DNA of 64,000 nucleotides from NCBI GenBank assembly GCA_025041195.1, contig JAKCFM010000003.1:1-64000 (forward strand). Reading direction: 5' to 3'. Below are positions 1 to 64,000 of this stretch, in pieces. Under the pieces are notes generated by a model. It saw nothing but the letters and a program-made list of their open reading frames with translations. It was not told where the DNA came from and did no database searches. This DNA is from Halobacteriales archaeon YIM A00013 (GTDB lineage Archaea > Halobacteriota > Halobacteria > Halobacteriales > Haloarculaceae). The translations under genes and the position numbers were made by a program. Each line of letters begins with the position of its first letter. Within the stretch, counting starts at the first letter, position 1.

Positions 1-882
1 GGCTGCTGGTTTGATCTCCGATGGGGACTGGCCCTCCCGAAGTGCATCTACGAGGTACGCAACCCAAAGATCACAGTATGTCTCTCCAACAGGTGTTCGG
101 AGTAGTTCATTCAATTTTTGGGCCCCGACATTATAGCGATCAAAGCATCGCATGAGATCTGCTTCTGGCTCACGTTGAGCTGCTATTTGTGTTTCAAGCG
201 ATTGCTGTACTGTCGGATCGGCGATCGTGAAATCTTCGGTGGCGATCGCCAGGGCCTCAATTGTAAATCGACTTGGTGTGGTGAAAAGGGATACAAATTG
301 AGCAAGAAACTCCGTATCGTTCCACGTACGTGTATTTGAGCTGAGTAATACCGAACGCCAGAACAACTCAAGCTCACGGCAGAGTGCTGTCTCTGGATCA
401 ATCAGACAGCGAAAATGCTCGCGTTCATGGCGTTCTATGTTGTCACGAAGGGTGGTTAGAGCTTGGCGACGAATCGATTTATCAGGAAAGGATGGAGTAA
501 GATCGTCTTCAATCAAATCTGTAATCTCATTCGTTACAAGAATTGAGCGCGATAAGTTGTCCACACTCATCCCGAACTCTCCACCACTAGCAAGGGCAGC
601 ACGTGTGTACGGATCTACTGAGCAACCTTGGATCTGAACTTCATTTTTCAGCTTAAGCTCAAGCGTGATTGATGTGGCTGAGTTCTGTGCTGGATATTGC
701 TCGGCCGATGTCCAACTCACTGGTACAAGTGGAATCTTTGCTTTTACTATTGGTTGTGCAGACTGGTTGGTGTTTTCTCTCTTTTGTATCCATTCATCTG
801 ATGGATGAATATCTCCAATTCCTATTGAGGGGTTCAGATCGATCGTAATTGAAGGTGATTCTTCTGGTGTATTTATCGGCAT
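1..882 (-). CDS. Partner protein of wHTH regulator, module copy A (partial, cut by window edge)
   Basis: The minus-strand frame is open from ATG 882 to the left edge: 294 codons without a stop, so it is cut by the window and not broken. It is clearly paralogous to the protein at 40491-41945. Both share an LSRS stretch (residues ~110-113), a R-H-E-R-E-H core (152-156), a following CL-DP-TAL-RE segment, TTPSRFT (201-207) and a TPVGE-YCDLW-like segment (263-273). HEREH fits the HExxH zinc-protease pattern and is kept in both copies, but the charged residues inside it are atypical, so metalloprotease activity is only an inference. It starts 15 bp after the regulator stop, with no clear Shine-Dalgarno, so the two are probably co-transcribed. 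The family is not recognised. Confidence 0.75.
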   Translation of the reverse strand, partial: MPINTPEESPSITIDLNPSIGIGDIHPSDEWIQKRENTNQSAQPIVKAKIPLVPVSWTSAEQYPAQNSATSITLELKLKNEVQIQGCSVDPYTRAALASGGEFGMSVDNLSRSILVTNEITDLIEDDLTPSFPDKSIRRQALTTLRDNIERHEREHFRCLIDPETALCRELELFWRSVLLSSNTRTWNDTEFLAQFVSLFTTPSRFTIEALAIATEDFTIADPTVQQSLETQIAAQREPEADLMRCFDRYNVGAQKLNELLRTPVGETYCDLWVAYLVDALREGQSPSEIKPAA

Positions 883-897
883 AGGGGATAAAGGACG

Positions 898-2016
898 TTA
901 CACTTGATCACTATCTATCCCGGTTGACGTACTCATGAGTAGCTCCCATGGATTGATGTCGTCGATAGATAGTTCTGCCCGTTCTATTGGATGGAATTCT
1001 CCACCCATTTGCAGTGTCCAATACGGAACTAACGTACTGTCATTGTCGTGACCATCCAATAGCATACTAATATGATCAATGAGTTGTTCCGGTGCCATCG
1101 TGGTGAGAGGAAGGACTTCTGCTGACTGTGATGAGATATTTTTTGCTTCGGAAGCTTGAACCAACCAGTATGCAGGAATGATCCGTGGTGATGTGGGATC
1201 GTTACTCTCTTGATCATTAGTCAAATCACTTCCACCTGTAAACTGACGTGGATCAAGCTGGTTGGCAACTCGTTTCGAACCAGATGGGGATGGAGATTGT
1301 GAATCGACCGCAGTTTGATCACCACCAGCTTGATTGTCACGGCTGTCATTGTTTTCTAGCATCCCAACAATTCGGGACAATAAACAGGCATGCTCCTTTC
1401 CCTTTGTTGTGAGATTGCATTCATCGTCGACGATCTCGATAGCGTCCTCCTCTGCGAATCGACGTAGAACGGAATGTACCTGTTCGGCTGTGATATTCTC
1501 ACCACGGTCAGTATGCCGCTGAGAAACGGTACTTACGATGTCGTCAACGGAAACAGGTCGTGGAGTATCTAGCAGATCAACGGTTTCACTGTGAAAACGA
1601 AGCGCCTCAAGCACGAATACTGGTGTATTAGTGCGAGAATCACACAACGGTGAGAGTTTTTCAGCAACTCGCTCTACGTCGGTATCAACCTGCCAATTGA
1701 TTGCATTAATATCGACGCCGAGCCGGCCAATCATCTCATCTAGGAGTCCAACAACGATTCGGCCAAGCTCTGTGATCTCATATTGTTGTCTCCCCTTCGT
1801 TGCCAATGGTTGCGGTAAGTTCTCAAGAGAAAGCAAGTATTTTGAGATCGTTGATCGGGCGCTGCCCACTCTTTCTGCAATATCTCCCTGTGTTTGAGGA
1901 TTTTCGTCAGCAATAGTTACTAAGGTGAATAAAGACCGTGGAGAAACCGTTTGTACGACCTCACCTGCTTGAGTAAGGACGTTTGTGGATGGTCTTGGTC
2001 GGGTACTTGGAGGCAT
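898..2016 (-). CDS. Winged-helix regulator, module copy A
   Basis: The product is 372 aa. An N-terminal winged helix-turn-helix (residues ~25-75) has a MarR/IclR-like recognition region, with QGDIAERVG followed by STISKYLLSL. A second wHTH-like segment (~150-210) ends in a TTKGKEHA wing-like stretch. The last third is acidic and low in complexity, closing with a small conserved tail (PYWTLQ, compare PYWLLD in the paralogue). It is homologous over its length to the regulator at 39349-40494. It lies immediately upstream of its partner gene and is divergent from the TFB operon across a 280-bp AT-rich gap that must hold both promoters. The likely role is a DNA-binding regulator of this module or of the divergent operon. 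The target and signal are unknown. Confidence 0.75.
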   Translation of the reverse strand: MPPSTRPRPSTNVLTQAGEVVQTVSPRSLFTLVTIADENPQTQGDIAERVGSARSTISKYLLSLENLPQPLATKGRQQYEITELGRIVVGLLDEMIGRLGVDINAINWQVDTDVERVAEKLSPLCDSRTNTPVFVLEALRFHSETVDLLDTPRPVSVDDIVSTVSQRHTDRGENITAEQVHSVLRRFAEEDAIEIVDDECNLTTKGKEHACLLSRIVGMLENNDSRDNQAGGDQTAVDSQSPSPSGSKRVANQLDPRQFTGGSDLTNDQESNDPTSPRIIPAYWLVQASEAKNISSQSAEVLPLTTMAPEQLIDHISMLLDGHDNDSTLVPYWTLQMGGEFHPIERAELSIDDINPWELLMSTSTGIDSDQV

Positions 2017-2296
2017 AGTAAAACAATGTTATTACTACTTGTAACTGTTTCCATTATACTAGAATTTATATACTATCTCATAACTTGTTAAGCTAATATC
2101 TCGAGATACACGGTCAGATTATCCTTCCACTATGTATCTACAACACTATTCTGAATAGTTTGGAGTTACTAGAACATTTTTATAGTTGTAGATAACATAA
2201 TTATGTTGGGCACATGGCACACAGATTAGCAACCAATCGATTTCACCACTTCCAGGTACCTCAGCACATCCTGAGAGGAAATTTTAAGGATAGGAT

Positions 2297-3220
2297 ATGA
2301 GCATTCAAGAAACTCGAGAAGCAGGACAATGTCCTGAGTGTGATGGAGGGACCGCTCAAAGCGTGCGTAACGAAGTAATCTGTGACGAATGTGGACTAAT
2401 TGTTGAAGAAGACTCAATCGACAGAGGACCTGACTGGCGAGCATTCAATTACCAAGAGTTTCAGAAGAAGGCACGTGTTGGTCCGCCAACCACGGAAACG
2501 CTCCACGATCGTGGGCTCGCAACGACGATTAGTTGGAACGATACTGATTTCCATGGAAATCCGTTGTCAGCGCGAAAGCGTCGACAGATGCATCGGCTTC
2601 GAACATGGAACCAATGGTCTCAAACTAGTGATTCTCACCAACAATACCGCAAGCAGGCATTCGGAGAGATCGAACGGATGGCTGCAGCGCTTGGGCTTCC
2701 AGCCGATGTCCGCGAGACTTCCTGTGTGCTTTTCAGACAATCCCACGAGGCTGGGATCGTTGCCGGCCGATCGATCGAATCGGTGGCCGCAGCCACAATG
2801 CACATTGCAGCCACAATAGCAGGATATCCCCGAACGTTAGATGAGATCGCTCATGTCGCTCGTGTTGGTCGCAAACCGATCGCTAGGGCAAAGCGAGCGA
2901 TTAATGCCGAGTTCGATCTCGCGGTCGAACCTCGAGATCCAACTGAGTACCTGAAGCGATTCGGATCACAGCTCAATCTTGACGAAAAGACGCACCGAAC
3001 AGCACGTGAGATTCTTCAATCTGCTCCGGACACCTATCTTGGTTCTGGAGCGAGTCCTGTCGCCATTGCCGCTGGTGCGTTGTATCTTGCGGATGGGATC
3101 ACAGGTGGGCAATCAGTGAGCCAGCGTGCAGTGAGTGAAGCCTGTGATGTCTGCATTGCGACCATCCAAACCCATCATCCGAAGCTCAGAGAATTCTATG
3201 AACAGAGTGGGCTCCGATGA
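2297..3220 (+). CDS. tfb: Transcription initiation factor IIB (TFB)
   Basis: This is archaeal TFB, which bridges TBP at the promoter to RNA polymerase. The protein is 307 aa, the usual length. The N-terminal zinc ribbon uses C12/C15 and C29/C32. A B-reader/linker region follows (~50-95, containing the family's HDRGL stretch), then two cyclin-like core repeats (~110-200 and ~205-300), the first including GRSIESVAAA. Haloarchaea encode many TFBs that steer different gene sets. This one heads a five-gene operon whose members overlap by 4-11 bp, so it may be dedicated to local genes such as the divergent regulator module or the helicase-nuclease operon downstream. That link is inference. A second TFB lies at 30583-31509. 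Confidence 0.95.
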   Translation: MSIQETREAGQCPECDGGTAQSVRNEVICDECGLIVEEDSIDRGPDWRAFNYQEFQKKARVGPPTTETLHDRGLATTISWNDTDFHGNPLSARKRRQMHRLRTWNQWSQTSDSHQQYRKQAFGEIERMAAALGLPADVRETSCVLFRQSHEAGIVAGRSIESVAAATMHIAATIAGYPRTLDEIAHVARVGRKPIARAKRAINAEFDLAVEPRDPTEYLKRFGSQLNLDEKTHRTAREILQSAPDTYLGSGASPVAIAAGALYLADGITGGQSVSQRAVSEACDVCIATIQTHHPKLREFYEQSGLR

Positions 3221-3582
3221 AGAATTCGCAACTATTCAAACATCTTGAGGTGGCCAAGAGAGAGATACTAATACTCCTTGCTAGCACTGGACCCTGTCCT
3301 GCGTCAGATCTTCGGGATGTTGTTGCGGATAACGTTGGAGGGTCGTTCACCTATCGAGATCTTTTCCGCCATCTGAATACGCTGATGGAGAGCGATCTCA
3401 TCGCCAAATTCGAAAGCTCAGAGACTACCTACACGATTACAGATGCTGGAATAGAGATAATTGTCATATACTATGAGGATGTCAAATCGGATCAGATTGC
3501 TCTGCCAGATCAAGTTGATGCCGATTTGCTTGAACAGTGTGATCGCGGACGATCGAGTAGGATTGAAGTGAAAAATTCATGA
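3217..3582 (+). CDS. Predicted winged-helix protein in TFB operon
   Basis: The product is 121 aa. The start overlaps the tfb stop by 4 bp (ATGA), so translation is coupled. Residues ~12-85 read like a PadR/ArsR-type wHTH: helix REILILLAST, a second helix beginning PASDLRDVV, a DLFRHLNTLMESDLI recognition/third helix, then a beta wing ending TYTITDAGIEII. The C-terminal ~35 residues are acidic and not recognised. The position directly after TFB suggests a partner regulator of the same transcriptional circuit. No effector domain is visible. The DNA-binding assignment rests on pattern only. Confidence 0.7.
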   Translation: MKNSQLFKHLEVAKREILILLASTGPCPASDLRDVVADNVGGSFTYRDLFRHLNTLMESDLIAKFESSETTYTITDAGIEIIVIYYEDVKSDQIALPDQVDADLLEQCDRGRSSRIEVKNS

Positions 3583-3818
3583 GAAATAACGATATTCCAA
3601 CCCAATTTGGAGACCGGCATCGTTGTAAGAAGATTATCACCGACAACCGGCTGATCGGACCAGACACTACCGTGTTTGGAGCTGCGATTTGCCCCCATGA
3701 AGAGTGTTCTCATCAAAATCCACTACATGGTGATCCAGATGAGTTTCAAAATGTGCTATTCCGATGTCTCGGCTGTCGGCGGATAATTCTTGTTGAGGAG
3801 GTTCCGGATGACCTGTGA
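3579..3818 (+). CDS. Small four-cysteine zinc-finger protein, copy A
   Basis: The product is 79 aa and overlaps the previous gene by ATGA. It carries one zinc-finger unit in the form CPHEEC ... CLGC (residues ~38-66), with a conserved NPLHGDPDEF loop between the cysteine pairs. The protein at 38875-39162 has the same unit (CSGC, NPLKGNPHEF, RCVRC), so the two are paralogous. In both places the gene sits in an operon that diverges from a copy of the regulator/partner module, which suggests a functional link. The role is unknown; a nucleic-acid or protein adaptor is possible. Confidence 0.7.
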   Translation: MRNNDIPTQFGDRHRCKKIITDNRLIGPDTTVFGAAICPHEECSHQNPLHGDPDEFQNVLFRCLGCRRIILVEEVPDDL

Positions 3819-4173
3819 TAATCACGCGGTAGAAAATGTGGAAATCGTCGAGATTGATGGCACCGTAGTCACGATTGAGGCCACTTGTTCTACCTGTAGC
3901 TGCCAACTCTGGACAACCACGAATCTAGAACCTGTTGCTGATGTATCGGTTGGTGATCGTTTTCGAGATTCCGACGGCCAAGTCTGGGAAGTTTCCGATC
4001 CCATCCGGCCAGGGCGGATAGATTGTTCGGGAAACACAATGGCCGATGTCGATGATCCTACGGAGGATCGAACTGTCGGCGTTTCTATCGAAACTCACGA
4101 CCAATCACTGTGGTTCAGTAGAGATCACTTCAACCGAATTCGGGATAAAATATTCGAGGAGATAGACCGATGA
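3808..4173 (+). CDS. Hypothetical protein with N-terminal CxxC-type cysteines
   Basis: The product is 121 aa from ATG 3808. An upstream in-frame TTG (3790) gives a longer reading, but an AGGAG Shine-Dalgarno at 3796-3800 sits the right distance from ATG 3808 and supports the shorter form. The gene overlaps the zinc-finger gene by 11 bp. It has cysteines near residue 3 and a CSTCSC cluster (~28-33) that could bind metal, and two beta-rich stretches containing VGDRFRDSDGQVWEV, which resembles a small SH3-like barrel. No family was recognised. Confidence 0.65.
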   Translation: MTCDNHAVENVEIVEIDGTVVTIEATCSTCSCQLWTTTNLEPVADVSVGDRFRDSDGQVWEVSDPIRPGRIDCSGNTMADVDDPTEDRTVGVSIETHDQSLWFSRDHFNRIRDKIFEEIDR

Positions 4174-4646
4174 GACAGCAACTTGAGTTGATTCTGTGTC
4201 CACACTGTGAGCGGGAATTCGATTTGAACGAAATTTTCGTCGTAAAGGATAGAGGGCCGAACTCAGCTGATATACAATGTCCAATTTGCTATCGGATGAT
4301 TTCGAACTGCAACCGTCCGACTGACGTAGAGCGACCGCCAGAAATTCGCTGTAAATCGTTTTTCGATAGAAAGGCACGTATATATTTTGAGACGAGAGAT
4401 TGGTTGCAATATCGACAACGAGACGATTCCCTCGTCATAGAAGAGATGTACTCGTCTGATGATGTTCTGGTAGAATCATTTGAAGCGGAGGTTGGGTACG
4501 GAGAGCAAAATCCAGAAGATGTCTTCAGTGCTCCCGAGGAGTACGTTGATCGCTTTGAACAGCATTACGATAAACTGACGATTCAAGGATTGAAGGTGCG
4601 ATTCCCGCACGTCTATGCAGTTGTAATTGATAGACAAGCGAAATAA
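4170..4646 (+). CDS. Zinc-ribbon protein, last gene of TFB operon
   Basis: The product is 158 aa and overlaps the previous gene by ATGA. An N-terminal zinc ribbon is visible: CPHC at residues ~10-13 and CPIC at ~37-40, about 25 residues apart, with a further Cys at ~47. The rest (~60-158) is acidic, rich in E, D and Y, and is predicted to be mixed alpha/beta, ending in a QGLKVRFPHVYAVVID-like strand. It closes the five-gene run that begins with TFB. No enzymatic motif was found. It may be a transcription-associated adaptor, but this is not shown by the sequence. Confidence 0.65.
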   Translation: MRQQLELILCPHCEREFDLNEIFVVKDRGPNSADIQCPICYRMISNCNRPTDVERPPEIRCKSFFDRKARIYFETRDWLQYRQRDDSLVIEEMYSSDDVLVESFEAEVGYGEQNPEDVFSAPEEYVDRFEQHYDKLTIQGLKVRFPHVYAVVIDRQAK

Positions 4647-5099
4647 TACATAAGTACCAATCCTAACGAGAGGTATTGGAGTTTTAGAGAATTGGCTAAC
4701 TAGCGTAGGATGTTTCAGACGATGAGAACGGGTGATCCTGTTGGACTTATACCGCCGGATTTTCCTGGGATTTCATCACTAGCACCGCCTTAGTCAGCGT
4801 TATCCCGAAGTCCACAGCAAGTTCCTCGTCCACAACAAGTGCTGCCCTTCCAGATGAAGGAGCAATCCATACCCTTCTTTACTACCATCAATATTGGAAT
4901 ACGCCTTCTCATTGACACATATTCTCACATTCGCGTCTCACAACCATACTGTCTTGCAGCCATTGAAAGTGAATAGCTGCCTTCCATTTTGGGCATGTTA
5001 CCGATCTTCTATACCGCTACAGAGTACGGTATCAATATCATACCACTCGGGTGGAATCCAAACGCATATATCCATTTACTGGTTTACATCCGTAACTAA
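4647..5099 (+). promoter_or_regulatory. Intergenic stretch with helicase promoter
   Basis: There is no convincing gene in these 453 bp. A TATA-like element (CATATATCC, about 5064-5072) lies ~28-35 bp before ATG 5100 and would serve the leaderless helicase mRNA. On the minus strand, about 43 codons at ~4765-4900 encode an acidic, protein-like sequence (VVDEELAVDFG) with stops just upstream. This could be the tail of a lost gene but is too short to call. Confidence 0.4.
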
Positions 5100-6887
5100 A
5101 TGTCGACAGAGGACGAATCACTTGTTGATGTTCATTTCGAGGTAGACGATTCCCCACCTCTGCTTGATGAAATCACGACTAAGGGAGAGGCAGATCTGTC
5201 TCAACACCTCCTCAATATCGAAGCCAACCGGTTGTCGATCGCCCAAAGCCAACAAGAACTCCAATCAATCGAAGAGATAACAGACCAAATTCAACTGCTA
5301 GAGCATCAATTGGATGCTGCGCATCGGGCGCTCTTTCAGATGGATGGAAAAGCGTTGTTTGCTGATGAGGTCGGACTTGGAAAGACGATCGAGGTCGGAA
5401 TGGTCCTCAAAGAGATGGTCTTCCGGGACGCCCATGACACGTTCTTAATCCTGACCCCAGCTCAGTTGGCTACACAATGGCAGAAGGAAATGGCCGACAA
5501 GTTCGGCCTGGACTTTGCCTGCAATTATGATGACAACTTTGCTGGCTTCGATGCATACGACAAAATCATCGCCAGTATTGATACGGCCAAACAGGACCGA
5601 TATGCTGAGGACATCTACACGCGTGACTGGGACGCACTGATTATCGACGAAGCTCATTATCTACGGAACAGCGGAACCAATCGCTACGACTTCGTCGCGG
5701 ATATCGACTATCAATACGCCTTCTTTGCCACAGCTACGCCCGTCCAGAATGATGTTATGGATCTATACAATATTATCAATCTCATCCGACCAGGACTATT
5801 TGGAACGGAATCTGAATTTGAACAACGCTATGTTCCCCATCATGGTGAAGGGGGAGTACTGAACGCCGAAGAGTTGAATAGGCAACTTCGGTCGGTGATG
5901 ATCCGTCACAAACGGGGAGACACCGCTATCGATTTCACTGATCGGCAAGTCAGGACGAAAACATTCAAGCCAAATAATCAGGAGCAAATGCTGTACAACG
6001 CCGTTACGGAGTACGTCAAGAGCCATTATTCGATGCAGGCCGGAAGACATCTCGTCATGTTAATGCTCCAAAAAGAAGTAGTGAGTTCACCGTGGGCTGT
6101 TCTTGGTACCGTCGAGAAATGGCTTAATGGGGATGGGCGTGATGTTGATGGGCAAGAGCGGGAAGAACTTCTCGAAGTCGCAAAACAGGCACGAGCGATC
6201 AGCCGAACGACGAAACAGGAAAAGCTCCTGAATATCATTGAAGGAGTGAACGAACGGATGGAGACTGGCCGGACGATTGTCTTCACGCAATTTCATGCCA
6301 CCCAAGATGCAATAGTAGATGCACTGCGGGACGACGAGCGGCAAGAAGAGATCCCAGTTCATACAGTCAATGGGTCGCTCTCAAGCGCGGACAAAGACCA
6401 GCAAATCGAGCACTTCAGAGAGCGTGGAGGAGTTCTCGTCACTACCGACTCAATTAGTGAGGGGAGAAATATCCAATTCTGCAATGTGATCGTGAACTAT
6501 GACCTGCCGTGGAATCCGATGAGCGTCGAACAACGTATCGGTCGAATCGACAGAATCGGCCAAGACCGAGATGTCTACGTGTATAATCTAGCGCTGGAAG
6601 GGACAATCGAAGACTATGTCCTTGAGAAGTTGTATGGGAAGATCGATGTCTTTCACCAGACCGTCGGTGGATTGAAGGAAATTCTTTCAGAGCGCGAACA
6701 GTCGACCGGCCAGTTCGAACAAGAGGTACTCCAACAAATGATTGAGGCAGATTCTGAACGTGAATTAGAAAACAATTTCGAAGAAATGTCTGTTGACCTA
6801 GAAGGGGATATGAGATCTGCAAAGAAAGCACAGAAGTTCAATGAGAAAGTGTTTGAGGGCTTCGAAACTGGAGAAGGTCAAGCATGA
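5100..6887 (+). CDS. SNF2/RapA-type superfamily 2 helicase
   Basis: The product is 595 aa. It shows motif I in DEVGLGKTIEVG (~92-103), motif II DEAH (~183-186), motif III ATATP (~203-207), and in the second RecA lobe VFTQF, TTDSISEGRN and motif VI QRIGRIDRIGQ (~477-487). The spacing and the RIGQ box place it among SNF2-like ATP-driven double-stranded-DNA translocases, near RapA. It is shorter than RapA: the C-terminal extension is missing. The next gene begins 57 bp downstream and the third overlaps the second, so the three look like one operon. The helicase would translocate on or remodel DNA for the nuclease encoded third. The start is supported by a TATA box ~30 bp upstream. Confidence 0.9.
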   Translation: MSTEDESLVDVHFEVDDSPPLLDEITTKGEADLSQHLLNIEANRLSIAQSQQELQSIEEITDQIQLLEHQLDAAHRALFQMDGKALFADEVGLGKTIEVGMVLKEMVFRDAHDTFLILTPAQLATQWQKEMADKFGLDFACNYDDNFAGFDAYDKIIASIDTAKQDRYAEDIYTRDWDALIIDEAHYLRNSGTNRYDFVADIDYQYAFFATATPVQNDVMDLYNIINLIRPGLFGTESEFEQRYVPHHGEGGVLNAEELNRQLRSVMIRHKRGDTAIDFTDRQVRTKTFKPNNQEQMLYNAVTEYVKSHYSMQAGRHLVMLMLQKEVVSSPWAVLGTVEKWLNGDGRDVDGQEREELLEVAKQARAISRTTKQEKLLNIIEGVNERMETGRTIVFTQFHATQDAIVDALRDDERQEEIPVHTVNGSLSSADKDQQIEHFRERGGVLVTTDSISEGRNIQFCNVIVNYDLPWNPMSVEQRIGRIDRIGQDRDVYVYNLALEGTIEDYVLEKLYGKIDVFHQTVGGLKEILSEREQSTGQFEQEVLQQMIEADSERELENNFEEMSVDLEGDMRSAKKAQKFNEKVFEGFETGEGQA

Positions 6888-6944
6888 ATCCCACTCAGAA
6901 GAATAATGACATTTATAATAAGCATCAATACTATATGAGATACA

Positions 6945-8975
6945 ATGGAATCTGAAGTTGATACCTCCATTCTAAACAGCGTCAACATCAAGCGCTTCAC
7001 CAAATCTGTCCTGGAGGGATATGGAGCCGAGATCAATCGATCAAATAGTGCCAAGTGGGAAGTCACCTTTCCAGGCGAACTCTCGCGACAACTTGACCGT
7101 GACCACGGGACATTGGTATTTGATGCTACTGATCGTGAACTGGGATCTGGCGATCTTCTTGTCCAGCCGGGAACAACTGTATTCTCTGCCCTACTGAATC
7201 TTGTACAGCAACCAGGGAGTGTCGGTCGACTTCGATTAACAGAGGACACTCTCCAAGTGAATCCGCCCACGGTACTTCAGGAGTCAAATCTGGCGGTAGA
7301 GGTTACTGATTTCAGCGAACGCACATCCGACGTTGCTCTAGCATTTCATTTTCGGGTGCAATTCGAAACCCCCTCGTCATTCCACAGTGAAGAGATGTTT
7401 TCCGCAACGGTTGACCCGGTAACACAGACGAGACTGCCAGAATTAACTAAACGGCTTGTGTCCCATCTTCCACAGCTACTTCAACAAAACAACGAGCACC
7501 CTCCTCACGATGTTTCGGCCACACAGGTACAACAGGCCTTCGAAGAAGCCCAGAAAGCTGTTATCGACCAATCACGCCCGATTATTTCCGACCTGAGAGA
7601 GGACGCAGATGAGAGTGCAAGTGAGCGGATTCAGGAAATTACAGAGTGGTATGATCAGCGTCGGAGCGAACTCGACCAGCAACTAACGGACCAGCGCCAA
7701 GAGATTCAGAAATGGAAGAATAAGCGTCGTAAAGCACGCAAAGACAGCACCCGTCGGAAATATGTTAAAAACCGAAAGGAGGCAGAGCAGGAATTGACTC
7801 AGCTACAGAGAAAAATAGAAGAAAAGAAAGAAGAACTAGATGCCGAAGAGAGCACAGAGATTGACGAGGTTATCGATAGGAACGAGATTGATGTTGATGT
7901 ATCACTTATAGGAGTGACAGAGGTAGCGTACGTACGGGGAATCCTCGAATTGGAACTCGGCTCCAACCACGCTAATGCGACCATTGATCTATCGTACCTT
8001 CCAGCTACTGATGCCTTCCAAGGCTTGGACTGTGGCGTCTGTTCGCGGGATCTGACTGAAGGAGTTCTCCCAAAACTGTGTGCAAATGGACATCTAATCG
8101 GCAACCCATGTGCTACAAGTTGCCGGAGTTGTGGATTGACGTACTGTGAGGACTGTTATGGAGCAGAACAATGGATGTCGTGTGTGGTCTGTTGGGAGGA
8201 TATTTGCCAAGAGTGTTATCAGACGTGTGCCTCATGTGGAACTGCAGTCTGTACTGACCATAGCGAGTTCTGCGACATCTGTGAGTCAATAACTTGCCAT
8301 CTCTGTGGTGAAGAGTGCACTACATGCAGTACGTTCCATTGTGATTCTCATCTCATGCATTGCTCAGACTGTGATAATCACCACTGTGACGCACATACAC
8401 GGCGATGTAGCGTCTGTGAATCGCCTCGATGTGAAACAGATATTGAGCAGTGTTCGGCTTGTGATGACCTGATTTGTTCTGATCACAGTGTTGTGTGCAC
8501 TACGTGTGGAGAGACGCTCTGCCATGAACATACCGAGGTATGTGCGACATGCGCTGAGAGACAAGATGGTGAGGAGAAAATATTCTGTCGGACTCATGCA
8601 ATTCAGTGTTCGGTCGGCGAAGAAATCGTGTGCTCCACCCACCGTGTCTCCAGAACACTCGGCACTGGGCATCTGTGTCAGAATCACCATGATACGTGTG
8701 ACACCTGCGATATAGTATACAGTACACCTGTGTTGAACGACGGTCAATGTACAGCGTGCCGATCACTCGGTGACGTTGCTCAAACCCAGGTCCCAACAGA
8801 GATCACATCGGACTTCCGCTCTGTGGAGGCCGGTAGTAATGATGCGTATATGGTAGTTCTTGGGAAGAGGTTACTGGGACGTAATAAGATCATTATATAT
8901 GATATGGAAGCAGAACAAGAAGTTGATCGACATAGTGCGGGGATGCTGAAACAGCTCATGGGGGCGTACAAATGA
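6945..8975 (+). CDS. Coiled-coil protein with tandem Cys/His zinc-knuckle array
   Basis: The product is 676 aa. Residues 1-190 form a globular domain that could stand in for the C-terminal domain missing from the helicase. Residues ~195-300 are a highly charged coiled coil. Residues ~360-605 hold a dense run of CxxC and CxxH pairs about every 13-16 residues (CSDC, CDAH, CSVC, CSAC, CSDH, CTTC, CHEH, CATC), resembling stacked B-box, RING or treble-clef units. The last ~70 residues are globular. No known family was recognised. The protein sits between a helicase and a nuclease, overlapping the nuclease start by 4 bp, so a scaffold or recognition subunit is the natural inference. Confidence 0.8.
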   Translation: MESEVDTSILNSVNIKRFTKSVLEGYGAEINRSNSAKWEVTFPGELSRQLDRDHGTLVFDATDRELGSGDLLVQPGTTVFSALLNLVQQPGSVGRLRLTEDTLQVNPPTVLQESNLAVEVTDFSERTSDVALAFHFRVQFETPSSFHSEEMFSATVDPVTQTRLPELTKRLVSHLPQLLQQNNEHPPHDVSATQVQQAFEEAQKAVIDQSRPIISDLREDADESASERIQEITEWYDQRRSELDQQLTDQRQEIQKWKNKRRKARKDSTRRKYVKNRKEAEQELTQLQRKIEEKKEELDAEESTEIDEVIDRNEIDVDVSLIGVTEVAYVRGILELELGSNHANATIDLSYLPATDAFQGLDCGVCSRDLTEGVLPKLCANGHLIGNPCATSCRSCGLTYCEDCYGAEQWMSCVVCWEDICQECYQTCASCGTAVCTDHSEFCDICESITCHLCGEECTTCSTFHCDSHLMHCSDCDNHHCDAHTRRCSVCESPRCETDIEQCSACDDLICSDHSVVCTTCGETLCHEHTEVCATCAERQDGEEKIFCRTHAIQCSVGEEIVCSTHRVSRTLGTGHLCQNHHDTCDTCDIVYSTPVLNDGQCTACRSLGDVAQTQVPTEITSDFRSVEAGSNDAYMVVLGKRLLGRNKIIIYDMEAEQEVDRHSAGMLKQLMGAYK

Positions 8976-9628
8976 GTAGTCAAGCAGACATTCAGGCATG
9001 GGCGGAAGATGCTGATTCGCTCGCTGAGTTTATTGAAATAGCAGAAGGCCATGATACTCCCGAACACGTCCAAGCGTCACGGTTACTTGAACAGGTCTGG
9101 GAGCGGGATATCCCTCAGGACAGGGTTCTCAAAATACTTCGACGTGAGGGCGAGCGACTAGCTGAGTATCAGAGTGTCTCATTCTCCGAAACGTCGCGAG
9201 CACCCCGATATATGGATCTTAACGACCTCGAGCTGGTGTCTGGCTATGAATTTGAGCATATTCTGGCCGAGATCCTCCGTCGAGTGGAGGGTGATGCTAC
9301 AGTCACAGAAGGTTCCGGGGACCAAGGGGTCGACGTTGTGTGGTTTCGTGAGGCCACTACTGTTGGAATCCAAGCAAAGGCATACAGCATCAATAATCCT
9401 GTTGGAAACAGTGCAGTGCAGGAAATTTATACTGGGTCGGTCGTTCGACAGTCAGAATTTGCAATCGATACCCCTGCCGTCGTAACAACATCTCGGTATA
9501 CTGAAGGCGCAAAAGAAGCAGCGGAAACATCGGATGTTACGCTCTACAACCGCGAAGATCTAGAGCAGTGGTTATCACATGCTGAACTCGATGCAGAAAC
9601 GATGGGCGAACTTCTCGATACTGTCTAG
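8972..9628 (+). CDS. Mrr-like restriction endonuclease
   Basis: The product is 218 aa. The N-terminal ~70 residues are helical. Residues ~80-210 form an Mrr-type PD-(D/E)xK nuclease: GYEFEHILAEIL (catalytic-core helix with Glu), then GSGDQGVDVVW (catalytic Asp ~118), then VGIQAKAY (QxK, ~130-134), then a helix with VQEI and strands AVVTTSRYTEGA. Mrr-family enzymes cleave DNA, often modified DNA. The start overlaps the zinc-array gene (ATGA), so it is coupled to the helicase operon. No methyltransferase is present nearby, so self-protection must come another way or the enzyme must see a foreign modification. Confidence 0.85.
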   Translation: MSSQADIQAWAEDADSLAEFIEIAEGHDTPEHVQASRLLEQVWERDIPQDRVLKILRREGERLAEYQSVSFSETSRAPRYMDLNDLELVSGYEFEHILAEILRRVEGDATVTEGSGDQGVDVVWFREATTVGIQAKAYSINNPVGNSAVQEIYTGSVVRQSEFAIDTPAVVTTSRYTEGAKEAAETSDVTLYNREDLEQWLSHAELDAETMGELLDTV

Positions 9629-9981
9629 TAGGCCTGCAGGTGAATCTACTACTTACCTTGGAGTTGTGATTCTGATGCTTATATCTCGCTTATGGAAAAG
9701 CACACGCTGGGACACACAAGAATTGGGATACTGAGACCAAAAAAGAAATTCCTGTACGCCTATGCGGCTATGAGTCAGCTACAGGCACCGAAGTGGCCGG
9801 ATTTCAGATGCCCATAATATATATTCTCAGCTACTGATACGATTGTGTTGTTCCCTATCTGTCTTTGGGACTTGTAATTGGGTACGGTATTGGTTAGATT
9901 TGCATTCCGGAGACAGACAAACACATTCCTCATCGTACAGTATCTTAGAAGCACAAAAATTATATCAAACTAATAATATCT
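9629..9981. other. Intergenic stretch without recognised gene
   Basis: These 353 bp lie between two converging genes. One plus-strand frame (~9690-9830) is open for about 50 codons with a halophile-like composition, but it has no start signal and no recognisable product. Nothing else is seen. Confidence 0.4.
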
Positions 9982-10521
9982 CTATTCAATTTTATCGGAT
10001 TCGAGCGTTTTTAAAACTTTAATAGTTATTTCTTCTCCCGATATTTCGTCATTGTTGTACTGGACGGACCAGTCCCGTTCGATATGAAATGACCCAATTT
10101 TCGATTCTTCAGCGTCAACGATCGTCACATCCATCCGAGAAGCTTCTTCACCTTCCTTAACCGATCTAGTGTATACCCCTGTCACATACCCAATCTCTTC
10201 AGATAGTCCAGCCTGGGTATCTTCGAGTGTTAGGTACGTTAGATTGATTTGATCTCCATCTCGCTTTGCAGCAGTGACTGTGACTCCACCCTCTTCGATT
10301 CGAGTCCGTAGTACTTCCAAGCTATCTTGAGAACTTTCTGTTGGTTCTGGTGATCTCGTTTTTGTTGTAGCTTGTGTCTCCATTACAGTCTGTGTCTTCG
10401 TCGCGGTTGGTTGCGAATCGCTTGGTGTATCTGACTTGTTACCACCGGAGTCGTCGCTACCACAACCAGACAGTACGGTCACTATCGCCACAGCACTGCT
10501 TAGAAATTTCCGTCGTTGCAT
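9982..10521 (-). CDS. Tat-exported lipoprotein, unknown function
   Basis: The product is 179 aa from ATG 10521, which places the twin-arginine motif (QRRKFLSS) directly at the N-terminus; the four codons upstream add nothing. A hydrophobic segment ends in a lipobox (LSGC), so the mature protein should be lipid-anchored outside the cell. A Ser/Thr/Pro/Gln-rich linker (~25-75) is followed by a ~105-residue globular domain. This domain architecture is common among haloarchaeal surface lipoproteins of unknown function. The gene is isolated, with AT-rich flanks. No enzymatic motif was seen. Confidence 0.8.
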   Translation of the reverse strand: MQRRKFLSSAVAIVTVLSGCGSDDSGGNKSDTPSDSQPTATKTQTVMETQATTKTRSPEPTESSQDSLEVLRTRIEEGGVTVTAAKRDGDQINLTYLTLEDTQAGLSEEIGYVTGVYTRSVKEGEEASRMDVTIVDAEESKIGSFHIERDWSVQYNNDEISGEEITIKVLKTLESDKIE

Positions 10522-10701
10522 GATCACCATCACATTGGATAGCGTAATAACCTTCTGGCTCCAAATACCTTCGCGTGTATTTACTAGTCTATAGTTTAGA
10601 CAATAAGATATTGCGGAGCGATAACTTCAGCATAGTGCCCAACTGAAACACAGAAAGTTCCGTATTGTTCCAAGAATTGAATAAGAACAAATAGTTAATT
10701 T

Positions 10702-10929
10702 GTGTGGCCGACAATTCGTGTATCTAGTACTGACGAACTAAAGCGACATATGGAGTACTGTCGTCGGCAATTCATTGAACGCGATCCACTCAAACTTGCA
10801 CTAGTGCTTGATGACACGAAGCCTGGAACGATTGTTCGTGGAAATCCAATTTGGGAGATTGAGTTCATGGAATCGCTGGAATTGGCCCACTACCAAATCG
10901 ATGGAACATCTTGTCACGTTGCTATCTAA
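10702..10929 (+). pseudogene. Small ORF, possibly 5' part of a decayed gene
   Basis: This is a GTG-started frame of 75 codons. The same reading frame resumes after two in-frame stops (10927 and about 10963) and continues as the ORF at 10996-11226, so both may be pieces of one gene. The residues are protein-like (ELKRHMEYCRRQFIE, then LALVLDD). No family was recognised. It could equally be an intact small hypothetical gene. Confidence 0.3.
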
Positions 10930-10995
10930 AACCGGAGTGATAAGATCTATTGCCGACTGCAGTAAAAAACTGCCCTGACTTACATCGCAGGTTGG

Positions 10996-11226
10996 GTGAA
11001 ATTCATTGGATATTCTGAAGATGTAATAGAACACTTTATTGCAGCTGATTGGGAAGATCGAACACCGCTAACTGCGTATATAGGCCCAAGTGGATTCAGC
11101 CATGAACAGATGGCTCACACCAGTTTGGTGTGTTATATCCCGATCGATTCCATGGAAGGATACCAAGAAGCAATAGTCAATAGGAAATCGCGTCACTGGC
11201 GGTTACTTGAACTGGCTAGTTGCTGA
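10996..11226 (+). pseudogene. Small ORF in the same frame, possibly 3' part of a decayed gene
   Basis: This is 76 codons from a GTG, in phase with 10702-10929 and separated from it by 66 bp containing stops. It reads like a soluble protein (FIGYSEDVIEHFIAADW). It lies ~130 bp from the distal end of CRISPR array 1. No family was recognised. Confidence 0.3.
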
Positions 11227-11359
11227 GAGTTATCCCAAATGCGAGAATTGATGGAATATATGTACAACTACTACCGCCAAAACTTTTCTTCTAATCCTAG
11301 TTCAGAATAAGGGGATGTGATCTGTATCTCATTGCTCGAAAGCCTCAATTAGACTTCCT

Positions 11360-11657
11360 ACTTCAATACCAGCTTGGTACTTCTGAAACTTGTCAATCGA
11401 CACTTCTGTCTCCTCGGTCTCGAATTGCTTCAACACCAGCTTGGTACTTCTGAAACGCCACCTCAGGCCCTACCCTGAGGCCCGCTAATCATGCTTCAAC
11501 ACCAGCTTGGTACTTCTGAAACCTCCCGAAACATCTCATCGGCAGGGTCCTGTGTCGGTGGCTTCAACACCAGCTTGGTACTTCTGAAACGCATTGATGC
11601 CGGCCTTAGAGATCTTGATATCTTGCTGCTTCAACACCACCTTGGTACTTCTGAAAC
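11360..11657 (-). CRISPR. CRISPR array 1 (5 repeats, 4 spacers), read on minus strand
   Basis: The repeats are 30 bp at 11360, 11427, 11493, 11561 and 11628, with spacers of 37, 36, 38 and 37 bp. On the sense (minus) strand the unit begins GTTTCAGAAGTACC and ends GGTGTTGAAGC. It differs from arrays 2 and 3 at three positions. The leader-distal repeat (11360) is degenerate, with two changes at its 3' end, which marks the trailer. The leader-proximal repeat (11628) has one G/C change in the middle. Spacer 2 holds a self-complementary CCTCAGG...CCTGAGG. The leader lies at 11658 onward, and cas6 starts 267 bp away in the opposite orientation. Confidence 0.97.
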
Positions 11658-11760
11658 CCATGCAAATTCACCGGCTATAAGCACTAAATCCCTGTGATTG
11701 CGCCACGTATTTCCATCGACCCTCAATAGCCGACTCAGTTAAGGGGGTCGATGGTACTAC
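11658..11760 (-). promoter_or_regulatory. Leader of CRISPR array 1
   Basis: Reverse-complemented, this region matches the leaders of arrays 2 and 3 almost base for base for the last ~100 bp before the first repeat, including GATTTAGTGCTTATAGCC next to the array. It holds an inverted repeat with 10-bp arms CCATCGACCC (11713-11722) and GGGTCGATGG (11745-11754). Leaders drive crRNA transcription and are where Cas1-Cas2 would insert new spacers. Confidence 0.85.
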
Positions 11761-11923
11761 TACTGCATAACTCTGGCATAGTAATTCGATCACGCAATGA
11801 GTTACTGATATGAGATTAGTGAATGAATATCAACCACTGTTCCCATTTACCTGCCATTCACATACAAAATAACATAGATAGGTGGTTTTTTACGTAATAG
11901 GTGTCATGTCTTTCGTGTATCGA

Positions 11924-12667
11924 ATGAGAACACTCGTCACGTTATCGGCTCGAAATCACTTTGCCTATTACAATAAATACAACCACAAGTTGCAAGGACG
12001 GCTGTATAACGATTTGAAACAAAGAGGGTATGAGACGATCCACAACGAGCAGGGTCCAAAGGGTTTCAGCTACTCGAATATCTTCCCCCCACGAGATGCT
12101 CAGGAAGGTGATACCCGCCGGTTCATCTTCGCGGCACCAGACGATCAGTTGGTGACTGATGTTGCCTATGGATTGTGCTCCAAACCAGAGGTTAATATCG
12201 GGCCAATGACCTTGAAAACTGAAGAAGCATTTACACTCGATCCTGCGGTTGAAGATCAGGGAACGCTCACTACAGGAACACCTATTGTTCTCCGTATGTC
12301 TCCAGAAGATAGCCGTAACAAGGGTATCGACCCTGAAGACCATGATCGGGTGTATTGGCGACCAAAGCATGGGATGGACAGTTTCTTCGATCGCCTCTAT
12401 GCTAACATGCAGGCCAAATATCGACAGTATTACGACGAAGATCCCCCCGAGCCACCATACTTTTCGGGATACACATTGGACCGAACCGTTGCTAAACCCG
12501 TTGCCTTCGCTGATGGCGACGCCCAATTCATTGGCGGAGAATGGACCTTCGAATACGAGCTCACAAGCCAGACGCATCGGCGTATGCTTAATCTGATGCT
12601 TGATGTCGGCCTCGGAGAACTGAATTCACTCGGATTCGGATTCATGAACCGGGGGGCCGATGTCTGA
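11924..12667 (+). CDS. cas6: Cas6, CRISPR RNA endonuclease
   Basis: The product is 247 aa from ATG 11924 (MRTLVTLSAR, the usual haloarchaeal Cas6 start). A GTG at 11882 and an ATG at 11906 are in frame but add a non-family N-terminus. Cas6 cuts the pre-crRNA within each repeat and leaves an 8-nt 5' tag. The family marks are the N-terminal RAMP strand, a His in the first helix region (YNHKLQG) as candidate catalytic residue, and the C-terminal glycine-rich loop GLGELNSLGFG (~232-242). It is the first gene of the cas operon and lies between array 1 and cas8b. The gene looks intact. Confidence 0.93.
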   Translation: MRTLVTLSARNHFAYYNKYNHKLQGRLYNDLKQRGYETIHNEQGPKGFSYSNIFPPRDAQEGDTRRFIFAAPDDQLVTDVAYGLCSKPEVNIGPMTLKTEEAFTLDPAVEDQGTLTTGTPIVLRMSPEDSRNKGIDPEDHDRVYWRPKHGMDSFFDRLYANMQAKYRQYYDEDPPEPPYFSGYTLDRTVAKPVAFADGDAQFIGGEWTFEYELTSQTHRRMLNLMLDVGLGELNSLGFGFMNRGADV

Positions 12668-12702
12668 TGCGAGTTCCAGCCTTCCGAGGAGAGTGGTGAA
12701 AA

Positions 12703-14676
12703 ATGCTCCTTGACGCATTGGCAACCATCGGGGACGAGCTCGCTGAACAGCACTTTGGCTCCACGATGCACGCCTGCTGTGATCCAGATGCGCTGCGTGA
12801 CAATCAGGCGATTGAAACCGTGGTCGAACTCGAGTTCAGTCGGAACGGCGATGCGTTCACCTATCAAGGAACACGAGTCGTTGATCCATTCTCACCGCTC
12901 GAAATGGCACTCAAATATGGCTATGCAAATCGATACAACCAGTACGACCATAGCCTCACACAGCGCGCCAGTAGCAGTCTTCTCACCGAGCTAGATCGGA
13001 TGATTGACTGGCCACAGAACGGTGCCATTGGTGAAATCACTGAAGACCCATTTGTCGAAGCGATTGCTGAGACATTCGAAACAAACGCCACGGACATTCG
13101 AGCGGATCTTGAGCAGTACGACGACGCTATCGATTACAAGGCACTCCTCACGATCCGATTTGAAGATGACGGATCGGTCCAGTATCCGGGAGAAATAGAC
13201 CCACTCGTCGAGGGCACCTTCAACGCGTATACAGAGACACTGGAGTCAGCATCGAGTGCTACTGGAAGTATCGGAACCACTCGGTGTTCCATCTGCGATG
13301 AGGTGGGAGATACATATGGACTCGGTGCAGGATTGGACGGCATATACGCGCTGAAGAAACAGTGGCCGTTCCCACAGTACAATGCCTCGAACGCCTGGCA
13401 ATCGCGACCACTCTGTGCAGAGTGTATCAGTAACATTGAGACGGCCTCGAAGCTCTTTGTGGACAAACAATCCTATGGAGCGCCTGGTATACGGTGTCGA
13501 GTCATTCCCTACGCGCTTCCTGTAGCAGATGCCGAAGATCGGCTTCGAGCACTTGTTCGCGGTGGTTACGAGAACCTGACGGATAATGAGGCTGAACGAC
13601 CCTTATCGAACGCCTGGGAGGACTATCGTACTCGAGCAGAGCTTCTTGGCGATGACGAGGTCCTTCGCCTCTCCTTCGTCCATTATATTCGAGATAGCAA
13701 CAAAGCACACGGTGTCGCTTCAATCGATGGCGTCTCCATGGATCATCTCGAACGAGTCATAGAGGCGTTTAAAACCGTTCTCGATACGCATCCGATCTTC
13801 CAGACACCACCGTTCTCAGAGCTATCAGCCCTTTCCGAAAAGCAGGTCTTCACTGGGAAATGGCTATATAATCTGCTTTGTGGCGCCTCTGACAGAGATC
13901 ACGAGGGGAATCCGATTGGTGACGATAATCGCTGGGCGAATTATACGGAGGCGCTTCTCACGGACACCCCCCTACGATACACCGAGTTCGTCTCAGGGGT
14001 GACACAGGAGGCAATTGTTCGCTATCGCGACCGTCGTTCAGACGACGACGAGACAGACTATCCCTATGACGGATTTCACATTGCACAGGCGTTCGCATTC
14101 CAACGAGCCTGCGCCCAACTTGCGCTATTCACTGATGAGTATACCACACACACCATGACTCCGGATAGTATCACAGGCGAGTACGAATCATTCGGCGATG
14201 GACTCGCTGAGTGGATCGACGCCCACGAGAGTATTAACCAATCGCCAGGACGAACGGCTGGCTTCGTGCTTGGGGCCGTTGCGGCACGTCTCTCGGCCTG
14301 GCAACAGAGACGAAAACTCAATCGGACCTTCGTCCAGAACCGTGATGTCGCCCACCTATCGGCAGCGAATCTTGCAAAGTGGGAAACAGCGATCTGGGAG
14401 AAGGCCAAAACCTACCACGCTCAAAATGGAGGATACGGCACTCCGTGGGCTACAGCCCACGAACTGTTCCACCAAGCAATTCTACGGGGTGAAAACGAGG
14501 GCTGGAACGCAACCAAAGACGAGATACAATATCATTACATCCTTGGAGTAACCTTCGGCCCGAAGATTCACGCCAGAGCTTCTGAGAATAAAAAAGACAC
14601 CACGGAGGCTGAGAGCACGACAGAGAGTGCACCAATTGAACAGAGCGGCGCAACCGAATATACCAACGAGAACTAA
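12703..14676 (+). CDS. cas8b: Cas8b (Csh1), large Cascade subunit of type I-B
   Basis: The product is 657 aa, normal for haloarchaeal Cas8b. Cas8b recognises the PAM and anchors the crRNA complex. A four-cysteine zinc site is visible: CSICDEVG (~189-192) and CAEC (~229-232). The C-terminal third is helical, where the small-subunit function is thought to reside in I-B. The tail is Glu/Thr-rich. It starts 35 bp after cas6 and ends 6 bp before cas7. No lesions were seen. Confidence 0.92.
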   Translation: MLLDALATIGDELAEQHFGSTMHACCDPDALRDNQAIETVVELEFSRNGDAFTYQGTRVVDPFSPLEMALKYGYANRYNQYDHSLTQRASSSLLTELDRMIDWPQNGAIGEITEDPFVEAIAETFETNATDIRADLEQYDDAIDYKALLTIRFEDDGSVQYPGEIDPLVEGTFNAYTETLESASSATGSIGTTRCSICDEVGDTYGLGAGLDGIYALKKQWPFPQYNASNAWQSRPLCAECISNIETASKLFVDKQSYGAPGIRCRVIPYALPVADAEDRLRALVRGGYENLTDNEAERPLSNAWEDYRTRAELLGDDEVLRLSFVHYIRDSNKAHGVASIDGVSMDHLERVIEAFKTVLDTHPIFQTPPFSELSALSEKQVFTGKWLYNLLCGASDRDHEGNPIGDDNRWANYTEALLTDTPLRYTEFVSGVTQEAIVRYRDRRSDDDETDYPYDGFHIAQAFAFQRACAQLALFTDEYTTHTMTPDSITGEYESFGDGLAEWIDAHESINQSPGRTAGFVLGAVAARLSAWQQRRKLNRTFVQNRDVAHLSAANLAKWETAIWEKAKTYHAQNGGYGTPWATAHELFHQAILRGENEGWNATKDEIQYHYILGVTFGPKIHARASENKKDTTEAESTTESAPIEQSGATEYTNEN

Positions 14677-14682
14677 CTCACA

Positions 14683-15657
14683 ATGTCAGCAGATAACGCC
14701 ACTATTCAGAATCGCTCAGAAATCGTCTTCCTATACGACGCAGTTGATACCAATCCGAATGGCGATCCACTAACTGAAGAGAATCGGCCACGTGTGGATG
14801 AGTACACTGAGGAAGCCATCGTCACTGACGTTCGACTCAAGCGAGTCGTCCGTGATTATCTCGACCGGGAAGGCCATTCGATTCTCGTGAAAGCCTCGGG
14901 GAGCGAAAAGAGAGACGATAAGGGAGATAGATACGCTGAACTCTTCGAAGGTATCGATGAAGATGATGAGGAAGACGTTGTTGACACCTTCCTTGATCGG
15001 GCTGTCGACGTTCGACTGTTCGGTGACAGCATGGCGTTCGACGATGCACCCACAGATTCGTTCACTGGCCCTGTGCAGTTTAATTTCGGTCGATCAATGC
15101 ATCCGGTCCATGAAGTGACTCATGGAAAAACGTCAGTGCTTGCGGCTGATAGCGAGAGTGGCGGTGCGGGTGGAAACATGTTCTCCGAGCATCGGATCGC
15201 GTACGCAATGGTCCGATTCCACGGAGTCGTCGATGAGAATGGCGCCACAGATACGAATCTCTCTGACGATGATCTCGATCTGCTCGAGGATGGACTATGG
15301 TTTGGGACCAGAGAGTTAACTAACACTTCATCAAAGCGTGGGCATGAGCCGAGGCTGCTCCTCCGCGTCGAGTATTCGGATGATGAGTATCATATCGGTG
15401 ATCTCCACCGGTCGATCGATCTCCTGCCACAAACGGAGGGCCCGAAAGCGATGCGAGATATTTCACATACTCTGCTGGACGTCGACGATCTCGTAGACTT
15501 GCTAGCAGACCACCACGACCGGATTGAGCACGTCTATGCTCGTACTAGCCGCCGACTGCAGGTTACCGCCAACAATGAAGTCGGTGGGCCAGAGCGACTC
15601 AAGGCTGCGTTGCAGTCCACACTCGGTGATCACGCCGTTACTGTCACCTATGACTAA
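14683..15657 (+). CDS. cas7: Cas7 (Csh2), Cascade backbone
   Basis: The product is 324 aa. Several copies polymerise along the crRNA spacer to form the Cascade backbone. The N-terminal family signature is clear (FLYDAVDTNPNGDPLT, residues ~13-28), followed by a TDVRLKRVVRDYL segment. The central ~90-160 region carries GPVQFNFGRSMHPV. It is tightly packed between cas8b and cas5 (an 8-bp overlap with cas5). Length and motifs are normal for type I-B. Confidence 0.95.
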   Translation: MSADNATIQNRSEIVFLYDAVDTNPNGDPLTEENRPRVDEYTEEAIVTDVRLKRVVRDYLDREGHSILVKASGSEKRDDKGDRYAELFEGIDEDDEEDVVDTFLDRAVDVRLFGDSMAFDDAPTDSFTGPVQFNFGRSMHPVHEVTHGKTSVLAADSESGGAGGNMFSEHRIAYAMVRFHGVVDENGATDTNLSDDDLDLLEDGLWFGTRELTNTSSKRGHEPRLLLRVEYSDDEYHIGDLHRSIDLLPQTEGPKAMRDISHTLLDVDDLVDLLADHHDRIEHVYARTSRRLQVTANNEVGGPERLKAALQSTLGDHAVTVTYD

Positions 15658-16378
15658 CGACTGTATCGTTCTCGACGTGGCAGGTGAGCAAGCCCACTTT
15701 CGCAAGCCACATACAACATCGCCAGCGATGACGTTCGGACTTCCACCCCGCACGACGGTCGCTGGCATGGTTGCTGCCATCCTTGGACTCCCACGAGACT
15801 CGTATTACGACTCCTTTGATCGGGAATCAAGCCGTATTGCCATCTCTATCGAATCACCGATTCGGCGACTCTCAATGGCGCTCAATATCCTCAACACAGA
15901 GGGCAGCAACACCAAAACCAAAGGAGCGACACCAGGGAAATTCGTTCGCGATCATCGACAGCAAAATGTCTTTGAATATCTCTGTGAACCCGCTTACCGT
16001 CTATACGTCTCTCTCGATGACGATGACCTCATGGACCAACTTGAGTCAAAACTTTCTGCAGGGAAGAGTGCATATGTACTGTCCCTGGGTCTCAGTGAGC
16101 ACTTGGCCTGGTACGATTACATAGGTCGATTCGATATCGAGTCAGGTGAGGGTGCAGCGTCAATTCGCTCGGCCCTTCCCGGCGAAAATCTTAGCATTAT
16201 TCCCGATTCCGGAGCAGAATATGTGTCCGAGCGGATGCCAGCATTCATGCGGGCAAGTGATGATGGGCGTATTGCCGACGGAGCACAGACACTAACCTAC
16301 GATCGCTCCGGTGCTGTGATCGATGTGCGCGACGAGCGGTATTCGATCGTTGGAGGCGATACTGTTGTCTTCTCATAA
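15650..16378 (+). CDS. cas5: Cas5, crRNA 5'-handle binding subunit
   Basis: The product is 242 aa from ATG 15650, which overlaps the cas7 stop. The frame is open further upstream, but that part lies inside cas7 and lacks family features. The N-terminal RAMP fold reads VLDVAGEQAHFRKPHTTSPAMTF, then GLPPRTTVAGMVAAILGL, the typical Cas5 segment. It caps the 5' handle of the crRNA and contacts Cas8b. The gene looks intact. Confidence 0.93.
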   Translation: MTNDCIVLDVAGEQAHFRKPHTTSPAMTFGLPPRTTVAGMVAAILGLPRDSYYDSFDRESSRIAISIESPIRRLSMALNILNTEGSNTKTKGATPGKFVRDHRQQNVFEYLCEPAYRLYVSLDDDDLMDQLESKLSAGKSAYVLSLGLSEHLAWYDYIGRFDIESGEGAASIRSALPGENLSIIPDSGAEYVSERMPAFMRASDDGRIADGAQTLTYDRSGAVIDVRDERYSIVGGDTVVFS

Positions 16379-18791
16379 CATCATCTCACACTCTGACCGA
16401 AGCGTCGATCAGCGCGAGCGTGCCGATATCTTTCCAGGGGATCGTCATCTTGTAGCTCACCTGCAAGGAGTCACAGAGGAAGCTGCGAGTGGACTCAGTG
16501 GTGAGTATCGTCGGTTCACAGAAATTGTCTGTGGATCACACGATATTGGAAAGGGAACATCATTCTTTCAAGCGTATGTTCGGGGTCTAGGACCTGATGA
16601 TAACACGAAAAGCCATGCACCGGTATCGGCGCTAGCGTGCTATCGAGCGTTGCGAAATGATGGCTTCTCGGTCCGGAGCGCGTTTGGTGGGTTGCTCGCC
16701 GTCTATCGGCATCACCGACCCCTAATCAATACAACTGGTGATAATTCAATACATAATATCCTCTTGGATGATTCTCAGTACGACATTCTGAAATTACAGG
16801 CCCGTGATCTTTGTGACAATGCTGATACAGTCCAACCGATCTGTGATGAGCTTGGGGTTCCACTGGATATCGAGATATTTTCCGAGTGGATAGATTCACG
16901 AGACTATCTTAGAGACCTTCTTCAGAATGTCTACTGCAACGGACAACTGCAGTTCGACACTGGGAGCAAAAATGCCTGGACGGTGATTGAGACGTACTCT
17001 CGACTAGTCGCCGCTGATAAGATCGACGCGGCACAGTATGACCAGCTAAATCGTTCTCCGATACCCGCCGATGCGGTCAGTTCCTATATCGAGGACGAAT
17101 TTGGCGAACCCGAGCCAGACACAATTGACGAACTTCGAAACGAGGCAAGGATGGAGGTCAGAACTGCAGTTAAACAGGCTGATTTCTCAAAATCTCTCTT
17201 CGAGTTGACGCTTCCTACGGGAGCTGGCAAAACGCTCACCAGCCTTGATGCAGCACTCATTCTCCGGAATAAGATCGAGAGCGAAACTGGCTCTCGGCCC
17301 CGAATTGTGTATACGGTTCCTTATACATCGATTATCGATCAGAACGTGGCTGTTTTCAACGACGTGCTCAGCACTGCCTGTGACGAAATGATTGACCCAG
17401 AGCGATTACTCAAACATCATTATCTATCCGACCTTACGCATGTTACTGACGACACGGACCAAAACGCCGACCGTGCTCTGATGTTGACGGCCCGCTGGGA
17501 GAGTGAACTCATTGCGACGACATTCGTTCAATTTCTGGAGAGTCTTATCGTACCGTCGAATCGCCAGTCGATGAAGCTCCCAAATCTAGAGGATGCAGTC
17601 GTGATTATCGACGAAGTACAGGCAGTACCGGCCCAGTATTGGGATGTCGTTCGTGAGGTTCTCAATCTCCTTGCAGAGAATTTCAATTGCACTATCATCG
17701 CGATGTCGGCAACGCAACCACGACTGTTCGAGACGGCAACACCGCTCGTCGGAACCGACGCCGGAGATGAAACAGATTCAAGCCCGTATAATACGTACTT
17801 TGAGCGCCTTGATAGAGTCAGTTTTCAATTCGACGAAAGCATTACCACCGAACCGGTGAGTCATTCCGATCTCTCAGATCAAATTGCAACGTATGCTCGA
17901 TCTCACCACGAGGAAGACTGTCTTGTCGTGTGCAATACGATTCAGTCTGCCACAACTCTTTTTGAGGAATTATCGGAGCGACCATTCTCGGATGACACGT
18001 CACTTGTATATCTGTCGAGTGCTGTGCGCCCCAAAGACCGTAAACAGCGAATCGAACGACTTCGAGAATCAACCTCTGATCGATTTATCGTTGTGAGTAC
18101 GCAAGTGGTTGAGGCTGGTGTCGACATCGATATGGACGCTGTTTGGCGAGATTTCGCGCCGTTAGATTCAATTGTCCAGGCGGCTGGCCGCTGTAATCGG
18201 GAATGGGACGATACGTCTCGCGGTGTCATTACAGTAGTCTCAATCGCAGAAGATGGCGACCATCCAGCACATGCGATTTACGATATGCCGCGGCTTGATG
18301 CCACTCGTCGGATTCTCACCGACAGTGGAGAGATCCCGTACGAAGCGACCGAATATGAAGTGACCAGCGATCTCGTCGATAGCTACTTCGATTGCATCGA
18401 ATCAAGGAAAAAAACGAATGAATCGCTTACTGAGCTTCAATCGTGGCAATTCGAAGATGCCGAGATTGCACTCATCGATGACACTCTCACAGCAGAGGTC
18501 TTTGTCATGACTGAGGACGAAACTGATGATGGAAGCCCACCGCCTTCATTTACAGCGATGCAAGATGCTGTTAAGGAAGGTGATCGGGGGGCGATCGCTC
18601 GGGCAAAACCTGCGTTCTACGATAACGTTGTAACGGTCAATCTCTACGCAGCTACTTCGAATCGCGCGGATGAGATTCAATCGCTCCCATTTCCGGATAC
18701 TGACCTTGGAGTATATTTACTCAATGCTGATTCTCCGCGGTATTCCAACTGGTACGATAGTGAGACGGGATTTGCAATTCCATCTCAATGA
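16323..18791 (+). CDS. cas3: Cas3 nuclease-helicase
   Basis: The protein is 822 aa from ATG 16323, which overlaps cas5; an in-frame TTG at 16365 is an alternative start. The HD nuclease comes first: candidate metal ligands in AHLQG (~40) and GSHDIGKG (~72-78). The SF2 helicase follows: LPTGAGKT (~299-306), IDEVQ (~425-429, DEVQ in place of DEAH), SATQP (~464) and the QAAGRCNRE motif VI (~620-628). Cas3 unwinds and degrades DNA captured by Cascade. The C-terminus ends right where cas1 sequence begins (18772), so a deletion has probably trimmed the natural 3' end and replaced the last residues. Activity is plausible because the catalytic motifs are intact. Confidence 0.92.
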   Translation: MCATSGIRSLEAILLSSHNIISHSDRSVDQRERADIFPGDRHLVAHLQGVTEEAASGLSGEYRRFTEIVCGSHDIGKGTSFFQAYVRGLGPDDNTKSHAPVSALACYRALRNDGFSVRSAFGGLLAVYRHHRPLINTTGDNSIHNILLDDSQYDILKLQARDLCDNADTVQPICDELGVPLDIEIFSEWIDSRDYLRDLLQNVYCNGQLQFDTGSKNAWTVIETYSRLVAADKIDAAQYDQLNRSPIPADAVSSYIEDEFGEPEPDTIDELRNEARMEVRTAVKQADFSKSLFELTLPTGAGKTLTSLDAALILRNKIESETGSRPRIVYTVPYTSIIDQNVAVFNDVLSTACDEMIDPERLLKHHYLSDLTHVTDDTDQNADRALMLTARWESELIATTFVQFLESLIVPSNRQSMKLPNLEDAVVIIDEVQAVPAQYWDVVREVLNLLAENFNCTIIAMSATQPRLFETATPLVGTDAGDETDSSPYNTYFERLDRVSFQFDESITTEPVSHSDLSDQIATYARSHHEEDCLVVCNTIQSATTLFEELSERPFSDDTSLVYLSSAVRPKDRKQRIERLRESTSDRFIVVSTQVVEAGVDIDMDAVWRDFAPLDSIVQAAGRCNREWDDTSRGVITVVSIAEDGDHPAHAIYDMPRLDATRRILTDSGEIPYEATEYEVTSDLVDSYFDCIESRKKTNESLTELQSWQFEDAEIALIDDTLTAEVFVMTEDETDDGSPPPSFTAMQDAVKEGDRGAIARAKPAFYDNVVTVNLYAATSNRADEIQSLPFPDTDLGVYLLNADSPRYSNWYDSETGFAIPSQ

Positions 18792-18918
18792 GACTGTCGA
18801 GCATCCAACTTTGAATCGAAAGACATCGTATCAGGATCTTCTCCGATTAGAGGGTTATAAGCTTTACAAGCACTTACTTGGTGACGCAGAGTACGACCCA
18901 TTCCAGCGGTGGTGGTAG
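18772..18918 (+). pseudogene. cas1: cas1 remnant (C-terminal ~48 codons)
   Basis: This frame overlaps the end of cas3 and encodes the typical C-terminus of haloarchaeal Cas1: ETVEHPTLNRKTSYQDLLRLE, then KLYKHLLGDAEYDPF and a terminal RWW. The active-site residues of Cas1 lie far upstream and are absent. cas4, which normally lies between cas3 and cas1 in type I-B loci, is also missing. A deletion running from the 3' end of cas3 into the 3' part of cas1 explains the junction. Confidence 0.8.
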
Positions 18919-18951
18919 ATGTACGTTATTGCTGTTTATCTTGAGATGGGA
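18919..18951 (+). pseudogene. cas2: cas2 remnant (first ~11 codons)
   Basis: An ATG follows the cas1 stop immediately (TAG-ATG) and encodes MYVIAVYLEMG, close to the conserved Cas2 N-terminal strand. Sequence typical of a TnpB element begins directly after, and no further Cas2 sequence is seen on either side of that element. Cas2 is needed with Cas1 for spacer integration. Confidence 0.65.
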
Positions 18952-19099
18952 ACTAAGACCCCTTCCTCGACGACTGAGCGGAGTGAATGAGTAGGGAGGG
19001 GATACAGTTCCGTATAGTTCCCTAACACGTTCGACGCTCGGCCCACAGGCCCACGTAATCGAAGTATTTAATACATATTCTATTCGGTACATACATATA

Positions 19100-19219
19100 G
19101 TGAAGAGGAAGCCAATCAACATCCGCGATGACCAGGACGAGTGGGTTCAGGAGAATCACCTGAGTCCATCCCCGTTCGTTCAGGAGAAACTCGACGAACT
19201 CATCGAAGACGGTTCATAG
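19100..19219 (+). CDS. Small protein preceding tnpB
   Basis: The product is 39 aa from GTG 19100, and its stop codon abuts the tnpB ATG. The sequence KRKPINIRDDQDEWV ... SPFVQEKLDELIE resembles a ribbon-helix-helix-like strand and two helices. Similar small charged proteins accompany tnpB in haloarchaeal IS1341-type elements. It could autoregulate the element. That function is inference. Confidence 0.6.
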   Translation: MKRKPINIRDDQDEWVQENHLSPSPFVQEKLDELIEDGS

Positions 19220-20482
19220 ATGAACTATAACTACCGGTACAGGCTCGACCCGTCCGATGCTCTCCAAGAGACATTGAACCGGCATCGGGATCTGTATCGG
19301 CAAGTGTATAACCACTTTCTCTATCGTCTTAATCACAGTGACGGGACGACGAAATACGGTGAAATCAATCAACTCCCGTCGATTAAGCAGTGGTGGGACG
19401 ACCTCACTGATCTGTATTCTCGCACCCTTCAGAACGTCGTTGAGAGATTATACACCAACCTCTCACGGCTGAAGGACGCGAAGGATAACGGTCGGAAGGT
19501 CGGTCAACTCAAGTGGAAAGCGCCAACCGAGTACTGATCGTTCACGTATAGACAGTCTGGGTTCGAGCTCAAGAACACGAGTGGCCAGACTGTCCTACGG
19601 CTTTCAAAGATCGGAACAATACCGGTTCATTTCCACCGAGAGATCCCTGAGAACGCGACTATCAAACAAGTCACGGTCAAGAAGGAACCGACGGGCGAAT
19701 GGTTCGCCACATTCGGCGTCGAAACGCCCGAAGCCCCACCAGAAAAACCTGAAAACCCTGAGAAGTGCGTCGGTATCGACGTGGGTATCCTGAAGTACGC
19801 TCACGACACCGATGGAACCGCCGTCGAATCGCTCGATCTCTCGGACGAGCGTGAACGGTTGGAACGCGAACAACGAAAACTTTCACGCAAGAAACACGGC
19901 TCCAACAACTGGGAGAAACAGCGGAAGCTCGTTGCTGAGCGCCATGCCGACCTCAAGCGAAAGCGCCACGATTTCCTCCACAAACTGTCGAACTACTACG
20001 CACGCGAATACGACCTCGTCGCTGTCGAAGACTTAAACGTCGCCGGAATGATGCAGTTCGACTCGAACTCACGAAACCGAGCATCCGCCGCATGGGGTAC
20101 TTTTCTCCGGATGCTCGAATACAAGTGCGAACGTGAAGGAACGCACTACGTTCCGGTCGAGCCGAAAGATACCACCAAAGAGTGTGCGGCGTGTGGTGTG
20201 AAAACCAACAAACAGTTGTGGGTCCGCGAACACTCCTGTCCATCATGTGGCTTCACGGCCGATAGAGACGCGAATGCTGCGTGGAACATCCTTTCGAGCG
20301 GCCTCGAAGATATAGGAGTGGGATACTCCGAATCAATGCCTGTGGAGACTGCGCTCCCTGTGGATACACCTGTATCTGCAAAGCGCGTTCGCCAGAACAG
20401 CAGGTTCTGGCTGGCTGCCAGACGTAGTCTGGCAACGTCATTGAAACAGGAAGCCCTGCCCTCAAGGAGCAAGCCGTGTTAG
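19220..20482 (+). pseudogene. tnpB: TnpB (RNA-guided nuclease of IS605 family) with one nonsense codon
   Basis: This is a single frame of 421 codons interrupted only by TGA at 19535-19537. The context PTEY-stop-SFTYRQSG indicates CGA (Arg) changed to TGA. Downstream of the stop the frame is fully open. The RuvC residues are intact: Asp in GIDVGILKYA, Glu in VAVEDLNV and Asp in DRDANAAWN. The zinc finger is CAAC ... CPSC. An N-terminal fragment of 105 aa ends at the stop. A C-terminal product could start at an internal ATG, but full-length nuclease would need readthrough. TnpB cuts DNA guided by an RNA from the element's right end. Confidence 0.9.
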
Positions 20483-20515
20483 CGGCGAGTGAGTAGGGTG
20501 GGGTAGTTCACTTGA
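20400..20515 (+). ncRNA. Putative TnpB guide RNA (omegaRNA) / element right end
   Basis: In this family the guide RNA scaffold covers the 3' end of tnpB and the right end of the element, and the guide comes from flanking DNA. The right-end motif GAGTGAGTAGGGTGGGGTAG occurs at about 20488-20507, and the guide would then be the sequence just after ~20512. The position is inferred from family knowledge, not from a folded structure. Confidence 0.4.
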
Positions 20516-20665
20516 TTGCTCTCGTCACTATGCAACTGGTGGAGATCGAAGAGATTACAGGAGCGGATCGTTCGGTGGAACATCGGGACAAGATGTCGAC
20601 ATGCAGATGTGGTGAGATAGAGACCAAATGATTAATACTGCTGTCAATAGCTGATTTGTAAACGA

Positions 20666-21991
20666 ATGAATGTCCGGTTCCTACATACTGCGGACCTCCA
20701 CTTAGGAAGTCAGCTCAAAACGCAGCATCGACAAGTAACCGAAACGATTGACACGCTCAATTCTGCCATCTATACTGCCGTCGAACGTCTCTTCGAGACT
20801 GCGATTGAGGAAGATGTCGACTTCGTGGTTATCGCGGGTGATCTATACGACGAAGACTCACGGAGCGTAAAGGCAAATATGTTTCTGAAAAATCAATTCT
20901 GCCGGCTTGCGGAACAGAACATCCCTGCATACGTTTCCTACGGCAACCACGATCCTGTCGGAAGCGCGACCGACTACGTCGACCTACCGGACAACGTCCA
21001 CGAATTCGATCACGAGGATCCGGAAGAATTCCACTATCCGGACGAAGAGTCACTGGAAGCCAGGATCTGGGGACAGTCCTATCGCGATCGTCACGAAAGT
21101 CGCTCAATGTATCGTCGATTCACGCCAGTCGACGATCGGATTCCGAACATCGGCGTGCTTCACACGGGGTTAAATCCAGACGGTCGACGGTACGTACCGG
21201 TCGCCCGCAGTGATCTCGAAAGCAAAGACGAGATTCACTACTGGGCGCTTGGTCACATCCACGATTCGCGCATCTACGAGAATGAACAGCCGGTTGCCTA
21301 TGCGGGCGTTCCACAGGGCCGACAAATTACGGAATCGGGGCTTGGTGGCGGCTATCTCGTTGAAATCGATGCAGAGGGAGGATACGAGATCGAGTTCGTA
21401 CCAACGAGTCCCGTCGTCTGGCAGACTGTCGAAGTCGATGTCGGAGACGAAGATATCTCCTCGGTTCCGGACATCGAACGCCAAATCGAGCAGACACTTG
21501 GGGATTTCTCTGCACCGACAGACTTGTTCGGCGGAACCAACGTGACTGTTCGAGATTCCGACTGGGAAGTCGATGGTTATGTCTGCCGATGGGTGTTGAC
21601 TGGGAATGGCCCTGTTCATGAGATGCTGTCGAACGACGAAGAAACGATCCACGAACTCACTCGTCGGCTCCGGGACGGGCTGACTTCGCGACAGCCATTC
21701 ATCTGGACGGAGGCAGTTCGAAATGCAACCGGACCACCGATTCCGCCGATCGATGAACTCCGCGGTGACGACAGGGTGATTGACGAATACCTCGCTCTCT
21801 TCGGCGAGCTTGAGAGAGAAACGGTTAGAGAATACTTTCGTGATGAGGTTGGTATGGTCTGGGAACCAGTTAATGATCACGAGGACGGGAGACCAGACGA
21901 ACTCCCGCTCACGGACCAAAGGCTTGACCAGCTTCTCGAGCGCGCCCAAGAGCGTGTACTCGAAGAACTGGCACTACGGAGGACGACGTAA
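20666..21991 (+). CDS. YhaO/SbcD/Mre11-like DNA repair metallo-exonuclease
   Basis: The product is 441 aa. The calcineurin-like phosphoesterase motifs are all present: HTADLHLGS (~7-15), AGDLYDE (~56-62), YGNHD (~92-96), then LHTG (~170-173) and GHIHD (~200-204), giving the two-metal site. The C-terminal 150 residues are helical and would bind the partner ATPase. The stop codon overlaps the start of the next gene, which encodes that ATPase. Family members process DNA ends and remove blocked or hairpin DNA. A likely TATA box (GATTAATACT) lies ~30 bp upstream of the ATG. It is downstream of the CRISPR locus, so a defence role is possible. Confidence 0.9.
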   Translation: MNVRFLHTADLHLGSQLKTQHRQVTETIDTLNSAIYTAVERLFETAIEEDVDFVVIAGDLYDEDSRSVKANMFLKNQFCRLAEQNIPAYVSYGNHDPVGSATDYVDLPDNVHEFDHEDPEEFHYPDEESLEARIWGQSYRDRHESRSMYRRFTPVDDRIPNIGVLHTGLNPDGRRYVPVARSDLESKDEIHYWALGHIHDSRIYENEQPVAYAGVPQGRQITESGLGGGYLVEIDAEGGYEIEFVPTSPVVWQTVEVDVGDEDISSVPDIERQIEQTLGDFSAPTDLFGGTNVTVRDSDWEVDGYVCRWVLTGNGPVHEMLSNDEETIHELTRRLRDGLTSRQPFIWTEAVRNATGPPIPPIDELRGDDRVIDEYLALFGELERETVREYFRDEVGMVWEPVNDHEDGRPDELPLTDQRLDQLLERAQERVLEELALRRTT

Positions 21992-24871
21992 ATGTATCTA
22001 AATGAACTCCGAATTGACGATTTCGGTTGCTTTCGGAATGCTCGACTCGAACACTTCGATCACGATCTTGTCGTCATCGGTGGCCCTCAGCGAGCCGGAA
22101 AGACCACGTTTATGAAAGTATTGAGACAGTTTCCCGGCGGGGTTGACCGGAGCGACAACGTACCGCCACCGACCGACCAGTATCGCATCGACGCCGAAAT
22201 TACACACGATAGGAATCGCTATCGATACGTGCTGAACGGACACGCGAAGCCAACCGTCTCGCCGATTGACGGCGGTCCAGAGATCGATGCAGAAGACATC
22301 TTCGGGCCAGTCACCGAACGGCAGTACCGGAATCTATATACGATCAGTCTTGACGAATTGCGGAAGCTCCCGCCGGGAATCAACGACTCAGAAGACTTAG
22401 CTCGTGTCCTGCTCGGTGGTGCGTACGGTGATATCGCCGAAATTCCGGATATCGAGGAATCATTTGCCGACCGGGCGTATACGATCGGCCTCACAAAGGG
22501 TAATCCCAACACTAAGACATCGCAACTCTACGATCCATATCAGACCGTTAGAGAGGGTATCGAGGCACGGAAGAAGGCGAGTCAACAGGTCGATGAATAT
22601 CGGTCCGTCACACAGGAACTCGACGAAAAGCGGTCGGAACAAGCTGATATCGAGATGGAGATAGATCGGAGACGACGAACTCGGAACCGACTAAATATTC
22701 TCAAGGAATTATTTGATCCGTTGCAACGGATTGAGACGCTGAATGCACAGCTCGAAGATGTCGATCGCGATTCGATTGCGGAGTTCCCGACCCATCTAGC
22801 GGATCGACTCGATCACTTCAAAGAGCAATTCGGGACAGCAACAACAGAACTCACCGAAGCACGACAGGAGTTCGACCGGCAGGCAATGATCGATACTGCC
22901 GATGAGTATTATGAGTGGCTCCTTGAGTACGACGATCAAATCGAGGACCTCATAGCGGACCAAGCGCTGTGGGCGAAAACAATCAAAGACCTCACCGAGC
23001 GAAAGGACGACCTCGAAACGAAGCAGAGGACACTTGAACGAGAGATAGCGTCTCTGCACTCGGAGTGGGACAAATCATTCACACATATCGATGAGATAGA
23101 AACAAGTGCTGTCGACAGGTCCCAAGTCGCCTCAGTTGTGGCTACAATAAACAACCTACAGGATAAACGCGATACCCTGGAGACCTCCCTCGAATTAGAT
23201 CAGACGCGAAAGACAGAGCTCGAGTCAGACCTGGCAGAAATGGAAGAAGAGCACGAGGAAACGAAAGAGATCACCGTCCCGAAGCGTAAGCCAGCACTCG
23301 TTGCGGGGCTCGCCATCGTGGCCGGTACTGGGGCTGGCTTTGTAGCTACCTCCCTTGTTGGCGGGCTTGTCGGACTCGGAATCCTCTGCGTTGGACTGTA
23401 TGCAATTGACTCGACGATTACTGTCGAGGCAACTGTAGGTGGTGATCCTTATCGCGAACTTAAAAGTCAGGTGACGACACTTCAAGGAGATATCGAGGCC
23501 GCCTCGAAGCGATGTGCCAAACTTGACGTTCAGATAGACGAAAACCGAGAGGAACTCACGGAGCATGTAACAGAGCTGGGTCTTCCCAAAGAACTGCCGC
23601 CGAGTGAAGTGTCTGACTTTTACGAGCGGGTCGTCGAACTCGACGACCAGATCTGCACCTACCGCGACGACCAAACAGAGTGGAAACAAAAGAAGGCGGA
23701 GTTTGCTACTGACCTCGAAGATGTTGCAACGCTGCTAGACGATGTAACTGAGATTTCGTGGACAGCTGAGGAACCACTGACAGACGCTACCGAACTACTC
23801 TCTACACTCGAAACAGTAGCAGCTGATCTCGAGTTGGCGCAGGACGTTCGACGTGCTGAATCTGAGCGAATGGACTGTATTGCGGATATCAATTCCGTAC
23901 TTACCGAGTGGGCCGCGGAAAGATCAATCGACGTCACCACAACCGACGATCGGATTCTCCAGCGCATCCAGGCATTTAATGACGAAACTGAACGGGTCAG
24001 TGACGTCGAAAACGCACTCGATGAGTATGAACAACTCAAAACACACGTCACGACACGCTTACAAACTCCCTCTGCTCGGGACATCTTTGAGCCCCTCCGA
24101 GATGACGACAGACCGTGGATAGATGTTGTCCATACGTCTGTTACGGAATATGCCGATACTGATGCGATTGGCGACGATATTCAGGAGCACAACAAAGAGA
24201 TTGACCGATTAGAAACGCAGCATGACGAGTTACGAGAGGTCTGTATAGAACTTGAACAGCAGCAGGACGATCTCGCCTCAGAAGCCGATCTGCAAGACGC
24301 ACAGGCGACAATCGATGATGGGCGGGTCGAATTCGAACGGTTGGGGGAGGCGTATGCGGTCAACCGAATCGCCGAAGGGATGGTCAGGCAACTACATGAG
24401 TGCCTGATGGAGGATATCGTTCACTCGCTCGTTGACGACGTGAGCACGATCTTTAGCGAAATTACACAGGACTACGATGGAATCGAGTTGGATGGCAACG
24501 TCCAGGACCTTGAATTCCGTGCGTGTCGCGGAAAGAAGCCTGCCCACGGCGTCGGTGAGTTGAGTCGTGCGACTGCGGAACAGCTCTTCCTTGCTGTTCG
24601 GTTAGCCCGGATCCGTCAGACAGATGTCTCGCTTCCGGTTGTGTTGGACGACGCTGCGACGAACTTTGATCCAAATCATATGAAGCGCGTGTTTGATGTC
24701 ATCGACGAATTAACACCGACAAATCAGGTGTTCTTCCTTACGTGTCATCCGCGGTGCGTCCGTACAGCAGCCTCGAACGGTCTCTCTGCCCAGTATTGGT
24801 CACTCAATAGTGGTCAATTTACACAGCGTGAAACTGCAGATACGCTGGAGCAGCAACTTTCAGCGGATTAG
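21992..24871 (+). CDS. YhaN/SbcC/Rad50-like ATPase with membrane hairpin in the coiled coil
   Basis: The product is 959 aa. The N-terminal ABC-type half has Walker A GPQRAGKTT (~31-39). Long coiled coils (~185-430 and ~490-830) surround two adjacent hydrophobic segments (~435-475, glycine-rich, ending LCVGLYAID), a hallmark of YhaN-type proteins. The C-terminal half has the signature GELSRATAEQLFLAVRLA (~850-867) and Walker B LPVVLDDAATNFD (~881-893), with the DD pair seen in YhaN proteins. Paired with the upstream metallo-nuclease it would form a membrane-associated Mre11/Rad50-like end-processing complex. The last 4 bp overlap the convergent HxlR gene. Confidence 0.88.
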   Translation: MYLNELRIDDFGCFRNARLEHFDHDLVVIGGPQRAGKTTFMKVLRQFPGGVDRSDNVPPPTDQYRIDAEITHDRNRYRYVLNGHAKPTVSPIDGGPEIDAEDIFGPVTERQYRNLYTISLDELRKLPPGINDSEDLARVLLGGAYGDIAEIPDIEESFADRAYTIGLTKGNPNTKTSQLYDPYQTVREGIEARKKASQQVDEYRSVTQELDEKRSEQADIEMEIDRRRRTRNRLNILKELFDPLQRIETLNAQLEDVDRDSIAEFPTHLADRLDHFKEQFGTATTELTEARQEFDRQAMIDTADEYYEWLLEYDDQIEDLIADQALWAKTIKDLTERKDDLETKQRTLEREIASLHSEWDKSFTHIDEIETSAVDRSQVASVVATINNLQDKRDTLETSLELDQTRKTELESDLAEMEEEHEETKEITVPKRKPALVAGLAIVAGTGAGFVATSLVGGLVGLGILCVGLYAIDSTITVEATVGGDPYRELKSQVTTLQGDIEAASKRCAKLDVQIDENREELTEHVTELGLPKELPPSEVSDFYERVVELDDQICTYRDDQTEWKQKKAEFATDLEDVATLLDDVTEISWTAEEPLTDATELLSTLETVAADLELAQDVRRAESERMDCIADINSVLTEWAAERSIDVTTTDDRILQRIQAFNDETERVSDVENALDEYEQLKTHVTTRLQTPSARDIFEPLRDDDRPWIDVVHTSVTEYADTDAIGDDIQEHNKEIDRLETQHDELREVCIELEQQQDDLASEADLQDAQATIDDGRVEFERLGEAYAVNRIAEGMVRQLHECLMEDIVHSLVDDVSTIFSEITQDYDGIELDGNVQDLEFRACRGKKPAHGVGELSRATAEQLFLAVRLARIRQTDVSLPVVLDDAATNFDPNHMKRVFDVIDELTPTNQVFFLTCHPRCVRTAASNGLSAQYWSLNSGQFTQRETADTLEQQLSAD

Positions 24872-25242
24872 TGGTTGTACTGCTCGGCCCACTCAGAGAG
24901 GTGCTGAAACATCGGTTTCAGATCGCTGAGTTTCTGTGTTGCTTGATATTCGACTCGCGGTGGGATTTCGTCGTAGGACTGCCGAGTGAGTAGCTCTGCT
25001 TCGAGCAGTTCACTGAACCGTGCCGACAGCGTATTCTGTGATATATCTAATACCTCGCGCAATTCATTGAACCGCCAGGGGCCGGGTTCACGAACGAACA
25101 CGTGGATAATTTCCATTGTATGGGCTCTGCCGAGGAGGGTGAATAATTCTCGTTTCTGTTGTACTCCGAGGTACTTGTCTTTCCCCGCGCCAACCAATGG
25201 CTCAGTTCCCGTTTTTTCTGTGCCTTCGGAACCGTCAGACAT
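24868..25242 (-). CDS. HxlR-family winged-helix regulator
   Basis: The product is 124 aa from ATG 25242 (MSDGSEG); an in-frame ATG 33 bp upstream is also possible. The HxlR-type wHTH spans residues ~35-120: TMEIIHVFVREPGPWRFNEL, then a DISQNTLSARFSELLEAELL recognition helix, then the wing PPRVEYQAT. This family usually controls an adjacent gene in response to redox or small molecules. The divergent neighbour at 25543 is the likely target, across a 300-bp intergenic gap that holds no gene. It converges on the YhaN-like gene with a 4-bp overlap. Confidence 0.85.
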   Translation of the reverse strand: MSDGSEGTEKTGTEPLVGAGKDKYLGVQQKRELFTLLGRAHTMEIIHVFVREPGPWRFNELREVLDISQNTLSARFSELLEAELLTRQSYDEIPPRVEYQATQKLSDLKPMFQHLSEWAEQYNH

Positions 25243-25542
25243 GATCTTTAGTGCGATTTTCGCACTCAAAAGCATAGTGGTGAATAATACGCGAGATTGC
25301 AGCCTGAGTTCCGACTTCCATAGCTTCTAGGTTCTAACGTCTTTCCGGCGGCAATAAGTGCGAATTCACATACTCGGTGCGACTGTTCGAACCTGGTGCT
25401 ATATCACTAACTTGACCACTTATCAGCGCAGATATCATAGCCGAAACTGCCGATGTCTGACCAGACAACTACTACAGGAGTGTACGACCCAACTGCAGGC
25501 ACCTCGTTATAACTACACAATCCAACACATGATCTACCACCA

Positions 25543-26127
25543 ATGACACAGCAACTACCGTACGATATCGGAGCGCTCGAAATAGCAACAACGCTTGTCC
25601 CGGTTCCATCGTACTACACCCTTGTGGACGCTCACCGAGTGACCCGGAATGAGCGGTCAGTATGGCGATTCCGACACGCACGGAGCGACGGGAGCAACGC
25701 TGTCCTCGGCGGCGAGCACATCAGTTTCGTCGTTGACGAGAAGCGATCGTGTCTCTTAGGCATGACCCGCATGGAGAAACGGTTCGCTGAGGGTGATATA
25801 CCCGATAGAGAGAAGGCACGCACTGTCGCCGAGGAATTCGTTGCCGACGCTGCGGCCGACCTTCACGGAGGACTTGACGTCCTGTGGATTGAACCCCATG
25901 ACGAGACGATCACAGCCGACGGCTGCGATGTCGTCATCACCGGGATGAAGGTGAAATGTCGCGACCAATCGGGCACGTATGCCTGGGTGATCGTTGGTCC
26001 CTGTAACGAGGTAATTACGTTTGAACGGGACGTAATCTGGAACGATGATATGAGCCGCCGGGAGACCGAACAGTGGCTCCACGACGACTGGCTCGCTGAG
26101 CAAACCGGTGCTGCCAAATTCGAATAA
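25543..26127 (+). CDS. Hypothetical protein, possible PepSY-like fold
   Basis: The product is 194 aa with no signal peptide or transmembrane segment. Residues ~95-170 (a helix with ARTVAEEFVADAAADL, then strands, then SGTYAWVIVGPCNEVITFERDVIW) resemble the helix-strand pattern of PepSY domains, but there is no firm family match. It is acidic and halophile-like. It is divergent from an HxlR regulator and followed 31 bp later by a SnoaL-like gene, so the two are probably co-transcribed. The function is unknown. Confidence 0.7.
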   Translation: MTQQLPYDIGALEIATTLVPVPSYYTLVDAHRVTRNERSVWRFRHARSDGSNAVLGGEHISFVVDEKRSCLLGMTRMEKRFAEGDIPDREKARTVAEEFVADAAADLHGGLDVLWIEPHDETITADGCDVVITGMKVKCRDQSGTYAWVIVGPCNEVITFERDVIWNDDMSRRETEQWLHDDWLAEQTGAAKFE

Positions 26128-26158
26128 TCGACTAACCCTCCACGAATCTACACCAACC

Positions 26159-26566
26159 ATGACTTCATCCACCCCGATAGATGCAGGGAGTGTCGTAGAC
26201 GAATTCTTCACCGCGTTCGGTGTTGGTGACCTCGATCACGCCTTGTCCCTCGCCCATAAGAATATCGAGATTGTCGCAACTGGGCCTAAGTCTGTCCCCT
26301 GGTACGGCACGTACCACGGACGAGACGGGTTCCAACAATTTCTCGAGCGACTTGGCGGCTACACCGAAACCGAGAAGTTCTCTGTTGACCGGTTGATCAG
26401 TGAGCAGGAGACAGTCTTTGCGGCGGGTCATCTCAAACACCGAATCACTTCGACGGAGAACGTTTTCGAAAGCGACTGGGCACTCAGATGTGCCGTTCGA
26501 GACGGAGCAATCATTGAGTACCAGTTCTTCGAGAACACGGCTGCGGCGGCCGCCGCGTTTGACTGA
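26159..26566 (+). CDS. SnoaL/NTF2-like small-molecule enzyme or binding protein
   Basis: The product is 135 aa from ATG 26159; an upstream in-frame start (26108) lies inside the previous gene. The cone-shaped SnoaL-like fold is indicated by helices VVDEFFTAFGVGDLDHALSL, then a strand with IEIVATGPKSVPWYGTYHGRDGFQQFLERL, then GHLKHRITSTENVFESDWALRCAVRDGAIIEYQFFEN. Members of this family are isomerases, hydrolases or ligand-binding proteins. The substrate cannot be told from the sequence. It follows the HxlR-linked hypothetical gene. Confidence 0.8.
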   Translation: MTSSTPIDAGSVVDEFFTAFGVGDLDHALSLAHKNIEIVATGPKSVPWYGTYHGRDGFQQFLERLGGYTETEKFSVDRLISEQETVFAAGHLKHRITSTENVFESDWALRCAVRDGAIIEYQFFENTAAAAAAFD

Positions 26567-26886
26567 TACCGACAGCGTTTACCACCTCGTTTCTCGCCCC
26601 GTAAAAACAGATGACTTGGAGCCGCTGTAGATCGGCTTGTGCGTTTGGCTCCGATCAGCTGACTTTCATGGGACATTGTATAATGCAACATAACACTCTT
26701 AGTGAGGGCGAACGGCGCCACTTTCGACCGAAGATCGCGCTAGCTGAAGGGGATCATTTCACCGCCCCGGACAACGCAGACCTGTCTGTCCTGGGTGGCT
26801 GGATTTGGCGGTGAAAGGATTTCGAGGATTCACAGGCAATGCAATCTCGGGGACTCGTGATCGCTTCCCCACTACTGAGGAGGAAG
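26567..26886. other. Intergenic stretch without recognised gene
   Basis: These 320 bp lie between converging genes. Short open frames are present on both strands but lack start signals and family features. A TATA-like TTGTATAATG occurs near 26677. Confidence 0.4.
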
Positions 26887-27279
26887 TCAAACGTCCGGCG
26901 TTTCAGTGGTTTTTGTGTCCGTCTCACCGACCCACTTTGCATTCCACTCGTCGATTGCGTCGAACACTGGCTCAAGTGCCGCGCCTTTCTTAGTCAGGCT
27001 GTAGTGAGTCTCGACAGGTGGGCCTTCCACGACACGGCGGTCGACGATCCCATCCTCTTCGAGTGATTCGAGGACTCGCGAGAGTGTGTACGAACTTGCC
27101 CCGGATGCTCGCTTCAGCTCGTTAAATCGGTGGCTGCCATCGAACAGGTTGTACAGAATCCGGATCCGCCACTTGGTCCCGAACTGATCAAGCGACTGGA
27201 CGCCTGCACACGCATTTGGCGTGAGTTCGCGAACCTCTCGGAGATTTTCATCGATATCCTCGTCGGGCTCTGGGACCAT
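26887..27279 (-). CDS. HxlR-family winged-helix regulator
   Basis: The product is 130 aa from ATG 27279; an upstream ATG at 27303 is possible. The HxlR-type wHTH is clear: CAGVQSLDQFGTKWRIRILYNL (~23-44), SHRFNELKRASGASSYTLSRVLESLEEDGIV (~48-78), the wing PVETHYSLTKKG and the dimer helix LEPVFDAIDEWNAKW. It has a single Cys near residue 23, where redox-sensing HxlR members often have one. It stands alone between two intergenic gaps, convergent with the SnoaL-like gene. The target is unknown, perhaps itself. Confidence 0.85.
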   Translation of the reverse strand: MVPEPDEDIDENLREVRELTPNACAGVQSLDQFGTKWRIRILYNLFDGSHRFNELKRASGASSYTLSRVLESLEEDGIVDRRVVEGPPVETHYSLTKKGAALEPVFDAIDEWNAKWVGETDTKTTETPDV

Positions 27280-27485
27280 ACCAGCTATACGGCAGTCCCC
27301 CAATGTAAGCGTTTGTCTTGGATTGTCTTGTGCCTCTCAGAAACTGATGAGCGTACCGGCTGTGCAGGTGATTTGCGTCGTTATAATAGTTGGTAGCGCG
27401 ACTTCTATATGTTGATATGGGCAAACTGGAATGGCTAAATCGAGAAGTAGGGATACGTATCGCTCATGAAGTCATCTCCAGTAGG

Positions 27486-28925
27486 CTATGGTCGTTCTGC
27501 CTCTAGGAACATATCGATTCCGTCGAACAGTCGATCAAGTGTCGTTTTGTCTGTGAATGGGTTCAGGAGAACGACTCGGAGCCACCGTGTGTCCCGATAG
27601 GTCGGTAGCGAGACAAAGATGTCCTGTTTGGAGAGCAGGTGGCGCTGAAGTCGTCCGTTGAGTGCATCTCGCTCGGCCGGTGGACACCAATCGGGCGCGG
27701 CACGGAAACAGACGATATTCATCTCTGGCTGGCTGGCCAGCTCCAGCGCATCCTGGCTAGCGACGCGGTCACGAATCACAGCCGTCAGGCGGTAGCTCTC
27801 GTCGATCAACTGTCCGAGTCCCTCGCGGCCGAGGTGCTGAAAGGTGAGCCAAAGTTTCAGGACCTCCGCCCGCCGGGTCCCTTGGATGCTCAGTTCACCG
27901 AGGTTCGGAATCGCGTCGTCGCCGCGCATATACGGCGCCCCAATCCGGAAGTCCTCCTGCAAGATGTCCAAATCAGCGAACAAAGCCATCGCGCACGTCT
28001 TCGCGACGTAACACCACTTCTGGGGGTTGAACGTCACAGAGTCGGCCCCTTCGATGCCATCCAGCCGGTCCCGTTCGGGTTCTGAGAAGACGAGCGCCCC
28101 GCCGTAGGCCGCGTCGACGTGGAACCACAGGTCATGTTCATCGACGACATCACGAACCGCCGGGAGCGGATCGATGTTCCCGGTCGTGGTTGTGCCAGCG
28201 GTCGCGACGACACAGAAGGGCATGCGACCATCTCGTTCGGCCTGTTCGACCGCTTGGCTCAGCGCACTCGGCTGCATTCGAGAGTTCGCGTCCGTTTCGA
28301 CGGCGACGACTGCGTCGGTCCCGAGTCCCAACAGCATCGCAGCTTTCTGTAGGGAGGTGTGGGCTACGTCAGACGCGAACAGCACCGGCTCACCCTCCAG
28401 TCCGGCGAGCCCGCTGTCGTGAACATCGAATACCTGGTTCCGAGCGACCGAGAGAGCATGTAGGTTCGCAAGTGACCCCCCGCTGGCGAGGACTCCGCCG
28501 GCGTTGGGGCCGAGGCCGAACTCGCTGGCGATGGTCTCAGTTAACTGGACCTCAAGCTCCGAGAAGATTGGGGACATCTCCACGCTCAACATATTGTTGT
28601 TGACCGCCGATGCAACGAGGTCACCCAGTACCGACACCGTCGTCGGCATCGTATCCATATGACCGATATATCCCGGATGAGCGGGGTTCATCGATCCAGC
28701 AACAATCGTCTCAAGGTCGTTGAGAAGATCGGTCTCGGACCGAGGTGATTCTGGAATTGTCCCCGTAGGGACGGTCGATCCGTTAGGTAACGGTGAGCGG
28801 TCGTTGGCCGCTTCGAGTTGCCCAAGGAGCTGATCGAGCACGTCTTCGGTGAGATCCTGGATGGCTTCGGCGTTAGCCCCTCTCGGATCGATGAATCCCG
28901 TTTCGGGCGAGTTAGAACGATTCAT
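27486..28925 (-). CDS. PLP-dependent group II decarboxylase
   Basis: The product is 479 aa, the normal length for glutamate, tyrosine or diaminobutyrate decarboxylase relatives. The fold-type I PLP site is visible: ASGGSLANLHAL (~132-143, phosphate cradle), VVATAGTTTTGNIDPLP (~237-253), FHVDAAYGG (~267-275, pyridine-ring Asp) and NPQKW (~301-305, Schiff-base Lys). It would decarboxylate an amino acid to an amine. The substrate cannot be fixed from motifs; haloarchaeal homologues include aspartate decarboxylases (beta-alanine for CoA) and diaminobutyrate-type enzymes. It is monocistronic. Confidence 0.88.
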   Translation of the reverse strand: MNRSNSPETGFIDPRGANAEAIQDLTEDVLDQLLGQLEAANDRSPLPNGSTVPTGTIPESPRSETDLLNDLETIVAGSMNPAHPGYIGHMDTMPTTVSVLGDLVASAVNNNMLSVEMSPIFSELEVQLTETIASEFGLGPNAGGVLASGGSLANLHALSVARNQVFDVHDSGLAGLEGEPVLFASDVAHTSLQKAAMLLGLGTDAVVAVETDANSRMQPSALSQAVEQAERDGRMPFCVVATAGTTTTGNIDPLPAVRDVVDEHDLWFHVDAAYGGALVFSEPERDRLDGIEGADSVTFNPQKWCYVAKTCAMALFADLDILQEDFRIGAPYMRGDDAIPNLGELSIQGTRRAEVLKLWLTFQHLGREGLGQLIDESYRLTAVIRDRVASQDALELASQPEMNIVCFRAAPDWCPPAERDALNGRLQRHLLSKQDIFVSLPTYRDTRWLRVVLLNPFTDKTTLDRLFDGIDMFLEAERP

Positions 28926-28994
28926 ACGGACTGCTTCTCACTCCAGTGACTTCTAATATAGGGACTAGTTGTGACGATGTCACTTACTTTCTGT

Positions 28995-29933
28995 TCATTT
29001 GCGACCGTGAGGGATCGTTAAATCGATATTCGGTCCGACTGGGACGAATTCAGTCGGGTTGATGTCCGTGTGACTCTGGTAGTAGTGCTTCTTGATGTGG
29101 TCGAGATTAACCGTTTCTGAGACGCCGTCATGTTGGTAAATGTCGCGCGTGTATCCCCAGAGATTGGGATAGTCGACGAGACGCCGAACGTTACATTTGA
29201 AGTGCGTGTAGTACACGGGGTCGAACCGGACGAGCGCGGGGAATAGTCGAAGGTCCGCGATGGTGAGCGACTCGCCTACGAGAAATCGCTGGTCGTTGAG
29301 GTCCTCCTCCCAGTAGTCGAGGGCGTCAAACATCGTCTCGACCGCTTGCTCGTAGGTGTCCTGCGAGTCCGCGAAGCCGGCGGTGTACGCCCCCTGAAGG
29401 ATCGGTTCGTATATTTTCTCGACGACCATGTCGATTTGGTCGCGCTTCCCTGCTGGATACAGGTCATACTCATCGCTCTGGTCGGCGAAGCCCGTCGCGA
29501 GCATCTCCATGATCTCGATGGATTCGTTGTTGACTATAGTCTCTGTCTCGCGGTCCCAGAGAACTGGCGTCGTAACGTGCCCCGTGTACTCTGGGTCGGC
29601 TGCCGTGTACACTTCGTGGAGGTAGTCCGAGCCATGGATGGAATCCGTCGTACAGCCGGGTTTGTCAGGGGTGAACTGCCAGCCTCCCTCGCCGCGGTAC
29701 GGGTCGACGATGTCCATCGAGATGACGTCCTCGAGTTCCAATAGGTTCCGCACCAAGGCAGCGCCGTGGGCCCATGGACAGGCCCGAGCGATGTATAGGT
29801 GATAGTTCCCCAATTCCGGAGGATATTGTGAGTCAGGAGAAATACGCTCTCGGAACCCGTCGTCACTCCGATCCTGGTCGTTTTCAGTCAATTCGTCAGA
29901 TGTCTTCCAGTGGCCGTCAATGAGGCGTCCCAT
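28995..29933 (-). CDS. Glutathionyl-hydroquinone reductase-like S-transferase
   Basis: The product is 312 aa from ATG 29933 (MGRLIDGHW); the ORF extends 62 codons upstream with non-family residues. The thioredoxin-like N-domain has the catalytic RACPWAHGA (Cys ~50), the defining motif of Xi-class/YqjG/ECM4 enzymes that reduce glutathionyl-hydroquinones, then NNESIEIMEML and an all-helical C-domain with the family segments LTIADLRLFPALVRFDPVYYTHFKCN. Haloarchaea use gamma-glutamylcysteine in place of glutathione, so that is the likely thiol. A VOC enzyme gene lies 37 bp upstream on the same strand, suggesting a small detoxification or redox operon. Confidence 0.9.
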   Translation of the reverse strand: MGRLIDGHWKTSDELTENDQDRSDDGFRERISPDSQYPPELGNYHLYIARACPWAHGAALVRNLLELEDVISMDIVDPYRGEGGWQFTPDKPGCTTDSIHGSDYLHEVYTAADPEYTGHVTTPVLWDRETETIVNNESIEIMEMLATGFADQSDEYDLYPAGKRDQIDMVVEKIYEPILQGAYTAGFADSQDTYEQAVETMFDALDYWEEDLNDQRFLVGESLTIADLRLFPALVRFDPVYYTHFKCNVRRLVDYPNLWGYTRDIYQHDGVSETVNLDHIKKHYYQSHTDINPTEFVPVGPNIDLTIPHGRK

Positions 29934-29970
29934 GTGTGCTGAACTGTGTACTGTGGTGGGTGTGAGTCGA

Positions 29971-30375
29971 CTACGCTGTCTCTGATACGGGTTCTTTGAG
30001 CTCAATGAGATAGCCGAACGGATCTCGAACGTAGATCGCCGGGGCTTCACCGGTTGCCCCGTCAGGCGTGCCTTCTCGCTCGATAATAACGCCGGCGTCC
30101 TCGAGCTCTTGCTTGACATCTTCGATGTCCTCGTTCAGAATGATTGCGAGGTGGTCGAAATTCTCTCGCTCGGGGTGGACAAACTCCTCGGTCGGTCTCA
30201 CGTGGATGATTGTGTCTGGTGCGAGCCGAAAGTGGAAAATCGGTGTGTCGCCCCCCTCGTAGTCCTCGAATCCTTCGAGTGGGAATCCGAGATGACCCTG
30301 GTAGAATTCGATTGCGTGCTCGATCTCGTCCTCCGGAATCCGGAGGTGAACATGGTCGATACGTCGTGCGTCCAT
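29971..30375 (-). CDS. VOC-family (glyoxalase/dioxygenase-like) protein
   Basis: The product is 134 aa with two beta-alpha-beta-beta-beta units. Candidate metal ligands follow the family pattern: His in IDHVHLRI (~8), His in FDHLAIIL (~75) and Glu in GYLIELKEP (~125). YVRDPFGY is the typical second-half turn. Members include glyoxalase I, ring-cleaving dioxygenases and fosfomycin-type thiol transferases. It lies in one orientation with the S-transferase gene downstream, which favours a thiol-dependent detoxification role. The exact reaction is unknown. Confidence 0.85.
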   Translation of the reverse strand: MDARRIDHVHLRIPEDEIEHAIEFYQGHLGFPLEGFEDYEGGDTPIFHFRLAPDTIIHVRPTEEFVHPERENFDHLAIILNEDIEDVKQELEDAGVIIEREGTPDGATGEAPAIYVRDPFGYLIELKEPVSETA

Positions 30376-30582
30376 TGCTCTGGATTGATATTGAACCGTC
30401 TGTCGAATATAGCTCAGGCAATCTGTGTCTGATCAGGTCACACGAAGCTAACCACCCACTATCGACGAGAAGCGAATCGGCTGTCGACCCGAAATATCAA
30501 GAATAATATTCCCGACGTATCAGTATCTTCTAGTTCATTCATCAACGAGCTCACTCACCTTGGAGAGGACAGCGCGCAGCGG

Positions 30583-31509
30583 TTATTCCACCATCCTGGT
30601 CAGCGTATCGTGGTGGGATCGAATGGTCGCAGTTGAGACATTAGCTACTATGGCTGCGTCTGCTTGAGTTAGCCATTGATCCTCTTCGCAACTGGCCTTG
30701 TAGAGGCAGGCGGCCGCGAACCCGGCTGGATGGAATCCCGTCGTCACGCCGAACTCTTCAGCCTGCTCCGAGAGCGCTTGGGCCCGCTGTCGGATTTCAT
30801 CCGGACACTCGAGGTCTGAGGCGAGCCGTGGCACGAACATACTGGGGGAGATGGGCTCGGCAGGGAGACCCAACTCTTCGTTCAGCGTCTTGTACCCGTT
30901 TGCAACTCGTGACTCCGAAACCAGGGCCATTTCGCTGACCTCGCCCAGCAACCGCGAGAGGCCGTTGCACCTGCAGGTTCCGTATACGCTAGCCGCGGCA
31001 ATTGCCTCAATGGATCTACCATGAAGCAGATCCTCGTTCTGAGCACTCCGGAAGAGCTGACACGCTTGATCGCGCATAGAGTTGGAGAGCTCGAGGGCAC
31101 TTGCAAGCCGGCGAACCTCGCCCAATCCGTGTGCGAGATTCCGTTCCGCTTTCGACCGCCAGCGACCACGCGTCTGTTCACGGCGTATCCGAGCGAGTTG
31201 TCGTCGCTTCTTCCCAGAGAGTTTGTTCCCCTTCGCGTCGGTTCCGCGACCGATTTCCGTCGACAAGCCTCGATCGTGGCGAGCAGCAGTGAGTGGAGCG
31301 CCTGTTCGCTCGCGCTCTTCATCGTCATATGCTCGCCATTCCGGCCCGTGATCGATACGTTGTTCGTCGATGACCAGACCACAGTCCTCACAGACTGTTT
31401 CGACTGCGTTTGTAGTGACCCATCCGGCGCACTCGGGACATTGGTTTGTATTCGTCTCCGTACGGACCTCCTCGTCGAAACCGTTCTCGTAGATGCTTCT
31501 AATTGCCAT
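30583..31509 (-). CDS. tfb: Transcription initiation factor IIB (TFB), second copy
   Basis: The product is 308 aa from ATG 31509 (MAIRSIYE, a usual haloarchaeal TFB start; an upstream ATG at 31533 is possible). The zinc ribbon is CPEC (~24-27) and CEDC (~41-44). The B-reader has HDRGLSTEIG, and two cyclin repeats follow, the first with GRSIEAIAAASVY. It is homologous to the TFB at 2297-3220, but the zinc ribbon and linker differ enough to be distinct paralogues. It is monocistronic. It may set promoter choice for genes of this accessory region, though the sequence does not show which. Confidence 0.93.
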   Translation of the reverse strand: MAIRSIYENGFDEEVRTETNTNQCPECAGWVTTNAVETVCEDCGLVIDEQRIDHGPEWRAYDDEERERTGAPLTAARHDRGLSTEIGRGTDAKGNKLSGKKRRQLARIRREQTRGRWRSKAERNLAHGLGEVRRLASALELSNSMRDQACQLFRSAQNEDLLHGRSIEAIAAASVYGTCRCNGLSRLLGEVSEMALVSESRVANGYKTLNEELGLPAEPISPSMFVPRLASDLECPDEIRQRAQALSEQAEEFGVTTGFHPAGFAAACLYKASCEEDQWLTQADAAIVANVSTATIRSHHDTLTRMVE

Positions 31510-31689
31510 TGAATTCAACTCTGTCTGGGACACCTCCTTCTGAGAGTCCCACCCGTCAGGACAATAACAAACTACAAGCGGTGGTTGATACGGAATCTTA
31601 GAACTGATCGCCGACGTGGAGGGCGACAGCAGCGAGCGGGGCGGGTCGATACGTACACACCTGTCTAGCCGGCTGTATGGATCAGCGAG

Positions 31690-32850
31690 TTAGGCCATTG
31701 CATCTTGGAACCGTTCTCGAAGTTCGTCCTCACGCTCTTCGAATTGCTCTACCTTTTCCTGCAGGTTATCACTGATTCGTTCGATGCTCGCGAGCGCCCG
31801 TTCGCCATCGATCGTCATCTGCGACCCATCGTCGTTATTGGCTTCCAACTGTTTCTCGTACGCCTGCTCGACGCACTTGATGGTGCCTTCCGGATTGAAC
31901 AGAATGTCGTTAGCGATACGGACGTACTGATCGAGGAATGCACCCTCTCTTCCCTGGAAGAAGTGAGTGAGCGCGTACGTCGCACCGGAATGCAACGTCC
32001 ACATATCGATCTCGAATGGTGACATCGAATTTGCTTCTGCATCGCTTGCAGCACGCTCGGCCAGATAGTCAGGAAAGCCCAGCAGCGTGTAGAACTCCGT
32101 CACTGTGAATGGAAGCTCAAAGAAGTCAAGGTCGATGTCTTGTGCGTCCCGGATGAACTTGAAGAGGTCGGAGGCGATGAGTTCAATCTGTGCAAGGATT
32201 TTCTCCCACCATGTCCGGAAGTTTCGCACGTCGCCAACGTGCTTGATGACTTCCTTGTCAGTGAGCGAGCGCATCGAGTTCGAACAGTAGCCGTCCTGGG
32301 CAAATCCTTCCACATAGACAGCATGCTCGCCGAAGAAGTCGTACCCAGACGTGACGCCCATCGTGATTGGTTCTGACCGATCGGGGAGGCGCACTTCGAG
32401 GCCGTCGAACATAATGTCCATATGGACCTCACCTCCGCCCCGATAGCGCCGGATCTCTCCGAACATCACGTCACCTACCGGTGTTCCATCGATGATGTTC
32501 CCCCGGAGGACCTCCTCTAGCGGATTATAGATATCGATCGGGTTGATGATCGAGTAGGAATCAGTAGGAATGTGGAAGAGCGGATCTATTTCAGCCTCCT
32601 CTTCGGTCGTCTGTTCACGAGCTCGCCTCGGCTCAACGAGTGCGTTGAAGCGTTCCGTTTCAACCCATTCGTCGGTGAAGGGGTTTTGGTACGCTACGGT
32701 AGTTTCAACGGCTTGGGGAAGATCTCGGATTGCCTCTACGAATGTCACGGTGTCAGCTCCTCCGCTACGCTGTTGATACCACTCAGGTAATTCTGTGTTG
32801 GTACGTCCATTGATGCCATTGAAGATGGTTCTGGACTCTGGATCTTTCAT
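31690..32850 (-). CDS. DUF932-like protein
   Basis: The product is 386 aa from ATG 32850, which has a Shine-Dalgarno (GAGGTGA) 5 bp upstream; a GTG at 32859 is in frame but would bury that site. The order of segments follows the DUF932 pattern of plasmid and phage proteins: YSIINPIDIYNPLEEVL (~95-112), RGGGEVHMDIMFDGLEV (~133-149), TSGYDFFGEHAVYVEGF (~165-181) and CSNSMRS (~186-192). The C-terminal 60 residues are a charged coiled coil. The function of the family is unknown. The start lies only ~22 bp from the duplicated block that precedes CRISPR array 2. Confidence 0.65.
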   Translation of the reverse strand: MKDPESRTIFNGINGRTNTELPEWYQQRSGGADTVTFVEAIRDLPQAVETTVAYQNPFTDEWVETERFNALVEPRRAREQTTEEEAEIDPLFHIPTDSYSIINPIDIYNPLEEVLRGNIIDGTPVGDVMFGEIRRYRGGGEVHMDIMFDGLEVRLPDRSEPITMGVTSGYDFFGEHAVYVEGFAQDGYCSNSMRSLTDKEVIKHVGDVRNFRTWWEKILAQIELIASDLFKFIRDAQDIDLDFFELPFTVTEFYTLLGFPDYLAERAASDAEANSMSPFEIDMWTLHSGATYALTHFFQGREGAFLDQYVRIANDILFNPEGTIKCVEQAYEKQLEANNDDGSQMTIDGERALASIERISDNLQEKVEQFEEREDELRERFQDAMA

Positions 32851-32871
32851 CTTAGTCACCTCGAAGCAGGA

Positions 32872-33322
32872 ACGCTCGTCGACTTGCGATTGCCTCGTCT
32901 CGCGCCCTGCACTCCTTTCCCAGGTGCAAAAATAACACTACGAAAACGTGTCTTACCAACGAATCGCGTAGTTGAGTAAGATTGGATTGGTAAGATCATC
33001 ACGATATCTCTTCTTCTACTATTCATCACCGAAAAACAGGCGCTAAGACCCCTTCCTCAAGAAACGAGCGTGTAGGGGAGAGTAGTCCACGGTACGGATG
33101 AACTTTTGGATGGGTTCACATCAAACTCAATATCAAGCTAAATGGATAGAACGATCCGATTCGGTCTCCACTGTCATCAACAGTTCTAACGGCCATGGGA
33201 GATCGAATGAACACCAATCTCGATACCATCGACCCCCTTAACTGAGTAGGCTACTGAGGGTCGATGGAAAATCATGGTGCAATCACAGTGATTTAGTGCT
33301 TATAGCCAGTGAATTCGCATGG
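32872..33322 (+). repeat. Duplicated ~450-bp block A (leader flank of array 2)
   Basis: This region is nearly identical to 48033-48498. Both begin CGCTCGTCGACTTGCG and run up to the first CRISPR repeat. The block contains a fused pair of TnpB-element ends (from about 33044, CTAAGACCCCTTCCTCAAG followed by GAGAGTAG) with no gene between them, then ~130 bp of leader. No ORF is supported. The two copies differ by scattered substitutions and short indels, mainly near 33085 and 33190. Confidence 0.9.
33190..33322 (+). promoter_or_regulatory. Leader of CRISPR array 2
   Basis: The last ~100 bp match the leaders of arrays 1 and 3. An inverted repeat with arms CCATCGACCC (33226-33235) and GGGTCGATGG (33258-33267) is conserved in all three. 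The sequence GATTTAGTGCTTATAGCC ends just before the first repeat. Confidence 0.85.
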
Positions 33323-34156
33323 GTTTCAGACGTACCAAGATGGTATTGAAGCGCCGTGGCGTCTCGACGCCAAAGAGCGACCCGTCGCGGGTTTCAGACG
33401 TACCAAGATGGTATTGAAGCGGCCTCACGGCCCTGTATCGGCGCAATAACCAAGACGTTTCAGACGTACCAAGATGGTATTGAAGCTCTTGACAGTAGCT
33501 TCCTCATAGATTACCTCAATGGTTTCAGACGTACCAAGATGGTATTGAAGCCACATTGTCGTCCCAACCCAAACAGTCGCTCGAGTGGTTTCAGACGTAC
33601 CAAGATGGTATTGAAGCGGCGTGCACGGCGAGGAACCGCTCCCGTGCCGTCATAGTTTCAGACGTACCAAGATGGTATTGAAGCTAGTGGCTCCACAGTC
33701 GAGTTCCTCTGCGATCGCATCGTTTCAGACGTACCAAGATGGTATTGAAGCCTCCAGGAGCGTGTTGAGGTCCTCGAACGGAAACTCGAGTTTCAGACGT
33801 ACCAAGATGGTATTGAAGCGCGATTGAACGGGCCACCGTGTCCACACTCAGGGCACGTTTCAGACGTACCAAGATGGTATTGAAGCTCGAATGAAATCTT
33901 CGTCATCGTCGTCTTTGCCCAACAGTTTCAGACGTACCAAGATGGTATTGAAGCCCCGTTCGACACCGAACCTCTCACGACTCGGTTTATCGTTTCAGAC
34001 GTACCAAGATGGTATTGAAGCTCGAATGAAATCTTCGTCATCGTCGTCTTTGCCCAACAGTTTCAGACGTACCAAGATGGTATTGAAGCCCCGTTCGACA
34101 CCGAACCTCTCACGACTCGGTTTATCGTTTCAGACGTACCAAGATGGTATTGAAGC
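33323..34156 (+). CRISPR. CRISPR array 2 (13 repeats, 12 spacers, 10 distinct)
   Basis: Perfect 30-bp repeats begin at 33323, 33391, 33457, 33522, 33588, 33655, 33722, 33790, 33857, 33925, 33992, 34060 and 34127. The unit starts GTTTCAGACGTACC and ends GGTATTGAAGC. Spacers are 35-38 bp. Spacers 9 and 10 are repeated exactly as 11 and 12. All repeats, even the last, are perfect, so there is no degenerate trailer repeat. The leader is on the left and the array is transcribed rightward. The repeat differs from array 1 at three positions but is the same as in array 3. Confidence 0.98.
33887..34156 (+). repeat. Tandem duplication of two spacer-repeat units inside array 2
   Basis: The 135-bp unit 33887-34021 (spacer 9, repeat, spacer 10, repeat) is repeated identically at 34022-34156. 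The copy sits at the leader-distal, oldest end, so it arose by unequal recombination between repeats and not by new acquisition. Confidence 0.97.
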
Positions 34157-34230
34157 AATTAGTACGTGAAGCACTCGATCGCATGGACGACGATACCACC
34201 GCCGCGATACGCGAGGCAGATTTGCAATGA
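34157..34230 (+). pseudogene. 3' fragment of a gene truncated by CRISPR array 2
   Basis: Directly after the last repeat the frame reads LVREALDRMDDDTTAAIREAD and stops at 34228. This is the acidic tail of a protein whose 5' part is missing, presumably cut off when the array or its flank moved in. The stop overlaps the start of the next small gene (ATGA), as in compact virus or plasmid operons. Confidence 0.5.
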
Positions 34231-34451
34231 CTACGAAGCGTGACATTGAGCGTCGCCTTGGCAATCTCGAAGCGCCGAAGGAGTTCATGATGTTCGATCT
34301 CAAACGGTGTGCGGTCGAACACGGTAATTTGTAGCCCGATCATGGTCCCGAGATCTGTAACGAGGAGGAGAGAATCGTTCGCTTAAACGGTGAAATGTAC
34401 CGGATCGCGGAGGAGGCGTACCGGAGATTCGCTTCAATTCCGTCGTTCTGA
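34227..34451 (+). pseudogene. Small virus- or plasmid-like gene with in-frame stop
   Basis: The frame starts MTTKRDIERRLGNLEAP at 34227, meets TAG at 34332, then continues in the same frame (ICNEEERIVRLNGEMYRIAEEA) to a stop at 34449. Intact, it would encode ~73 aa. Coupled small genes of this kind are typical of haloviruses and plasmids. The family is not recognised. Confidence 0.5.
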
Positions 34452-34782
34452 GAACCCGTCACTACGACGTTGGTCGATTCAATGGAACCATGGAAACAGA
34501 TAGCTACGCTTGCTACAGATTTCAACGCCGCGGAAAATGTCGCTGAATCTGGCTATATTTTTTCTCTTGAGTGACTACTGAATAGTTTTTCTTTTCATCG
34601 TACTGGTCGTGATCTTTTTACTCGGTTATGTCATCTCCACCTGATGTGGGTGTAGTTACATCCTCACAATACTTAAATAGAAATGCAGAGATGGTTGGTC
34701 AATGAGAAAGAAGAAGCCAGATGAGCATGTCTTAGAGCGTGAAGCTGGCAGCAGGTTAACTTATATCTATAATATTAAATAT
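34452..34782. other. AT-rich intergenic stretch
   Basis: There is no supported gene in these 331 bp. A short frame ending near 34573 reads DFNAAENVA, faintly like the end of a transposase of the TnpB type. A TATA-like TACTTAAATA (34670-34679) precedes a 44-codon frame at 34702 that runs into the convergent permease gene. Neither is called. Confidence 0.35.
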
Positions 34783-36027
34783 TCATATCCAATGATATAT
34801 TTGTTCGTAAAGCCCCTGCGCTGTCATCAATGCTAGCACGAACATCAATCCAACAAGGAGAGCGAAGTAGATTCGAAGCAACAGCGGATGGTCGAAGAAC
34901 TTCCGATTTGCGAAATAGAGTGCAAGTGCAGTGATCGGTAGCCCGATGAGACCGTTCACAGCAGGCATCACGAGGGCAAGACGAACCGTACTCATATCGG
35001 TGACTTTCAACAGTAGGATCGCAAAGATGACCGATAGGACAATCAGTGCTTGTACGACCCGTCGGAACAGATAGTCACCGAAAACGGTTGTGTGTCCCCA
35101 CGCCTGCGGAACAAGGAACCCGGCACCGAACAGCGTCCCGGTTGCTGAGGTGAACGACGCCAGAAACACCGCGAAGACGAACACAGTCAGTGCTGTTGAT
35201 CCAAGTATCGATGCCAATGGTGTACCAGGGCTGGTAAGAGTTGGTGTCCCTGGTTCTAAGACTGCTGCCGAAACGGAGATAACGGCCATACTGAGAAGGA
35301 TGACAAAAGCAATCCCGACGAAGTTATCTCGTCGATACAAGGCCATCTCTGTCCATCCCTTCGTGGGGCGGATGCTTGACTGGATAAAGAAGTTCGGATA
35401 GTAAACCGTCGTCCCAAACAGCCCGACGATGGCTGCCAGATATCCAATGTCGCTTGTCAGTACTGGAACCATCCCAGTTGCAACCTGCTGTACCGGGAGG
35501 CTGATCCTCAAGACGAGGAGAAGGTAGATACCGAACACAACAAAGATGATCGTCGTGATAGCAGCCTCAATACGGTCGTACACTCGAAGCTCAAGAAGGG
35601 CGATCCCGCTACCAGCAACAAGTATCATCCCGAGATAGGTATTGTTGATCGGGGTCAGCCACGCGAGTGCAGCGCCTGCCACTGCGTAGTTCGAGATCGC
35701 CCAAAAATGCATGATAAACGCGATTCCGACGGAGACGACCTTGGATGGACCCGTCCCGATCGTACTGCGGATGTACTCCATGAGCGGTTTGTCAATCGTG
35801 GCAAGTCGGCCGGACATCTCGTGCATTCCCATGTCGACGAACAGCGCAAGCGGTAACGTCCACAGGAGAGTGAAGCCGAAGTTCGCCCCAGTGTTCGAGA
35901 GGATGTATACCGAGCCAGCTCCGAACACGTTCGCTGAAAATAACAGACCCAATCCGTAGGCGTCAACAATGGCTTTCGATCGCTGTACTGGAAGCCAAGA
36001 GGAGAAACGCAACCAATTCGAGATCAT
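34783..36027 (-). CDS. NRAMP-like integral membrane permease lacking canonical metal ligands
   Basis: The product is 414 aa from ATG 36027; longer in-frame starts overlap the upstream gene. There are about ten to eleven hydrophobic segments. The NRAMP layout is visible: TM1 region VDAYGLGLLFSANVFGAGSV, TM2 FGFTLLWTLPLALFVDMGMHEMSGRLA, and the TM6 region FGTTVYYPNFFIQSSIRP. In true NRAMP transporters TM1 has DPGN and TM6 has MPHN, which bind Mn or Fe. Here these positions read roughly VFGA and YYPN, so the divalent-metal site is not conserved. It is the last gene of an operon with the split phosphotransferase, so it may move that system's substrate or product. Confidence 0.75.
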   Translation of the reverse strand: MISNWLRFSSWLPVQRSKAIVDAYGLGLLFSANVFGAGSVYILSNTGANFGFTLLWTLPLALFVDMGMHEMSGRLATIDKPLMEYIRSTIGTGPSKVVSVGIAFIMHFWAISNYAVAGAALAWLTPINNTYLGMILVAGSGIALLELRVYDRIEAAITTIIFVVFGIYLLLVLRISLPVQQVATGMVPVLTSDIGYLAAIVGLFGTTVYYPNFFIQSSIRPTKGWTEMALYRRDNFVGIAFVILLSMAVISVSAAVLEPGTPTLTSPGTPLASILGSTALTVFVFAVFLASFTSATGTLFGAGFLVPQAWGHTTVFGDYLFRRVVQALIVLSVIFAILLLKVTDMSTVRLALVMPAVNGLIGLPITALALYFANRKFFDHPLLLRIYFALLVGLMFVLALMTAQGLYEQIYHWI

Positions 36028-36085
36028 GGGTTCTGATTGGACGTTCGTCGTGGGGTTCGGCCAGTGATATTGGCTCTCAACCCAC

Positions 36086-36877
36086 TCATGTCGTGATAGG
36101 ACGGGCTTGCAGGATGAACACCGTCCCATCCCGGATTGCCCATTCGATGTCTGCTTGGTAGCCAAGCGCTTCCTCGATGTCTAGACATTGTTCAGCGATG
36201 CGTACGGCTGTACGATCTGTGACAACCTGCTCCTCTACGGCTGATTCCCGGTCGATAAGACCAGTCTCAGTCAGCACCGTCGTATACTGTTGCACTGAGA
36301 CGTCTTTCGTTACCAGCTCACCATTCTGGGAAACGACGAAGCGATCTGGTGTCACATTATCTTGTTCCGAGTGGCCGATACCAGCGGCTGCCTCGATAAC
36401 CACCGTATCATCGTCCCGGACCGGGTGAGTCGTGAAACAGACTCCGCAAGCGTCGGCATCGACTACTTTCTGTACGATAACACCCAGCCGGATTGTCTCC
36501 GGATCAATCCCGAACGTCTGGCTGTACGTTGTGACCCTGGTGGAATCAATGAAGCTGTAACAGCGCTCAACTGCCTCCAAGACATCGTCAGACGGTACGA
36601 TAAAGCTCTCAAACAGCCCAGCAAAGCTGTTTGCTGCTCCATCTTCGATGTTGGCGCTGCTCCGGACAATAATGGGGGTAGATCCTTGGGACCGCGCCCA
36701 CTCCTCAACCCGGTCACCGATCCTGTGGAGACGACCGTTCTGAGAGAACTGTGCCTCTATAGCGATGCCGTCCGGAACAGTGTACCCTTCTTGGATAAGC
36801 CTGGCGAGCGTGGTGGCCTTCCCCCCGAACTGCTCGACGGCGTTCGGGTTGACATCGGCCAAAGATACGAGACTCAT
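36086..36877 (-). CDS. ATP-grasp domain of PEP-synthase/rifampin-phosphotransferase type, stand-alone
   Basis: The product is 263 aa, comprising only the ATP-binding domain of a PEP synthase-like enzyme. Motifs: GGKATTLARLIQEGYTVPDG (~18-37), VRSSANIEDGAANSFAGLFES (~71-91, nucleotide site), VIVQKVVDADACGVCFTTHP (~128-147), VIEAAAGIG and the terminal IEWAIRDGTVFILQARPIT. The phosphohistidine domain that completes the reaction is encoded separately (37419-38885). It overlaps the phosphatase gene by 4 bp. Full-length relatives transfer the beta-phosphate of ATP to pyruvate or to a small molecule such as rifampicin. The acceptor here is unknown. Confidence 0.88.
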   Translation of the reverse strand: MSLVSLADVNPNAVEQFGGKATTLARLIQEGYTVPDGIAIEAQFSQNGRLHRIGDRVEEWARSQGSTPIIVRSSANIEDGAANSFAGLFESFIVPSDDVLEAVERCYSFIDSTRVTTYSQTFGIDPETIRLGVIVQKVVDADACGVCFTTHPVRDDDTVVIEAAAGIGHSEQDNVTPDRFVVSQNGELVTKDVSVQQYTTVLTETGLIDRESAVEEQVVTDRTAVRIAEQCLDIEEALGYQADIEWAIRDGTVFILQARPITT

Positions 36878-37422
36878 GTCTCGAAGCCCTCCACCAATTC
36901 AGCTCGATCCACTTCGATGATCTCCCCGAAATCCAGCTCTTTCCAGAACGCAAGCGGTTGCTCATCCCGGTACTGCGAAAAGAGCACAGACAAGAAGATC
37001 CCGTGGGAAACGGCCATAACTCGACCCTCATCCGGACCAACTGTGTCGAGAAACGTTTTGATACGGTCCTCAACATCGATCCTATCTTCCCATTCGAACG
37101 GCACGGTCGGGTTCCTAAGCAGTTCACCGACCATGCGCACGTACTCATCCGGATCATCGATGAAGCCCTCCCCGCTCCTGTCTGCCTCCCGAAGCGCCTC
37201 AACCGTCTGACAGTCGATATTTTGCTCCGCAGCGACTGTCTGGGCCGTGTAGCGGGCCTTGTGTTCTGGGCTGGAATACACCCTCGTCAGCCCGTCGATA
37301 GTGGGACTCTTGAGTAGTTTCTGCATAGCCATTTCGCCGTCTTCGGTCAGTTCCCACTCCGAGACGGGTTTCTCTTCGTCGATTTGTGTCTCGAAGTGAC
37401 GGAGGAAAACGATTCGTGTCAT
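36874..37422 (-). CDS. Histidine phosphatase (phosphoglycerate-mutase-like)
   Basis: The product is 182 aa. The N-terminal catalytic motif is FLRHFET (~5-11), where the usual Gly after RH is Phe. YSSPEHKARYTAQTVA (~50-65) matches the second conserved block. A candidate acid Glu lies in EALREADRSGEG, and the second catalytic His is in VSHGIFLSVL (~150). It should dephosphorylate a small molecule or phosphohistidine. It is translationally coupled on both sides (4-bp overlaps), lying between the two halves of the split phosphotransferase. This suggests it removes the phosphate that the pair adds, or proofreads the intermediate. Confidence 0.85.
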   Translation of the reverse strand: MTRIVFLRHFETQIDEEKPVSEWELTEDGEMAMQKLLKSPTIDGLTRVYSSPEHKARYTAQTVAAEQNIDCQTVEALREADRSGEGFIDDPDEYVRMVGELLRNPTVPFEWEDRIDVEDRIKTFLDTVGPDEGRVMAVSHGIFLSVLFSQYRDEQPLAFWKELDFGEIIEVDRAELVEGFET

Positions 37423-38885
37423 ATTTGATCACCCAGCACCGTTATTTCGCCCCTATCGGCATCAACACGGACGCGTTGCCCGTCCTCAAGCAGCTCAGTC
37501 GCCTTTTCGACCCCGATGAGACACGGGATGTCCAGCTCTCGGCTGATGACTGCGGCGTGGCTCAGGATCCCACCCTCCTCCGTCACGATAGCACCAGCCC
37601 GTTGCATCGCGTTGATGAGGTCAAAGTCCGTGCCCGGTGCGACCATGACATCGCCGAGATTCATTCGGTCGTTGTCGCTGCTATCTCGAACGACACGCAC
37701 CACTCCTTCGTACGTCCCAACCGAAGCACACTCACAGGCTAACACACCGGTAGCGTCGTCTTCGATGGCGAACGATGCGTTTGTATCGACGAGTTCGTTG
37801 CGGGTGAAGACCATACCAGCCTTTCGTGACGCTATCGTCTCGCCATCGATCTGTGAGCCGTTATCCAATAGCTCGCACAGCTCCGTAAGAAAATACCAGT
37901 TGAGTTCGCCACGTGGCACATCGGATCGTTCACTGATCTCGTTGAGGAGTTGCTCTCTGTACTTCGTGCTTTGGCCAAGCAACGCCTTGTTTCTGTCACG
38001 AAGCGTTCCGACACTGGCCATCAACTCAACAAGCTCTTTCAACTGCTCGTTGTGGTCGATCTTCGACAGATACTCGTTCCGTCGCTGGGTGGCCCGCTTG
38101 TCAGCCTCTTCTATCTGCTGAAGAGTGGTCTCGACATGTGCGATCCCTTTGTCCGCGAGGTCGTTGTAGCGCTCAACGTAGTACTCGAATTCGTATGGCT
38201 CGGCTCCGTACGCGCTATGAATATATCTGTACTCCTCGAAGTGATCACGGACGGCAGTAGTAACGGCGTTTCCGTCCCCCTGTTCGATCGTGTTTATCTC
38301 CTGTTCCAGACCTTCTTCGACCAGTTCGTAGAACGCTTGCTTCTCTTCAACACCAACGGTCAACCTGTCTGCATAGATGAGTGTCGATTTGGCTTTATTG
38401 AACACCTCTTCATCGTCGAATTCCCTCTCAAGGAGAGTATCGATCGCCCCGTTCAGTGCGTGTTCTATCTGGACGTGATTGACTGTGTACAGTTCGGTCA
38501 GCGGGACGAACTGGACATCAATAAGGGCCATAGCGAGTTCCTCGCTATCCATCTCTGGGATGTCTGTCGTCTCCATCTCCTCAAGGAACCGATGGAACCT
38601 CTCTTTCGGTCGGTTGAGGTATGTGCGTAAACTGTCAATGACCGCCTGGTCTTCCCTGAGAAACCGTTTTCCGAACCATTTCTCCATGAATTCCCATTCG
38701 TCCTTCGGAGCGTAGCTGGTGACCTGCTGCCCCTCCGTCGCTATAACCGTGTTCTTGAATCGGAGATAGTTGATCTCCGGGTGGTATCTGTTGTAGAGTT
38801 CATGAAGGAACTCCATTCCAAGAACCGTCTTGACAGTCCGGAAGTTGATCTGCTTCCACTGTCTTTCACAAGCTTCACCGAGCAT
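37419..38885 (-). CDS. Helical domain plus phosphohistidine (PEP-utilising) domain of the split phosphotransferase
   Basis: The product is 488 aa from ATG 38885, which overlaps the upstream zinc-finger gene. Residues 1-~380 are helical and charged, similar in position to the substrate-binding domain of rifampin phosphotransferase. Residues ~395-488 are the swivelling His domain: GDVMVAPGTDFDLINAMQRAGAIVTEEGG, then SHAAVISRELDIPCLIG with the phosphorylated His, then VRVDADRGEITVL. The N-terminal ATP-grasp part of normal enzymes is missing and supplied by 36086-36877. It is coupled to the phosphatase gene by ATGA. Confidence 0.87.
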   Translation of the reverse strand: MLGEACERQWKQINFRTVKTVLGMEFLHELYNRYHPEINYLRFKNTVIATEGQQVTSYAPKDEWEFMEKWFGKRFLREDQAVIDSLRTYLNRPKERFHRFLEEMETTDIPEMDSEELAMALIDVQFVPLTELYTVNHVQIEHALNGAIDTLLEREFDDEEVFNKAKSTLIYADRLTVGVEEKQAFYELVEEGLEQEINTIEQGDGNAVTTAVRDHFEEYRYIHSAYGAEPYEFEYYVERYNDLADKGIAHVETTLQQIEEADKRATQRRNEYLSKIDHNEQLKELVELMASVGTLRDRNKALLGQSTKYREQLLNEISERSDVPRGELNWYFLTELCELLDNGSQIDGETIASRKAGMVFTRNELVDTNASFAIEDDATGVLACECASVGTYEGVVRVVRDSSDNDRMNLGDVMVAPGTDFDLINAMQRAGAIVTEEGGILSHAAVISRELDIPCLIGVEKATELLEDGQRVRVDADRGEITVLGDQI

Positions 38886-39162
38886 GGTACACCTCCTCCG
38901 CGAACTGTTCAAGCGCCGATCCAACCAGAACGGAGACGCGGGTACAGCGTACACAGCGAAGCGGCTTGTCCCGGAACTCGTGAGGATTTCCTTTCAACGG
39001 ATTCGGGTGTTCACAGCCCGAACAGACGAACGCGAAGTAGAACGCATCGTCCGTCGTTAAGTCGAGTCCATGCTCAGTTGTGAAGTTTGTACAGTATTGC
39101 TCGTCGGCAAACTGTGCTATGTCGATCTTGGGTCTCTCGTTGGTAGGCTGTTCCTGACTCAT
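38875..39162 (-). CDS. Small four-cysteine zinc-finger protein, copy B
   Basis: The product is 95 aa from ATG 39162; an upstream ATG at 39198 is possible. One zinc-finger unit: CSGCEHPNPLKGNPHEF ... CVRC (~47-72), paralogous to the protein at 3579-3818, then a short helical tail. It is the first gene of the split-phosphotransferase operon, and the start of the next gene lies inside its 3' end. It diverges from the regulator at 39349, as copy A's operon diverges from regulator copy A. The function is unknown. Confidence 0.72.
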   Translation of the reverse strand: MSQEQPTNERPKIDIAQFADEQYCTNFTTEHGLDLTTDDAFYFAFVCSGCEHPNPLKGNPHEFRDKPLRCVRCTRVSVLVGSALEQFAEEVYHAR

Positions 39163-39348
39163 CTTCTCTACCGCTCGTTGACTTTCAATATCGCACATCT
39201 ATTCTAACTTTATTCGTAGTAGAAGATAAATATTTGGGTATAAGGTATTGTATTGGTACTAGTAGACATAATTTTCATATGTATCGAGCTTCTATGTGCA
39301 CACGATGGGTCGCCGAAAACACAATAAGAGAAAGTGAGTCGCCTGGCC

Positions 39349-40494
39349 ATGCCTCATCCGAACACCACCGACCGACCAACACCTGTGATCGTTGCTACTG
39401 GGGAGATCCTGCGGACACTGACACCACCGGTACTGGCGTCGCTTCTCGTTACGTACGATTCCACAACCGAAGATCAGGCCGAAATCGCCGCGGCTATCGG
39501 ACGGACTCAATCAACCGTTTCGTCCTACATTCGATCGTTGGCGTCACTGCCCGCTCCCCTTGTAGCAAAGCGTGGATCTCGCTACATCGTCACAGATGCC
39601 GGAGAATCCATCATCGGCCTGATTAGCGGGATGATGGATCGACTAGGCCGTGATCTTCATGCCGTTGAGTGGCAGAAAGAGGCCGACAAAGAGGCCGTCG
39701 CAGCGATGCTTACACCCTTACACGACTCACGGAGCACCCTCCCGTTTTTTCTCCTCGATTCGTTGTATGAGCGGAGTGATCTTGATGGACTCATTGGAAC
39801 ACCACAGCCAGTGTGGATCGATGATGTTGTCTCAGATATCGATACGCGTCAGCAAGAGCGAGGTGAGAGTGCGACGACAAAACAGGTTCGACAAGCAGTC
39901 CAACGCTTCAATGAGACAGGAGTGCTTTCGTTCGATGGCAGCCAGATCGAACTCACCGAAAAAGGACAGGAACACGCTCGGTTGTTTCATGAGATCACCC
40001 AGCTACTCCTTGAGCAAGACGAGATCAATGTGAGTGATGAAGCCGAGGTGGGTGCTCAAACGACGGGTAATAACGATACGAAGAACCCGAGTGTGGCAGG
40101 CGAGAGCCGACGTTCACCCACTAGAGCTGACGAACACTTCCACCAGCAATCTGCCCCGGAGGGTATTACTCACCAGTTCCAGCCGCAGGGATTCAGTGGC
40201 GGTCAGCCACAGCCAACGGGAAAGGAAAGCCGACAGGAATCACCGACTGTCGTGCTTGGGTACTGTGTGGTTCGCGAGGATACAGAGGATACGACACATG
40301 ATCAACAGGAGGTGCAACCAGTACTACCGATCAGGGGAATGTCGGCCGAAGAGCTACTTGCACGAGTAAGTCGAATCGCTGATGAGATCGATATGAGCAG
40401 ACAGTTGACGCCGTACTGGCTGCTGGACGTGGACTACGGCGTGTACCCATTGGGACCGGTCGAAGACTCCGGGGATCAATCACACAACAGATGA
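39349..40494 (+). CDS. Winged-helix regulator, module copy B
   Basis: The product is 381 aa from ATG 39349; a GTG at 39334 is in frame. It is homologous along its length to the regulator at 898-2016. The N-terminal wHTH has EDQAEIAAAIGRTQSTVSSY (~40-60) with a wing ending RYIVTDAGESIIGLI. A second wHTH-like region (~150-220) contains TTKQVRQAVQRFNETGVLS. An acidic Gln/Thr/Ser-rich region comes next, and then a conserved C-terminal piece (LLARVSRIADEID, PYWLLDVDYGVYPL). The stop overlaps the partner gene start by 4 bp. The 186-bp gap to the divergent zinc-finger gene holds both promoters and is a natural operator site. Confidence 0.78.
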   Translation: MPHPNTTDRPTPVIVATGEILRTLTPPVLASLLVTYDSTTEDQAEIAAAIGRTQSTVSSYIRSLASLPAPLVAKRGSRYIVTDAGESIIGLISGMMDRLGRDLHAVEWQKEADKEAVAAMLTPLHDSRSTLPFFLLDSLYERSDLDGLIGTPQPVWIDDVVSDIDTRQQERGESATTKQVRQAVQRFNETGVLSFDGSQIELTEKGQEHARLFHEITQLLLEQDEINVSDEAEVGAQTTGNNDTKNPSVAGESRRSPTRADEHFHQQSAPEGITHQFQPQGFSGGQPQPTGKESRQESPTVVLGYCVVREDTEDTTHDQQEVQPVLPIRGMSAEELLARVSRIADEIDMSRQLTPYWLLDVDYGVYPLGPVEDSGDQSHNR

Positions 40495-41945
40495 CCACCA
40501 GAGACCCTTCGAGGGCTATCACGATCGAACTCGGTCCGACGTTCGGATTGGCTCCTTCCGACATCACCCGAGTTCGAAACAGTCAGACCAGTTGGCTGGG
40601 TGGGCTGGTCGAGACCGGGAAGCCGATTTTCTCTATTAAGATGCCGCTTGAGATAGACGGAGTGGCTGTTAGTCAATCAGCGGAGCGTCAAGCATCTTCA
40701 CACGCTGCTTCATCGATGCTGACGTTCGTCCCAACTGGTGAACCGACTATCGAAGGAATCACACCTGATGTCCACGTTCGTGGTGCGCTGGGGATGCACG
40801 GCCACATGGGAATGAGTGTGGATTCCTTATCCCGATCAGTGCTCTTCACCGATATCGATGAGCGGGTACTCATTGACCTGATCCACAGTCGGGCCACTGT
40901 TGACGCCGATAGCCGTGCCGCTCTCCGCCACGATCTGCTCATACCGGAGCTGTACGAGTCGTTCGACGACACTATGGCGGCTCAGGCAGCGGCGCTCCTC
41001 AAAGAGAACATCCGACGACATGAACGCGAGCACGTTCAGTGTCTATTGGATCCAGACACCGCCCTCTGGAGGGAATTCGAACTGTACTGTCGTTCCATTC
41101 TCGTCGGAGCAGAAGCACGCGCATGGACCGACACGGGATTCCTTGATAGATTAGCAGCACTGTATACAACGCCGAGTCGGTTCACCGTTGAGTTGCTGGC
41201 GATGTTGACTGAGGACTATACGATGGCAGATCCAGCCGTCCAACAGGCGGTTGAATCCCGTGTGACTGCTCTCAGAGGAACTGAATCGACACTCTGGCGA
41301 CTCATGATGGACCATGACGTTGACCTCGATCGGTTGGACAAAACACTCCGATCACCCGTCGGTGAACAGTACTGTGATCTTTGGTTGGTTTATGTTGTTC
41401 AGCAGCTTCGTGCGGGACGATCGCTACAAGAGATTACCGCTGATGGTTTTCATCGCACCTGCTCACCGGCGGCAGCTCCTCACGATGCAGTCGTTTCTGA
41501 TGCCGAGACACGGACCATGTACGTTGATCTTCTGCGCGAGCGGCTTCGGGGACCTGTAATCGAAGTTGTCCGGCTCAAACTTGTTGAGGGCACGTTCACG
41601 CTTGAACGAGCCTGGCACTCACTGAATCCCGACGTGGCCACTGAGGGCAGCCTGATCGCTGTGCGACGGGCCTTGTTCAGACGACGATTTCTGACCACGT
41701 TCGGAAACGAAAGTGGACTTCGTCGCATCCGGGCTGAACGAGAAGCCGAGATTGAACGGATCATTCGGGGAGTCTCACTCGCTGAAAGCGCTGTTTTCGA
41801 ACTCTCCCTTCCATCGTCAGACCACATAGCCCAGTGCTTGCCAGCGGCGTGTGACACCGCCGCCACGGCTCTCCTTGGAGAAAACGCGACAGTAGAGGAG
41901 CTTACCGCGTGGTTAAACGATCCCCAAGCTGGATTTACGGAATAA
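40491..41945 (+). CDS. Partner protein of wHTH regulator, module copy B
   Basis: The product is 484 aa with ATGA overlap with the regulator. It is paralogous to the partial protein at 1-882. The N-terminal ~120 residues are beta-rich (SIKMPLEIDGVAV, SMLTFVPTGEP). Then LSRSVLFTDIDERVL, a helical region with the conserved RRHEREHVQCLLDPDTALWRE (~180-200), TTPSRFTVELLAMLTEDYTMADP and SPVGEQYCDLWLVYVVQQL. The C-terminal ~200 residues are helical. HEREH fits HExxH and is kept in both copies. Regulator/HExxH-protease pairs are known (ImmR/ImmA, DdrO/IrrE), so a protease that acts on the upstream regulator is a testable guess and not an assignment. Confidence 0.75.
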   Translation: MTTRDPSRAITIELGPTFGLAPSDITRVRNSQTSWLGGLVETGKPIFSIKMPLEIDGVAVSQSAERQASSHAASSMLTFVPTGEPTIEGITPDVHVRGALGMHGHMGMSVDSLSRSVLFTDIDERVLIDLIHSRATVDADSRAALRHDLLIPELYESFDDTMAAQAAALLKENIRRHEREHVQCLLDPDTALWREFELYCRSILVGAEARAWTDTGFLDRLAALYTTPSRFTVELLAMLTEDYTMADPAVQQAVESRVTALRGTESTLWRLMMDHDVDLDRLDKTLRSPVGEQYCDLWLVYVVQQLRAGRSLQEITADGFHRTCSPAAAPHDAVVSDAETRTMYVDLLRERLRGPVIEVVRLKLVEGTFTLERAWHSLNPDVATEGSLIAVRRALFRRRFLTTFGNESGLRRIRAEREAEIERIIRGVSLAESAVFELSLPSSDHIAQCLPAACDTAATALLGENATVEELTAWLNDPQAGFTE

Positions 41946-41972
41946 CTCGTTCAAACATACCAGGTGGAGGAC

Positions 41973-42404
41973 ATGGCGATGACCGAGAACCAATCCACGA
42001 GACAACGTATAGGTGACAAGAAATCACAGATTGAGGCCTCAGGCCGACGACGGTTCCTGAAACACACTGCTCTCTGCGGTGTCGTCGGACTGGTCAATGG
42101 GTCTCGACTGGCCCGGTCTGCGACCTCAACGGAGGAGACCAACACTAGTTCTCCAGCGAACCATTCTCCCGATCAGAACGATGAGAAGACATTGCGTATA
42201 ACGGGGATGGGTGATGATATCAACTACTACTATATCGAAACAGAAGGGACGGTCACGACAGGATCAGAACTCGACGACAGATCCATAAGGGGTGTGACTG
42301 TCATTGAAGGGGCCGTTCGGCAAAACGAAACCGATGGGCACCCAATCGAAGGACGTGTGACAACTGTGCGTACGAACGGGAGTGTGACGTACACTATTGA
42401 GTAA
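41973..42404 (+). CDS. Tat-exported protein, unknown function
   Basis: The product is 143 aa; ATG 41973 is chosen, though ATG 41979 and GTG 41964 are in frame. A twin-arginine signal (GRRRFLKHTALCGVVGL, ~25-41) follows a long charged n-region. There is no lipobox after the hydrophobic core, so the protein is probably released. A Thr/Ser/Asn-rich linker is followed by a ~75-residue beta-rich domain beginning LRITGMGDDINYYYIETEG and ending VTTVRTNGSVTYTIE. It follows the partner protein by ~27 bp on the same strand, so it may be the third gene of module copy B. Confidence 0.75.
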   Translation: MAMTENQSTRQRIGDKKSQIEASGRRRFLKHTALCGVVGLVNGSRLARSATSTEETNTSSPANHSPDQNDEKTLRITGMGDDINYYYIETEGTVTTGSELDDRSIRGVTVIEGAVRQNETDGHPIEGRVTTVRTNGSVTYTIE

Positions 42405-42412
42405 GGTGCTGC

Positions 42413-43474
42413 TCAGAACTGCTCAAGGAACTCCTTCGTTCGGCCTACGACCGCGTACTCGGTCTCCTGTAACGCTTCGACTGATTCCGCCCCGGAGACG
42501 AACATGGCCGTTCGGATCTCTGCGATGGTGTCCTCAATGAGATCCACAACAGCGTCAGCACCTGTTGTCGCTGGTTGGAGGAACGGTTTTGCCATCCCTC
42601 CAGCGCGTGCGCCCAGTGCGACCGCCTTTGCGATATCCAGCCCCGATCGAACGCCGCCACTTGCGACCACGCAGGGATGGACAGCAGCCGCACGGGCGGT
42701 GCTCACCGCGGTCGGAATGCCCCAGCTCTGAAAGCGCTTGCCTATCTTGGCGTGGCGATCCGCCCCGATGGCACGCGCACGGTAGGCCTCGATGCCGGAC
42801 CACGTTGTTCCGCCTTTCCCAGCGACGTCAAGAACATCGACACCAGCTTCGGTGAGTCGACTGGCGGTTTGCCCTGAAATCCCGTTGCCCGTTTCCTTGA
42901 CGATGACCGGAACGCTCAACTCGGACGCGATGAGCGAAATCTGTTCCAAGCAACCTCTCGCGTCAGTATCGCCCTCCGGCTGAGCGGCCTCTTGCAGGAA
43001 GTTCAGATGGATCGCCATCGCATCAGCGTCGATCATCGAGACAGCCCGTTCGACGCCCGAGACGCCGTACTCCGAAAGCTGTGCCGCGCCAATGTTTCCG
43101 TAGAGAAACGCATCGGGTGCCACGTCCCGAACCACGGTAAATGACTCCATCAGCTCGTCGTTGTCGGGGTTCTCAAGCCCGGCACGTTGGCTGCCAACGC
43201 CCATCGCAATGCCAGTTCTCTGCGCAGCTTCGGCTAACGAACGGTTGATCGTGGTCGTGTTCGGATGGCCGCCAGTCATGCTCTCTATGATCACCGGCGC
43301 AGTGAGTTCTTGACCGCAGAACTCAACCGAGGTGTTGATGTGGTCTTGATGCAGTTCCGGAAGCGCTTCGTGAAGGAGTTGCACGTCCGAGAAACCAGTC
43401 CCGGACGTCTCGACATCCTCTCGAAGAATAATATCGATGTGATCGTCTTTCCGGTCAGAAGTCTGGTGTTCCAT
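42413..43474 (-). CDS. fni: Isopentenyl-diphosphate delta-isomerase, type 2
   Basis: The product is 353 aa. This FMN-dependent enzyme interconverts IPP and DMAPP for archaeal lipid and carotenoid synthesis. Family marks: [13 protein letters not shown] (~7-19), IESMTGGH (~62-69), [10 protein letters not shown] (~90-99), [14 protein letters not shown] (~155-168, with the catalytic Gln), [11 protein letters not shown] (~191-201), GGTTWSGIE (~220-228) and [19 protein letters not shown] (FMN phosphate site). The length is normal. It converges with the Tat protein gene with an 8-bp gap. It is a housekeeping gene inside an otherwise accessory stretch. Confidence 0.93.
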
Positions 43475-43548
43475 CTCCTACGAGTACAGAGATAAAACGC
43501 TTCAACGGTTTGGTTCTGCGGGCGTGGTCGACCACCGCATCACTGGTA

Positions 43549-44814
43549 CTACCGCCAACGCTCAGCCGCCTCAAACCAATCTACAGTGTCTCTCCACGTG
43601 GTACTTTGGCGTTCTTTTCGGAACTGGGCTGGTTTCATATCATCGATCGACTCGGGTGCCAGTCGGTGTGAAACCTCCATACATCGTTGATACACTGCCT
43701 CATCGTCATGGTATTGGGCGCCTTCAACGAGACTCACTCCGATCAATGCAGCAGCTTCTGAGACTGTTTCTCTCTCGGTGAGTGTGCGTAATTCTCGGGC
43801 GTAGTTTGATAGGGTGAAGAGATACTCGACCATATCTGTTAGTCCCGCTGGTTGTTCGGCGTTCGTCGGTGAGGAAAGCCCAAACCGTTCAGCTACCCAC
43901 CCAGCATCATACTGCAACTCGTTCGGTGCCGCCTCGTCCACTCTACTTGCTTGTAACGTATTGATGACCCTCTTCGTTTCTGCAACAAGGCGCTCAGTGT
44001 CATACGTACGCGCCTGTTGATAGATGATATCACAATTAAATATATCTTGGTAGTTTGGAGCAGCAAACGATGGACAAAGCATGAACCAGTCGTCATGCTG
44101 TACTCCAGCGATATCGGTCGTCACCCGACTAGTGACGGAGAGAAGGTCTTGGGTTTGTGAAATCATGGATGTATCAATGCCCGCAGTCCGTCTCACGGGC
44201 TCTAATGCTGCTATCTCATCAGTATCAATACTGAGACGACATCGATCAGTTCCCGGTCCAGACGATTGGGTGGCGTCTGTCAGAAAGTCGTCGATGATCT
44301 CATACTGGGAGCTACAAATGACACCCCGTACATCAAGATTCAACTGCTGTTGGGCCTGGTGGCGAATGGTCAGCGCAGCCATCCCTTTATTAAGCGTTTT
44401 CTCGTTCCGTCGAACCGGATTGCTCGTGCCGCGTTTTAGCTTTCGTTGTTGGTGTTCCTCATCCGAACGGAGATCGACGAACGAACTGGTTTTCTCACCA
44501 ATGGCCTCACGGAACGGTTCTTGGTACGCTCCTCGACCGTAGTCAATCCACTCATCAAGTGCGTCCACGGCTAAACGTTGATGAACATCCTCTGAAGTGT
44601 TTCTCAGCAGTGTTTGAGTTCGTTGAAGCGCCCGTTCTTGTGCTACTGGTGAATAAAATGCTGCGTAATCGATCAGCCGAATCACGTCACGTCGACGTAA
44701 TTCATCTATAGCCATTGTGAGATAAAGCCCCTTCTGGTTGCCTGCTACGGCCTGGAGTGTCCGAGCACGAAGTCGATCATAATCGTACCGGTCCATCAGG
44801 ATCACCGGAGACAT
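43549..44814 (-). CDS. Hypothetical protein, unknown family
   Basis: The product is 421 aa from ATG 44814; the frame is open to 44907, but the extra residues do not look like protein and an AT-rich run lies just before 44814. It is mostly helical and acidic. A possible core contains NKGMAALTIRHQAQQQLNLD (~130-149) and, later, FMLCPSFAAPNYQDIFNCDIIYQQARTYD. It has no transmembrane segment, zinc site or ATPase motif. It is monocistronic, between the IPP isomerase and a decayed gene. Recurrent helical repeats in the C-terminal half are possible. No function is proposed. Confidence 0.7.
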   Translation of the reverse strand: MSPVILMDRYDYDRLRARTLQAVAGNQKGLYLTMAIDELRRRDVIRLIDYAAFYSPVAQERALQRTQTLLRNTSEDVHQRLAVDALDEWIDYGRGAYQEPFREAIGEKTSSFVDLRSDEEHQQRKLKRGTSNPVRRNEKTLNKGMAALTIRHQAQQQLNLDVRGVICSSQYEIIDDFLTDATQSSGPGTDRCRLSIDTDEIAALEPVRRTAGIDTSMISQTQDLLSVTSRVTTDIAGVQHDDWFMLCPSFAAPNYQDIFNCDIIYQQARTYDTERLVAETKRVINTLQASRVDEAAPNELQYDAGWVAERFGLSSPTNAEQPAGLTDMVEYLFTLSNYARELRTLTERETVSEAAALIGVSLVEGAQYHDDEAVYQRCMEVSHRLAPESIDDMKPAQFRKERQSTTWRDTVDWFEAAERWR

Positions 44815-45033
44815 TCCATAAGAAAAATAAATGATGGTTGGGATGTTGAGGAGAGCAGTTGTAAAGGTCACCCGAGGGGGAAAGAGATAGGCCGGTCTGT
44901 GTGCCATTATCTGAACAGCATACGTCTAGATCATGATAAATTTTACCATAATATCTGAGGGAACTTTCGTGATTCTATAGTAACATCCACGGACCATGCT
45001 GAATCGTTCGTGTCGACTACCGTCGCACGACTG

Positions 45034-46602
45034 TTAGAGTGAGAGTCCTCTGTCATCGGAGCGATCTGTACTGGGGTCTTGTTCCTGGTGTGTATCCGAG
45101 TCCGAGGACCGCGTCTGATCGGGCGTGTAGTCTGTCATTTGCGTCTGAGACGCTTCCTCAGCTTTGGTGGTTTCAGCTTGCTCTTTCGCCGTCGGTGCAG
45201 TGTTCTCCACAGTTTCTTCTGTGTCAGTGTCTGCTATCGAGGCGACCGTATCCGAAAAGCGTGTGCGCCGTATTTCGGTCGGCTGGGTTTGAGTTTCGTC
45301 CGTGTCGGAGCTGATGGCCGCGGTGAGGCGGTCTGTTACTTCTTTTTGTTCTCGCTCTCCTGTTCGAGGGCAGCTTTCTGTTCGAGGCGTTGCTCGCGGG
45401 TCCGTTCGAGCCGGTGTTTCTTCTGTTTGAGCGAGCCGTGTTCGACTTCCAGCACGTGCAGTTCATCGATTTTCTCTGGATCGATCGCGGACTGTTTCGT
45501 GACGAGCGAGGTCTCCCGCACCCAGTCGGGCATCTCTTCGGGCAAGTCAGAGAACTCGATCGCCTCGATCTCGACGAGGGCCTCCTGGTCGAGATCGTTC
45601 TCTCGGCCGTAGTATTTCAGCGCCGCGATGTCACCTGCGTTGGTCGTTTCCACGGCGTTGTCATGGATAATTCCGAGTTCACCGTCGTCAGTGAGGCTGA
45701 CGGTGCCGTGGCCGGCCGTCCAGTACACGTCGATATCTCGCTCATGGAGGCGTTCGAGCGTCTCATCACGGGGATGGGCGTTGTACTGATTATCAGGTGG
45801 ATTATGTTTGTTGTCGAGACCGCTTGAGATCACCACCGTTTCGGGATCGACCCGGTCGAGTAACGCCTCGCTGGTCGCGTTGTGCGAGCCGTGATGTCCA
45901 CAGAATAGCACGTCCGCGTTGAGATTCAGCTCTCCGGCGTCGTGTTGTTTGCACAGCCAGCTTTCGGCGTTATGAGCATCGTCATTCTCCAGATCACCCA
46001 TAAACAGACACGACGTACTCGATCCCTCAAGCCGACACGCCACTCCGTTCGGATTGGCTTTGGTCGTGTGATAGCCACACTCATACCCCGTTGACGGTCG
46101 TGTGAATGAGAGGTCTTCATCCGTCGCTGGCGGAGAGAGCTTGTAACGTAACGCCGTTCTCTTCGAAAATTGGATCACCTTTGGTGAGCTGTTCGATCTC
46201 CTGTGGTTCGATTTCGTGATCAGACAGTGCTTCAAAATAGGCACCCAAAACAGCTTTTCGCACTCAACCATTCTTCCCGACATCGTATTGAGTCGCATTC
46301 GGCTGGTATGCCTGGTCAATTGTGTATCCAGCGTCTTTCAACACCCGGACGCCATCAACATGGTCACCATGGATATGTGTCACCACAAAATGATCGATCG
46401 TCTGTGGCTCAGTGCCATCATCTGCAACCCGACCAGCAAACACCTGATCGAGTCGCTCGGCGACCTGTTCCTCGTCAGCGTCTATTACGGTTGTTGTCCC
46501 TTGAGGTGAGATAATCACATGGGAATCGGCTTGGTCAATATCTAGAGTGTACTGTTCCCACGCTCCATTTGCAAGCTGTTCTGCCTTATTCGTCGTCGTC
46601 AT
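45034..46602 (-). pseudogene. Decayed metallo-beta-lactamase-fold hydrolase (ComEC C-terminal-like)
   Basis: This is one ancestral gene now in four pieces. From ATG 46602 the first part holds the metal motif THIHGDHVDG, and a TGA at ~46264 interrupts it. The same frame continues (VRKAVLGAYFEALSDHEIEP) to near 46130, where a 2-bp loss in a CT run shifts the frame. The second half then reads ATDEDLSFTRPSTGYE, LFMGDLENDDAH, CGHHGSHNATSEALL and a coiled-coil tail. Near 45340 the A-run appears to have lost one base, after which an acidic Thr-rich tail runs to TAA 45034. Intact relatives are extracellular or cytoplasmic phosphodiesterase-like enzymes next to DUF3006 proteins. Confidence 0.7.
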
Positions 46603-46909
46603 GCAACTCCTGTCGACCGATTTCCTGCATCTCTTTATGGATATCTTCCACCTCCTGATACTTATCTTTCTTTTTCTTAGTGAATTCGGGGTCGAATTGT
46701 AGATCTACGATTTCGTTTTCTTCAATCTCGACCCAAAAGTGATCTTCAAACTCCGTTTCTGAGGATACATCATCTGGGTCCATTGTTACGCGACGTACAG
46801 GCCTGTCGTACTCTAAATCTGGGTCACGTCTGAATAAAGAAAATATCGCAGCACCTTCCTTGATTCCATGATAGACGACATACTTGTCGTTGTCTTCTCC
46901 CTGTGACAT
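46586..46909 (-). CDS. DUF3006-like small protein
   Basis: The product is 107 aa from ATG 46909 (MSQGEDNDKYVVY; an ATG 27 bp upstream is possible). A beta-rich N-terminal part (YVVYHGIKEGAAIFSLF ... VSSETEFEDHFWVEIEENEIVDLQFD) fits the pattern of DUF3006 proteins that precede metallo-beta-lactamase-fold genes. A charged helical tail follows. The stop codon lies inside the start of that (now broken) neighbour, so they formed one operon. The family assignment is tentative. Confidence 0.6.
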   Translation of the reverse strand: MSQGEDNDKYVVYHGIKEGAAIFSLFRRDPDLEYDRPVRRVTMDPDDVSSETEFEDHFWVEIEENEIVDLQFDPEFTKKKKDKYQEVEDIHKEMQEIGRQELHDDDE

Positions 46910-47044
46910 CCTTTGGTTTACAAATATTCCATTCAATTATAATTATTGTGGTTGGAGTAGTATACGAATCTAGGCCTTCTCCGGTCTGTGATATCCTCGT
47001 TGTTCACGCTCTGAATGAGAACTGATTGAGTGCCCATTCGACGA

Positions 47045-47734
47045 TTACGCACCGAGAAGCGATGGGAGCTCTGCTAACGAGTCGACTTGGACGGTTGGGG
47101 GTGGGTCGTCAGTTGGTGGAGATTCAGTGGAAACCCACACGGTGTCAATCCCGACAGCGTCAGCACCGAGCACATCGGATTCGAAGTTATCACCGACATA
47201 GAGCGCGTCGTCACAAGCAACTCCTCGCTCCTGTAACGCCCGTTCGAACGGTTCCGGATGTGGCTTGTATTCGGTGTCATGGCCAGCGTATACGATCGTC
47301 TCAAACAGGGGATAGATGCCGAGCTGCTCCAACTTCGGCCTCTGGACTGCTTCTTCGGCGTTCGTAATGAGACTGAGTTCGTACTGGTCAGCGAGCACTG
47401 AGAGCGCTTCCTTAGAGCCATCAAGGAACTCAACCGGGCCGTATCTCCATCGGTGGGAGTACTCCTCTCCGAGTTCGGTGCCGATAGAGCGGTCATAGCC
47501 ATGGTCAACGGCCAGTGCTTCACAACTTTTTCGCCGACAATCTGACTTCGTCGTTACTGCGTCATCATCTTCGAACGTCTCCATCGCTGCCTCGAACGCC
47601 TCAATGGTGAAAAACGGTTCCAACCCCCACGCTTCGAATGCACGCATGAGAACCTCCTCCTTTGATCGACTGTACGTACAAATCGTCTGATCAAGATCGA
47701 GAATGACGACCTGTTTCTTCGCCAAACCAGACAT
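47045..47734 (-). CDS. HAD-superfamily hydrolase
   Basis: The product is 229 aa from ATG 47734. HAD motifs: motif I ILDLDQTI (~12-19, nucleophile Asp and acid Asp), motif II SLITNAEEA (~120-128, Thr), a Lys in EYKPHPEPF (~156-164, motif III), and motif IV YVGDNFESDVLGADAVGIDTVWV (~180-202). A helical cap lies between I and II, as in phosphoglycolate phosphatase-like C1 enzymes. It should dephosphorylate a small phosphate ester; the substrate cannot be told. It stands alone next to a truncated ATPase gene. Confidence 0.9.
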   Translation of the reverse strand: MSGLAKKQVVILDLDQTICTYSRSKEEVLMRAFEAWGLEPFFTIEAFEAAMETFEDDDAVTTKSDCRRKSCEALAVDHGYDRSIGTELGEEYSHRWRYGPVEFLDGSKEALSVLADQYELSLITNAEEAVQRPKLEQLGIYPLFETIVYAGHDTEYKPHPEPFERALQERGVACDDALYVGDNFESDVLGADAVGIDTVWVSTESPPTDDPPPTVQVDSLAELPSLLGA

Positions 47735-47764
47735 CATATACATAATACTTCTTCAAGCTATTAA

Positions 47765-48095
47765 TCATATTTCTTCTCCATCGCCATCTTTGTCAACGAC
47801 CACCAGCAGGTCGTCCTCAGTCGATCGAATGACATCGATGAGCGTGCCGGGCGTGTCGAACGATGTCCCTGTGGCACTTCCTCGATACAACACAGGCCCC
47901 CGGTCTGGGTCATCGTTCCATCGGTAAGCCACCCGTTTACAAACGGTGCTCTTGCCCGTGCCCCCCCCCTCGCCCTTCACAACCAGATGCTCACCGTCAC
48001 TGAGTCGCTCGTACACATGCTCGGCAATCACCTGACGCTCGTCGACTTGCGATTGCCTCGTCTCGCGCCCTGCACTCCTTTCCCAGGTGCAAAAA
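47765..48095 (-). pseudogene. Truncated P-loop ATPase fragment
   Basis: About 100 codons are readable. Walker A is GEGGGTGKST, inside LVVKGEGGG-TGKSTVCKRVA; an extra Gly and a C-run at ~47961 hint at a slipped base. The frame ends in VVVDKDGDGEEI, so a possible Walker B is followed by an early stop. Upstream, the frame continues into the duplicated block B and stops near 48095. The rest of a larger NTPase is missing. STAND or restriction-type NTPases begin similarly, but the family cannot be fixed. Confidence 0.5.
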
Positions 48096-48498
48096 TAACA
48101 CTACGAAAACGTGTCTTACCAACGAATTGCGTAGTTGAGTAAGATTGGATTGGTAAGATCATCAACGACATCCCTTATTCTACTATTCATCACCGAAAAA
48201 CAGGCGCTAAGACCCCTTCCTCAAGAAATGAGCGAAGCGAGTGAGTAGGAGAGAGTAGTTTACGGTTCGGATGAACTCTTAGCTGGGATCACATCAAATT
48301 CGATATCAAGCTAATAATGGATAGAACGATCCGGGCCAGTCTTCACTGTCATCAACAGTTCTAACGTGCCATGAAAGATCGAATGATCACCAATCTCGAT
48401 ACCATCGACCCCCTTAACTGAGCAGGCTATTGAGGGTCGATGGAAAACCATGGTGCAATCACAGAGATTTAGTGCTTATAGCCAGTGAATTCGCATGG
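48033..48498 (+). repeat. Duplicated ~460-bp block B (leader flank of array 3)
   Basis: This is nearly identical to 32872-33322, from CGCTCGTCGACTTGCG to the first repeat. The fused TnpB-element ends are at about 48206-48262 and are better preserved here: GCGAAGCGAGTGAGTAGG is intact but deleted in block A. The left edge lies inside the broken ATPase gene, so this block disrupts or abuts that gene. Confidence 0.9.
48370..48498 (+). promoter_or_regulatory. Leader of CRISPR array 3
   Basis: The last ~100 bp match the other two leaders. Inverted-repeat arms CCATCGACCC (48402-48411) and GGGTCGATGG (48434-48443) are conserved. A single-base difference from leader 2 (CACAGAGATTT versus CACAGTGATTT) lies close to the array. 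Confidence 0.85.
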
Positions 48499-49133
48499 GT
48501 TTCAGACGTACCAAGATGGTATTGAAGCTATCGTAGAACCATCGCAAGAATTCCGTGACCACAGGTTTCAGACGTACCAAGATGGTATTGAAGCATTGGT
48601 ATCACTCTCCCAATTCTGCGCGAAGTTAATATAGTTTCAGACGTACCAAGATGGTATTGAAGCGGGGTAAGCGCATGAGCCGAGACGAAACGATCACGTG
48701 GTTTCAGACGTACCAAGATGGTATTGAAGCAAGCGTACCGTACCGCGCTCGAAATCGCTTGAGCAGCGTTTCAGACGTACCAAGATGGTATTGAAGCAAG
48801 GAGATGAAGGAGGCGGTGGTACGGCGATGACGTGTTTCAGACGTACCAAGATGGTATTGAAGCGAACTTCCGAAACTCGTTTTCCCGCTCTCGGGACGCG
48901 GTTTCAGACGTACCAAGATGGTATTGAAGCGTTGTCGTTCTGATGCGCGATCGATTCAGATCAAAAGTTTCAGACGTACCAAGATGGTATTGAAGCTCCT
49001 AACGCTTGTGGCGAGTTGAGTGGAATTAGCATCAGTTTCAGACGTGACAAGATAGTATTGAATCTTTCTTGATAATTTTTAGCTTTGTCTTTGTGTTTTC
49101 GGCGTTTCAGACGCACCTAGATGGTAGTGAAGC
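48499..49133 (+). CRISPR. CRISPR array 3 (10 repeats, 9 spacers)
   Basis: The 30-bp repeats begin at 48499, 48565, 48634, 48701, 48768, 48834, 48901, 48967, 49035 and 49104. The first eight are perfect and identical to array 2. The last two are degenerate (GTTTCAGACGTGACAAGATA..., GTTTCAGACGCACCTAGATG...), as expected at the trailer end. Spacers are 36-39 bp and all different. The final spacer (49065-49103) is unusually T-rich. The leader is on the left. No spacer is shared with arrays 1 or 2. Confidence 0.97.
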
Positions 49134-49311
49134 CTTATTGCATCCCTTGCCCTTTCTCGGAATTGACGGCCGCCACAATCGGGAGGTCACCTTACCGCGC
49201 TTTGCCCGCAACGGTTGTGTCCTTGTTGTCGAAGGTAACGTGGCCGAACACATTGCAGGCGTGTGGATAGGCGCCGACCAATTGCACCAACTCCGCTTTT
49301 CCGTTGAGAAA
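49134..49311 (+). other. Unidentified coding-like remnant after array 3
   Basis: These 178 bp are open on the plus strand in frame with the peptidase fragment that follows (LPRFARNGCVLVVEG), but the sequence does not belong to the S9 family. On the minus strand a frame reads CNVFGHVTFDNKDT. Either could be a scrap of a mobile gene. Confidence 0.35.
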
Positions 49312-49555
49312 CTTGGAGCAACGTTACTACTGTATTATGGTGTAGAGGATAGGGAGAGGATAATAACGGGACGCAGTTTCTGCGATGAGCTCATAGCCTC
49401 TGGTTGGAGTAAAGGGCCAGTGGGTGAGTTTGAGTATGTAGAAGTTGAAGCCAAAGGCCATAATGACGAGAACCCGTCTCGACAGACTGATCGATGGTCG
49501 CTCTTTGTCGAATTTTCAACCGAAGATTAGCAAAATGATCCAATTCACAGGATAA
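49312..49555 (+). pseudogene. 3' fragment of an S9 peptidase gene
   Basis: The frame encodes LLLYYGVEDRERIITG, SGWSKGPVGEFEYVEVEAKGH and TDRWSLFVEF, matching the last ~70 residues of the peptidase at 59251-61020 at most positions. The similarity continues past the stop codon (CACAGGATAATACAC versus CACAGGACAATACAC). It retains the Asp and His regions but lacks the nucleophile Ser and the propeller. It is therefore the end of a second copy whose 5' part was lost when array 3 or its flank arrived. Confidence 0.85.
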
Positions 49556-49710
49556 TACACGCCCTTACAGGCAATAATCCGTTATCTACCAACCGCATCG
49601 TCAAGAGACGAGTGTCTAACTCCGGAAATCCCAAATGAATTCACCAATAGGCATATGATTGGAGTCTAATTTATAGACAATAAATTGATGATTCTGTTTA
49701 TACATAATAT

Positions 49711-50820
49711 ATGGCTGAATTTACTACGTATCAATTCCTGTGTGAATATATGAGGTCGCCATATTCACAGGAATTGAAGGTATCCTCTTCGGAAATTGCG
49801 TTTCCCGTTGAGAGCCTTACGGACACCCAGCGAGATATTTATTGTCTATATCTAGATTGGTGTGAAAAGTTGCGGTCTCCCTCACGAGAACCACTCTGGC
49901 TCGCGCTTGTTCTGTCGTGTGAACGACCAGCGTCGCAGCTTTCATTGTTCAATCGATCCGAGCCAGAAAAGCCATGGCTGCCAGAACCAGGGGATCCACC
50001 TATTACGGTCAAGGAAGTGGCAGAGGCATTTGGTTTGGTATATAACCACCACACTGATGACGTAATCAACATTGCTCGTACCCAATGGCGGTTTGACATG
50101 CTACCCTCAAACAGAAATATTTCTGATGCACATCACCGGCGCTGGGGATGCTTTTTTGGCTATCCGGAAGCGGATATCGATCACTTTCTGACAACTGAAC
50201 CACCATATCTCAGTGCATTCGATCTCGTCGAAGACGGTGTGTTTACTCCTGAAGAAGTTGCGTATGCGTGGTTAGCCCCACAGCGTCACGAAGCGACCGT
50301 TGAAGGATTCGAACGAGCTATTGATACAGGAAAATACTACGAGGAGGTCATTACCGATCTTGCTACTATGTGGAATCTCCCAGAACTTGCTCAATGGATG
50401 GACAGCTGTTATCAGGATGCTATTGACAGTAGTACAACTCCAGATATAGCAGTTGAGCTAGATATATATGTTAACTTTGATGACCTTATCGTGTGGGGAG
50501 AATTGATCACTGAAGATTTTGAAGACAGAGATCTCACTGTGTGGGCACGCCCGCCAATCACTGTGCCTGAAGAGATGCCTGGTGCTGAAGTGGGTGGCAT
50601 GTACATTGCGTTAAAAGGTGGAACATCATGGAAGCAGCTCACCCTGGCTCGTGATACTATAACAGATCAATTCGATACAATCGGTCTGCCATGGAGATTT
50701 CATGATGAAAAGGAACGCCGCGAAGACAGTGAGGAAGGATGCTATGTTGGAATCATTACTGAGCAAGTAGAAAAAGAGCATATTTTACGATCGAAGTGGA
50801 TTGACGATTTCTTTGACTAG
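49711..50820 (+). CDS. Hypothetical protein, unknown family
   Basis: The product is 369 aa and acidic, with no transmembrane segment or signal. The N-terminal ~130 residues hold LTDTQRDIYCLYLDWCEKL and a possible helix-turn-helix ITVKEVAEAFGLVYNHHTDDVINIARTQW (~98-126). Aromatic residues cluster in RWGCFFGYPEADIDHF. The C-terminal ~130 residues look like an alpha/beta domain (VELDIYVNFDDLIVW ... GGMYIALKGGTSWKQLTLARDTI). It stands alone, convergent with the MCM gene, inside what appears to be an integrated element. No function is proposed. Confidence 0.7.
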   Translation: MAEFTTYQFLCEYMRSPYSQELKVSSSEIAFPVESLTDTQRDIYCLYLDWCEKLRSPSREPLWLALVLSCERPASQLSLFNRSEPEKPWLPEPGDPPITVKEVAEAFGLVYNHHTDDVINIARTQWRFDMLPSNRNISDAHHRRWGCFFGYPEADIDHFLTTEPPYLSAFDLVEDGVFTPEEVAYAWLAPQRHEATVEGFERAIDTGKYYEEVITDLATMWNLPELAQWMDSCYQDAIDSSTTPDIAVELDIYVNFDDLIVWGELITEDFEDRDLTVWARPPITVPEEMPGAEVGGMYIALKGGTSWKQLTLARDTITDQFDTIGLPWRFHDEKERREDSEEGCYVGIITEQVEKEHILRSKWIDDFFD

Positions 50821-51060
50821 GATCTGTACAGATCGGGGAACGTGACTCATAGAGTTGCCCTCAAATCAATTGTACACGTCCTATGTGGACGTAAATCAGT
50901 TCCTGACCCTCACCGAGTAGTTCGCGATCTCGATCCGCCTGATTGACTTCCGGCCATCTCCTTGAAGGTTCACATTATTATCTGTCGGAATCGTACATCG
51001 TAATATATTCTGGCTGAGGAGATCTCGCGGAATATCTAAGATCCAAAGCAGCTAATCAAT

Positions 51061-53124
51061 CTAAAGAAATCTATAATAATCGCTCTCAGGCTCATAGAGA
51101 TCACCTTGCCTCCTAAGCCTGTCCAATATCTGTTCAGTTTGGTACCGTGACACTCCAACTCGTTCTTTGATAGTCTCTACTGCTACCTCTTTCGGAATAC
51201 CAGGGTCATGTTCTGATTGGATCTCCATAAGCTCGTCTTTTGTATTATCTATTAGTTCATTTTTTGTATGATTATTAGGTGAGAATTCTGCTACTCTTTG
51301 GTTGCTATCGGATTCCTTGGAGTCAGGTCCAATATTGGCATCACACAGACAAGATTCAATGAGCATAATTGCACGATCAGCGTCTTCCGTCGTGACGGTG
51401 TCTGAAAGACGGAGACGAGCGCTCGCTTCGGCGAGTCGAACAACGGCTTCAAGAGTTCTAGCTGTGATCGGAATCAGATTATCTCCGTCAGACTCTTCTG
51501 AGCGGATGTGGATGTAGAAATCTCGAAACTGTTCCTTCGTTTTATTGCTGAGCTGTGGGTCACTCTGACGCTTAGCATAGACGATGTACTTCTGAAGTAA
51601 TTTCAGTGGAATAGTTGGTTCAGAAGGTGAGTCAGTCCCCCGACCTGCATGAGTGGCTTCTGCTGCTTGTGTGGTATCCAGAATGTGATCTGCAATCGCT
51701 TCATCTTGATCGGGGATAGGCTGGTCTGTCAGCATGAAGAATACGTCGAACTGGGAGATAACGTCTGGGGGAAGGCTACATTGGTCCCTGATCGATACAT
51801 AGGGATCGAACCGGCCAAATTCCGGATTCATCGCGGCAAAGACGGCTGTACGCGCTGGAAGTGTTGCTTCCACTGATGCCTTATTCACATTCACTTCTTG
51901 TTCTTCGATGGTGGAACAGAGTCCCGCAAGTTCGCTCATTCCAAATCCGCCAAAGTTGTCGATGACGGCAAGGCCGTTGTTTGCTCTGACGAGGGCACCT
52001 CCTTGTACTTCCCACGGATCAGCCCTTCCACTGGATGGTGTCACTGCCGCTGTTAAACCTACACTCGAGGTTTCGGGTCCAGAGACGGTGACTGATCGTG
52101 GTGCAAGCCGCGCGGCGGCACGAGCAAGTATCGACTTTCCTGTTCCGGTATCACCGATGAATAGCAGGTGGATATCACCACGAACTTGAGTTCCATCTGG
52201 AAGTTCCTTGGGTACACCGCCGACCAACTGAAGCGCGATAGCAAGCTTTGCTTGTTCGTAGCCGTACAGCGACGGACAGATACTCCCAATGATGTCATCG
52301 AAGAGCGATTCACGTGTAGCGAGTTCTTGAATACGCTCTTCATCATCAGTGGTTGTGATGTGACTGTTCGATCCCGCGTCACTAACATCGGTAACAGCTA
52401 TGTATTTATCGGGGATGGTTGTTTTGAGGGTAGCCCCAGTGAAATGGAGAACGCCGGTAACACAGATAGTATCACCAGGGTTGGTAGTGCCAGCGAGGTC
52501 ATCTCTTAGTTGTAGTTCAATCGTTGCGCTGTCGCCGTTGCCATCAAGATTCTCGATCTGCTGTTCGAGAACGACTGTTTGGACATCGATCATTTCAGAT
52601 TGACCGTAGGCGATCCGGAATGGACCCTTTCGTTCGCATTCTGTGCATTGAGATGGTTTCCGTCGGTCAGAGTCTCTTCGAACAGTGGGTTGAGGGATGC
52701 GTGTCAGGAAGCCACATCGCTGACATTCATACACGATATTAATGAGCTCTGAACGGACAGTCGATGTGCTCGAGACTGTGCCTTGAATCTGGATGAGTTG
52801 ATGGATATGTTTCGACCGAATGTCTGTCAGGGAGGTAGTCGTCGGGAGAGCTGTAAGTCGGACATGTGCCTGCCCGAGTTGAGTATTACTCTCCGTATCG
52901 TAGAGTCTGAGTGCCTCTTCAGCGTATTCCCGCATCTGTCCGGGTTGGGAGAGATAGTTATCTGCGAGATCTCCATCAAACTGTGCCAGCGTATCGTAGT
53001 CAATGGAAAGGGACCGTTGCTCATCTGAAAACTGCTGTGCTAGCTCCGAGATCGCTTCGTCATAGTGCTTCTCGAAAAACACTGTGAATCGATCTATCGT
53101 CTCGGTGGGAGGGGAACTGCCCAT
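51061..53124 (-). CDS. mcm: Divergent MCM helicase with altered catalytic residues
   Basis: The product is 687 aa from ATG 53124; an upstream ATG (53181) is in frame. The N-terminal domain has a zinc finger (CQRC ... CTEC, ~148-182) and OB strands. The AAA+ part has Walker A IGDTGTGKS (~322-330), a Walker B reading LAVIDNF (~384-390, normally IDEF), sensor 1 AAMNPEFGRFD and the arginine-finger position reading SQFDVFF (~455-461, normally SRFDL). A C-terminal winged helix (~620-687) is present. Thus the catalytic Glu and the Arg finger are both replaced. Cellular MCM needs both for hydrolysis. This is likely a virus- or plasmid-derived paralogue, perhaps acting with a normal MCM. Confidence 0.88.
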   Translation of the reverse strand: MGSSPPTETIDRFTVFFEKHYDEAISELAQQFSDEQRSLSIDYDTLAQFDGDLADNYLSQPGQMREYAEEALRLYDTESNTQLGQAHVRLTALPTTTSLTDIRSKHIHQLIQIQGTVSSTSTVRSELINIVYECQRCGFLTRIPQPTVRRDSDRRKPSQCTECERKGPFRIAYGQSEMIDVQTVVLEQQIENLDGNGDSATIELQLRDDLAGTTNPGDTICVTGVLHFTGATLKTTIPDKYIAVTDVSDAGSNSHITTTDDEERIQELATRESLFDDIIGSICPSLYGYEQAKLAIALQLVGGVPKELPDGTQVRGDIHLLFIGDTGTGKSILARAAARLAPRSVTVSGPETSSVGLTAAVTPSSGRADPWEVQGGALVRANNGLAVIDNFGGFGMSELAGLCSTIEEQEVNVNKASVEATLPARTAVFAAMNPEFGRFDPYVSIRDQCSLPPDVISQFDVFFMLTDQPIPDQDEAIADHILDTTQAAEATHAGRGTDSPSEPTIPLKLLQKYIVYAKRQSDPQLSNKTKEQFRDFYIHIRSEESDGDNLIPITARTLEAVVRLAEASARLRLSDTVTTEDADRAIMLIESCLCDANIGPDSKESDSNQRVAEFSPNNHTKNELIDNTKDELMEIQSEHDPGIPKEVAVETIKERVGVSRYQTEQILDRLRRQGDLYEPESDYYRFL

Positions 53125-53270
53125 CGAATACTTATAGTGAGCATCAGAATAAAATAGTATACAATGCAGAAATGCTCTCAATCATTCAATCATATCATTA
53201 ATTCAGTGATATTGACTCCAATGATGGAATACGTCGTAGTCAGTGTTTCTCTGTCGTCAACAATGTTTCT

Positions 53271-54417
53271 TCACTCATCAAGAATGGCAGAGATGCGTTC
53301 AGCCCGTTCTTCGGCTTCAATGTGAGAGTATGCATCCTTGGTCGTCTGGAGCGAGCGATGGCGCAACAGATCCTGCGCTTCGCCTCGATCGACGCGGAAG
53401 ATGGTATCTCCGAGCCCGCGCCGGGCACCATGTAGTTTCAGATACTCACCGTCGATCGTAATTTCCGCCTGCTCACAGAGCTGTTTGACGTGATTTCGCA
53501 TGCCGTTAACAGTGACTGCCGGGGGAGCGATCTCGTGCTCCTGGAGCACCTCGGTCGATCGGCTGTTCGTCGAGGAGGACCTCGATATCGTCCTGTGCCA
53601 TCCCCTGGTCAGCGAGTCGTTCGCGAGCCGCCCGGTACTTTGAGGGCGCGTGCTCGGTCGGAGACACGGGCCAGTCCCCGGGTGGTTCCCAAAGCACTCG
53701 GTAGTACTGGCGAATCGGCCCCACCGCTTGCCGTGGAAGTGGCGTCGTCTCCCACTCCTGGGCTTTGCCGAACACCCGAAGAGTTCCGCTTTCTGTCTCT
53801 GCATCGGCCTCTGGAAAAGATACATTGCGCCAGCGGAGTCCCTGACGTCCTTCACGGTCGTCGACACTGGTTCGAAGAATCTCGGCCCCGCGGACCCCGG
53901 AGTAGGCGAGGAGGTAGCCAAATGCCCGATCGCGGATCTCCTGGAGGGCGTCAGTTCCGTTCCGGTCGATCACCTCGTACGCTCGATCGTCGAGCCACTG
54001 GAGGAACCGATCGCGAGTGTCTGCATCCCAGAACTGTTGGCGGTCGTCGCTGTCGTCTGTTGGTAACTCCTCGCGTGCGCGCTCGCGTTGGGCAGGGTTC
54101 GACGGCAGGACACCATCTCGAACGCAGTACGAGCAAAAGCCAGACACGATGTTGTAGTACGTGTGGGCGCTTGAAGCAGCGAAATCGTCTCTTCCGACTT
54201 GTGTAGAGAGGTGCTGGGCGTACCGACGCAGGACCTGTGCGCCGGCGTCTGGATCGGTGAGTTCGGCAATTTCATCGGACGTCAGCCACTCTTGCCACCG
54301 ATCGAGCGCACTCTTTGCCGTCCGATAGTAGGTCCCCGACCCGGTCCCGCCTTTGCTCTTCGAGCGGAGGTAACGATTGATCGCTGCCTCGAGCTCGGTA
54401 GCTGTGAGCTCGCTCAT
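53271..54417 (-). pseudogene. Tyrosine recombinase (XerC/integrase type), frameshifted
   Basis: From ATG 54417 the first frame covers the SAM-like core-binding domain (LEAAINRYLRSKSKGGTGSG, HTYYNIVSGFCSYC) and the first catalytic Arg in LAYSGVRGAEIL. Near 53550 (DDIEVLLDEQPID) the frame must shift to continue as TEVLQEHEIAPPAVTVNG, then HGARRGLGD (HxxR), LLRHRS and TTKDAYSHIE with the nucleophile Tyr. All catalytic residues are present across the two frames. A one-step frameshift is the only visible lesion, so loss may be recent. It probably integrated the element that carries MCM. Confidence 0.85.
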
Positions 54418-54776
54418 CGGCTCATGTTCTCGTCCTCGAACCATGCTTCGAGAGCAGCGATATCACCGAAGACGTGGCTATCAAATTCAGCAGTCACAGC
54501 CGCCGTTTCCGGAAACCGATCACATCGAAGAGTCACATACCAGTGTGGTTCTCCGAGAGTAACATTCTCACCAGTTGGGCTCTCGACGATCACATCGCTA
54601 CGCTCACCGTGGGCGAACCTCCAAGAGATCGTCGAGATCGTCCACTCATCACTGTATCCAGGTGGGGACCGCCCTTGGTAAAGTCTGATGTCGGACCACT
54701 GCACCGAGTCACCGTTCGTTTGTGGTGGTTGTTGGCCGTCATTCCCCAGGGTAGCGTCGTTGTTGTTCCGCTCCAT
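54414..54776 (-). CDS. Hypothetical protein coupled to the recombinase
   Basis: The product is 120 aa from ATG 54776 (MERNNNDAT); an upstream ATG at 54869 would add 31 residues. Its stop overlaps the recombinase start by 4 bp (ATGA), so it is translationally coupled. Residues ~30-115 are a beta-rich domain (DEWTISTISWRFAHGERSDVIVES, EPHWYVTLRCDRF) with a short acidic helix at the end (IAALEAWFEDENM). It may help the recombinase. No family was recognised. Confidence 0.65.
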   Translation of the reverse strand: MERNNNDATLGNDGQQPPQTNGDSVQWSDIRLYQGRSPPGYSDEWTISTISWRFAHGERSDVIVESPTGENVTLGEPHWYVTLRCDRFPETAAVTAEFDSHVFGDIAALEAWFEDENMSR

Positions 54777-55134
54777 CTTTCGTGCTTGTCGGAGGGCGTG
54801 GTGGTAGGGAGATCCAGTGCGTATTATTGGCGTAAAACGAAGTGATTCGGTTTGTCCCCGATTCTCCAATTTTCACCACCCTTAGCCCATCTACACCAGC
54901 AAACAACTATCCATAAACTGCATGTCGCTATATCAAATGGTGTCCCTGCAGTTGAGAACTTCTGTGTATGACTGTATTATTCGCCCATTTAGTATGCGAA
55001 TCAAGTGCTAATATCCACTATTTGGTATCGAATGAAGCAAGAATAGCTGAGAATTTTCGCCAATCGTACTATTTTGAATAATGGAGATAGCCCAGCCGCT
55101 CTCTCTACCGGGAAAACACGGAACGAACAGGACG

Positions 55135-56856
55135 CTATCCTACTCCAGTGCGCTTTTTCAGCGACGTAAGCACATCGTGCATCGTCACCCATGGGTCATC
55201 GCCGTAGGTGTCCGTGAAGAACACCTGTACCAGATGGTCGATTAACCGCCACAGCGAGTACAGCAAGCAGGCAAACGCAAAGTAGAAAAATCGGAGGATG
55301 AAGTCCTTTGAGGTCGTTCTCGCCATGAACCGCTTGACCTGCTTGTAGCCAATCTCGATTTCCCAACGGTTGCTATAGAAGCTTACTCGGCCTTCAACGG
55401 TCCCTGTCACCGGTTCTGACGACATGAACACGACGTAGCGTTCATGGCCCTTCTCAATCGGGCCGGTGTACTCTTGCTTTGGTAAATACAGCAGATGGGT
55501 CTGGTGCCATTCGTTCTTTCCAAGGTGAAGCATACGCTCGTTGACCGTTGTCCCCACCCCGTGTTTTTCCATTCGGCTTGCAACGGCCTTTTCGCTCGTC
55601 TGCTTGCGCTTCGGCACGAGGTACTCGTAACCACGCTCAACGATCCTCTCCAGGACGTGCTGGCTGTCGAATTCCCGGTCCATCAGCACACGCTCGATCT
55701 GAATCAGATCTTCGGCTGAATCAAGCAGGTCTGTGACGATTTCAACGAGCGTATCGCCCTTCCGGACTGGCCGAGCATCAAGCATTACCCGTGGGCCTCG
55801 TCCAACCGTCTGGATCGACGCCCACTGATACGCATACTCGTTATTATCCACCTTTGTACCAAGGATTTCGTCCTCGTGGCCCGTTCGATCACCAGTAAAC
55901 GGACTCCCCTCGGTCGTATCGATCGCGACCGACGCAGCACCAAGAAAGTGAGACCGGCTCGTTGTTTCAGCCAAGAGCCGCTGCATCGCCTCATGATACA
56001 TCTCCCGAATCGATTCGATCGAAAATTGGCGAAGGTGATGACGATGATTGTGGCCGAGTGGGGTCTGCTTGCGCGTCGATTCGGTGAGAAAGCTCCGTGC
56101 GCCCTCGTTTGCACACAGGTTCTCGCCGAGGCCGAGATACGTCTGTAACTCCCAGAATGCATCCTCCGGAATCGACGCCTGTTCCGCACGATTAAGCGAA
56201 AACGCTGGAAAAATGCGACGCTGAGCCTCCGCTGTGAGTTCGTCTGCTCGCCGAAGAATCTCTCGTTGGGTGGGGCCATCGTCTGATTCCTCCAACAGTG
56301 GGAGATCGGTCTTAAGCGAACTGGAGTTACTCACCGGAACGGACACATCGTTCTCTGTCGCAAGTAGACAGAGGGAGGCGACACACTCCTCGATCGAGCG
56401 GAGCAACTCGTCGCTAAATCGCTCGTGGCGAGCCCGCCAAATCGTCGACTGGTCTGGGACGTTCTCAAATCCCAGAGCGTCGACGAGACTTGGTTGGGAA
56501 TTAAGATGACCCACCAACGCTGTTTCGTACTCCCAGTCATGTAGCTCCAGCACCATCAGTGCACGAATCATTGGAATAGCCGGCTTCGTCTTCGCGTGCC
56601 ACGATGGGTGTGCGTCATGCGAACTAAAATCGAGGTGGTACAGCGGACACCAGCTGATGAATGCTTCTACGTCATCATGGGCGTCGTGTTTGAACCACTC
56701 GCAAGCAAGTCGGTGTACGTCGTGTTCGAACGCGTCGAGGTCGCTACTCGTGAGCTCAGTCTCTGGATCACGGTAGTATGGCCAGTAAAAATCAGAAGCG
56801 TCTGTTATCGTTTGAAACACAGCCCGTTTGGAGGCAACCGTTGACGGCATAATCAC
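55135..56856 (-). mobile_element. IS4-family transposase gene
   Basis: The product is 573 aa and looks intact. The DDE site is visible: first Asp in SVAIDTTEG (~318), second Asp in VLMDREFDS (~398), and the family's Y-(2)-R-(3)-E-(6)-K block as YSNRWEIEIGYKQVK (~508-522). The N-terminal part has a helical DNA-binding region with SVPDQST-like WRARHERF. The inverted-repeat ends of the element could not be fixed. It separates the MCM/recombinase remnant from the AT-rich right-hand region, so it may have come with, or helped bring in, that region. Confidence 0.9.
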
Positions 56857-57048
56857 CCTTTCAACAAAAAATGTGTAGACTGTGGCTGTTTTTAACAGTG
56901 CAGAATTAATCGGGCGAAAATATTTCTTTTCGTAGCAAATATCTACTGTCTCCTCTCAAAACAGTACTGAGTTCACAGTCGGAATCAAATTGCTCTGTTC
57001 AAACCGTTTGTTGTCGAGTCAGGACCTAAATCACAGGAGTACAGACGG

Positions 57049-57070
57049 TCTGCCTCTATCAATAGAGGCA
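57049..57070. repeat. Perfect 10-bp palindrome
   Basis: CTGCCTCTAT, CA, ATAGAGGCAG: two perfect arms separated by two bases. It lies in the 275-bp gap between the IS4 transposase gene and the small peptide gene. It could be a transposon end, a recombinase site or a hairpin terminator for the minus-strand operon, which ends 62 bp to the right. Confidence 0.6.
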
Positions 57071-57131
57071 GATTCATGGTTGTAATCAACAGTCTCAACT
57101 TGGGGGCGGAAGTGTAGACAATGTTGATTTA

Positions 57132-57326
57132 TTACGGTACCCTTTGGCTTATCCATCGACGCAACAGCGTTAGCGTTCGGGTCTGCATCACGTCGACATT
57201 GTCATAATCCACATTGCTATCTTGGTCTTCACTATCTGTTCCTGAATCACCTTTGCTCATTTCTTCGACACCACATTCAATACGTACCTCACTATCACAT
57301 ATAAAATTATCTAGTATAGAGGACAA
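57132..57326 (-). CDS. Small acidic peptide, last gene of the AsnB-S9-AsnB operon
   Basis: The product is 64 aa; an internal ATG would give 42 aa. The middle is strongly acidic (GDSGTDSEDQDSNVDYDNVD) and the C-terminus is hydrophobic and basic (TRTLTLLRRWISQRVP). It has two Cys near residues 10 and 18. It starts 42 bp after an asparagine-synthetase-like gene on the same strand. An acidic leader with a distinct C-terminal core is the layout of a modified-peptide precursor, but no known precursor motif (for example a penultimate Thr followed by Gly) is present. It could also be a plain hypothetical. Confidence 0.4.
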   Translation of the reverse strand: MSSILDNFICDSEVRIECGVEEMSKGDSGTDSEDQDSNVDYDNVDVMQTRTLTLLRRWISQRVP

Positions 57327-57368
57327 TATATAATAGGAGGTATGAAGATTGTACCTTATATATTTAGA

Positions 57369-59186
57369 TCAAGTTACATTCTTTAACCATGCCTCAGCCA
57401 TGAGTAATCTCCATAACGACAAACCATAATCATTACCTTCAAAATACTCACGTATCCCTTTCGAGATTGTATTTTCATTCAAAATATTTCGTCGCTCTAG
57501 TTCTGAGTTCGAAAGATATGATACGGCGAACTCGAATATCTTCTTGTCATCTCTTTTTGTCCGTGTTTCGACTTCCCAGTCGGGTTCTATTTGTAGGATG
57601 GACTCAGGAAGGTCTGCTTTCAATGAATCTCGAAATACACTTTTGTGTCTTCCATCAAATAGAGTTCCAATCGGCATGGAGAACAATAGTTCTACTACCC
57701 GTGAATCTAGCAGAGGGTGTCTACGTTCGATCTTGTTCCGGATGGCTAAATCTTCAATATTTGAAAATGCAGTTCGCATAAATGGATCTCGATACATGTG
57801 ATATACACTTTGAAGCTCTAAACGCCTGAATGAATTACCCTTGTCTTGCTGATATGTGGTTGTATCTTTGAGGTGATTAATACATCCTTCACCCCAACCA
57901 GGCCACTGTATAATCTTTGTTCTATTTGTAAATGGTGTCGCCTGGTCTCTGAAAATATTGTATATAAATGCTATCTTTAGTAGGCGATGTGTCTGCTCTG
58001 AGTCAGTCCGCATTGAGGAAAGAAGTCTCCTGAATTCTTTATGTCTTAAAATATCCGGATAATATAATCTATTCCCTTCCCAGAAGTTCCCTCCATATCC
58101 CGTAAGAAGGACCTGCTCACCGCATTCATATGCCTTATTAAATAATTTCTGAGTATTATATACTGATTCAGGGTAGCAGGGATTTTGACGAACTAGCTTT
58201 TCAAAGGTGGATATATGATTAAACGATTTATCGCTGTCTATTTCTGCCACATCAATATTAAATTTTGACTCCACTAGATTTATCCGTTCATACTCCGTGG
58301 GAATACCTCCTTTACTAACTTCGTCAAATACGATGGAATAGGTCTGTACTGGCTGTTTACGGTGATTTTGACTCATACAGGCTACTGCAATAGAGTCGAG
58401 ACCCCCGCTCATCATCACACCCGGTGAAGAATTGGTCCGCAATCTACTGCGAACGGATACTGCAAGACGTTCTCGAAACATGGCTTCAACTTGCTCTCGA
58501 TCCACAGTGAGTGACCCTTCAAAATCGGAGGGATCCCAATATCGGTGCTGCTCTACTCCTTCATGGGTAACAGTGAGATAGGCCCCTGGTTCTAGATAAG
58601 AAATTCCCCTAAAAAACGTCTCGCTGGAGTTTGCCGTAAGGGTCTTTGTCAAATACCGACACAACTTCTCTTCATTCACCCCCTCTACAACGCGCTCGTG
58701 CTGTAATAGTGGCTCAACCGAGCTAGATGCCACAAAAAAATTCCCTTGGTCAGAGTAATACAGCCGTCGGATTCCTGTTTTATCTCGACCTACAATGAGT
58801 TTCAAATCGTTCTGGTCCCATAGAGCAAAATCAAACGCTCCAACGATCTTCCGAAGAGCTGTATCAACAGACATCTTTGTACACATCTTTAAGAACATCT
58901 GAGCATCTGTCTGTGAGGAAGTGATAAACGAATAGCCGTCTTTGAGGACAGGACGGTTATCAATACGCCCATTGAAGGTTAGAAGAAATCCATTCTCACC
59001 TATCGGCTGATCTTCGCCAACCACTTCGGGAGTCGTATAAAAGTGCTGATGGCCAAGGCCAACATGACCTTTTGTGATACTTCCTCTACCATCGTGCCCC
59101 CGGTAATCAATAGAATCCAAAAAACCATGCAACATATCGTCTGAGACATATTCCCCTCTATTGAATACCGCAACTATCCCCGACAT
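57369..59186 (-). CDS. Asparagine-synthetase-like protein lacking the glutaminase Cys (1)
   Basis: The product is 605 aa. The N-terminal GATase-2 fold is recognisable (GIVAVFNRGEYV, RGHDGRGS, GLGHQHFYTT, LLTFNGRIDNR), but residue 2 is Ser where the nucleophile Cys must be, and NGEIYN has become NGRIDN, so glutamine hydrolysis should be lost. The synthetase domain is intact: PP-loop VMMSGGLDSIAV (~252-263), VLLTGYGGNFWEGNR and RHPLLDSRVVELLFSMP (~480-496). It should still adenylate a carboxylate. Cys-less relatives include lasso-peptide cyclases and beta-lactam synthetase. It is paralogous to the gene at 61132 and in one operon with the S9 peptidase. Confidence 0.88.
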   Translation of the reverse strand: MSGIVAVFNRGEYVSDDMLHGFLDSIDYRGHDGRGSITKGHVGLGHQHFYTTPEVVGEDQPIGENGFLLTFNGRIDNRPVLKDGYSFITSSQTDAQMFLKMCTKMSVDTALRKIVGAFDFALWDQNDLKLIVGRDKTGIRRLYYSDQGNFFVASSSVEPLLQHERVVEGVNEEKLCRYLTKTLTANSSETFFRGISYLEPGAYLTVTHEGVEQHRYWDPSDFEGSLTVDREQVEAMFRERLAVSVRSRLRTNSSPGVMMSGGLDSIAVACMSQNHRKQPVQTYSIVFDEVSKGGIPTEYERINLVESKFNIDVAEIDSDKSFNHISTFEKLVRQNPCYPESVYNTQKLFNKAYECGEQVLLTGYGGNFWEGNRLYYPDILRHKEFRRLLSSMRTDSEQTHRLLKIAFIYNIFRDQATPFTNRTKIIQWPGWGEGCINHLKDTTTYQQDKGNSFRRLELQSVYHMYRDPFMRTAFSNIEDLAIRNKIERRHPLLDSRVVELLFSMPIGTLFDGRHKSVFRDSLKADLPESILQIEPDWEVETRTKRDDKKIFEFAVSYLSNSELERRNILNENTISKGIREYFEGNDYGLSLWRLLMAEAWLKNVT

Positions 59187-59250
59187 ATTGTTATAAAATA
59201 GGTAATCTATATTAAATACTATCCATACATTTCATTTGTAGAAGTGATTA

Positions 59251-61020
59251 TCACCTGTGAGAGTGTGTATTGTCCTGTGATTTAGACTGCGTTGCCAATC
59301 GTCGGTTGAAAAATTCGACAAAGAGCGACCATCGATCTGCTTGTTGAGACGGAGCATCATCATAATGGCCTTCACCTTCAACTTCTACATACTCGAAATC
59401 ACCTTCTGGCCCTTCACTCCAACCAGAGGCTAAGAGCTCGTCGCGGAAACTACTTCCCGTTGTTACCCGTTCCGTATCTTCCACTCCATAATACAATAGT
59501 AACGGCGCATCGAGCTCCTCAATCCGTTCAATAGGATTATTGGCTCGCCATCGCTCCCGATTCGTGTCGGGATCACCGAGTGATCGCCAATATGATTCGG
59601 CTGCCTCGGGATGCTCTCGAAACTCATGCAGATCGGCAACGCCGTTCCATGCAATACCTGCGTCCCAAATTTCGGGATAATTAATCAACTGCATGAGAAC
59701 GTTATGTGCTCCGTGAGAGTGGCCGAACACACCAACCTTCCCACGTACACCTGGTCGCTTAGCGAGCCATCGTCCAGCAGCAGCGAAGTCAGCGTGCTCT
59801 CGGGTCGTGAACCGCTCACCACGTGTAGCAGCTCTGAGCACTGTATATCCTGTAGCAGCGAACGCCTGAGCCCGCCGATCAAATGACTGTGCAATATCTC
59901 CCGATGAATCACCATAGATAAGCACGATTCCTGGTCCGGGCTCGGAACTGGGATAGAACAGTCCTGGAACTGTGCCCTCTGAGACAGGAATCGAGACCGA
60001 CTCAGCGGCTGTTAATTGGTCGCAAGCTCTGTCTGAGATTGGATACTCGAACAATGATTCTACGGTCTCAGCTTCATGATCATAGCATACCGGAGCTGGT
60101 GGGTGATCCGTTTCACTCTGTGCGAGAAGTAAGGCATCCTCTGGAAAGAAAATATCTCGACGAGCTGTATAGATGATTTCGTAACACCCAGCGTCCGGTG
60201 TGAGAACGTGGCGTGTTCCATCTGTCTCATACACAACGGGGTTATCGCTTGTGTTGGTCGTCGCAAATGCTGTCCCGCTCGGGAAAAATCCAAGTGGATA
60301 TTCACGGGACCCCTGCGCACCGTACCAGTTAACCTCGTTTGCCTGGAGATCGAAAATGCCGGCTCGTTTTTCCGTATTGGATGTTACAAGAACCTGATCT
60401 CCTTCGGGATGCCATCCCGTCCCGAACGACCGGTCCCCTGTCTCGGTTACCGGTACTCTTCTTAGCTCCGTACCATCGCTTGAGTGGATGTACAAATCCT
60501 GATTTTGAAGGTTGTCTGTTGGATTTCGCATGATGAGGATGCGCTCACCAGTATAGTCAAAACGGGCAACAATGGATGGGTCAGAAAAATCCGAAGGACC
60601 CCATGCCTCTGTTACTTCGGTCTTGAAGTCCCTTTTTTGGAGACGTTCCGTCGCTGACGACGTATATAGGAGCCACTCACCGGATGGATGAAGATCCGCG
60701 AGATAGTGATGAGCATCATCAGAGACAACCGTAGTAACGTCGCCTCCTGGTGTAAGTGCATAAATATCCGGGCCATACTCATCTTCTACATAGTAGTATA
60801 CTCGTTGACCCTGTGGGCACCACGATATCTTATACTGTAGCCCGCTCTCGTACCACGGCGAAGTTGTTTGGATTGCGTCTTCAGTTAGCGACCACAGACT
60901 GATCCGACCGCCCTGTTCCCCTGTCTCACGAAAGGCAACTATCTCGCCATCTGGTGACACACGGAAATCGACCGTCTCTGGGAGTGAGAATAGCTCCTTA
61001 AAGAAAAGCTCTAGATTCAT
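59251..61020 (-). CDS. S9-family peptidase (prolyl oligopeptidase/acylaminoacyl peptidase type)
   Basis: The product is 589 aa. A WD-like beta-propeller (~15-330, repeated SPDGE and HPSGEWLLYTS blades) precedes the alpha/beta-hydrolase domain. Candidate triad: Ser in VFGHSHGAHN (~433-442), Asp in LLLYYGVEDTERV (~512-524) and His in GEGHYDD (~558-564). It lacks a signal peptide, so it acts inside the cell. It sits between two Cys-less asparagine-synthetase-like genes on the same strand with gaps of 64 and 111 bp. In some peptide natural-product loci a prolyl-oligopeptidase-type enzyme cleaves the product. A 3' copy of this gene lies at 49312-49555. Confidence 0.9.
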   Translation of the reverse strand: MNLELFFKELFSLPETVDFRVSPDGEIVAFRETGEQGGRISLWSLTEDAIQTTSPWYESGLQYKISWCPQGQRVYYYVEDEYGPDIYALTPGGDVTTVVSDDAHHYLADLHPSGEWLLYTSSATERLQKRDFKTEVTEAWGPSDFSDPSIVARFDYTGERILIMRNPTDNLQNQDLYIHSSDGTELRRVPVTETGDRSFGTGWHPEGDQVLVTSNTEKRAGIFDLQANEVNWYGAQGSREYPLGFFPSGTAFATTNTSDNPVVYETDGTRHVLTPDAGCYEIIYTARRDIFFPEDALLLAQSETDHPPAPVCYDHEAETVESLFEYPISDRACDQLTAAESVSIPVSEGTVPGLFYPSSEPGPGIVLIYGDSSGDIAQSFDRRAQAFAATGYTVLRAATRGERFTTREHADFAAAGRWLAKRPGVRGKVGVFGHSHGAHNVLMQLINYPEIWDAGIAWNGVADLHEFREHPEAAESYWRSLGDPDTNRERWRANNPIERIEELDAPLLLYYGVEDTERVTTGSSFRDELLASGWSEGPEGDFEYVEVEGEGHYDDAPSQQADRWSLFVEFFNRRLATQSKSQDNTHSHR

Positions 61021-61131
61021 ACGAAAGGGTATATTGCACCCGTGAATAAAAATATCGAAAAATAATTAGTTAGTGATAGTGTATATCTTGGGGATAGGTG
61101 TCTATATTCGATAATAATTAGTCTGTACGTC

Positions 61132-62961
61132 TTAGACTACGGTATTGAGCCACATTTCGATGGAAACTAGTTTCCAAATATCCATCACGGACCGCTTCTC
61201 TTCTCTATATGCCTCGATTTCCTGTTCAAGGTTTACGTGCGATATAATTCCATTATCTACAAGGCAAGACGAATCGCTTAGCATATCCATCAATCGTTGA
61301 TCATTTTGAATCAAGGCATCAAAATTGACGTTGGCATCCGATTTTTGAGAAATGACTTGTTTTGGGAGTATATCCTCAAATGCAGACCGGAAGAGATACT
61401 TTTTCACCCCTCGCTGTGCCCACATCGCTGACGGGATAGCGAAGAAGAACTCGACGACACGGGAATCCAGAAATGGATATCTAAGTTGAATTCCCTTGTT
61501 GAGTGCTGTTTGTCGACTAATCGCAATCCAAAAATTCTTATTGGAATAGTGGTAATTATTATATGCGAGTTGTTTTTCAATACTATTAAATGCAATATCC
61601 TTACCGTCGCCATTAGTTTCCTCACGCATCTGTGCCTGTTCGATGACTGATTCGGTATATATAGATGTGTTATCTTTTTCTCCACTTACACGGTGGATAT
61701 CATGAATACTGGTGATTTTATCCAGCAAAATTGGTGCTACAGTGTACCATAGCGCCAATTGTAACAATGAAAGATCATCAGATTGTCCATGAGCTAGCCA
61801 AGCTCTATACCTCCGATCTAAGAACAAGTCAGCGTATGTGAATCGACTTCCATCAAACCGATTCCCCCCTCTCCCAGTGAGCAAGACGGTACAGTTCCAC
61901 TGTTTCGCTCGGTCATACAATGATTCTGTAATCGATTGAGTCGGAGTGATGATTGGACCCTCCATCAATGGGGCGCTGTATATCTCCGGCGTTTCCAGCG
62001 CTGTCTCATCGTTTATCACCAGCTTCTCATTGTGTATTCCAAACTGCTCTTCCATCTCTGCGATCCGTTGGATCTCACCATCCCAATCGCCAACAGCATC
62101 AGTATAGATATGAGAGAATGTGGGTACTGTATCAACCCCGAGTCGGTCTATTGTAGCTATAATCGCAGTGGAGTCGAGCCCACCGCTCAGCATCACTCCC
62201 GGATTTGTTCTGGTTCTCAACCTGCACCTCGTTGCTCTTTCAAGCTTATTTAGGAATATCTCCTCTAGCTGCTCACAATCACCACGAAGCGTTCCCTCTA
62301 GGTCCGAAGGATTCCAGTATCGATCATGTGTGATACCATCTTGTGTGATGGTTGTATACGTTCCTGGGAGGATGTACTGGATACCCTCATAGAAGGTTTC
62401 TCCAACCGTCGAAATACTATCGAATACATGCTCAGCGAGTAGTCCTTCATTTATACAGACCTCCACTGAAGGGTGGCAAAGTATAGATTTGATATCGGAA
62501 GCAGCAATGATTTCATTTCCAATGACTGTATAGTATAGTTGGCGAACTCCGACTCTATCACGCACTAGTATCACCTTCTCGTTATAGCTGTCGTAGAGTG
62601 CAAACGCATAGACACCAACGAGATCAGTCAAAAAGGTACAGCCATCATGTTCTTTGTACAATTCCATAATGATTCTCGCATCGGACTCACTACCACTTAC
62701 TGACTCCAATGTTTGGAGTATCTCTCTCCGATTATCGATTCGTCCATCGAATGTTAGAATATATCCATCGTCAACAAGAGGCTGTTGTTCACCAACCGCT
62801 TCAGGAGTTGTGTAGAAGTGCTGATGGCCAAAACCGATATGTCCATCAATAACACTGTCCTGTCCGTCGTGCCCTCGATACTCCATAGTAGCTAAGAGAT
62901 CCTGCAACAGATCGGAGGAAACGTACCCACCTCTATCGACTATTGCTACGAGACCGGACAT
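61132..62961 (-). CDS. Asparagine-synthetase-like protein lacking the glutaminase Cys (2)
   Basis: The product is 609 aa from ATG 62961 (MSGLVAIVDRGGYV), which aligns with paralogue 1; the frame is open 17 codons further. Again Ser replaces the N-terminal Cys, and the glutamine-site loop reads FDGRIDNR. The synthetase domain keeps VMLSGGLDSTAII (~257-269), VLLTGRGGNRFDGSR and RYPFLDSRVVEFFFAIPS. Two diverged copies flanking a peptidase suggest two distinct acceptor carboxylates or a heteromer. A divergent glycosyltransferase starts 101 bp away, so amidation of a sugar acid in a glycan is the main alternative role. Confidence 0.88.
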   Translation of the reverse strand: MSGLVAIVDRGGYVSSDLLQDLLATMEYRGHDGQDSVIDGHIGFGHQHFYTTPEAVGEQQPLVDDGYILTFDGRIDNRREILQTLESVSGSESDARIIMELYKEHDGCTFLTDLVGVYAFALYDSYNEKVILVRDRVGVRQLYYTVIGNEIIAASDIKSILCHPSVEVCINEGLLAEHVFDSISTVGETFYEGIQYILPGTYTTITQDGITHDRYWNPSDLEGTLRGDCEQLEEIFLNKLERATRCRLRTRTNPGVMLSGGLDSTAIIATIDRLGVDTVPTFSHIYTDAVGDWDGEIQRIAEMEEQFGIHNEKLVINDETALETPEIYSAPLMEGPIITPTQSITESLYDRAKQWNCTVLLTGRGGNRFDGSRFTYADLFLDRRYRAWLAHGQSDDLSLLQLALWYTVAPILLDKITSIHDIHRVSGEKDNTSIYTESVIEQAQMREETNGDGKDIAFNSIEKQLAYNNYHYSNKNFWIAISRQTALNKGIQLRYPFLDSRVVEFFFAIPSAMWAQRGVKKYLFRSAFEDILPKQVISQKSDANVNFDALIQNDQRLMDMLSDSSCLVDNGIISHVNLEQEIEAYREEKRSVMDIWKLVSIEMWLNTVV

Positions 62962-63061
62962 ACACCTCAAAACTATATGCTTTGCATTGAAGTTTTCTAT
63001 ATATTCATACATAATTAAAGTATAGACAAAGATTATTTACAGTTGAATACATCCTCTATTC

Positions 63062-64000
63062 ATGGCTGATATTACGGTGATTCATCCATCAATGAGGATG
63101 AGTGGTTGTGAAGCCGTATGTATGGGTGTACTCGAAGCATTACAAGCTAATCATAGTATTACTCTTGTTACAATAAACGAATTCGATATTGATGAATTCA
63201 ATGATTTTTTCGGAATGAATGTCAACCAAGACGAAATAGAGCACAAAATAATTCCAAATAAGATAATATCGTCATTGTTGATAAACAATTTATCACACCA
63301 GACATATACAAGTTGTATTCGACGGCTGATCAAGCAAAGGATCGACGGTGAGGAGATCGTAATCTCCACTCAAAACGAGATATGTGGCGGAAAGAATAGC
63401 ATCGAATATATCCATTTCCCACAGCTTAATCAAGCAGATACCTACGAAAGCGCTGATATCGGCCAGTACAGATATCTCAAAAAGCGAGGGCACGATTTTG
63501 TATGCAACAAAATACTGGGCTATTCAAAGAATAAATTCATGAATGGGAAAATAATCGCTAATTCAGAGTGGACAGCAAATTATATCCACCAATTGCATGG
63601 ATTTCGCCCGAGTGTAATATATCCACCCGTGAATGCTCAACAGTTCGATCCCACTCGAGAGTGGCAAACTCGTGAAGAGGGATTTGCTATGGTCGGACGG
63701 ATTCATCCATCAAAAAATACACTACAGGGGATCAAGATCATCGATACACTAGTATCTCGAGGTCATGATATCCATTTACACATCGTTGGAGTGCCCGGTA
63801 ACGATACGGCATATGTTGATACCGTTCGTGAACACGCTGAATCGAAAGAGCACCTGTTTTTTGAAGAAGGTCTCTCACGAGAGAATTTGATTACCCTGCT
63901 GAATACGCATAAATTTGGGCTTCACACCATGCCCAGTGAGCACTTTGGAATTGCCGTGGGGGAAATGGTCGCGGCAGGAATGATACCGTTTATCCCCAAT
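63062..64000 (+). CDS. GT4-family glycosyltransferase (partial, cut by window edge)
   Basis: The frame is open from ATG 63062 to the right edge (313 codons). The N-terminal Rossmann half reads ITVIHPSMRMSGCEAVCMGVLEAL (~4-27), with an acceptor-binding loop. The C-terminal half has IIANSEWTANYI, then VIYPPVNAQQFDP (~202-214), GFAMVGRIHPSKNTLQGIKIIDTL (~225-248) and LHTMPSEHFGIAVGEMVAAG (~288-307), the GT4 nucleotide-sugar site with the EHFGI motif. It resembles archaeal ALG11/GT4 mannosyltransferase-like enzymes and would add a sugar to a lipid-linked glycan on the cytoplasmic side. It opens the AT-rich glycan-like region beyond the window. Confidence 0.88.
   Translation, partial: MADITVIHPSMRMSGCEAVCMGVLEALQANHSITLVTINEFDIDEFNDFFGMNVNQDEIEHKIIPNKIISSLLINNLSHQTYTSCIRRLIKQRIDGEEIVISTQNEICGGKNSIEYIHFPQLNQADTYESADIGQYRYLKKRGHDFVCNKILGYSKNKFMNGKIIANSEWTANYIHQLHGFRPSVIYPPVNAQQFDPTREWQTREEGFAMVGRIHPSKNTLQGIKIIDTLVSRGHDIHLHIVGVPGNDTAYVDTVREHAESKEHLFFEEGLSRENLITLLNTHKFGLHTMPSEHFGIAVGEMVAAGMIPFIPN

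Follow-up and report, generated by a model that had tools for sequence, protein, structure and literature searches.

The closest described relatives of the locus analysed here are the BREX-related (BR) systems, also known as DUF499/DUF1156 systems or Hma (PMC12839542, PMC8565338), together with the systems that carry the DISARM helicase DrmD or its Type-3 BREX counterpart BrxHII. The published anatomy of BrxHII comprises a Tudor domain, an Snf2 core, a degenerate REase and a C-terminal alpha+beta domain with a coiled-coil insert (PMC12839542). Zorya offers a further point of comparison in ZorD, a fusion of an Snf2 helicase with an Mrr nuclease, and DndCDEA-PbeABCD is a haloarchaeal system (PMC6459918). 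We consider it probable (about 0.62) that three adjacent genes of the window (the whole 64,000-nucleotide stretch of DNA that was analysed), designated A, B and C, form a haloarchaeal antiviral or anti-plasmid DNA-restriction operon in which a split DrmD/BrxHII-type helicase is combined with a zinc array and an Mrr-type protein. The sequences are best read as a variant of the BREX-related/DISARM helicase systems that has not been described before and lacks a methyltransferase; its new element is the long zinc array.

Table 1. Features of the A-B-C operon in window coordinates
Feature	Position	Strand	Description and basis
Gene A	5100..6887	+	595-aa Snf2/RapA-type translocase core; ORF list, Pfam, PADLOC, NCBIfam, profile comparison
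Gene B	6945..8975	+	676 aa; N-terminal half, predicted helicase C-terminal half with coiled coil; C-terminal half, Cys/His array
B residues ~10-310	6972..7874	+	predicted homologue of the C-terminal half of full-length DrmD/BrxHII-like helicases; coiled coil ~190-310 inside
B residues 363-605, tandem Cys/His array	8031..8759	+	motif count, orthologue alignment
Gene C	8972..9628	+	218-aa Mrr-type PD-(D/E)xK protein; D121 and Q134-x-K136 intact

The three open reading frames of the window list are tightly packed on one strand, with a gap of 57 bp between A and B and the start of C overlapping the stop of B, and purifying selection acts on all of them (dN/dS 0.05-0.18). A preliminary description, made from the window sequence, had named an SNF2/RapA-type translocase, a 676-aa coiled-coil Cys/His protein and an Mrr-type nuclease, probably joined in one operon, between a TFB operon and a type I-B CRISPR locus. 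The ORFs, Pfam and motif counts confirm the three proteins, the flanks are as claimed (TFB gene at 2297-3220, cas genes at 11882-18791), and 20 of the 21 zinc-array loci retain the order A-B-C. The open reading frames, the invariance of the array cysteines and the selection on the genes indicate that this description of the operon is correct and far from chance. Conservation upstream of A is limited to the closest orthologues; a sigma-70/terminator scan, which is not apt for archaea, stayed at chance level.

Gene A retains an intact Walker A motif (DEVGLGKT), DEAH box and motif VI (QRIGRIDRIGQ), and matches SNF2-rel_dom (6e-31) and Helicase_C (1e-22) in Pfam; RapA is the most similar of the solved structures. 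Its best PADLOC and NCBIfam matches are DrmD/BrxHII helicases, with scores far below the NCBIfam equivalog cut-offs (257 vs 610 bits for DrmD, 248 vs 950), and it contains neither the N-terminal Tudor domain nor the C-terminal helicase half. Where could the missing half be? Neither Pfam nor NCBIfam gives a match above cut-off for gene B, and PADLOC yields weak coiled-coil matches only. Comparison with full-length (~980 aa) haloarchaeal DrmD-like helicases by hhalign, however, aligns its residues ~13-303 colinearly with the segment directly after the motor core. The profile of the array family reaches a probability of 98% (E 3e-13) and a mixed profile of B and its short relatives, B', 97% (E 1e-10), within an overall range of 96-98%; the mixed profile scores 81 vs at most 23 in 30 column-shuffled controls. 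The similarity extends beyond the coiled coil, because residues 1-185 of B alone, which precede it, score 46 vs at most 19 in shuffles, and coiled-coil matching as the sole source of the signal was rejected on these grounds.

The published anatomy of BrxHII fits this arrangement, with A as the core and the N-terminal half of B as the C-terminal half. Since the first ~300 residues of B correspond, on profile evidence, to the C-terminal half of a DrmD/BrxHII-type helicase that has become separated from its core, A and B together would be one such helicase in two chains, which places the locus within the BREX-related/DISARM helicase world. The preliminary description had B as a large zinc-array protein outside known systems, a view that no longer holds for its N-terminal half. 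Against the PDB, the profile of this half retrieved coiled coils only and did not reach RapA, and AlphaFold models built from a two-sequence alignment (window and Halocatena pleomorpha) have mean pLDDT values of 34 for B and 37 for C, too low to be informative about the folds. Cyanobacterial and Rhodovastum plasmids carry pairs of this kind too, in which an Snf2 core precedes a coiled-coil protein of 333-385 aa (profile match 93-95%). Such bacterial pairs show the same split, which therefore probably predates the zinc array.

The array itself contains 44 cysteines, 16 CxxC and 9 CxxH motifs. Across six orthologues 43 of the 44 cysteines are invariant, as are 12 of 17 histidines, compared with 57 of 188 other residues, and arrays in relatives range from 15 to 45 CxxC motifs. 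These ligands would suffice for roughly 13-14 zinc ions. The array was apparently a later addition to the helicase half in B and is likely the sensing or recruiting part of the system. One may go further and imagine a modular, expandable array in which every CxxC...CxxH unit of ~15 residues contacts DNA or a protein of the virus, so that lineages retune specificity through gain, loss or alteration of units and the archaeal helicase system acquires tunable target reading with no methyl mark; we regard this elaboration as distinctly unlikely. An isolated copy of the array in another genome (L051:9470-10165, contig 27 of G327) was rejected as a stand-alone gene: it is a lone 665-bp remnant of the array part of B, with 91% identity to the window and neither A nor C nearby. 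In the public record of the Haloferax lucentense plasmid pSVX82-3 (L074), whose operon is of the class 2 described below, A and C are named and B is missing, with small antisense hypothetical ORFs annotated across the zinc-array gene. Since all family libraries used missed the array and one plasmid record leaves the B gene unannotated, systems of this type are easily overlooked.

In a survey of 392 genomes of the order (haloarchaea), B homologues occurred in 73 and were of two kinds, the full-length form with the array and B', a protein of ~390-450 aa ending in one zinc ribbon. Close homologues of A were found in 72 genomes at 80 loci, and B or B' lies directly downstream on the same strand in 79 of them, the exception being an A in G124 that lacks B. 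Five hits to B have no accompanying A, among them a degraded copy, the remnant of a gene and one at a contig edge. At all 21 array loci B is followed by C or a C-like gene, and at 20 of them it is preceded by A. Both A and B are absent from three of six same-genus genomes (the window genome counted among the six), and copies reside on plasmids of Halocatena salina, Haloferax lucentense and Halorhabdus tiamatea. Outside Halobacteria the B profile yielded marginal Cys-rich or coiled-coil matches only, and the phage records and viral contigs searched contained no relatives of B. The patchy occurrence of the haloarchaeal relatives, together with similar genes beside DNA-modification defence systems, suggests that A-B-C probably represents a branch of this antiviral machinery not described so far.

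The array loci fall into three classes. Class 1 (the window, H. pleomorpha, H. salina, G157, G241 and G207) has B of 675-676 aa and C of 216-220 aa. Class 2, made up of ten loci with A (L036-L042, L044, L046 and L048) and the degraded L047, encodes a B of ~1030-1185 aa with 34-45 CxxC motifs (fewer in L047) and a C of ~310-385 aa, followed downstream by a gene c6 (~298 aa) and usually accompanied by a divergent pair, c7 and c5, of which c5 is a ResIII/PbeA-like helicase; c5, c6 and c7 may be a second module of the class 2 system. The products of c6 and c7 (~285 aa) have in common a ~70-residue domain (hhalign 96%) with no Pfam match. In class 2b (L043, L045, L049 and L050), B has ~890-950 aa and 15-16 CxxC motifs, and an Eco57I/DrmMI-like methyltransferase or N6_N4 methyltransferases are neighbours. 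Class 3 comprises A-B' pairs only, with a DUF1156 methyltransferase and/or DUF499 ATPase, the relatives of HmaB and HmaC, at 19 of 20 loci. A maximum-likelihood tree of A unites classes 1, 2 and 2b (0.984) as sister to class 3 (0.994). The preliminary description had held that homologues of the zinc protein without helicase and nuclease, or in housekeeping surroundings, would speak against a single defence system; short B homologues without the nuclease do exist, in another predicted defence context and not a housekeeping one.

How, then, does A-B-C stand to the described systems? With the BREX-related/Hma systems it shares the kind of helicase, and the nearest A-B' pairs adjoin DUF1156 methyltransferase and DUF499 ATPase genes; it differs in its apparently two-chain helicase and in the addition of a zinc array and of an Mrr protein encoded on its own. 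Of the parts of a BR-type Swi2/Snf2 helicase (Tudor, core, inactive REase and C-terminal alpha+beta domain), the core lies in A and the C-terminal half is predicted, by profile comparison, in B, the Tudor domain being absent. No A-B-C locus contains a DUF499-type AAA+ ATPase or a DUF1156 N6-methyltransferase. As regards INDEPENDENCE from BREX-related systems, DUF1156 exceeds the cut-off in 12 of the 21 array-locus genomes and DUF499 likewise in 12, always away from A-B-C. The window genome itself has a separate BREX-related/Hma-like set on the same contig, ~130 kb away (C3:129719-139225), with a helicase of 1321 aa, a DUF1156 methyltransferase of 965 aa and a DUF499 ATPase of 1158 aa. H. salina and eight other array-locus genomes, some of them incomplete assemblies, show neither DUF1156 nor DUF499 above cut-off genome-wide, which argues that A-B-C does not need these partners.

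DISARM DrmD and Type-3 BREX BrxHII provide the top matches of A, and their C-terminal half corresponds to the N-terminal half of B, but A-B consists of two chains, lacks the Tudor domain and scores far below the equivalog cut-offs. Besides the missed DrmD cut-off, the window operon contains no DrmA, DrmB, DrmC or PglZ, and a DrmMI-like methyltransferase adjoins some class 2b loci only. Zorya combines the same pair of activities in ZorD, whose C-terminal end C matches; here, in contrast, helicase and nuclease are on separate chains, A resembles DrmD far more closely, and a scan of the proteins of the operon and upstream of it gave no ZorA or ZorB match. The likeness to DndCDEA-PbeABCD lies in the PbeA-like ResIII helicase c5 of class 2 relatives, whereas the window operon has no Pbe or Dnd proteins. 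The defining partners of BR/Hma, DISARM and Zorya were thus sought and not found, which sets A-B-C outside these systems; as a set, the three genes match no named system. Our literature search, with most subscription journals outside its reach, found no description of the gene set.

What could the three proteins do together? C matches Mrr_cat in Pfam (9e-19), and its best PADLOC match is the Mrr C-terminal end of ZorD (6e-20). The D...Q-x-K motif of Mrr-type nucleases is intact in the window protein and its five class 1 orthologues, six loci that together span two families. In 14 class 2 and 2b proteins, by comparison, Q-x-K is replaced (e.g. by LRT, IRT or LRA), and one more is not alignable; with the topology ((1,2),2b), this pattern implies at least two losses of the motif or one re-acquisition. 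The helicase-plus-nuclease core of the preliminary description therefore stands for the window-type clade and not for those 14 relatives, in which loss of the motif argues against cleavage by C as the general mode; C could act by cutting only in the window-type clade.

Under the preferred reading of a restriction operon, A would supply the Snf2 motor and B the former C-terminal half of the helicase, a RapA-like alpha+beta region with the coiled coil, so that an A-B motor would track along DNA. The array would set specificity by recognising some trait of the invader's DNA or of viral nucleoprotein, or by clamping and recruiting partners, a role that is our guess. C would act as the cutting effector in the window-type clade, and its degenerate counterparts in other clades as DNA-binding or docking parts only. 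As no methyltransferase is encoded, self and non-self would have to be told apart by the structure or chemistry of the target and not by cognate methylation. That the proteins assemble into a complex, bind zinc, track along DNA, recognise such a target, cleave it and act in defence is what we infer here.

Mrr/McrBC-type enzymes act in modification-dependent restriction, and the intact motif of C in the window clade, together with the absence of methyltransferases from those class 1 loci that were examined, would also suit a type IV-like scheme in which A-B guides C to cut foreign-modified DNA, the array reads the modification and a host without the mark is spared. We consider this unlikely, because Pfam/NCBIfam scans revealed none of the known domains that read modified bases (SRA, EVE, SBD), C is degenerate in most relatives and class 2b loci have methyltransferases next door; the same neighbours restrict the earlier remark that no methyltransferase is present, which is true of the window. 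Retention of the C gene at 14 loci despite catalytic loss could instead reflect non-cleaving exclusion, as reported for BREX and PbeABCD, with A-B stalling replication or transcription of the invader and C as a DNA-binding subunit. The proximity of A to RapA and the second, PbeA-like helicase of class 2 loci accord with such a mode, but the catalytic residues are intact in all six window-type loci and C is under purifying selection, and we hold it to be quite unlikely for the operon.

The case for a DNA-restriction operon also draws on its surroundings. At a threshold of 1e-15, the flanks of 16 A-B-C loci gave 117 PADLOC families among 73 proteins, compared with 13 for an equal number of control proteins, most of them encoded on the same contigs; as these counts are of overlapping families and not of proteins, with TnpB matches labelled Cas12f included, the ratio is a rough guide. 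The flank matches include AbiE, MkoA, ShosA, PDC-S02/S11/S37, methyltransferases, CARF and BrxHII. The checks proposed earlier, on co-occurrence and defence islands, thus returned linked genes, a patchy distribution and surroundings rich in defence genes relative to controls, and A-B-C is a real, conserved operon with a probable role in defence, as judged from context. A housekeeping module for DNA repair, chromatin or RNA-polymerase recycling, to which the Snf2/RapA-type motor and the nearby TFB gene might point, is highly improbable in view of the minority of genomes that possess the genes, the absences within the genus, the plasmid copies, the defence-rich flanks and neighbouring genes that differ from locus to locus.

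If correctly read, the operon illustrates a route to a new defence branch, in which DrmD/BrxHII-type helicases are split into two chains, lose DUF499 and methyltransferase as partners and acquire a zinc array of great length. The gene set is small, and Haloferax, one of the genera that carry it, allows genetic tests.

Some further features of the genomic setting may be recorded. Two small cysteine-containing ORFs of 127 and 158 aa, with no family match above cut-off and no counterpart seen at the orthologous loci, occupy the interval that separates the TFB gene from the operon (window 3790-4646). Directly after the type I-B cas genes, a TnpB/IS605 OrfB-like gene, apparently in two frames, was noted by eye at 19220-20482. 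Genes for methionyl-tRNA synthetase and a Cdc6-like AAA ATPase lie directly upstream of the operon on the H. salina plasmid (L073:1392-6302) and likewise upstream of it in H. pleomorpha (L031).
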